NCBI GenBank assembly: GCA_007571275.1
Contig: RKRS01000165.1
Span: forward strand, 1 to 35,669
Length of the DNA: 35,669 nt
DNA from: Dehalococcoidia bacterium
GTDB lineage: Bacteria > Chloroflexota > Dehalococcoidia > Bin125
Reading direction: 5' to 3'
The position numbers were made by a program, and so were the translations under genes. Positions 1-35,669 of the stretch are shown here, in pieces. Under the pieces are notes generated by a model. The model was not told the origin of the DNA and ran no database searches. It was given only the letters and a program-made list of their open reading frames with translations. Positions within the stretch are counted from its first letter, which is position 1. Every line of letters begins with the position of its first letter.

Positions 1-1
1 G

Positions 2-208
2 GGCGTGATTCGCTGGCTGCGGGCGCGCGTTCTGATCGCGCCCAGCGGACGACTGGGTTCGGTTGGTCAACCGTTGTTGTGGAGCGTGACGGCTCGCTTT
101 CTCGACCACTTTGGTTTGAGCGGGCTCGACCAGTTGCCTCCGCTCGAGCAGTTGAAACCACCAGCTCAACAAGGACAACTGTCGCTCGAGACGGAGCCCG
201 AGAGATGA
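2..208 (+). CDS. scpB: Segregation and condensation protein B (ScpB), C-terminal fragment, truncated by window start
   Basis: Frame 2 reads GVIRWLRARVLIAPSGRLGSVGQPLLWSVTARFLDHFGLSGLDQLPPLEQL; the G(R/Q)PLL(Y/W)..T..FL.HFGL..L..LPPLE pattern is typical of the ScpB C-terminus. Stop at 206-208 overlaps the next ATG (ATGA). Confidence 0.8.
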   Translation, partial: GVIRWLRARVLIAPSGRLGSVGQPLLWSVTARFLDHFGLSGLDQLPPLEQLKPPAQQGQLSLETEPER

Positions 209-510
209 CCTATATCACCGTGCTCACGGTCGAGTTGCTAATCTTCGAGTCGGCAACGCTCAAGGAGAAACGGGCGGTCATTCGCCAGGTCATGCAGCGG
301 ACGCGAAACAAGTTTCCGGTGGCCGCCGCTGAGGTTGCGCAGCAGGACGATCCGAGCCATGCGACGCTGGCGTTTGCCGCTATCGCGTCCGACGCGCAGA
401 TCTCGCACGCGACTGCTCAACGGGTATTCACGTTTATCGAAGATTTGCGGCTGGATTGTCAGGTGGGGATGGTATCGACAGAGACTGTGAGCTTCTCGTC
501 GACGACCTGA
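205..510 (+). CDS. DUF503 / YlxP-like protein
   Basis: MTYITVLTVELLIFESATLKEKRAVIRQVMQRTRNKFPVAAAEVAQQDDPSHATLAFAAIASD matches the DUF503 pattern (LTVEL.I....SLKEKR..I......R..FNVAVAEV). ATG at 205; the ORF track starts at an upstream in-frame ATG. Confidence 0.85.
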   Translation: MTYITVLTVELLIFESATLKEKRAVIRQVMQRTRNKFPVAAAEVAQQDDPSHATLAFAAIASDAQISHATAQRVFTFIEDLRLDCQVGMVSTETVSFSSTT

Positions 511-1781
511 GCCCAGAGGTCGTGACCCATTGCCTCGATGATCTCGACTGTTCTGAATTCGCCCGGGTTCGCCTCGCCCAGCGCGAGTACCAGACCATCG
601 ACTTCGGCCGCTTCGCGGTAGGTGCGCCCAGCAATGATCGGCTCGCCATCGTCGGTGGTCTGTCCCGCTTCCGATTCCACCAGCAGCTCGAGTTGGCGAC
701 CGACTTGTTGCTCGTTCCTCCGGGCCGAGATATCAGCCAGCAGCAGCATTAGCTCCTCATGGCGTCGATGCTTGGTCCGTTCAGGAATCTGCTCAGACAT
801 ATCGGCCGCTGGCGTGCCGCGTTGCGGCGAGTAGATGAACGCGCCGGCGCGGTCGAACTCGGCATCAGCGACAAAATCGAGCAGTTCGCCGAATTCAGAC
901 TCCGATTCGCCAGGGAATCCGACGATGAACGTGGTGCGAATAGCGATATCAGGCATGGCAGCGCGCAGGCGATCGAGCGTGCCACGGACCATGCCCATGT
1001 TGTGCGGACGTTTCATCCGTCGCAGCACGGTTGGCGATCCATGCTGCAGCGGGATGTCGAGGTAATGACAGACCTGGGGCGTGTTGGCCATGACTTCGAC
1101 CAGGCTGGGAGTCACGAATCCGGGATAGGCATACATCAAGCGGAGCCAGTCAGCGCCCGACTCGGCCGCCAATCGCTCGATCAGCCGAGCGAGTCCGTTG
1201 GCGTCACCCCACTCGGCTCCGTAGGCGGTGCTGTCCTGGGCAACGAGTACGATCTCGCGCGCGCCTCGGGCCACGAGCGCTCGCGCCTCACTGACCAGCG
1301 CGTCAGGGCGGACGCTACGGAACTGCCTGCCCTTGATGCCCGGGATGTTGCAAAAGGTGCACGGTCGCGCGCAGCCGTCGGAGATTTTCAGGTAGGCGGA
1401 TGGCCTCAGACCAAGCGACGTGTCCGGAATGTCTCGCTCGGCCTCGACGATTCCCGCGTGTTCGGCGATCTCTTGCCACGCCTCGATGCCGAAGGCGGCG
1501 TCGATTCCGTCGATCTCAATGACCTGTTCCCGCTCGATCTGCGACCAACAACCGGTGACGACGAGCTGCTGATCGGGAACGCGCTCGGCCGCGAGAAACT
1601 GCGCGGCGGCTCGCGATTCCTCGCGGGCGTCGTCGATGAAGCCGCACGTGTTGAGGATGACCAGATCAGCCTCCATGCGATTGGGCGTCGCGCGGTGTCC
1701 GGCCTGTTCAAGGGTTTGGGCAATGCGGTCCGAGTCGGTCGTGTTCTTGGGACAACCGAGGGTCACGATTTGGTATCGCAT
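459..1781 (-). CDS. rimO: Radical SAM methylthiotransferase, RimO family (ribosomal protein S12 methylthiotransferase)
   Basis: N-terminal TLGCPKNTTDSDRI, radical SAM CARPCTFCNIPGIKGRQFRS, C-terminal TRAM-like region. Confidence 0.88.
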   Translation of the reverse strand: MRYQIVTLGCPKNTTDSDRIAQTLEQAGHRATPNRMEADLVILNTCGFIDDAREESRAAAQFLAAERVPDQQLVVTGCWSQIEREQVIEIDGIDAAFGIEAWQEIAEHAGIVEAERDIPDTSLGLRPSAYLKISDGCARPCTFCNIPGIKGRQFRSVRPDALVSEARALVARGAREIVLVAQDSTAYGAEWGDANGLARLIERLAAESGADWLRLMYAYPGFVTPSLVEVMANTPQVCHYLDIPLQHGSPTVLRRMKRPHNMGMVRGTLDRLRAAMPDIAIRTTFIVGFPGESESEFGELLDFVADAEFDRAGAFIYSPQRGTPAADMSEQIPERTKHRRHEELMLLLADISARRNEQQVGRQLELLVESEAGQTTDDGEPIIAGRTYREAAEVDGLVLALGEANPGEFRTVEIIEAMGHDLWAQVVDEKLTVSVDTIPT

Positions 1782-2545
1782 CAGCCGCCGCCAGTCGAAG
1801 CGCCGGGGCGCGGACCGCGGCTGACCACGAGGGTGATCACGGCATCCTCAAGCGGTTGGGCGCCGGGCGCGGGAGATTGCTCGAGCACGGTGCCAAGCGG
1901 CGAATCGTCGTAGATTGAGATCACGACATAGGGCGCATTGAGCCGCTTGATGAAGTTGATCGCTTCGCGAGAGCTGAACTGGAGCAGGTCGGGCAAGGGG
2001 CCGAAATCAACGTTGGTCGGAACCGAAGCGCTGATCGTCTGCTCCAGCGTCTCGCTCGTGGTATCGATGCCAGGTACATCGCGCGTTTCCTCGACCGGCT
2101 CAACCTCGTCGCGCAGGCCCACGACTGCGACCACGGCGCCAATGATCACCAGGATCACGACCGCCGCGGCGAGCCACGGACCGAGATGCACTCGCGGTGG
2201 TCGCAGTTCCTCGCGCGGTCTGCCGCTGCGCTCGGCGGCCTCGTAGGATTCGATCGTCTCCTGAGCGAGCTGAAGCCCCTCACCGGCGATACTCGGCTCG
2301 AACGGGAATCGCTCCAGGAGCGGCCCCTCATCCAGCCCGAGGTATTGCGCATAGGAGCTGAGGAAGCCTCGGGCGAAGGGCGCGGCTGGCATTCGTCGCC
2401 AGTCTTCCGCTTCGAGCGCCTCGAGGTAATGACGCGCAATGCGGGTGGCCTGATGCGCCTGAGCGATCGAGCGGCCACGCCGAATCCTGGCCTGACGGAG
2501 TTCTTCACCGATGCCCGTCAAGTTGGCGTCGCCTCGGCTGACCAT
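1781..2545 (-). CDS. RodZ-like protein: N-terminal HTH, one TM segment, C-terminal PASTA domain
   Basis: IGEELRQARIRRGRSIAQAHQATRIARHYLEALEAEDWRRMPAAPFARGFLSSYAQYLGLD (RodZ/HTH_25-like), then a hydrophobic WLAAAVVILVIIGAVVAVVGL segment, then a PASTA-like LPDLLQFSSREAINFIKRLNAPYVVISIYDDSPLGTVLEQSPAPGAQPLEDAVITLVVSRGP. Confidence 0.8.
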   Translation of the reverse strand: MVSRGDANLTGIGEELRQARIRRGRSIAQAHQATRIARHYLEALEAEDWRRMPAAPFARGFLSSYAQYLGLDEGPLLERFPFEPSIAGEGLQLAQETIESYEAAERSGRPREELRPPRVHLGPWLAAAVVILVIIGAVVAVVGLRDEVEPVEETRDVPGIDTTSETLEQTISASVPTNVDFGPLPDLLQFSSREAINFIKRLNAPYVVISIYDDSPLGTVLEQSPAPGAQPLEDAVITLVVSRGPRPGASTGGG

Positions 2546-2547
2546 AT

Positions 2548-3588
2548 CTAAATCTCGGCGTCCGGAATCACGGCGGTCTTGAGCACGGACGGATCGGTGC
2601 GTGAGGTGTAGGACTGATCCGCAACAGAGAGCATGAATCGGTGTGAGACGATGCGGTCAACCGCGTCCAGCGTCGGCAGCAACGCAGCCGTGCGGCGGAA
2701 CTGATCGGGCGTGGCGTTTTGCGTACCGGTCAATGAGACCTCGCGGTAGTGGAGGTCATTGACATCGACGACCGCAGACGACTCAGGAGGGAAGCCGGCG
2801 AACAGATTGACGCTGCTCTGTCGGCCGGCGACCTGAAGCGCCGCCTCGGTCAATCCGTTGAGGCCAACGGACACGATCACAATGTCGCATCCGTTGCCGC
2901 CTGTCGCTTCGGCGACGGTCGCTTGTAACTCATCCACATCGCCGCCACAGACGCGCGTCGCGCCGATGTCAGCCGCTGCGGCGCGTCGCACATCGACCGG
3001 CTCTGACACGATGATCTCTCCCGCGCCCAAGGCTCGGGCGAGGAGGACATGAAGCAAGCCCATCGGTCCCGCGCCGAGAATGGCGACGCTGGCGCCGGCT
3101 CGGAACCGACAGGACTCGAGGGAGTTGAGTACGCAGGCAGTGGGTTCGGTCAGCGCCGCGCGACCCCAGTCGGCGCCCTCAGCGAGCTTCACCGCGTGAC
3201 CCTGGGCGACCAACGAGGCCGGCAGCAGAACCTGCTCGGCCAGTCCGCCGTTGGCGTCGTAGCCCAGTGTGCGTCGTGACGTGCAGCGGTTGCGCAGGCC
3301 ACGTCGGCAGAACTCGCAGCCGCCGCAGGCGATGATCGGGTACACGGCGACGCCATCACCGAGTTGGAGATCGTCGACGCCGTCGCCCAGTTTGACCACC
3401 TGTCCGGCAAACTCATGACCGGGGATGACGCCGGGCCTGGCGTACTTCTCGCCGCGATAAACGCGCAGGTCGGAGGCGCAGACGCTGGCCGCTCCGACTT
3501 CGATGACCACTTCGCCCGGTCCCGGTTCGGGCGATGGTACGTCGTCAACCCGAATCTGGCCGGGCTGGTCGAAGATGAGAGCTCGCAT
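2548..3588 (-). CDS. Zinc-dependent medium-chain alcohol dehydrogenase
   Basis: GHEFAGQVVKLGDGVDDLQLGDGVAVYPIIACGGCEFCRRGLRNRC (MDR Zn site and structural Cys cluster), AILGAGPMGLL nucleotide-binding motif. Confidence 0.88.
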   Translation of the reverse strand: MRALIFDQPGQIRVDDVPSPEPGPGEVVIEVGAASVCASDLRVYRGEKYARPGVIPGHEFAGQVVKLGDGVDDLQLGDGVAVYPIIACGGCEFCRRGLRNRCTSRRTLGYDANGGLAEQVLLPASLVAQGHAVKLAEGADWGRAALTEPTACVLNSLESCRFRAGASVAILGAGPMGLLHVLLARALGAGEIIVSEPVDVRRAAAADIGATRVCGGDVDELQATVAEATGGNGCDIVIVSVGLNGLTEAALQVAGRQSSVNLFAGFPPESSAVVDVNDLHYREVSLTGTQNATPDQFRRTAALLPTLDAVDRIVSHRFMLSVADQSYTSRTDPSVLKTAVIPDAEI

Positions 3589-3630
3589 GTGTGGGCCTAT
3601 CGCGACAGGCGCGACGCCGAGCAGGCTCAG

Positions 3631-3963
3631 TTAGGGCGTACGCGCCGGCTCAGGCGGACGGCTACGTGGTCGACGAGCCGCATCGGGGTTGCGTGAAGTG
3701 TGATATTGCCGCAACAGCCGTGACTTGCGTCGGGCGGCAGTGTTGGCATGGATGACGCCGCGCTGGGCAGCTCGGTCGAGCGCGCTCACGGCGCGCTGGA
3801 TGGCGGTGTCCGCGTCAGACCATTTCTGCGTATCGACGGCGTCGTCAATGGCGTCAAGCGCGGCGCGCACGGAGCCGCGCGCGTAGGTTCGGATTGGCTT
3901 GTTGCGCATCCGCCGCTTTTGGCTCTGGCGCAGATATTTGATGGCAGCAGCCTTGTTGGCCAC
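3631..3963 (-). CDS. rpsT: 30S ribosomal protein S20
   Basis: MANKAAAIKYLRQSQKRRMRNKPIRTYARGSVRAALDAIDD...AVSALDRAAQRGVIHANTAARRKSRLL is typical of S20. Confidence 0.93.
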   Translation of the reverse strand: MANKAAAIKYLRQSQKRRMRNKPIRTYARGSVRAALDAIDDAVDTQKWSDADTAIQRAVSALDRAAQRGVIHANTAARRKSRLLRQYHTSRNPDAARRPRSRPPEPARTP

Positions 3964-4125
3964 GACAACCCCTCTTTCACAATCCGCCTCATCGTATCAG
4001 CCGATCCGCGAATGTCTACCGCGCGGCGCGGGTTGACGCGGGTTGATTGGCGTACGAGGCGCATGACTGGTCGGTCGACACGGCGCGCGCGTGCATCTTT
4101 CGCCGCGATTTGCCACAGTGCGGAG

Positions 4126-5757
4126 GTGAGCCTGAATTCCCCGACCTCCCTGCGCGCGCGACTGTCGGGCAGCCGCAGCACCGTGATCGGCGCGGTGCTG
4201 CTGATCGGCCTGTCGTTTCTCGGTTCGCGTCTGCTCGGCGCGGCGCGGACGATTGTGATCGCCGATCAGTACGGTACGTCGGTCGAGTTGGACGCGTTCT
4301 GGGTGGCGATGCGCCTGCCCGATCTCGTCTTCCAGTTGTTGGCCGGTGCGACGCTCGCGTCCGCCTTCATCCCGGTCTACGCCCGAGTCTTGCAAGATCG
4401 TGGCGAGCGGGCCGCCTGGAGACTGGCCAGCATCGTCCTGAACTGGGTCCTGATCGGCACCATCGCGCTGGCGGCGGGCGTATTCCTCGCCGCCGACTGG
4501 ATCGTCCCGCTGCTGGCGCCCGGCCTGGGCGAGGACTCGGGCATCCAGAACGTGATCATGGACGATGCGATCTTCCTGACGCGGGTGTTGCTGCTCTCGC
4601 CCATTCTGTTCGCTGTCAGCGGGATGTTGACCGGCATGCTGCACGCGCGACAGCACTTCCTGCTGCCAGCGATCTCTCCACTGCTCTACAACCTGGCCTT
4701 CATCCTGGGGCCGCTGCTGCTGCCCAAGGAGCTGGGCGTTGAGGCGCTGGTGATCGGCGTGATCGCCGGGTCGGGACTGCACCTGATGATCCAGCTGCCC
4801 GCGCTGTCCACCGCGTTGATCCGATCAGGCGGCGGTCTGGGACTGCACTTCAGCCTGGGCGACGGGGAAGTGCGGGAGGTGCTGCGCCTGATGGGACCGC
4901 GCATGCTGGGACTGGCCGCCGCCCAGATCAACCTGATCGTGCTGACGTTCTTCGGTTCGCTGGTGGGCGATTCCTCGATCTCGATCCTCAACTTCGCCTG
5001 GTTGTTGTTGATGTTCCCGGTGGGCGTGTTCGGGATGTCACTGGCGACGGCCATCTTCCCGAGCCTGGCCGAACGCGCCGCCAGCGGCGGACCCGGCGCG
5101 GTCACGGCGATGGTCTCGCAAGCGCTGCGCTTCACGCTGTTTCTGGCAATTCCCGCGTCGATTGGCATGCTGCTCTTACGAGACTCAATCGTCAAAACAC
5201 TGCTCGAGCACGGCGCCTTTGACGCGACCGCCACGCCGTTGGTCAGTGACGTGTTGCTGTTCTTTTCAATTGGCCTGTTCGCGCATGCGGCGATTGAGAT
5301 CGTCTCACGCGGGTTTTATGTACTGGGCGACACGCGCACGCCGGTCGCGCTGGCGATTGCGTCGATGCTGCTCAACATCATTCTCTCGGCTGCGCTGGTC
5401 GGTCCGCTGGAGCTGCAGGGGCTGGCGCTGGCGCTGTCGATCTCGGCGATCGCGGAATGCAGCTTGCTCACGATCTTGCTGCACGGCAGGTTGGGGCGTC
5501 AGCTGATCTCCCGAACGGTGTGGTGGTCGACGCTCAAGACCGTAGTCGCAGCGGTGATCATGGGCCAGCTGATCTGGCTGCTGCTCGAAATCCTGACCGG
5601 GCTCGATTTCGCCAGGGATTCCTGGCTCACACTCGTACTGGGTGTAGTTGGTGGCGGAGTCGTCTATCTCGCCCTGAGCCTGATCATGAGGCAGGACGAA
5701 GCGGAAGTGTTGATCCTGCGAGTGGAATCTGTGCTCTCGCGCGCACTTCGTCGCTAG
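4126..5757 (+). CDS. murJ: Lipid II flippase MurJ / MviN family
   Basis: Multi-TM protein; GSRLLGAARTIVIADQYGTSVELDAFWVAMRLPDLVFQLLAGATLASAFIPVYARV is characteristic of MurJ. GTG at 4126 preceded by GGAG; residues upstream in the ORF overlap rpsT antisense and look non-coding. Confidence 0.88.
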   Translation: MSLNSPTSLRARLSGSRSTVIGAVLLIGLSFLGSRLLGAARTIVIADQYGTSVELDAFWVAMRLPDLVFQLLAGATLASAFIPVYARVLQDRGERAAWRLASIVLNWVLIGTIALAAGVFLAADWIVPLLAPGLGEDSGIQNVIMDDAIFLTRVLLLSPILFAVSGMLTGMLHARQHFLLPAISPLLYNLAFILGPLLLPKELGVEALVIGVIAGSGLHLMIQLPALSTALIRSGGGLGLHFSLGDGEVREVLRLMGPRMLGLAAAQINLIVLTFFGSLVGDSSISILNFAWLLLMFPVGVFGMSLATAIFPSLAERAASGGPGAVTAMVSQALRFTLFLAIPASIGMLLLRDSIVKTLLEHGAFDATATPLVSDVLLFFSIGLFAHAAIEIVSRGFYVLGDTRTPVALAIASMLLNIILSAALVGPLELQGLALALSISAIAECSLLTILLHGRLGRQLISRTVWWSTLKTVVAAVIMGQLIWLLLEILTGLDFARDSWLTLVLGVVGGGVVYLALSLIMRQDEAEVLILRVESVLSRALRR

Positions 5758-5866
5758 CAGCGCCGGGGGGGGTCTGAGGTGATCTGACAGGCTCTGATAG
5801 AGTTGAGCTTGTTCCGGCGCTGATCGGCTCACAGACGTCCAGATATTGACACCATTGCGAGAAACC

Positions 5867-6340
5867 ATGGCCTTGCAGGATCGCTCGATCGTATGCCGCG
5901 ACTGCGGACGCGATTTCGTTTTCACTTCGGGTGAGCAGGAGTTCTACCAGTCCAAAGGACTACAGAACGATCCGGTCCGTTGCCCCGAATGTCGTTCCGT
6001 GCGCAAGTCAATCCGTACCTCGCCCGAGGCCGAAGCCGGCTACGTGCGCTACGGCGGCGCGGCCTCGTTTGGCGGCAGGACGCCGCGTCAGATGCATCCG
6101 GCCGCCTGCGCGATGTGCGGCGACATGATTGAAGTCCCGTTCCTGCCGCGCGGTGATCGCCCGGTCTTCTGCACGACCGTGAAGCGGATCATGACGCTGG
6201 GCTATCAGATGGACGAGATCCAACAGCGTTGGGGCATCCACCCGTGCCAGGTCGAGGGCATCAACCAGGATTTGCGACGCGGCCTGATTGCGCCAAAGCC
6301 AGGCGTCGAAGCGCCTGACTATGAGCGCAGCCGCTCGTAG
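5867..6340 (+). CDS. Zinc-ribbon domain protein (CxxC-type)
   Basis: MALQDRSIVCRDCGRDFVFTSGEQEFYQSKGLQNDPVRCPECR (zinc ribbon) and a second CAMCGDMIEVPFLPRGDRPVFC motif. Start placed at ATG 5867. Confidence 0.75.
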   Translation: MALQDRSIVCRDCGRDFVFTSGEQEFYQSKGLQNDPVRCPECRSVRKSIRTSPEAEAGYVRYGGAASFGGRTPRQMHPAACAMCGDMIEVPFLPRGDRPVFCTTVKRIMTLGYQMDEIQQRWGIHPCQVEGINQDLRRGLIAPKPGVEAPDYERSRS

Positions 6341-6366
6341 CGGACAGAGGCACGCAGAAGGACAAC

Positions 6367-6678
6367 ATGGCAGACTCGCTGGCGCAACGCTGGATGCGCC
6401 TGATCGGCGGTCAGGGTCGGCCCACCGCTCGGCCACCGAGTGACGCCGAAGTCGCAGATACCGTCTCCCGTTATCCCGAACGCGCCGCACAGGCGCTGGT
6501 CGATCAGTCGCGTCGCCGTGGACAGGCGGCGTCTGCGAGAGAGGCGCGCGGCTGGATTAGCCAGCAGCTCGAAGAAGCTGCCGCCCTGCTCGACCAAGCG
6601 ACCCGCGAGCGCATCGGCGATTTGGCTGAGGCGCAGATCGCGAAACGATTCCCCAAGGATTCAACCGACGATGGCTGA
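6367..6678 (+). CDS. Hypothetical protein (103 aa), overlaps ileS start by 8 nt
   Basis: Complete ORF in the gap between the zinc-ribbon gene and ileS, short overlap with ileS consistent with translational coupling; no recognised family. Confidence 0.6.
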   Translation: MADSLAQRWMRLIGGQGRPTARPPSDAEVADTVSRYPERAAQALVDQSRRRGQAASAREARGWISQQLEEAAALLDQATRERIGDLAEAQIAKRFPKDSTDDG

Positions 6679-9600
6679 TTCAGCTACTGACGCTGCTACC
6701 ACTGACTCTGACCGTTCCACGCCCGCCCGTAGCGACCAACCGTTCCGCCCGGTCGGCTCGTTGATGCCGCATCGTGAACTCGAAGCGCGCATCCGAGCGT
6801 TTTGGCGCGAACGCGACATCTTCCGCCGTTCGGTCGAGGAGCGTCCCGCAGACGACATTTATTCGTTCTATGAAGGCCCCCCGACCGCAAACGGGACACC
6901 GGGCGTGCATCACGTGCTGTCGCGCGTGTTCAAGGACCTGTTCCCGCGATACCAGACGATGCGCGGCAAACGCGTGCCGCGTAAAGGGGGTTGGGACACG
7001 CACGGCCTGCCTGTCGAGATCGAGGTAGAGAAGACGCTCGGGCTGGACAGCAAGCCCGCGATCGAGAACTACGGCATCGCCGAGTTCAACCGTCATTGCC
7101 GCGAATCGGTCATGGAATACGTCGAGCAATGGGAAGACATGACCGAGCGGGTCGCGTTCTGGATCGACATGTCCGACGCGTATCGCACCTACACGCCCGA
7201 GTATGTTGAATCCTGCTGGTGGATCTTCAAGACCCTGTGGGACGCCGGGCTGATCTATGAGGCGCGACGCACCACGCCGCACTGTCCACGCTGCGAGACG
7301 TCGCTGTCCAGCCACGAACTATCGCAGGGTATGCAGGACGGCGTTCGTGACCAGGCTGTGACGGTTCGCTTCCGCGCGCACAACGATTCATTGCCCAAGC
7401 AGCTGCGCTGGTCGGGCGTGACTGATTTCCTCGCCTGGACCACAACCCCCTGGACCCTGCCGGCCAATTCTGGCCTGGCGCTGGCGGCGGATGAAACCTA
7501 CGCGGTCGTCGAGGTCGCCGATGGCGGGCGTGTCATTCTGGCCCGCGCGCTGCTCAACGCGTCGCTGGACGGCGCCGTGGAGAACCCGACCGTTGTTGGT
7601 CTGGTACAGGGATCCGAGCTGGTCGGGACCACATACGACGGTCTCTACGACCCGGATCGTTGGGGCGTCCCGGTCTATCGATTCGACGGCGCGCGGCTGG
7701 TGGAGTGGCGCGAAGCAGACGGTTCCCTGCCAGCGCGCCAGGTGGCGGCTGGTGACTTTGTCGAGATGGAGAGCGGCACCGGGATCGTCCACATCGCGCC
7801 GGCCTTCGGCGAGGACGACTATCTGCTGGGCCGCGAGGCGGGCCTGTTGTTCAGACAGCCGGTCGACCTGGGTGGAAACATGGTCGGCGACCCGCAGTCT
7901 CCCGAGGCGCCGGACTTCGTCGGCAAGTGGGTCAAGGACGCCGACCTGCTGATCATGGATGATCTGGAGTCGCGTGGATTCCTGCTGCGCAAGGACGTAT
8001 ACGAGCACACCTACCCCTATTGCTGGCGTTGCGACACCCCGTTGCTCTACTACGCCAAGCCGAGCTGGTACATCGCCACCTCGCAGGCGAAGGACGCCTT
8101 GACCCGCTCCAACGCTGAGCTGATCCACTGGCATCCAGAGCACACGGGCAGCGGACGCTACGGCGACTGGTTAGCCAACAATGTTGACTGGGCTGTCAGT
8201 CGTGAACGCTACTGGGGCACGCCGCTGCCATTCTGGCGCTGCACCGCGTGCGGGGATGTTACGTGCATTGGTTCCTTCGCCGAGCTGCGTGAACGGGCCA
8301 GGGACTTCAGTGGCGAGGAACCTGATCTGTCCGATCCGCACCGGCCGTATGTCGACGAGATTGAGATCGGCTGCGAGCGCTGCGGGGCAGCTGCCAGGCG
8401 TTGCCCCGAAGTGGCCGACGCCTGGTTCGACTCGGGCGCGATGCCCTATGCGCAGTGGCATTATCCGTTTGAGAATCAGGCCCGATTCGAGGAGCGGTTC
8501 CCGGCTGACTTCATCTGTGAGGCGGTCGATCAGACACGCGGTTGGTTCTACTCGCTACACGCTGAGGCGGCCATGTTGCACCACGCCGAGGCCGTGCCAT
8601 CTCCGACGTCATTCCGACATGTGATCTCGCTGGGGCACATCCTCGATGAGGGCGGCGAGAAGATGTCCAAGTCGAAGGGCAACGTGGTCGATCCGTGGAC
8701 CGTGCTCGATCAGAACGGCGCCGACGCCCTGCGCTGGTACTGCTATGTCGCTTCTCCGGCGGGGAATCCGCGTCGATTTTCGGAGCGTCTGGTCAGCGAG
8801 GCGCAACGCCGCTTCCTGCACACGCTCTGGAACACGTACTCCTTCTTCGTGACCTACGCCAACATCGATGGTTGGCGGCCGGCATCCAACCCGACACCGC
8901 CAACAGTTGAGCTGGATCGTTGGATCATCAGCGAATTGCAAGCGCTGATAGGCCGAGTCACTAAGGCGTTGGACGATTACGATCCGACGACGGCGGCTCG
9001 GGAGATCGATGGATTCGTCGATTCGCTGTCCAACTGGTACGTGCGTCGCAGTCGGCGGCGGTTCTGGTCATCCGCGCGCGGCGGCATCGCCGCTGACCTC
9101 GACGCCAAGCGCAGCGCCTATCAGACTCTGCATACCGTGCTCACCACCCTGGCCAAGCTGCTCGCGCCGATGACGCCATACCTGGCCGAGGACATCTGGC
9201 GCAACCTCGCCGCTGAGGTCGATGCCGAAGCGGCTGAATCGGTGCATCTTGCCGCATGGCCAGTCGCAGACGCCTCCCTGATCGATGAGGCGCTGAACCG
9301 AGACATGGCGCTGGTGCAGCGCGTGGCGTCGCTGGGCCGATCTGCGCGCAGCGCCGCCGGGATCAAGGTGCGACAACCGCTGCCGGCGGTCACCGTCGCC
9401 GTGCGTTCAGCTCAGGACGCGGAGGCAATCGAGCGACATCGCGCCACCATCGCGGAGGAACTCAACGTCAAGACGGTCAGCCTGGCCGATGCGGAAGCAG
9501 ATACTCGCCGCTACACGATCAAGCCGAATCTGCGGGTGCTCGGGCCGCGTCTCGGGGCGCAGCTGCCGGTCTTGCGATCTGCACTCAATGATCTGTCGCC

Positions 9601-10051
9601 GGAGCTGACGTCACACATTGCTCAGGCGGCGGAAGCGGGCCAATCGATCGAGATCGAAGGCATCGAGTTGCAGCCCAGCGACTTGCTGATCGAGGTCGAC
9701 ACCGAGACGGTCGCTGATGCAGCGTCGGCTGAGGACGAGCGCTGCGCCGTGCAGCTATCGACGGAGCTTACGCCAGCGCTGGTGGCCGAGGGTAAGGCGC
9801 GAGAGGTGATCAATCGGGTGCAGGGGTTGCGGCGCGACTCAGGGCTGGATCCTGATGATCGCATCGCGCTACAGATCGCCTGCGCGGATGTCGAATTGCA
9901 GACGGCGTTGACAGCGTTTGCCGGCCTGATTGCGGCGGAAACGCTGGCGACTTCAATCGCGGTCGATGGCGCCGACCAGCAACTGGCCAGGCATCAGAGC
10001 GAAGCGGAGATCGATGGCGCAGCGATGGTGCTGGCGCTCGAGCGCGCCTAA
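6671..10051 (+). CDS. ileS: Isoleucyl-tRNA synthetase, IleRS2 (eukaryote-like) type, with GXHH signature
   Basis: [71 protein letters not shown] (editing domain), [22 protein letters not shown]. ATG at 6671; the upstream ORF portion overlaps the 103-aa gene. Confidence 0.95.
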   Translation: [1126 protein letters not shown]

Positions 10052-10082
10052 TCGCCGTTGGTCCGGAGGCGGTCGGGCGAAG

Positions 10083-11219
10083 CTATTCGCCGCCCAGCCG
10101 TTCGCTGCGCTCGGCTGCTCGACGTTCAAGCCGCGCGGCTTGCGCTTCCGCGTCGGGCAGATTGGTGGGAATCGGCTGGTCATGTCGCAATTGCCGAGCA
10201 GCGGCGTCCAGGACGCGCTGGCGCAGCGGGGTCGCTTGCTGTTCCGCTTCGGCTTCGTCGTCGTAGTAGCCCAGCATCACACGCGGCCACTCCGCCGCGA
10301 TTTCCCCGCCAAACAACAACACGCAGGCGCTGAGATAGATGAAAAAGAGCAGCGCAATCACCGCGCCGAGCGAACCGTAGATCGCGTCGTACTGGGAGAA
10401 GTTGCGCAGATAAACAGCGAAACCGTACTTGAGTACTTCGAACAACAGCGCCCCGACCACGGCGCCGGGAATGGCGTCGCGGAGACGCACCGTGATGCTG
10501 GGCACGAACTTGTAGATCAGGGTGAAGGTAGTCCAGGTCAGCAGGAAGGGCAGCAACAGAGCCAGAACGTTGAAGAGCCCGCTTGCCTCCGGGCCGAACG
10601 GGCCGAGACTGTCAGCGACCGAGTCGGACACTGCGCGAGCCACCTGCAGCACGGCGGTGGCGGCAATCGACAGCGCCAGCAATCCGCCCAGCGCGAATAC
10701 CAGGCCGACATCGACAATCTTGCCGCGCAGGAAGGGGCGCATGAACTCGCGATCCCAGACCGTGTCGAGACTGAAGCGAGTCGCCGACATGACGCCGGTT
10801 GCGGCCCAGATCAGGCCGAGCACCGAGAACACGCCGAAGGCGGATCGTCCACTGGCGATTGGCTCGATCAGCGCCTCCAGTTCCTCTCGCCCCGCTCCTT
10901 CCTGCAAGGGGATCAATTCCAGCAGATTGTCGACGACCTGCGCGCGCAGGCTGTCATCGGTCAGCAGGAGACCAATCACGGATACGGCCAGAATGGCCAG
11001 GGGGAAGAGGGAAAAGAGCACATAGTAGGAGAGCGACGCGGCGAGCTGCGGGCAGTGGTCATCGGCGAATTCCGCAACCGAGCGCTTGGCCAGCAACAGC
11101 AGATCGGTTCGCCACCAGCCGATGTGCAAGACCAGCCAGCGTCGCCAGCGCGACCACACACCTTGCCACTGAGCAAACTGCCGAGCCATGAACGCCCTGA
11201 ACGCCGAGTACAGTCGCAT
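10083..11219 (-). CDS. YihY/BrkB family inner-membrane protein
   Basis: Multi-TM; ADDHCPQLAASLSYYVLFSLFPLAILAVSVIGLLL and YGSLGAVIALLFFIYLSACVLLFGGEIAAE are typical YihY motifs. Confidence 0.88.
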   Translation of the reverse strand: MRLYSAFRAFMARQFAQWQGVWSRWRRWLVLHIGWWRTDLLLLAKRSVAEFADDHCPQLAASLSYYVLFSLFPLAILAVSVIGLLLTDDSLRAQVVDNLLELIPLQEGAGREELEALIEPIASGRSAFGVFSVLGLIWAATGVMSATRFSLDTVWDREFMRPFLRGKIVDVGLVFALGGLLALSIAATAVLQVARAVSDSVADSLGPFGPEASGLFNVLALLLPFLLTWTTFTLIYKFVPSITVRLRDAIPGAVVGALLFEVLKYGFAVYLRNFSQYDAIYGSLGAVIALLFFIYLSACVLLFGGEIAAEWPRVMLGYYDDEAEAEQQATPLRQRVLDAAARQLRHDQPIPTNLPDAEAQAARLERRAAERSERLGGE

Positions 11220-11263
11220 AGGCTCATTATCCGCCGATGGGACGGTACCGGAGCGTCGAAGCC

Positions 11264-12433
11264 ATGAGCGATCGCCAACCTCGTCGCATTATCTGCAAGT
11301 TGGGCACCAACCTGCTGACCTCGGGCACCGACCGCCTTGATCCCGGCGTATTGGAAGAGGTCGTCCGCCAGGTTGCAGCATTACGGATCGACGGCGCTCA
11401 GGTCGCGGTCGTGACTTCAGGCGCCGTGACCGCCGGCCGGGCTCGCGTCGGAGTCACGAAGACCCGCTCCTCCGTCGGCGCGAGACAGGCGCTGGCCGCG
11501 ATCGGTCAGGCGCAGCTGGTGCAGCGGTATGACTCGCTATTGCAACGATATGGACTGACCGCTGCGCAGGCATTGATCACGCGCGGCGACGTCACGGAAC
11601 GGCGAGGCTACCTCAATGTTCGCAATACGCTGCTGCGATTACTGCAGTACGGCGTGGTGCCAATCATCAATGAAAATGACGTCGTCGCGGATGATGAGCT
11701 TCGCGGCGGCGCGTTTGGCGAGAACGACGCGCTGTCAGCATTGATCGCGAACCTGATTGATGCTGACCTGTTGATTCTGCTGAGCGACGTTGACGGCGTG
11801 TACAACCAAGACCCGCGGACACATGCAGACGCCGAGCTGATCAAGGTGCTGCCCAATCCGGCGTCGATGATGCAGGCAGCTGGCGATGTCGGCGAACGCA
11901 GCCGAGGCGGAATGCGAGCCAAACTGGAAGCGGCGCGACGGGCGTCGGCAGGCGGCGCCGATGTGGTGATTGCCTCGGGACGCGAGCCAAACGCGATCAG
12001 CCGGATCGCACGCGGCGAGCAGTTGGGCACGCTCATCCCCGCCGACACGACGGTCCGTGACAGCCGTGAACGCTGGCTGCTGGCTGGTCTGCACAATGGC
12101 GCCGGCGTTGATCTCGATCCTGGAGCGGTCAGGGCCTTGACCGAGCAGGGACGCAGTCTGCTCCCGGCCGGCATCACGAACGTGCGTGGCTCATTCGAAC
12201 GTGGTGACGTGATCCAGCTGTACGACTCGAACGACATTCCGGTCGCCGTGGGGATCAGTAACTACTCATCGAGCGAGGCAGCCAGGATCATAGGCAAGAA
12301 TTCGTCGGAGATCGTGCAGGAACTCGGCTACAACTACGGTTCGGCAGTGGTGCATCGCAACAACCTGGCGCTCTTACCCCAGGTCGATCGGTTCTCGTTT
12401 GAGGGCGGCCTGGCAAGTACGATCCAGGTATGA
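11264..12433 (+). CDS. proB: Glutamate 5-kinase with C-terminal PUA domain
   Basis: KLGTNLLTSG, VTSGAVTAGRARVG, PIINENDVVADDELRGGAFGENDALSALIANLIDADLLILLSDVDGVYNQDPR, GMRAKLEAARRASAGGADVVIASGR; PUA-like C-terminus. Confidence 0.92.
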   Translation: MSDRQPRRIICKLGTNLLTSGTDRLDPGVLEEVVRQVAALRIDGAQVAVVTSGAVTAGRARVGVTKTRSSVGARQALAAIGQAQLVQRYDSLLQRYGLTAAQALITRGDVTERRGYLNVRNTLLRLLQYGVVPIINENDVVADDELRGGAFGENDALSALIANLIDADLLILLSDVDGVYNQDPRTHADAELIKVLPNPASMMQAAGDVGERSRGGMRAKLEAARRASAGGADVVIASGREPNAISRIARGEQLGTLIPADTTVRDSRERWLLAGLHNGAGVDLDPGAVRALTEQGRSLLPAGITNVRGSFERGDVIQLYDSNDIPVAVGISNYSSSEAARIIGKNSSEIVQELGYNYGSAVVHRNNLALLPQVDRFSFEGGLASTIQV

Positions 12434-13308
12434 CTGAACTCACCGACTATCCAGCCTCGCAGATTTACTTCTCCCAACGTCTGCGTCTGCATTACGTCGA
12501 TTGGGGCAATCCCACTGCGCCGCCACTGATTCTGGTGCACGGAGGACGTGACCATTGTCGATCCTGGGACTGGGTCGCGCTGGCCTTGAAGGATCGTTTC
12601 CACGTGATCGCGCCCGATCTGCGTGGCCATGGCGACTCCGAGTGGGTCAACGGCTCCGGCTACTCGATGATCGACTACGTCTACGACCTCGCGCAACTCA
12701 TACGTCAGAAACACCTTGCGCCGGTCACGCTGCTGGGACACTCGCTGGGTGGGCGCATCTGTCTCGAGTACGCCGGTATCTATCCGGAGCGAGTAGCGAA
12801 GCTGATCGCGATCGAAGGACTGGGGCCGTCCCGACGCGTGACCGATTCACATTCCGCCGTGCCAGCGCATCAGCGTATGGCTGAATGGATTTCCGATATG
12901 CACCGCTTCGCCGGTCGGCTACCCCGTCGCTATCCCACGTTGGAGGACGCCGTCGAACGCATGCAGGAAGCGAACCCCCGTCTCTCGGCGGAACAGGCGC
13001 TGCACCTGACCACCCATGCGGTGCATCAGAATGAGGATGGCACGTTCATCTGGAAGTTTGACAACTACGCCCGCTCGTCCTCGCCCTATCCCTTCAACGA
13101 GACAGACGCCGAGGAGATTTGGGCGCGTGTGCGGATGCCGACGCTGCTGGTCGCCGGTCTGGAATCACAGGGCGACCCCAACGAGGATGACCGCACCCGG
13201 TCCTTCCCGCACGCGCGGAAAGTGGGCGTCGCCGACGCCGGGCACTGGGTGCACCACGATCAGATCGACATCTTTCTCGATGAAGTCAAGAAGTTCCTCG
13301 ACGCATAA
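12430..13308 (+). CDS. Alpha/beta-fold hydrolase
   Basis: LILVHGGRDHCRSWDWVA, VIAPDLRGHGDSEW, LLGHSLGGRICLEYA nucleophile elbow, catalytic His in DAGHWVHHDQ. ATGA overlap with proB. Confidence 0.88.
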   Translation: MTELTDYPASQIYFSQRLRLHYVDWGNPTAPPLILVHGGRDHCRSWDWVALALKDRFHVIAPDLRGHGDSEWVNGSGYSMIDYVYDLAQLIRQKHLAPVTLLGHSLGGRICLEYAGIYPERVAKLIAIEGLGPSRRVTDSHSAVPAHQRMAEWISDMHRFAGRLPRRYPTLEDAVERMQEANPRLSAEQALHLTTHAVHQNEDGTFIWKFDNYARSSSPYPFNETDAEEIWARVRMPTLLVAGLESQGDPNEDDRTRSFPHARKVGVADAGHWVHHDQIDIFLDEVKKFLDA

Positions 13309-13341
13309 GAATTCATCAGCACTGGCGCGTACACTTCGCGC

Positions 13342-14442
13342 ATGAGTCATACGCCTGTATCTCGCCCTGCGCCGAAGTTCAGCTGGTTCGTTCCCATCGA
13401 CGGCGACGGCGACCGGATCGGTTCGCTGCGAGCGCAACGGGAACCAACCTTCGCCTACCTGCGGGACGTCGTGCTCAACGCCGAGCGACTGGGCTATCAC
13501 TCGCTGCTGATTCCCACGCGCTTTGCCAACGGCTCGTTCGAGCACTCCGCGCCGTTGGCCGAGACCTGGACCACGGCGTCGGCGCTGTGCGCCGTGAGTT
13601 CGAAGATTCGGCTGCTGATCGCTGTCCGGCCCGGCGTGACTCCGGTCGGTCTGTTTGCGCAACAGGCGGCGACGCTGCACGAGATTTCCGTCGGCCGCGT
13701 CGACATCAACATCGTTCCCGGCGGGATCCAGGGCGATAACGAGCGGCTGGGCATCCACGGCTCACATGCAGACCGATACGCCCAGGCGGATGAGTTCATC
13801 GACGCTTGCGCTCAGCTGTGGGAATCGGGCGGGCCGCTCGACTTCGTTGGCGACTCCGTGCGGCTGAACGGAGCGATCGTCTCGCCGACTCCGCGAGCGT
13901 CCGCTCCCCAGTGGTATCTCGGAGGCGCTTCCGACGCGGCGCTGCGGCTCGCGGCGGCAAGAGCCGATGTGTTGCTCTGCTGGATTCAACCAGCGGACGC
14001 CATGTCCGCACTGCTGGATCGCGCCCGCAATGCGTTCGCGCTGGCGGGCCGTGAGCCACGCTTCGGACTGCGCACTCACCTGGTCGTGCGTGAGTCTGAG
14101 CATGAGGCGTGGGCAGCGGCCTCGGAGTTGTTGTCCGAAGCGCATCCCGATGTGCTCGCGCAGCGCGCCACTGCCGTGAAATCCACGGCGATGGTGGGCG
14201 CCGCCGCGCAGGCTCGGCGAGTCGCGGACGACCGTCTCGGCGAGCGGCTCTGGAACGGCATTTCTCGTGTGCGCGTCAATCTGGGCACCGCGATCGTCGG
14301 GACGCCGCAGCAAGCAGCTGATGAATTGCGCGCTTACTGGCGAATGGGATTCGACGAATTCATCCTCTCGGCCTATCCCCATCTCGAGGAAGCCGAGCGG
14401 ATCGCCTACGACGTCATTCCATTGATCGACAGATCGCACTGA
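13342..14442 (+). CDS. LLM-class flavin-dependent monooxygenase, SsuD (alkanesulfonate monooxygenase)-like
   Basis: FSWFVPIDGDGDRIGS..., AVRPGVTPVGLFAQQAATLHEISVGRVDINIVPGG, DRYAQADEFIDACAQLW resemble the SsuD/luciferase-like family. Confidence 0.82.
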   Translation: MSHTPVSRPAPKFSWFVPIDGDGDRIGSLRAQREPTFAYLRDVVLNAERLGYHSLLIPTRFANGSFEHSAPLAETWTTASALCAVSSKIRLLIAVRPGVTPVGLFAQQAATLHEISVGRVDINIVPGGIQGDNERLGIHGSHADRYAQADEFIDACAQLWESGGPLDFVGDSVRLNGAIVSPTPRASAPQWYLGGASDAALRLAAARADVLLCWIQPADAMSALLDRARNAFALAGREPRFGLRTHLVVRESEHEAWAAASELLSEAHPDVLAQRATAVKSTAMVGAAAQARRVADDRLGERLWNGISRVRVNLGTAIVGTPQQAADELRAYWRMGFDEFILSAYPHLEEAERIAYDVIPLIDRSH

Positions 14443-14464
14443 GCGCCGAACGGAAAGGCCGATT

Positions 14465-15661
14465 ATGGGCTGGCCGATTCATCGTCCCAACGGACTGACC
14501 CACCACAACCCGGCCCGGTCGTCGAAGGGGTACACCCTGATGTGCGGTACCGGCGCCCGAGACGCCGCGCTGATCGACATGCAGGGACGCGTGGTGCATC
14601 GTTGGCGCGTTGATGATCGCCGACTGTTCAACGTCGAACTGCTGCCCAACGGCAATCTCCTGGCGATGGTGGCGCCGGGTGATCCACCGCCGCCGCGGAC
14701 GGGTGAAGAGGTCACGCGATTCTCGCTCGATCCCGGCGGGCCGCCCGACATCTTCAACTTTCTGGGCGGACGCGGCAATGGCCTGCGTGAGCTTGACTGG
14801 GACGGCAACGTCGTTTGGGAATACGACAATCTCGGCATCCACCATGACTTCCATCGGCTCGAGAACGGACACACCATATCCCTGGAGTGGGTACCGACGA
14901 CCAAGGATGTCGAAGAGTCGGTAATCGGTGGCGGTCATCTGCCCGACCAGCCGATGCCGCCCAACATGATGGGTGACGACATCATCGAAATCGATGCGGC
15001 AGGCAATGAGGTCAGCCGGATCAACCTGTGGCGAGTGCTGTCCCCTGATGACGCGCCGATCTGCCCGCTGGAGAACCGCTGGGAATGGACGCACGTCAAT
15101 AGCATCGAGCGCATTCCCGACGGCGGGCTGCTCTTCTCGTCACGCAACACGAGCACGATCGGCATCGTCGATCCAGCCGATGACGGCGGTCCGGGCAGGC
15201 TGCGTTGGCGCTTCGGCCAGCCGGAGCTGTCACACCAGCATCACGCGACCTGGCTGCCGAACGGTCGGATACTGGTCTATGACAACGGGATGCATCGATT
15301 GCAGGACCTGTGTTACTCGCGCATTCTCGCAATCGATCCTCAGACCGATGCGTTCGACGTGGTCTATCAGGGAGAGCCGCGCGAGCAGTTTTTCTCGGCC
15401 CACATTTCGGGGGTGTCGCAACTGACCAACGGGAACTACCTGGTCACCGAAGGGGCGGCCGGTCGGCTCTTCGAAATCGATTCACAGAGCACGGTGGTCT
15501 GGGAATGGGTTTCGCCATTCCAGGTGACGCAGCGCGGCGACATCTGCAACTGGGTCTTCCGCGCCTGGCGCTACGACGCCGACTATCCAGGACTCACGGG
15601 ACGCGAATTGAATCCTGACCGTCACATCGACTTTAATCGCCTGCACGGCCTGGTTGACTAA
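14465..15661 (+). CDS. Arylsulfotransferase (ASST)-like beta-propeller protein
   Basis: GYTLMCGTGARDAALIDMQGRVVHRWRVDDRRLFNVELLPNGNLLAMV; recurrent blade signatures (LPNGNLL, LENGHTI, IPDGGLLFSSR, LPNGRILVYDNG, LTNGNYLVTEGAAGRLFEI). Confidence 0.75.
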   Translation: MGWPIHRPNGLTHHNPARSSKGYTLMCGTGARDAALIDMQGRVVHRWRVDDRRLFNVELLPNGNLLAMVAPGDPPPPRTGEEVTRFSLDPGGPPDIFNFLGGRGNGLRELDWDGNVVWEYDNLGIHHDFHRLENGHTISLEWVPTTKDVEESVIGGGHLPDQPMPPNMMGDDIIEIDAAGNEVSRINLWRVLSPDDAPICPLENRWEWTHVNSIERIPDGGLLFSSRNTSTIGIVDPADDGGPGRLRWRFGQPELSHQHHATWLPNGRILVYDNGMHRLQDLCYSRILAIDPQTDAFDVVYQGEPREQFFSAHISGVSQLTNGNYLVTEGAAGRLFEIDSQSTVVWEWVSPFQVTQRGDICNWVFRAWRYDADYPGLTGRELNPDRHIDFNRLHGLVD

Positions 15662-15690
15662 CGCGAAGACGGGAGGACTGGGGGGCTAGG

Positions 15691-15733
15691 GAAGCCCCCC
15701 TCTGCCTGCGGCATCTCCCCCCAGAGGGGGGAG
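15691..15733. repeat. 43-nt hairpin repeat, copy 1
   Basis: gaagcccccctctgcctgcggcatctccccccagaggggggag; identical to 18827-18869. Perfect 10-bp inverted repeat CCCCCCTCTG (15695-15704) / CAGAGGGGGG (15722-15731). Confidence 0.95.
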
Positions 15734-15744
15734 TGTAAACCCAG

Positions 15745-16335
15745 TTATGAGCCTGAGCGGGGGGATTTCATTCGCCGGGTGGCGATGAGTAGATCGTGGG
15801 TCTTGCCATCGGCGTCGATCACGTAGTCCCAGAGCACGGCCTCGCGCTGGAAGCCGAGGCGTCGGAAGACCGACTGGGCGGCGGCCTGGTCAAGCACCAT
15901 GCGGGCCGTGAGCAGCTGCAGCTCGAGCAGCTGGGCAATGGCGTAGATTTCCTCGGCCAGCACACGGCCCAAACCCCGGCCGCGGGCAGCCGGCGAGAGC
16001 AACAGGCGAATCTCGCCCAAGTGGCGGGTCCAATCGGCGGAGGAGTAATTGAGGTCGCCCTCGCCCAACAGTTCATCGCCGTCGAAGCCGAGCACCGTGA
16101 AGACGCGCTGTTCTTCGATCTCCTGCATCCAGCGCTCCACGGGGCCGCGCTGGGTAATGTCGCGGCGCAGGAAGAGCAGGTCGTCGGTCGGCAGCGAACG
16201 GGCGAAATCGAGGATCAGGTCCTCGTCGCCGGGCGCCATCAGTCGCAGGGTGATGCGGTGGCCGTCCCGCAACGATGCGGAGCGCGGGTAGCGGACGGCG
16301 ATCTGCTGGTGGGCCTCGGACACTGAGTCAGCCAT
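15745..16335 (-). CDS. GNAT family N-acetyltransferase
   Basis: HRITLRLMAPGDEDLILDFARSLP..., GEIRLLLSPAARGRGLGRVLAEEIYAIAQ (acyl-CoA binding RGxGxG), FRRLGFQREAVLWDYV. Start set at ATG 16335; the longer ORF to 16449 would include a palindrome. Confidence 0.85.
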   Translation of the reverse strand: MADSVSEAHQQIAVRYPRSASLRDGHRITLRLMAPGDEDLILDFARSLPTDDLLFLRRDITQRGPVERWMQEIEEQRVFTVLGFDGDELLGEGDLNYSSADWTRHLGEIRLLLSPAARGRGLGRVLAEEIYAIAQLLELQLLTARMVLDQAAAQSVFRRLGFQREAVLWDYVIDADGKTHDLLIATRRMKSPRSGS

Positions 16336-16409
16336 CTGGGCGAGCCTCTCGGTTGGGATGTGAAATTCTGCACGAACTCGCAGATATGTAATGTCCGCAG
16401 GATATACGC

Positions 16410-16442
16410 GCCCGTCCTCAGCGCTGAGCGCTGAGGACGGGC
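16410..16442. repeat. 33-nt near-perfect palindrome (16-bp arms, 1-nt centre)
   Basis: gcccgtcctcagcgct g agcgctgaggacgggc. Confidence 0.95.
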
Positions 16443-16560
16443 TCCTCAATCGCGCAGTTTACTAACGCAGCCGAGCTCGGAATGGCGTTCCCGCACCGCC
16501 GCCCCAACATCGGCGCGTTGAGGTTCCTGCGCGCGGGGATGACGGAAGAGGATTACTTCT

Positions 16561-16588
16561 CGTCATCCCCGCGAAGGCGGGAATGACG
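16561..16588. repeat. REP-like inverted repeat
   Basis: cgtcatccccgc gaag gcgggaatgacg: 12-nt arms with one mismatch. Confidence 0.85.
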
Positions 16589-16661
16589 TCGCGCGGACGC
16601 CACTGCCTGAATGCCTCGAGGTTCCTGCTTCCGCAGGAACGACGGAGAGGGGCGAGACGCA

Positions 16662-18671
16662 CTAGGCGCGGTTGCCGGGGAAGTCGGGATGGGTTGTGTC
16701 CATCGAGGTTTCCTTGCGCCAGTGCCAGCCCTCGCGTTCCCAGACGTTGAAGGCGTGTTCGGGGAACTGGATATAGGGCTGGTGAATGCCCGTCTCGATC
16801 CCATTGCCCATGACTGAGAAGGCGGCAAACCCGTCCAGCCCATAGCGCTCGTCTTCGCCGAGGAGAATCCAGGAGACCTCTCTGGCCATCTCCCGACGCG
16901 CCTCAGGGTCGAGAGTCACCAACATCTTCTTGACGATCTCCTCGGTGGGCGGATGGTTGTAGCGCTCCCAGTTCTCCGAGCCGCCGAACACCAGGCGAGC
17001 GTTCCATTGGCCAGTGGGATCCCCGGTACCGGCGCCAACCCAGATCGGCATATGGCCGGGGAACTGCCCGCCGGGAAGTTGACCGAAGATCGAGTCATAC
17101 GGCGTGAGCTCAATTTTGATCGATACACCCAGCGCGCTCTCGAACATGTTCGTGTACAACTCAGAGGAGCCTGGATAGAGACCCTCGAAGATGTCGGCCA
17201 CGATCAGCGTGTACTCGGTTCCTTCCTCCACCCCCGCAGCATCAATGAGCTGGCGGGACATGGCGATGTCCTCATCCTTGTTTGGCCGGTATCCGGGCAG
17301 GGTGCGCGTCGTCTCCTGGTCGATTGCCCAACCGTGGTACCAGTTCAGGTGCTGGATGGTGGACGGTTTACCCTTGCCCAGATAGACAGAATCGATGATC
17401 AGGTCGCGATCCATCGCCACGTGGAAGGCGTACGGTACGCGGCGATCTAACCATGGGTTCTCTGCCCATTCGGTGTTGTAGTTGAAGCGCATGGCCAGGG
17501 GCAGCACGACTCCCCGCTCATAGCGGATGTGCTCGGGGAAGTCCGCAGCAACCCCCTCCGTCGCGGCAGCGTTCAGACTGACCGCATCCAGATCACCGTT
17601 GCGGTACGCCGTTTCGATTGCGGTTTCGTCAGCGAACAGGTTCCAGGTCACAGAGTCCAGGAACGGCATCTGTTGGCCCTGCACGGAACGGTGGTAGTCA
17701 GGATTTCGCTCAAGATGGAGTCTGATCTCCGGTTCGTAGATCGTCGGAATGAATGGTCCGCAGCCAGAAACCAGTTCGACGTTGAATTGCTCATTAAGCC
17801 ACTGCTGATCCCACAATTCCAACGCCTCGACTGAGGTCATGAAGGAATATGCCATATGTACGGTCTCGAGATACGTCGCGTTCGGGCCGTCCGTCTTACA
17901 GACCAGCGTTTGCTCGTCCGGCACATCGACTGATGCGGTCTGCTGATACTGGCCGGCGCGCGCAAACCTCGCGTCCGGCACCCCGTCAGCATCCAGTGCT
18001 TCTATCTGCCGAGTGATGTTTGCTTCTGCATCCAGGGCGGTAAACGCCCGTCCGCCCTCCGTCGGATATTGATCCCAGAAATACGCGCCCTGATCAATAC
18101 GGAAGATGTACGTCTCCGCATCCGGAATTTCTGGCAGTGAGGAGAGGTCGGGAGCGTAGATGGGACCTTGGTTGTTGTACATCTCCACAAGACGGCCCAT
18201 GGTGTCATTGAACACCTGGAAGGGATGGGCGAGATTCGCTCGGTGTGGATCAAATCCATCCCAGTTCGGCAATGTTGCAATTGAGTAGTTGCCGCCGTAC
18301 TGGCGGTTGCCGACGGCGACGGCCTGTTGCTGGGCTTGCTGTTGCTCGTCCTGTGCTTCGGCGTCTGATTCCTGCTGGACCTGTTGTTGCGCCTGTTGGT
18401 CGGCCTGCTGTTCCGCCTGCCCCCCCCCCGGCTGCATCGACTGCTGCTGTTGTTGCTGCGGCTGAGCCTGCTGCTGCGCTGCGGGCTGCGGCTGAGCCTG
18501 TTGCTGCTGCGCCTGAGCGGCGGCCTGTGGCTGGGCGTCGTCATCGTCGTCGCCGCAGCCGACCAGCGCCAATCCCGCTGCGCCGACGCCGGCGCGTCCC
18601 GAAGCTCGCAGGAGGGCGCGCCGGCTCATCTGCGATCGGCGCATCCGTTGCCAGTAGTTTCGGCGTTCCAT
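16662..18671 (-). CDS. ABC transporter substrate-binding protein, family 5 (peptide/opine type), TAT-lipoprotein-like with Gln-rich linker
   Basis: SRRALLRASGRAGVGAAGLALVGC (twin-Arg and lipobox), Q-rich linker, then GGNYSIATLPNWDGFDPHRAN..., LVEMYNNQGPIYAPDLSSLPEIPDAETYIFRIDQGAYFWD, VSGCGPFIPTIYEPEIRLHLERNPDYH typical of SBP_bac_5. Confidence 0.88.
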   Translation of the reverse strand: MERRNYWQRMRRSQMSRRALLRASGRAGVGAAGLALVGCGDDDDDAQPQAAAQAQQQQAQPQPAAQQQAQPQQQQQQSMQPGGGQAEQQADQQAQQQVQQESDAEAQDEQQQAQQQAVAVGNRQYGGNYSIATLPNWDGFDPHRANLAHPFQVFNDTMGRLVEMYNNQGPIYAPDLSSLPEIPDAETYIFRIDQGAYFWDQYPTEGGRAFTALDAEANITRQIEALDADGVPDARFARAGQYQQTASVDVPDEQTLVCKTDGPNATYLETVHMAYSFMTSVEALELWDQQWLNEQFNVELVSGCGPFIPTIYEPEIRLHLERNPDYHRSVQGQQMPFLDSVTWNLFADETAIETAYRNGDLDAVSLNAAATEGVAADFPEHIRYERGVVLPLAMRFNYNTEWAENPWLDRRVPYAFHVAMDRDLIIDSVYLGKGKPSTIQHLNWYHGWAIDQETTRTLPGYRPNKDEDIAMSRQLIDAAGVEEGTEYTLIVADIFEGLYPGSSELYTNMFESALGVSIKIELTPYDSIFGQLPGGQFPGHMPIWVGAGTGDPTGQWNARLVFGGSENWERYNHPPTEEIVKKMLVTLDPEARREMAREVSWILLGEDERYGLDGFAAFSVMGNGIETGIHQPYIQFPEHAFNVWEREGWHWRKETSMDTTHPDFPGNRA
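18318..18536 (-). repeat. Low-complexity Gln/Ala-rich coding segment of the solute-binding protein
   Basis: Encodes AQPQAAAQAQQQQAQPQPAAQQQAQPQQQQQQSMQPGGGQAEQQADQQAQQQVQQESDAEAQDEQQQAQQQ; contains a C10 run on + strand at 18420-18429. Confidence 0.9.
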
Positions 18672-18826
18672 TATTCCGCTCCTTGACTCGCTCTGGTTCT
18701 GGTGGTGGAAGATTAACGGATTCAGACGTAGCGCAGAGGCCGAGAAAAATCTCGCTTCCCACGCTGGAGGGAGCTGTTCCGTAGAGCCTGCTCCCGCGAA
18801 GGCGGGATGACTGATGGGGCTGCTGG

Positions 18827-18869
18827 GAAGCCCCCCTCTGCCTGCGGCATCTCCCCCCAGAGGGGGGAG
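18827..18869. repeat. 43-nt hairpin repeat, copy 2
   Basis: Identical to 15691-15733, same orientation. Confidence 0.95.
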
Positions 18870-18964
18870 TATGGAGAACAGTGCGTCTCCTCCGGGGCGG
18901 TATGAAGAACGGTACGTCCTCCCCCAGGGGGAGGGAGTGTGAAGAAAGAGGCGTCTCCTCCGGG
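18867..18964. repeat. Degenerate tandem repeat, about three units of 31-35 nt
   Basis: gagtatggagaacagtgcgtctcctccgggg / cggtatgaagaacggtacgtcctcccccaggggga / gggagtgtgaagaaagaggcgtctcctccggg. Confidence 0.7.
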
Positions 18965-19019
18965 CTGCGTGTGCGGAAGTTCAGGTCACCCATTGCGGGG
19001 TGCGCGGAGTGCTGGAGGC

Positions 19020-20171
19020 TTAGTCGCCGCCTGCTGCGGCGAGCAGACCGACCTCCTCGACCGCACCGAAGTCGGGCAGGCGGGTCAGCGGCGCTCGCTC
19101 AGGCTCTTCGAACGCGGGCATCACCTCGCGGGCGAAGCGCTTCAGCGAGGCCAAGATCTTCTCGTGTGGGACGACCTGGTCGAAGTTGATCAGGAAGACC
19201 ATGCGGTCGACGCCGATCGCTTCCCACTGACGCAGGGCGGCGATGACCGTGTCGGGATTGCCGATCGGCGTGCCCTGCTGGAGCGGATTGATCACGTCGC
19301 CGGGTCTGTCGCGGAGCTGGATCGCGCTGGCCTGCGAGCTATAGGCCGGCGACGGATAGATGCTGCCGACGCCGACCAGGTGGGCCGCGGCGCTCATGAA
19401 GGCCATCGCCCCGGCTCCGCCGAGCGCGAGCGCTTCCTCGTCCGATTCGCCGCAGTACATCCAGCCGACGCCGTTGACGCAGTTGTTGACGAACTTGCCG
19501 ACCGGGTCGGCGTTGCGGATCACGCGGCGGTAGTCGGCGATGCGCTGTTCGTACTGCGCCGGCGTGCCGATCGATACGCCGAGCAGGCCCATGCCGCGTT
19601 CGGCGGCCTGGATGGCGGTTTCCGGGCTCGAGACCGCCACCCACATGGGCGGATGCGGCTGCTGCACCGGTTTGGGCAACACGGCGCGCTCGGGCATCGA
19701 GAAGTACTTGCCATCCCAGCTCGAGATCTCGTTGGTCCACATATTGGGGATCGCGCGGATGACTTCGTCCCACATGTCTTTGGTGTCGTCAGGCTCGACC
19801 TGGAAGCCGCCGAGTTCCGTCCAGGTCGCCGCGCGGCCGGTGCCGAACTCGAGCCGTCCGTTGGAGATGATGTCGAGCGCCGCGGCGCGCTCGGCGACGC
19901 GGGCCGGGTGATTGACCTGGGGCAGGCAGAGCGCGATGCCCTGTCCGATGTGGATGTTCTCGGTCATCGTCGCGGCCGCCGAGAGGAAGACCTCCGGGGC
20001 TGAGGAATGGCTATATTCCTCGAGGAAATGGTGCTCCACCTCCCAGACCTGGTCGAAGCCGAGCTCATCGGCCAGACAGATCTGTTCCAGCGCCTGATGA
20101 TAGGCGCGCCACTCGGAAATCTCCGACCAGGGACGCTGCACCGAATGCTCGTAGAAGATGCCGAATTTCAT
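19020..20171 (-). CDS. LLM-class flavin-dependent oxidoreductase (luciferase-like)
   Basis: MKFGIFYEHSVQRPWSE..., ADELGFDQVWEVEHHFLEEYSHSSAPEVFLSAAATMTENIHIGQGIALCLPQVNHPARVAERAAALDIISNGRLEFGTGR. ATG at 20171. Confidence 0.88.
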   Translation of the reverse strand: MKFGIFYEHSVQRPWSEISEWRAYHQALEQICLADELGFDQVWEVEHHFLEEYSHSSAPEVFLSAAATMTENIHIGQGIALCLPQVNHPARVAERAAALDIISNGRLEFGTGRAATWTELGGFQVEPDDTKDMWDEVIRAIPNMWTNEISSWDGKYFSMPERAVLPKPVQQPHPPMWVAVSSPETAIQAAERGMGLLGVSIGTPAQYEQRIADYRRVIRNADPVGKFVNNCVNGVGWMYCGESDEEALALGGAGAMAFMSAAAHLVGVGSIYPSPAYSSQASAIQLRDRPGDVINPLQQGTPIGNPDTVIAALRQWEAIGVDRMVFLINFDQVVPHEKILASLKRFAREVMPAFEEPERAPLTRLPDFGAVEEVGLLAAAGGD

Positions 20172-20339
20172 GTCAGACTCGTTACGCTCCAGCGCGGGAG
20201 TACCAGACGCGCTCCCGTCACAGCTTGACACTATCCCCCAGGCGAGATAGCTGACGCTAGAGATGCTAGCATTCTGAGCGCCTGATCGCGCGTGGGTCTG
20301 GTTGGCTCACGGCGCACCACGTGGGAGGCGAGCAAGGGC

Positions 20340-21200
20340 ATGTCGGTCGCCATCGTCTGTGATTCTTCGGTCGATCTTCCTGCTGAGCTGCTCAGCGAGC
20401 GCGGGTTGCGGACTGCGCCGGTGGGCTACAGCCTGGGCGCGACGTACTACAGCCAGGGCGAACAGAGCCACGCAGAATTCTATGACACGCTCGCTCGCGG
20501 CGAACGGCTGACCTTGAACGGCGTCACCTCGGAAGATTGGGAAACGATCTTTGAGGAGGTCGCGGCGGACCACGATGAAGGAGTGATCTGTCTGTGCCAG
20601 GCGTTCGGCTCGTCGAGTCCGTCATTCGACGCCGCCGAATACGCTTCGCGCCGAATGGAGCACTTCCATGACGTCTCGGTGCGGGTGCACCAGACTCCGC
20701 GTTCGACGGCCGCGCAGGCGGCCATCGCATTGGCCGTGGCTCGTGTCGCCCAGAGCAGCGCTGATCTCGTCGCCGTGGAGCAGGCGCTGGACGAGGTGAC
20801 GCTGAGCGCTGACATCTTCATGCTCGCGCCCGACGTTGACGGGCTCGACCGCGCCGGTGAACTGTCCGCCGTGCAGTCGCAGAGCGGGATTGGCTCGCTG
20901 GACTTTGGCGTGCCGGTCTTCCGCGCCCGCGACCGCATCAAAGCGGTCGAACTGGCGGACGACGCCGACCAGGCCGAAGACTCGCTGCTCGCACGCGCCG
21001 CCGAGATTCTCAACGGACAGCCGGCGATCCTGGTCGTCACACACGCGCTCGCGCCGGAGGCGGCCGAACGGCTGCGCCAGAAGGCGTCGGAACGACTCGC
21101 GGTTGACGAAATCCATGTGACGGAGCTGGGACCGACGGTCGGCGGATTACTCGGGGCCGGGGCCTGGGGACTGGGATTCTGTCAGACGCCGACGACGTAG
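20340..21200 (+). CDS. DegV family protein (fatty-acid-binding)
   Basis: MSVAIVCDSSVDLPAELLSERGLRTAPVGYSLGATYYSQGE and C-terminal VTELGPTVGGLLGAGAWGLGF. ATG 20340 after GGAGGCGAGCAAGGGC. Confidence 0.8.
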   Translation: MSVAIVCDSSVDLPAELLSERGLRTAPVGYSLGATYYSQGEQSHAEFYDTLARGERLTLNGVTSEDWETIFEEVAADHDEGVICLCQAFGSSSPSFDAAEYASRRMEHFHDVSVRVHQTPRSTAAQAAIALAVARVAQSSADLVAVEQALDEVTLSADIFMLAPDVDGLDRAGELSAVQSQSGIGSLDFGVPVFRARDRIKAVELADDADQAEDSLLARAAEILNGQPAILVVTHALAPEAAERLRQKASERLAVDEIHVTELGPTVGGLLGAGAWGLGFCQTPTT

Positions 21201-21253
21201 CTTGCGCAGCGCAACGTAGCGGCCGGGCCTCTGGCTCGGCGGAAGGAAGCATC

Positions 21254-21967
21254 ATGCCTGAAGCCGGTCTGATCGACAGCGCCAGCCTGCCCGCCGTGGA
21301 CGGCGAGAGTGACGCGCCCGCGCCTCCCTGGGAGATCGGCGAAGCAGTCGTCCAGCACATCACCTTCGAGGTGCCGGTACCGAACGCCCGTCGCAACCTG
21401 CCCAACGTTGTGACCCGTTCGGCTCCCACCTATGGCCGAGTCAGCGTGATCGACCGCGCCGACAGTCCGGTCGGTCCATATCGCGAAGCGCTGCTCATGG
21501 TCGGCTGTCGAGTCGGGCTGATCCCCGCCTTCTACGTCGTCTCCTCAATCGTGAACAACGAAGCCGCCCGCAACGCGATCGCCGCGCACTGGAAGTATCT
21601 GCCGAGCGTCAGCGAGATTGACATTGAGCGCAGCGACGATGGAATCGAATCCAGATTTAACGCCGGCGACGGCCTGACCGTGACCCTCCAATCACCAACC
21701 ACTGAAGCGGCGGCGGTGGCGATTGTCCGCTACGACCCACTGCTGGTGGTGCAGCCCAGCAACGGCAGTGGCGCAGCGTCGGAGATTCCCTGTCAGCATG
21801 ATGTGCGCCAGGCCTGGCTCTCGCGGTCCAGCAGCCTCAGTTACGAGGGCGGTTCACGCAGTCACCCCTGGATTCAGCTGCGGTCAGCGAATGCGATCAC
21901 AGCGGTGGTGGCCGTCGAGGGACAGGTGATCGAGGCCGCTGCGGAGATCGCGCTACCGGGCGCGTGA
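21254..21967 (+). CDS. Acetoacetate-decarboxylase-like protein (tentative)
   Basis: RVSVIDRADSPVGPYREALLMVGCRV...FYVVSSIVNNEAARNAIAAHWKYLPSVSEIDI resembles the ADC-like superfamily; the call is tentative. Confidence 0.5.
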   Translation: MPEAGLIDSASLPAVDGESDAPAPPWEIGEAVVQHITFEVPVPNARRNLPNVVTRSAPTYGRVSVIDRADSPVGPYREALLMVGCRVGLIPAFYVVSSIVNNEAARNAIAAHWKYLPSVSEIDIERSDDGIESRFNAGDGLTVTLQSPTTEAAAVAIVRYDPLLVVQPSNGSGAASEIPCQHDVRQAWLSRSSSLSYEGGSRSHPWIQLRSANAITAVVAVEGQVIEAAAEIALPGA

Positions 21968-22089
21968 TTCGTCTGCGAATGGCAATGTGCATCGCGAGGC
22001 ACAGGTTGCCGCGTGGGCACACGGTAGCATTCACCTGGTCGTCCATCTCGGGGCATTGAACACACGCCGATGGGCCGTCATTTGAGTCC

Positions 22090-23508
22090 TTGGTGATCAC
22101 GAAACTGCGCAACGCCTACTACGGCTGGTATCTGCTGATCGCTGCGGTGATCGGCATGGCGATCGCGTCTGGCGTGTCCTTCTGGGTGCTGGGCTACTAC
22201 GTGACGCCGCTGGAGCAGGAGTTCGGCTGGTCACGCACGCTGTTGCAGACCGGTATCTCAGTCTCGCTGCTGGTCAGCGGGCTCGCCTCGCCCCTGGCGG
22301 GCAAAGTGGTCGACCGCTGGGGGCCGCGCCGCTCGATCATCTGGGGCACCGTCTTCACCTGCGCCTCCTACGTCCTGCTGGCGACAACGTCGTCGATCCT
22401 CGAGTGGTATCTCTACTTCGCGATCAACTCCTTCTGCCGCGGCTTCATGTTCTACATCCCCTTCCAGGTGCTGATCTCGCGCTGGTTCGACCGTAAGCGT
22501 GGTCGCGCCGTGGGGATCATGGCGATGGGCTTCTCACTGGGCGGCTTCCTGGCCGCGCCGATGCAGCAGATCATCGACAACATCGGCTGGGATGCATCGT
22601 TCCTGTTCGCCGCTGCGGTGCTGGCGGCGGTGTTCTTGCCGCTGGGCCTGTTCATCGTGCGCAATCACCCGAGCGAGAAGGGGCTGCAGGTCGATGGCGA
22701 ACACGCGCCTGCCGGCGCCAGTCCGCCGCAACCGCAGCAGCTCGGCGGTCTGACCGTGCGCGAGGCGATCCGCACACCCAACTTCTGGGTGATCGCGCTC
22801 GCCTTCGCCACCTTCTTCTTCGCCATGTTCGGCTGGATGTTCAATGGCACGCCGGTCTACGAGTCGATGGGCATCAGCCGTGAGACGATCTCGCTCTTGC
22901 TCACATTGCAGGCCGTGGGCGGACTGATCTCGCGTCCCACGTTCGGCCTGCTGGCGGAACGCATTCCCTCGATCGAGCTGGCCTCAGTGGGCCTGGCGGC
23001 GATCATGTCGCTGGGGATGCTGATCCTGCTTTTACTGCACGACGCCAACCTCACCCTGGCGATCGTGCTCTTCCTCTGCTGTTGGCTGGTCGGTTCCGCC
23101 GGCGGACCGGTGCTGGAGCCGCTGATTCTGCCCAAGACGTTCGGTCTCGCGCACTTTGGGGCGATCATGGGCACGCTGTTCATGATCGAGACCATCGGGC
23201 AGTTTCTCGTCCCGACCGTCGGCGGAGCAATCTACGAGCTGACCGGCTCGTACAACCTGCTGTTCATCGTCAACGTGGGCTGTCTGGTGTTGTCGATGCT
23301 CTTCTTCGGCACGGCGCACTTCCTCAGCAAGCCCTGGCAGGTGCGGCAGGCATTGCGCGTGCTGCGTCCGGTGGCGACGCGGTTGGTCGCGCGGATGGAG
23401 CCGCAGCACCAGTTCGGCAACGGGACGCGGGCCGTATCGACGAACGGGAAAAGCGCCGAACCGAGCAGCCCACCAATCGAGTCGGGGACGAGGCAAGGCC
23501 AAGGATGA
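22090..23508 (+). CDS. MFS transporter (OFA/monocarboxylate-like)
   Basis: 12-TM-like profile; WYLLIAAVIGMAIASGVSFWVLGYYVTPLEQEFGWSRTLLQTGISVSLLVSGLASPLAGKVVDRWGPRRSI. Start (TTG 22090 or GTG 22093) uncertain. Confidence 0.87.
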   Translation: MVITKLRNAYYGWYLLIAAVIGMAIASGVSFWVLGYYVTPLEQEFGWSRTLLQTGISVSLLVSGLASPLAGKVVDRWGPRRSIIWGTVFTCASYVLLATTSSILEWYLYFAINSFCRGFMFYIPFQVLISRWFDRKRGRAVGIMAMGFSLGGFLAAPMQQIIDNIGWDASFLFAAAVLAAVFLPLGLFIVRNHPSEKGLQVDGEHAPAGASPPQPQQLGGLTVREAIRTPNFWVIALAFATFFFAMFGWMFNGTPVYESMGISRETISLLLTLQAVGGLISRPTFGLLAERIPSIELASVGLAAIMSLGMLILLLLHDANLTLAIVLFLCCWLVGSAGGPVLEPLILPKTFGLAHFGAIMGTLFMIETIGQFLVPTVGGAIYELTGSYNLLFIVNVGCLVLSMLFFGTAHFLSKPWQVRQALRVLRPVATRLVARMEPQHQFGNGTRAVSTNGKSAEPSSPPIESGTRQGQG

Positions 23509-23559
23509 GGCGAGTCTCCGTCCCCGCCTCCGAGCGTGGACCTGCTTGGGACGGGCGAC

Positions 23560-23865
23560 TTAGAAGATACCCAGCTCGAACTTGGCTTCGTCCGAGCACA
23601 TCTCACGCGGGTCCCAGGGCGGCGAGAAGACGATCTCCGACTCGACAATGTCAACACCGTCGACGGTCGAGGCGGCCTGCTCGACCTGCGCCTTGATCAT
23701 CGGGCCGACGGGACAGGCCGGCGAGGTCAGCGTGAACGACACCTTGACGGTGTCCTCGGCTGGCGTCTCAACGGCGTAGACCAGGCCGAGATCGACGATA
23801 TTGATACCGATCTCGGGGTCGAAGACCGTCTTCAGCGCCTCAAGCACTTCCTGTTCGGTAGCCAT
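23560..23865 (-). CDS. sufT: MIP18/DUF59 family Fe-S assembly protein (SufT-like)
   Basis: TEQEVLEALKTVFDPEIGINIVDLGLVYAV...VKVSFTLTSPACPVGPMIKAQVEQAA; last gene of the suf cluster. Confidence 0.85.
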   Translation of the reverse strand: MATEQEVLEALKTVFDPEIGINIVDLGLVYAVETPAEDTVKVSFTLTSPACPVGPMIKAQVEQAASTVDGVDIVESEIVFSPPWDPREMCSDEAKFELGIF

Positions 23866-23896
23866 GTTCAGTCTCCTGTCCGAGAGGTGTTACCGG

Positions 23897-24406
23897 TCAC
23901 CCGCTGGTCACGCGGGTGGGAATATCGCTGTCGTCGTCGACGGCCTCGCCGGTTGCATTGGCCAACGCCTGATCGAGCACCTTCCAGGCGAGCAGCCCAC
24001 ACTTGATCCGTACCGGGAACCTGGCCACGCCCGAGAGCGCTTCCAGATCTCCCAGATCGACCGCATCGAGATCGAAGCTGTCGTCGGTCAGCATCTGCTG
24101 GACATGCTTCGACATCTCCCGCGCCGACTCAAGCGAGCGGCCGCTCATCGCCTCGGTCATCATCGAGGCCGAGCTTTGCGAGATGGAGCAGCCGCTGCCG
24201 CCGAAACCCATACCGCTCACCACGTTGTCGACAATCGCGACGGAGAGCTGAATTTCATCGCCGCAGGAGGGATTGAAGCCCTCGGCGGAGACCGTGGCGT
24301 CGTCGCGCTGTCCACGATTTCGCGGGCGTCGATAATGCTCAAGAATCACGTCACGGTAGAGATCGTCCAGATCGACGGGGTTCTGCGATTCCCGATTGCT
24401 TGCCAT
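23897..24406 (-). CDS. sufU: SufU-type Fe-S scaffold / sulfur-transfer protein
   Basis: LDDLYRDVILEHYRRPRNRG, NPSCGDEIQLSV, GFGGSGCSISQSSASMMTEAMSGR, VARFPVRIKCGLLAWKVL. Confidence 0.92.
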   Translation of the reverse strand: MASNRESQNPVDLDDLYRDVILEHYRRPRNRGQRDDATVSAEGFNPSCGDEIQLSVAIVDNVVSGMGFGGSGCSISQSSASMMTEAMSGRSLESAREMSKHVQQMLTDDSFDLDAVDLGDLEALSGVARFPVRIKCGLLAWKVLDQALANATGEAVDDDSDIPTRVTSG

Positions 24407-24425
24407 AGGTTGACTCCGCTTGGCC

Positions 24426-25670
24426 TTACCGATCAAATCCGAAGCGTTCGCCGGCCTCCAACAGGCCGTCTACCAGCGCGTCGACCTCTGAACGCTCGTT
24501 ATAGAGGTAGAAGGACGCCCGCGCGGTGGCAGGGACACCGAGCGTGCGCATCAACGGCTGCGCGCAATGATGCCCGGCGCGCACTGCAATCCCGGCCCGG
24601 TCGAGGATGGTCGCGATGTCGTGCGAATGGATGTCGCGGTAGTTGAAGGCGACGACTGCCGAGCGCTCAGCTGGATCGGACGGTCCGTAGATATCCAGAC
24701 CTTCCAGCCGTGACAACTGCTCGACCGCGTAGTGGGTCAACTCCGCGTCATGCGCTGCGATGGCGTCCATGCCGACATCGTTGAGGAACTCAAGCGCCGC
24801 GCCGAAGGCGATCACGTCGGCGATGTTCGGCGTGCCCGCCTCGAACTTGTGCGGGAGGGCGGCCCAGGACGATTCCTCGCGGGTGACCACGCTGATCATT
24901 TCTCCACCGCCGAGGAAGGGGTCGAGGTCGGCGAGTAACGCCTGGCGTCCCCAGAGCACGCCCACGCCGGTCGGGCCAAGCATCTTGTGCGCCGAGAATG
25001 CCAGGTAATCGACGCCGAGATCGTCAACGTTGACCGGGATGTGCGGAGCGCTTTGCGCGGCATCGACGATCATGGCGGCGCCGACTGAGCGTGCCATTTC
25101 AGCAATCTCGGCCACCGGCGCGACGCTGCCCAGCACGTTCGACATATGGACGATGGAGACGATTCGGGTGTTGGCGTTGATCACGGCACGCGCCGTGTCG
25201 ACATCGATCTGCTGATCGTCGTTCAGCTCGATGAAGCGCAGCGCCGCGCCAGTGCGTTGGGCCACCAGTTGCCAGGGAACGAGATTGGAATGGTGTTCGG
25301 CTGCGCTGAGCACGATCTCATCGCCCGGACGCAGGCGGTCGCCCAGCGTGTAGGCGAGCAGGTTGAGCGACTCGGTCGTATTGCGGGTGAACACGACTTC
25401 GCGGTGGCTCGCCGCGCCGATGAAGGCGGCGACCTGTTTGCGCACGCCTTCGTATGCGGCGGTCGCTTCCTCGGCCAGGGTATGCAGACCGCGATGGATG
25501 TTGGCGTTCGTGGTCGAGTAGTAGTGGCTGAGCGCATCAATCACTGACTGCGGCTTTTGCGTCGTGGCCGCATTGTCGAGGTAGACCAATGGTCGACCGT
25601 GCACCTCGCGCGCGAGGATCGGGAACTGCGCCCGGATCGCGGTGGTGTCGAGCGGCGTCAGCGTGGTCAT
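24426..25670 (-). CDS. sufS: SufS cysteine desulfurase
   Basis: YLDNAATTQKPQSVIDALSHYYSTTNANIHRGLHTLAEEAT, AFSAHKMLGPTGVGVLWG (PLP Lys), VRAGHHCAQPLM (active Cys). Confidence 0.94.
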   Translation of the reverse strand: MTTLTPLDTTAIRAQFPILAREVHGRPLVYLDNAATTQKPQSVIDALSHYYSTTNANIHRGLHTLAEEATAAYEGVRKQVAAFIGAASHREVVFTRNTTESLNLLAYTLGDRLRPGDEIVLSAAEHHSNLVPWQLVAQRTGAALRFIELNDDQQIDVDTARAVINANTRIVSIVHMSNVLGSVAPVAEIAEMARSVGAAMIVDAAQSAPHIPVNVDDLGVDYLAFSAHKMLGPTGVGVLWGRQALLADLDPFLGGGEMISVVTREESSWAALPHKFEAGTPNIADVIAFGAALEFLNDVGMDAIAAHDAELTHYAVEQLSRLEGLDIYGPSDPAERSAVVAFNYRDIHSHDIATILDRAGIAVRAGHHCAQPLMRTLGVPATARASFYLYNERSEVDALVDGLLEAGERFGFDR

Positions 25671-25680
25671 GTCAGTCAAT

Positions 25681-25995
25681 TCAGTCAATCTCGATCTGGA
25701 CGGCGCCGTCGGAGACTTGAACCGCAAAGCAGCGCACCTTACCGATGGCAGGTAGCGTCACCGCTCGGCCAGTGGTGACATCGAAGAGCGCTCCGTGACG
25801 CGGGCACTCGATGCGATCGCCGTCTAGCTCGCCCTCGCCGAGCGGACCGTCGTCGTGGGTGCAACGATTCTCGATCGCATACAGTTCACCATCGTCAACC
25901 CGGCAGAGGGCGATGCTTTGCCCATCGACCTCGACGACCCGCGCTGTGCCTGGTTCGATCTCATCCAATTGACCGACTCGCTCAAGGTGGGTCAC
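25681..25995 (-). CDS. Rieske [2Fe-2S] ferredoxin-like protein
   Basis: CTHDDGPLGEGELDGDRIECPRHGALFD: the CxH...CxxH Rieske ligands. Confidence 0.92.
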   Translation of the reverse strand: MTHLERVGQLDEIEPGTARVVEVDGQSIALCRVDDGELYAIENRCTHDDGPLGEGELDGDRIECPRHGALFDVTTGRAVTLPAIGKVRCFAVQVSDGAVQIEID

Positions 25996-27350
25996 GACAC
26001 ACCCTTCGGATCAAGCTGAATTTCGACCAGCTCGTCGATGACTTCTCGCATGTGCTCGTCAGCTACCCCGTCAGCAATCTCGGAGAGGAATCCGCGCACC
26101 ACCATCCGCTCAGCGACCCTGGGCGGAATACCGCGCGCCTGCAGATAGAAGAGCTGGTCGGGATCAACCGGGCCGACGGCGGCGGCGTGAGAGCACTTTA
26201 CGTCGTCAGCTTCGATCTCGAGCATCGGGATCGGGTCGGCGCCAGCGCCATCGTCGAGCAGCAGGTTGCGCATCGTCTGGTGCGCGTTGGTTTTCTGGCC
26301 CTCTGGCTCGATGCGGATGAGTCCATACTGCACAGCTTGCGAATCATCGGTCAGTACGCCACGAATGAGCAGATCGCTGGTCGCGCCGACGCCCTTGTGG
26401 TGCTGCGTGGTGACGTGCTCGATATGTTGCTTGCCGTCACCAACGAAGAGACCGCGGATCTCAGCGAATCCGCCGCTCTGCGACATATCCATGTCGATCC
26501 GCTGCTTGTCGAGGTCAGCGCCAAAGGCGGCGGTCGTCACGCGAATCGATGCATCGCGTCCGACCCGCCCACGCGTCGTCGAGATCGCGGCCGTCTGTCG
26601 ATGCCAGCGCTGGACGGAGGCAAACTGCAGGTGAGCGCCGTCCTGAGCGATCAGCTCGACGGAGGCGTGGATGAGTGGCGATTCGTCGAGGACAGCGCTG
26701 CGGTCGTTGGCGTCGCCGGCATCAATCAGCGAGACCTGTGATTCACGCTCGGCAACAATGAGGGTGTAGTGCCAGTGGTCGCCCTGGCTGACGTCCTGTG
26801 TAACCAGATAGAACAATGACTCGTCGACGACAACGCCACGAGGGGCGTAGACGAAGACGCCCTGGGTCCAGAGTGCGCGGCCAAAGGCGTCGTATCGATC
26901 CAGCGGCGGCCCGACGGCGCCAAGCCACTCCTGCAGCAGGCCTGGATGTTGGCGTGCGGCGACGGAGAGCGGTTGGATGATGACGCCATCGGCGGCGGCC
27001 CGTGCGGCGAGATCAGATGAGGCGACCCGGCCGTCGATCTGATGGACCAACCCGGCGTGGGCGTGGGGAGCAAAGACATGAGGCGGCGCGGTGATTTCCG
27101 CGCTATTGCCGAGCGCGGCGATCCGCCCGACTCGCGCGCGGCGGGGCAGGCGCTCTCGTGGGGTTCGACGCCAGGATTCTTCCTGTCCGGTCCACCACTC
27201 CATTCCAAGCGCATGCTCGAGGTTGGCCAGGCGGAAGGCCAACAGCCAGTCTGGCTCGCCCTTTGACCGACTCAGACTCGACACCTGAGCACGCAGGTCG
27301 TCGGGCTTGGTCTCCGCTGCAACTGGCGCGTCCAGCGCTGCCTGGATCAT
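25992..27350 (-). CDS. sufD: SufD Fe-S cluster assembly protein
   Basis: SufB/D family: HNLLL-type C-terminus (MRNLLLDDGAGADPIPMLEIEADDVKCSHAAAVGPVDPDQLFYLQARGIPPRVAERMVVRGFL). ATG 27350 has GAGGGG upstream; the ORF track extends to GTG 27371. Confidence 0.92.
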   Translation of the reverse strand: MIQAALDAPVAAETKPDDLRAQVSSLSRSKGEPDWLLAFRLANLEHALGMEWWTGQEESWRRTPRERLPRRARVGRIAALGNSAEITAPPHVFAPHAHAGLVHQIDGRVASSDLAARAAADGVIIQPLSVAARQHPGLLQEWLGAVGPPLDRYDAFGRALWTQGVFVYAPRGVVVDESLFYLVTQDVSQGDHWHYTLIVAERESQVSLIDAGDANDRSAVLDESPLIHASVELIAQDGAHLQFASVQRWHRQTAAISTTRGRVGRDASIRVTTAAFGADLDKQRIDMDMSQSGGFAEIRGLFVGDGKQHIEHVTTQHHKGVGATSDLLIRGVLTDDSQAVQYGLIRIEPEGQKTNAHQTMRNLLLDDGAGADPIPMLEIEADDVKCSHAAAVGPVDPDQLFYLQARGIPPRVAERMVVRGFLSEIADGVADEHMREVIDELVEIQLDPKGVS

Positions 27351-27409
27351 CAACCGCCCCTCACTAACCACCCAATGGCTGTTGGGCGCAATCAGCCAGC
27401 TGGCTCGGA

Positions 27410-28825
27410 CTAGCCAATCGCGCCATCCATCTGCAGTTCAATCAGCCGGTTCATCTCGACCGCGTATTCGAGCGGAAGCGACTTGATAATTGGCTCAACG
27501 AAGCCGTTAACGATCATCTTGGTCGCTTCGCCCTCCGACAGCCCACGAGCCATCAGGTAGAAGAGCTGTTCGTCGCCAACCTTGGAGACCGTCGCTTCGT
27601 GGCCGATGTCGACGCGCTTCTCGTCGATCTCCATGACCGGGTAGGTGTCGGAGCGCGAGTGCTCATCGAGCATCAGCGCGTCGCAACGGACGTTGGAGCG
27701 GCAACCGTCGGCGCCGTCGTAGACCTTGAGCAGGCCGCGGTAGGTCGAGCGGCCGCCGTCCATCGAGAGTGACTTGGAAGTGATCACGGAGGTCGTGTTC
27801 GGCGCGGCGTGGACGATCTTGGCGCCGGCGTCCTGGTGCTGCCCCTGTCCGGCGGAAGCGATCGAGAGCACTTCACCGTGTGCGCCCGGCTCCATCAGGT
27901 AGACAGCCGGGTACTTCATGGTCAGCTTGGAGCCGAGATTGCCGTCGACCCAGGTCATCACCGCGTCCTGGTAGGCGGTCGCGCGCTTGGTGACCAGGTT
28001 GTAGACGTTGTTCGACCAGTTCTGGATCGTCGTGTAGCGGACGTTGGAGCCAGCCTTACAGACGATTTCGACGACGGCCGAATGCAGCGAGTCGGACGAG
28101 TAGATCGGCGCGGTGCAGCCTTCGACGTAGTGCACCTGCGCGCCCTCGTCGGCGATGATCAGCGTGCGCTCGAACTGGCCCATGTCCTCGGAGTTGATGC
28201 GGAAGTAGGCCTGCAGCGGGATATCGACGGTGACGCCAGGCGGAACGTAGATGAACGAACCGCCTGACCAGACCGCGGTGTTCAGCGCGGCGAACTTGTT
28301 GTCGTTGGGCGGAATCACGGTCGTGAAGTATTCGCGGACCAGTTCCGGGTACTCGCGCAGCGCCTGATCGGTGCCGAGGAAGAGGACGCCCTTCTCCTCG
28401 AGGTCTTCACGGATGTTGTGGTAGACGACCTCAGAGTCGTATTGCGCGCCGACGCCGGCCAGCAGTCCCTGCTTTTCGGCTTCAGGAATGCCGAGCTTGT
28501 CGTAGGTGTCCTTGATGTAGTCGGGGACGTCATCCCAGTCCGACTCGTCGCGGTCGGTGGCGCGGACGTAGTAGTGGATGTCGTTGAAGTCGATATCGCC
28601 CAGTTCGCCGCCCCACTCGGGCATTGGTCGAGCATTGAAGTGGTCGAGCGCCTTGAGCCGCAGCTTGCGCATCCACTCGGGCTCTTCCTTAATGTCGGAG
28701 ATCGTGTTCACGACCTCGCGCGAGAGACCCTTGGGCAGCTTGACCAGCGCCTCAACGTCGTCGTGGAAGCCGTACTCGTACTCGCTCCGGCGAGTGACCG
28801 GCGCGTCTGATGCGGGGGTGGTCAT
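27410..28825 (-). CDS. sufB: SufB Fe-S cluster assembly scaffold
   Basis: [86 protein letters not shown]. Confidence 0.96.
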
Positions 28826-29592
28826 GAGCTCAGCGCCCTTTCTCTGGTTCGTTCCATGAACGGTTCGTAGCCGCCACGCTCGAGCCGCTCGGCCAAACTG
28901 GCGTCGCCTGATTCCACAATGCGTCCATCAATCAGGACGTGAACATGGTCGGGCTGTACGTAGCGCAGAATCCGCTGGTAGTGAGTGATCAGCAGGATCG
29001 CGTTGTCATCGGAATGGAACGTGTTGATCCCTTCGCTGACAATCCGCAAGGCGTCGATGTCGAGGCCGGAGTCGGTCTCGTCCATCACGGCGACGAGCGG
29101 CTGGAGCAAGCCCAGCTGCAGGATTTCGGCGCGCTTCTTCTCACCACCGGAGAAGCCGTCGTTGACGTAGCGACGGACAAACTGCTCATCCATCTGCAGC
29201 CGACCGAGGACCTGATTCAATACTTGGCGGAACTCGCGCACGGGAATCTCTTCACCGCGCCGCGCGGTCATCGCCCGGCGCAGGAAGTTAATCATCGAGA
29301 CGCCGGGAATATCGGTCGGGTACTGAAAGGCGAGGAACAGCCCGGCGCGAGCGCGCTCGTCGGGCGCCAGCTCGATCACGCTCTCGCCAGCGAGGCGGAT
29401 ATCCCCGCCGTTGACGGTGTAACGCGGGTGCCCCATCAGTGCGTTGGCCAGTGTGCTCTTGCCCGAGCCGTTGGGCCCCATGATCGCGTGCACTTCACCA
29501 GGTCGGAGGGTCAGTGACAGGCCATTGACGATCTGTTTGTCCTCTACAGCGACCTGCAGCGCGTCAATCTCGAATAGTGGCGGCGGTGTCAT
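28822..29592 (-). CDS. sufC: SufC ATPase
   Basis: [89 protein letters not shown]. Confidence 0.96.
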
Positions 29593-29641
29593 TCACCGTC
29601 TTCCTTTGCTTGTGCTCAACGTTAGTGGCCGCGAAGCGCCA

Positions 29642-30289
29642 CTAGACGGCCTGTTTGAATTCGGCGTCGAGCGAGATCGGGTGTAGCGGGACGACATAGA
29701 CGCAACCGTCATCGCCCTCGGCGAGACGCAGCGTCTGCTCAACTTCGACACCCAGTAGTTTCTCGATCACCAACCGATCGGCATCGCAGACGCAGGAACT
29801 CGTCGTCGCGGCGCCCAGATACGGACACGCGTTGTTGACCAGTCTGAGCTCGTTGTCGGTGCGTTGCCAGTGATCCAGAATGCCTTCCGGGCGCAAGGCG
29901 TCGACCACGGCGTCGACGCGCTGCTCGAGCGATCCATCGGGGACTTCCGCGCGGTGCGCGTCGGCGACCTGGTCAGCCAAGGCTTCCGACAGGGCAGACT
30001 GCTCGACCTGTAATCGGGTGATCTCGGTAAGCAGGCGCTCCGCCAGCTCGGGCGTGTGGTCACGCACCGCTCTGACGCCGGCGTCAGTCGCACGGTAGAG
30101 GTACGAGGGACGCCCGGGCCCACGCCGCAGCGCCTCGATCCGCAGCAATCCCTCAGCCTCGAGGCGATCGAGGTGTCGTCGCACCGTGGCGTCGGAAATG
30201 TCGAGTTCGTCGGATAGCTGCGCAACGGTGGCGCCGCCAAGCTCTACAACACGCTCGAGCAGACTTGTTCGAGTTTCTCGTGGTCGCAT
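29642..30289 (-). CDS. sufR: SufR-like transcriptional regulator
   Basis: wHTH N-terminus (TRTSLLERVVELGGATVAQLSDELDISDATVRRHLDRLEAEGLLR), C-terminal Cys motif NNACPYLGAATTSSCVCDADRLVIEKLLG; sits at the head of the suf operon. Confidence 0.88.
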   Translation of the reverse strand: MRPRETRTSLLERVVELGGATVAQLSDELDISDATVRRHLDRLEAEGLLRIEALRRGPGRPSYLYRATDAGVRAVRDHTPELAERLLTEITRLQVEQSALSEALADQVADAHRAEVPDGSLEQRVDAVVDALRPEGILDHWQRTDNELRLVNNACPYLGAATTSSCVCDADRLVIEKLLGVEVEQTLRLAEGDDGCVYVVPLHPISLDAEFKQAV

Positions 30290-30312
30290 GTGAGCCTCCC
30301 GCCCCCACTCGT

Positions 30313-30401
30313 TGTTGGCGATGGCCTGCCTTCAGGAGAGTGGCACTTACAAGTTTATCGCCAACAGTCGGCAAATATATACAAAACGTGAGAAAATCAC
30401 G
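30313..30401 (-). promoter_or_regulatory. Candidate suf promoter/operator region
   Basis: Inverted repeat TGTTGGCGAT (30313-30322) / ATCGCCAACA (30357-30366); dyad CGTGA-N5-TCACG (30387-30401); AT-rich tatata tract next to the dyad. Function inferred. Confidence 0.45.
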
Positions 30402-30479
30402 CGTAATCTCTCTTGCCGCTCCGTCATGTGTCGCCTGCGTGACGCAAGGCGCCGGATAGTCGCGAGGGGAAAGCGATGC

Positions 30480-31286
30480 TCAGCGGCGCTGTCGCGACAG
30501 CGTGGTCGGCAGGGGGACCAAGAGCGGCCGCTCCAGATTCGGATGCGGTTGCAGCGCGAAATCGATGCCGAATACCGGTCCCAGAATGTCCGGATGCAGC
30601 GACTCCTGGGCGGGCCCGCAGACAACGACCTGGCCGCGATGCAGCACGATCGCCGTGTCGACATACATGGCGGCCAGATTCAGATCGTGCAACACGGCGA
30701 CCACCACGGCGCCTTCTGATGCGAGCTCGCGCGCGAGCTGCAGCACCAGGTGCTGATGGCGAAGGTCGAGATGCGCCGTCGGCTCATCGATCAGCAGGAT
30801 CGGCGTTTCCTGCGCCAGCACTCGGGCCAGGGTGACGCGAGACTGCTCGCCACCAGACAGCGTGGGATAGGCGCGGACCGCATAGTCGCGGGTGTCGGTC
30901 AGGCCCATGGCGTAGTCAGTCAGCCTGGCGCCGTGTTCACGTTCGCCACGCTCGCCTTCCCAGGGAGCGCGGCCCATGCGTACGACCTCGCGCGCCGTGA
31001 ACAGAAACGGCAGATACGAGCTTTGCGGCATCACGGCGCGTCGACGGGCCAGTTCTCGCGCATCGAAGTCTTTCAGTGGCCGATTGTCGATGTAGACCGT
31101 GCCGGCGGAAGGCTCCACGTCTCCCGAGAGCGCCTTGAGCAGCGTGGTCTTACCAGCGCCATTCGGGCCGACCACGCCGAGCAACTCGCCGCTGTACACA
31201 CCGAGGCTGACATCGTCGAGTAATGCCTTGTCGTCGACGCGCACCGTGATCGATTCGCCACGCAGGATCGGATCGTTCTGATTCAC
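30480..31286 (-). CDS. Heme/iron-type ABC transporter ATP-binding protein (HmuV-like)
   Basis: GVVGPNGAGKTTLLKALSG, RRRAVMPQSSYLPFLFTAREVVRMGRAPW, LSGGEQSRVTLARVLAQ, LIDEPTAHLDLRHQHLVLQLARELA. Confidence 0.85.
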   Translation of the reverse strand: MNQNDPILRGESITVRVDDKALLDDVSLGVYSGELLGVVGPNGAGKTTLLKALSGDVEPSAGTVYIDNRPLKDFDARELARRRAVMPQSSYLPFLFTAREVVRMGRAPWEGERGEREHGARLTDYAMGLTDTRDYAVRAYPTLSGGEQSRVTLARVLAQETPILLIDEPTAHLDLRHQHLVLQLARELASEGAVVVAVLHDLNLAAMYVDTAIVLHRGQVVVCGPAQESLHPDILGPVFGIDFALQPHPNLERPLLVPLPTTLSRQRR

Positions 31287-31357
31287 AGCTCCAGCTTACC
31301 TGTCAATATCGGTCGCCCAAGAGCGGATTCGGCAGATACGAGATCCTGCCGTCACAA

Positions 31358-32116
31358 CTAGAATTCTGTGACCAGTCCGTCGCTCGCCACCCGCACTGAT
31401 CGCGGGAATCGCTGCGCCGCTTCTGCCCTGATTGCCTCGCGGTCTGCGTCGAACCAGAAGTGAGTCAGCATCAGCTGGCCAACATTCGCCGCCACTGCCA
31501 GGTCCGCGGCCTGAGAAGCGGTCAGATGTCCACGAACCGGCCCATGCTCAGGCTCGGACAGGGTCGCCTCAGCGAGCAGCAGATCGCTACCGGCGGCCAG
31601 GTCGCAGACGGCCGGGGACGGCGCCGTGTCGCCGGTGTAGGTCAGACTGGAAGCGCCATCGAGCCGGATGGCCCAGCCCGGGATGTAGTGCACCCCGCTG
31701 GCCAGCCGCGCCTCCAGGCCGTTGGCAAGCTCGTACACTTCACCCGCCTGATACTCACGGACGCGCCAGACGTTTTCGAAGAAGTCGGTTGGAAAACAGA
31801 CAGCGGAGAGAATTTGGGTCAATGAGGCAACGCCGCCCGGTGGGAGGTGCAGACAGCTACGGCGTTCGGGCAGTCCGCTCATCTCTTTGGTGACGGCAAA
31901 GCGCAAGGGGAGCAGATCGATAAAGTGATCGGCGTGCATATGGGAAATGAAGATATGGTCGATCTCGCTAGCTGGCGTCATCGCGACCAGGCTGCTGGCG
32001 ACGCCATGACCGCAATCGAGCAGGATTCGGATATCAGCGTCCTCCACCAGGTAGCCGGAGCTGTTGCCGCCCGCGCCGGCGCATGCTGCTCCAGAACCGA
32101 GAATTGTCAGTCGCAT
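31358..32116 (-). CDS. MBL-fold metallo-hydrolase (RNase Z-like)
   Basis: MRLTILGSGAACAGAGGNSSGYLVEDADIRILLDCG, FISHMHADHFIDLLPL, LTYTGDTAPSPAV. ATG at 32116. Confidence 0.85.
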   Translation of the reverse strand: MRLTILGSGAACAGAGGNSSGYLVEDADIRILLDCGHGVASSLVAMTPASEIDHIFISHMHADHFIDLLPLRFAVTKEMSGLPERRSCLHLPPGGVASLTQILSAVCFPTDFFENVWRVREYQAGEVYELANGLEARLASGVHYIPGWAIRLDGASSLTYTGDTAPSPAVCDLAAGSDLLLAEATLSEPEHGPVRGHLTASQAADLAVAANVGQLMLTHFWFDADREAIRAEAAQRFPRSVRVASDGLVTEF

Positions 32117-32241
32117 CCCGACGTACAGTCTGTTCCCCGGCGCGCCTGCAAGAGCCGAGTGCGCGCTCATCGAACGTTCCAACGATCCTACGCACGCCGA
32201 TCAGCGTGCTTCAACCAATTGTGTCTCAGAACACGCTGTCC

Positions 32242-32445
32242 ATGACACTTTCCCGAATCCAAGAGGGGCTGTGCGCCGATTGCGAGTGGGCGCGACTGGT
32301 CCAGACCCGTCGCGGTTCGAGCTTCCTGCGCTGCGCGCGCGCCAGCACGGACGCTCGCTTCCCCAAGTACCCGCCCTTGCCTGTGCGACACTGCGACGGG
32401 TTTACTCCATCCGTTGACCACCTGACCGATCGGTCGCCCCTATGA
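32242..32445 (+). CDS. Small four-Cys conserved hypothetical protein
   Basis: MTLSRIQEGLCADCEWARLVQTRRGSSFLRCARASTDARFPKYPPLPVRHCDGFTPSVDHLTDRSPL; CxxC...C...C arrangement and RFPKYPPLPV motif. ATG 32242 is internal to the longer ORF 32083..32445. Confidence 0.75.
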   Translation: MTLSRIQEGLCADCEWARLVQTRRGSSFLRCARASTDARFPKYPPLPVRHCDGFTPSVDHLTDRSPL

Positions 32446-32482
32446 TTGGCGCAGCCTGCGCGCCAACGTGTTGGTGCAGCCT

Positions 32483-33553
32483 ATGAATTCGCTCGCGCCC
32501 CGCTGGTTGCAAAGTGTTTCCGAACTCGCGCTTCGGATGATTGTCGTCGCCGGATTCTTCATTCTGCTTGGTCTCGCCATCGAACGACTACGGCTGATCT
32601 TCCTGCCGTTGCTTGCCGCCCTGATTCTCTCGGCCGCGCTATTGCCAGCGAAACACCTGTTGATCCGCCGTGGGGCGCCTAACGTCGTTGCCGCCATCGC
32701 CGTCGTCGTCAGTGGTTTGGCGCTGTTGGGATTGATCGGCTACTTCACGATCAGCACGTTGACCTCAGAGTTCGCCGAGCTTGAGGTCGACATTGAGGCG
32801 GGTTTCACCGAGGTGCTGCAATCGATCGGTGACTGGGCCGGGATATCGGACGCGGAGATCGATACCGCGATTGACGACGTGCTCAACAGCATTCGCGGTA
32901 ACGCGGACACGATTGCCGGCGGGGTCTTTTCCGGCGTTCGCCTGGCCGCTGAACTGCTGGCCGGGATCATCCTCCTGGCGGTATTGACGTTCCTGCTGGT
33001 CAAGGACGCCGAGTCGATGCAACGCGGGATCGCGCGCCGACTGGGGCGCAGGTATCGACGCGATTTTCTGGCGCTCTCGTCGGGGCTATTCGACACACTG
33101 GGCAGATATTTTCGCGGCGTCACGTTGGTCGCGTTCATGGACGCGATCCTGATCGGGATCGGTCTGGTGATCATCGGCATCCCGTTCGCGCTGCCATTGG
33201 CCGTATTGACCTTCTTCGGAGCCTTCATTCCTGTGCTCGGCGCCGTGCTGGCCGGACTCGCCGCATTCCTGATCGCGTTGGCGACGGAGGGCGTGACGTC
33301 CGCCCTGATCGTTGGCGGCCTGGTGCTCGCCGTACAGCAGATCGAGGGCAATGTGATGGCCCCGTTCATTCTGGGGCGTTCCATCTCGCTGCATCCGATG
33401 CTGGTGATTCTGGCCGTCTCGACCGGCGGGGCGCTCTGGGGAATTATGGGCGCGTTCGTCGCCGTGCCGATCGCCGCGATCTCGGTGTCACTGCTCGACT
33501 TCTACACCAACACCGGGCGCTATGCGTCCAGGAACCGCCCGCAGGTCAAGTAG
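32483..33553 (+). CDS. AI-2E family transporter (PerM-like permease)
   Basis: Multi-TM; FFGAFIPVLGAVLAGLAAFLIALATEG, GLVLAVQQIEGNVMAPFILGRSISLHPMLVILAVSTGGALWGIMGAFVAVPIAA. Confidence 0.92.
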   Translation: MNSLAPRWLQSVSELALRMIVVAGFFILLGLAIERLRLIFLPLLAALILSAALLPAKHLLIRRGAPNVVAAIAVVVSGLALLGLIGYFTISTLTSEFAELEVDIEAGFTEVLQSIGDWAGISDAEIDTAIDDVLNSIRGNADTIAGGVFSGVRLAAELLAGIILLAVLTFLLVKDAESMQRGIARRLGRRYRRDFLALSSGLFDTLGRYFRGVTLVAFMDAILIGIGLVIIGIPFALPLAVLTFFGAFIPVLGAVLAGLAAFLIALATEGVTSALIVGGLVLAVQQIEGNVMAPFILGRSISLHPMLVILAVSTGGALWGIMGAFVAVPIAAISVSLLDFYTNTGRYASRNRPQVK

Positions 33554-33642
33554 CGGGTCAGTTTCGCAGTACGAAGGCGGCGTTGCGACAGCGACAGATG
33601 GTCGGCGGGGCCTGCCAACCCGGGCCAACGCAGCTATGTCAA

Positions 33643-34659
33643 CTATGCCAAGAGGAATAACAATGCGCTCGCGCCGGCGTACGCGCTGACGAGCGTGACG
33701 CCTTCAGGCGTCCACAAGCGTCGGGCGCGGGCTCTCGGTCTGGTCATGATGCCGACGATCACGACCATGGTCATCAGCACGGCAATCAGGCCGGAGAGGA
33801 CGTGCACGGTCGACACGGCGGACCAGATGGCGCCATCGGTAAAGGCGAGGTCGTCGAAGAACAACACAATGCCCATATTGAACACGTTGCTACCGAGCAC
33901 ATTGGTGATCGCCAGGTCGGGCGCGCCCAGTCGCAGGGCGGCGAGCGAGGTGCCAATCTCGGGCAGCGAAGTGCTGATCGCCAGGAACTGCGTGCCGACG
34001 AAGCTCTCCTCCCAGTGCATCGTCTCGGCGATCTGTTCGCCGACGTCGGCCAGCCAGACAGCCGCCGCGACGACGATGGCCGCGGACACTGCATAGATCA
34101 GCAGGGCCCGGGACAGTGACTGGGGGCTGCGGTCGGAGTCGGGCTGTGACTCGTCAGACGGCTGCGATTCCTGGGACTGTTGGGAATGGCGGTAGATCAG
34201 ATACATGGCGGCGATGAATCCCAAGAGCAGCAGGATCGTCAGCGGACTGAGGAACCACTCGGCGGTGACGTCGGTCTCGCTGTAGATGAAGATCGCCAGC
34301 GCGGCCAAGCCGATCAGTCCCGCGCCCAGGGCCGCGACCAGCACCGACGTGCGACTCACCGCAGTGAGCAGCGGTCCGTTTTGCCAATAGAGATCGGCCA
34401 GGCCGATAATCAAGAGGTTGAAGAGATTGCTCCCGAATGCGTCGCCGATCGCCAGGTCGGGCGCATCGAGCCAGGCGATCGAACTAATGCCGGTCGCCAG
34501 TTCGGGCAGCGAGGTGGCCGTGGCGAGCATGACCACGCCGATGAATGATCGGCCCAAACCCGTCCGCTCGGCCACGGTATCGGCGGAACTGGCGAGGAAG
34601 TGGGCCGCCAACAGAATCAAGACAGCGGAGGCGGCGAACTGAAGCCAGAGCACTGCCAT
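33643..34659 (-). CDS. Sodium/calcium exchanger family protein
   Basis: Two alpha-repeats: ATATSLPELATGISSIAWLDAPDLAIGDAFGSNLFNLLIIG and AISTSLPEIGTSLAALRLGAPDLAITNVLGSNVFNMGIV. Confidence 0.92.
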   Translation of the reverse strand: MAVLWLQFAASAVLILLAAHFLASSADTVAERTGLGRSFIGVVMLATATSLPELATGISSIAWLDAPDLAIGDAFGSNLFNLLIIGLADLYWQNGPLLTAVSRTSVLVAALGAGLIGLAALAIFIYSETDVTAEWFLSPLTILLLLGFIAAMYLIYRHSQQSQESQPSDESQPDSDRSPQSLSRALLIYAVSAAIVVAAAVWLADVGEQIAETMHWEESFVGTQFLAISTSLPEIGTSLAALRLGAPDLAITNVLGSNVFNMGIVLFFDDLAFTDGAIWSAVSTVHVLSGLIAVLMTMVVIVGIMTRPRARARRLWTPEGVTLVSAYAGASALLFLLA

Positions 34660-34739
34660 CGGCGTTGGCTCACCCTTCGAGTCGGCCCAGGCGAGCCGCC
34701 GTTATCCGTGCCGTTTGGTCAGGCCGTGAGATCGGTCGA

Positions 34740-35663
34740 TTAGTCCCAGCTGGGCTTCGAGGGAGCGGATGCGCCGCGCATCAGCTCGCGGTCGTGAGGA
34801 GCGTTGGACCGTGCGCCGCGGAAGTCGCGGAACGGACCGTCACGCCATTCGAGTGCCGCCTTGAGGCCGTCGCGTCGCACTCGTTCGCCCCATTCGCCTG
34901 CTTCCGGTCGGTGCTTCGACATCGCTTCGACGTCCGTGCCCGAGATCATCGCGGTCTTGTAGCCCTGAATCTCGTAGGCGCGGTTGACCGAGCGTTTGGA
35001 GTACATCAACAGGTGGTTATCGATGTGACCCATGCGCTGGGCGAACTCCATGGTGAACTCGTCCAGGTCTTCCGACTTGAGCGCGTAGTTGGCCCAGCCC
35101 CAGCGGTACATGTCGGCGCCGGAGTGTGGGTCGCCGAGATAGGCGAACTCGCGCGCTTTGGCCTGGGGTAGATGCCAGGGCGCCCACATGGCGTCCATCG
35201 TGCCCATCGCGCGCACGGGTGGATAGCCGACCTGGCAATCCTCCGCCACGATCCGTAGGTCACAGGCCGAGGCCAGCTCGGTCGCGCCAGCCAGACAGTA
35301 GCCGTGCACCTGCGCGATCACCGGCTTGGCCAGCTCCCAGATAATGAAGTTGCCCATCACCGCGTGCCGCGACCAGTCGTAGTGTTGCGGATGCGTCGTG
35401 CCGGTGTCGGGCAGGCCGGTCCACTCGTTGGTGTGTGGGTTGCTCAGGTCAGGTGAGGGCTGCAGATCGTAGCCGGCTGAGAAGGCGCGCCCCGCGCCTT
35501 TGATGATCACGACGCCAACGCCGGCGTCCGCTTCGGCGCGCTTGAGCGCGTGGAACATCTCACCGCGCAACTCGTTGGAGAGCGCGTTCAGTTTTTCAGG
35601 GCGGTTCAGGGTCACGGTCGCCACGCGGCCGTCAGTGTCGTAGAGGATGTTGTCGTAGGACAT
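34740..35663 (-). CDS. Enoyl-CoA hydratase/isomerase (crotonase) family protein
   Basis: VATVTLNRPEKLNALSNELRGEMFHALKRAEADAGVGVVIIKGAGRAFSAGYDL, KPVIAQVHGYCLAGATELASACDLRIVAED. Confidence 0.9.
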   Translation of the reverse strand: MSYDNILYDTDGRVATVTLNRPEKLNALSNELRGEMFHALKRAEADAGVGVVIIKGAGRAFSAGYDLQPSPDLSNPHTNEWTGLPDTGTTHPQHYDWSRHAVMGNFIIWELAKPVIAQVHGYCLAGATELASACDLRIVAEDCQVGYPPVRAMGTMDAMWAPWHLPQAKAREFAYLGDPHSGADMYRWGWANYALKSEDLDEFTMEFAQRMGHIDNHLLMYSKRSVNRAYEIQGYKTAMISGTDVEAMSKHRPEAGEWGERVRRDGLKAALEWRDGPFRDFRGARSNAPHDRELMRGASAPSKPSWD

Positions 35664-35669
35664 GAAACG

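Follow-up and report, generated by a model that had tools for sequence, protein, structure and literature searches.

An exchange within the most conserved signature of class I synthetases, from HXGH to G/AXHH, is biochemically striking and has been described and explained for type 2 isoleucyl-tRNA synthetases (IleRS2) by Brkic et al. (2023, Nat Commun 14:5498; PMC10485003). Among the 163 prokaryotic IleRS2 of their set, 86 have the variant, which no IleRS1 shows. With HVGH in place of ALHH, Deinococcus radiodurans IleRS2 (DrIleRS2) has a mupirocin Ki of 8.1 instead of 6600 µM, and the reverse change from HVGH to GVHH raises it from 0.20 to 35 µM in Thermus thermophilus IleRS2 (TtIleRS2) and from 1.08 to 460 µM in Priestia megaterium IleRS2 (PmIleRS2). 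The swaps thus shift Ki about 170- to 820-fold in the two directions, with catalysis only mildly lower, and enzymes bearing the variant range from 35 µM (TtIleRS2 mutant) to 6.6 mM (DrIleRS2). IleRS2 structures reveal a shifted tip of helix α1 that allows the third His to substitute for the first, and modelling indicates that the third-position His clashes with mupirocin; antibiotic selection was proposed as the cause of G/AXHH (PMC10485003). We found no further paper using the term GXHH for IleRS in our literature search.

The window analyzed here is a 35,669-nucleotide stretch of DNA from a Dehalococcoidia bacterium. A first-pass annotation had located in it a type 2 IleRS with GVHH in place of HXGH and an intact KMSKS motif, and had stated that GXHH variants have been described as hyper-resistant. 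The relevant features are as follows.

6671..10051, + strand: ileS, type 2 isoleucyl-tRNA synthetase (IleRS2), 1126 aa (TIGR00392, Pfam domains, PDB match, start/stop check)
6902..6913, + strand: GVHH in place of HXGH, residues 78-81 (in-frame codons, ungapped alignments, conservation)
7130..7132, + strand: Trp154, aligns with PmIleRS2 Trp130 near the HIGH motif (alignment; position from residue number)
8636..8638, + strand: His656, aligns with PmIleRS2 His582 (alignment; position from residue number)
8660..8674, + strand: KMSKS motif, canonical, residues 664-668 (translation)

The ileS reading frame is complete, running on the + strand from ATG 6671-6673 to TAA 10049-10051 (1126 residues). 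The ATG at 6671 is the most likely start, not the GTG at 6440 of the mechanical ORF call, and overlaps the 3' end of ORF 6367-6678 by 8 bases. This short ORF and a zinc-ribbon ORF lie 5' of ileS, and a BrkB-family gene follows 3' on the opposite strand. Elsewhere in the window (23560-30289, - strand), the ORF translations suggest a run of Suf iron-sulfur cluster genes, apparently comprising a SufC-like ATPase, SufB- and SufD-like proteins, a Rieske-like ferredoxin, a SufS-like cysteine desulfurase, a SufU-like scaffold, a DUF59-like ORF, and a putative SufR-like regulator at 29642-30289.

The assignment to type 2 is borne out by comparison with known structures. The best PDB match (phmmer) is 8C8W, an engineered GVHH mutant of PmIleRS2 (888.4 bits, E 7.7e-266), and wild-type PmIleRS2 (8C8U, 881.9 bits; 8C8V, 881.1 bits) and T. 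thermophilus IleRS2 (867 bits) score similarly, whereas the best IleRS1 match, the Staphylococcus aureus enzyme, reaches 311 bits. TIGR00392 (NCBIfam) is matched at 859.5 bits against a cut-off of 621.4. The Pfam domains are tRNA-synt_1, Anticodon_1, and DUF5915, the latter two forming the C-terminal arrangement of IleRS2; the IleRS1 zinc finger (zf-FPG_IleRS) gives no Pfam match, and no CxxC is found after residue 571.

Positions 6902-6913 read GGC GTG CAT CAC and encode Gly-Val-His-His in frame with ileS. In the phmmer alignment this tetrapeptide pairs gap-free with PmIleRS2 residues 54-57, which are GVHH in engineered 8C8W and HVGH in wild-type 8C8U and 8C8V (motif region, all gap-free: window, EGPPTANGTPGVHHVLSR; mutant, EGPPTANGLPGVHHALGR; wild type, EGPPTANGLPHVGHALGR). 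The mafft alignment likewise puts Gly at position 1 and His at position 3 of the HXGH column. Scanning the whole 1126-aa protein for H.GH returned none, and KMSKS is intact, so that both signature readings of the first-pass annotation stand. The Trp154 column holds Trp in 81/81 class type-A sequences that cover it, and the position of PmIleRS2 His582, the counterpart of His656, corresponds to the mupirocin-stacking Phe586 in IleRS1 (PMC10485003).

We mapped the motif across the class using 82 full-length type-A IleRS2 (the window enzyme and sampled Dehalococcoidia relatives), two of which do not cover it. GXHH is present in 78 of the 80 remaining sequences (GIHH 41, GVHH 34, GLHH 3), and the other two read HYGH; three further class genes are distant type B IleRS2 with GVHH or AVHH. 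Gly at position 1 and His at position 3 recur in 14/14 same-genus genomes, and GXHH in 18/18 genomes of the same genus or family that gave a match. A chance change or read error in GVHH is ruled out because the motif is conserved to this extent in genus and class. In a quick tree of the IleRS catalytic core, calculated with the motif columns omitted and weakly supported in its deep branches, the window IleRS groups with its genus, a 52-row clade of mostly Dehalococcoidia genes (SH-aLRT 98) is GXHH throughout, and no reversion to HXGH is seen within the Dehalococcoidia clade.

The closest named matches to the window IleRS are Dehalococcoidia and Chloroflexi MAGs. GXHH is found in 77 of the 79 named relatives extracted, which are the matches nearest a GXHH query and hence no census; its bearers span Anaerolineae, Bacteroidota, Gemmatimonadota, Caldisericota, Firmicutes, and others. 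A DNA-pattern scan for GXHH gave 127/301, a rough lower bound that missed type-B genes and includes a few chance matches. The corresponding HXGH scan is poorly informative, as most of its matches are other class I synthetases (GlnRS/GluRS-like PEPNGYLHIGH, MetRS-like PYANGPRHIGH). The first-pass annotation is weak in taking the motif for a notable feature of this organism: GXHH is ordinary both among Dehalococcoidia and across much of bacterial IleRS2. It is an inherited, class-wide trait from an old IleRS2 lineage rather than a recent adaptation, and this breadth makes it uninformative on the organism's own exposure to mupirocin.

The usual class gene appears to be replaced in a few Dehalococcoidia families. 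Two loci of family f15 (L086, L087) carry an IleRS2 with HYGH and KLSKK from a distant clade, and loci of families f36, f50, and f17 (L082, L083, L085) carry type B IleRS2. Gene replacement is likelier than reversion here, within the limits of the weakly supported deep branches of the tree, because both the HYGH and the type-B genes belong to distant IleRS2 clades. One genome (G211; loci L156, L185) has two different IleRS2 genes, one of type A (GIHH) and one of type B (GVHH).

A second, distant Chloroflexota IleRS2 clade has both class I signatures non-canonical in one enzyme (L164, L168, L082, L083, L085, L174, L177, L179, L185, and other Chloroflexota). Its members read GVHH, AVHH, or GIHH, and in 42 of 43 sequences the KMSKS loop is altered as well, to xMHKS/xMHRS/xFHKS (EMHKS, PMHKS, etc.), with loss of the first Lys and gain of a His. 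The literature we searched holds no mention of MHKS together with isoleucyl. This clade is a loose thread of more interest than the window enzyme and may deserve attention. Loci L158-L160 (G165, G119, G172) encode IleRS2 with ATHH together with KQSKS, KSSKS, or KASKS, and GSHH is found in L095 and L104; Thr and Ser thus join the residues already published for the X position (I/V/L/M/Y).

By analogy with the swapped enzymes, His80 in the window IleRS would stand in catalytically for the first histidine of HIGH. The same side chain would clash sterically with bound mupirocin and exclude the inhibitor, so that the enzyme should be hyper-resistant, with a Ki in the high micromolar to millimolar range and near-normal activity. 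The mupirocin-insensitive enzyme proposed by the first-pass annotation is, on the published motif swaps (PMC10485003), the correct prediction. Its assumption of a non-producer lineage is consistent with our search of the genome (88% complete) for one family, PF14765 polyketide dehydratase domains, which returned none. It is very probable that, jointly, ileS encodes a sole housekeeping IleRS2 with G/AXHH, that His80 replaces the first His, that the enzyme is hyper-resistant to mupirocin, and that the motif is inherited. Dehalococcoidia are then predicted to tolerate mupirocin, for example in selective enrichment.

Why the motif exists is a separate question, compatible with this identification of the enzyme. 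What fixed and maintained GXHH may have been something other than mupirocin, catalytic or ecological, such as altered handling of ATP or adenylate, a different inhibitor that mimics the adenylate, or neutral lock-in, with hyper-resistance as a by-product. The motif is near-universal in a class of many families and recurs in Anaerolineae, Bacteroidota, Gemmatimonadota, Caldisericota, and Firmicutes lineages, and a spread this wide would seem much to attribute to selection by a single producer species. We nevertheless regard such an origin as possible but on the unlikely side, given that Brkic et al. favor antibiotic selection and that catalysis changes only mildly or is slightly impaired, which leaves no other known benefit (PMC10485003). 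Were GXHH an older, fixed active-site solution with hyper-resistance as its side effect, the evolutionary argument would be reversed in direction.

A typical class I enzyme would be crippled if it lacked the first His (PMC10485003). GVHH could in principle be a HIGH motif in decay, in a paralogue that is catalytically impaired or moonlights while another gene encodes the real IleRS. The window IleRS is the only one found in its genome (2.47 Mb, 88% complete), in which no second or canonical IleRS was detected; of the other matches tested, those assigned to a family are ValRS and MetRS, and a fragment (C108) matched no family. The protein is also full length with KMSKS intact, its motif is conserved class-wide, which rules out decay, and the naturally non-canonical DrIleRS2 is fully active (PMC10485003). 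A paralogue of this kind is highly improbable, and the sole housekeeping enzyme remains the preferred reading. Horizontal uptake of an acquired MupA/MupB-type resistance gene is more improbable still, since the NF000257 and NF000258 matches, although strong in E value (1e-237 and 1e-232), lie at 791 and 775 bits far under the 1900-bit cut-offs, ileS clusters with its own genus and class in the tree, and the genome is without a second IleRS; membership in these families is ruled out by the NCBIfam exception cut-offs and the tree.

MupA and MupB, the plasmid-borne IleRS2 of staphylococci, share the IleRS2 superfamily with the window enzyme, but the latter is encoded by a chromosomal sole copy that scores far under their family cut-offs. 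The window IleRS is a further case of the G/AXHH variant published in 2023, and the motif is not new. Like D. radiodurans IleRS2 (ALHH) and Streptomyces griseus IleRS2 (GXHH), it is a type 2 housekeeping enzyme with Gly or Ala at position 1 and His at position 3; it differs in coming from Dehalococcoidia, and few Chloroflexota sequences were noted as available in PMC10485003. It adds a well-sampled class with a near-universal swap, useful for asking whether antibiotic pressure suffices. The PmIleRS2 mutant 8C8W has the identical GVHH in the same column, with Trp130 and His582 matching Trp154 and His656, but was engineered from an HVGH enzyme, whereas GVHH in the window IleRS is natural and its GXHH signature class-wide.
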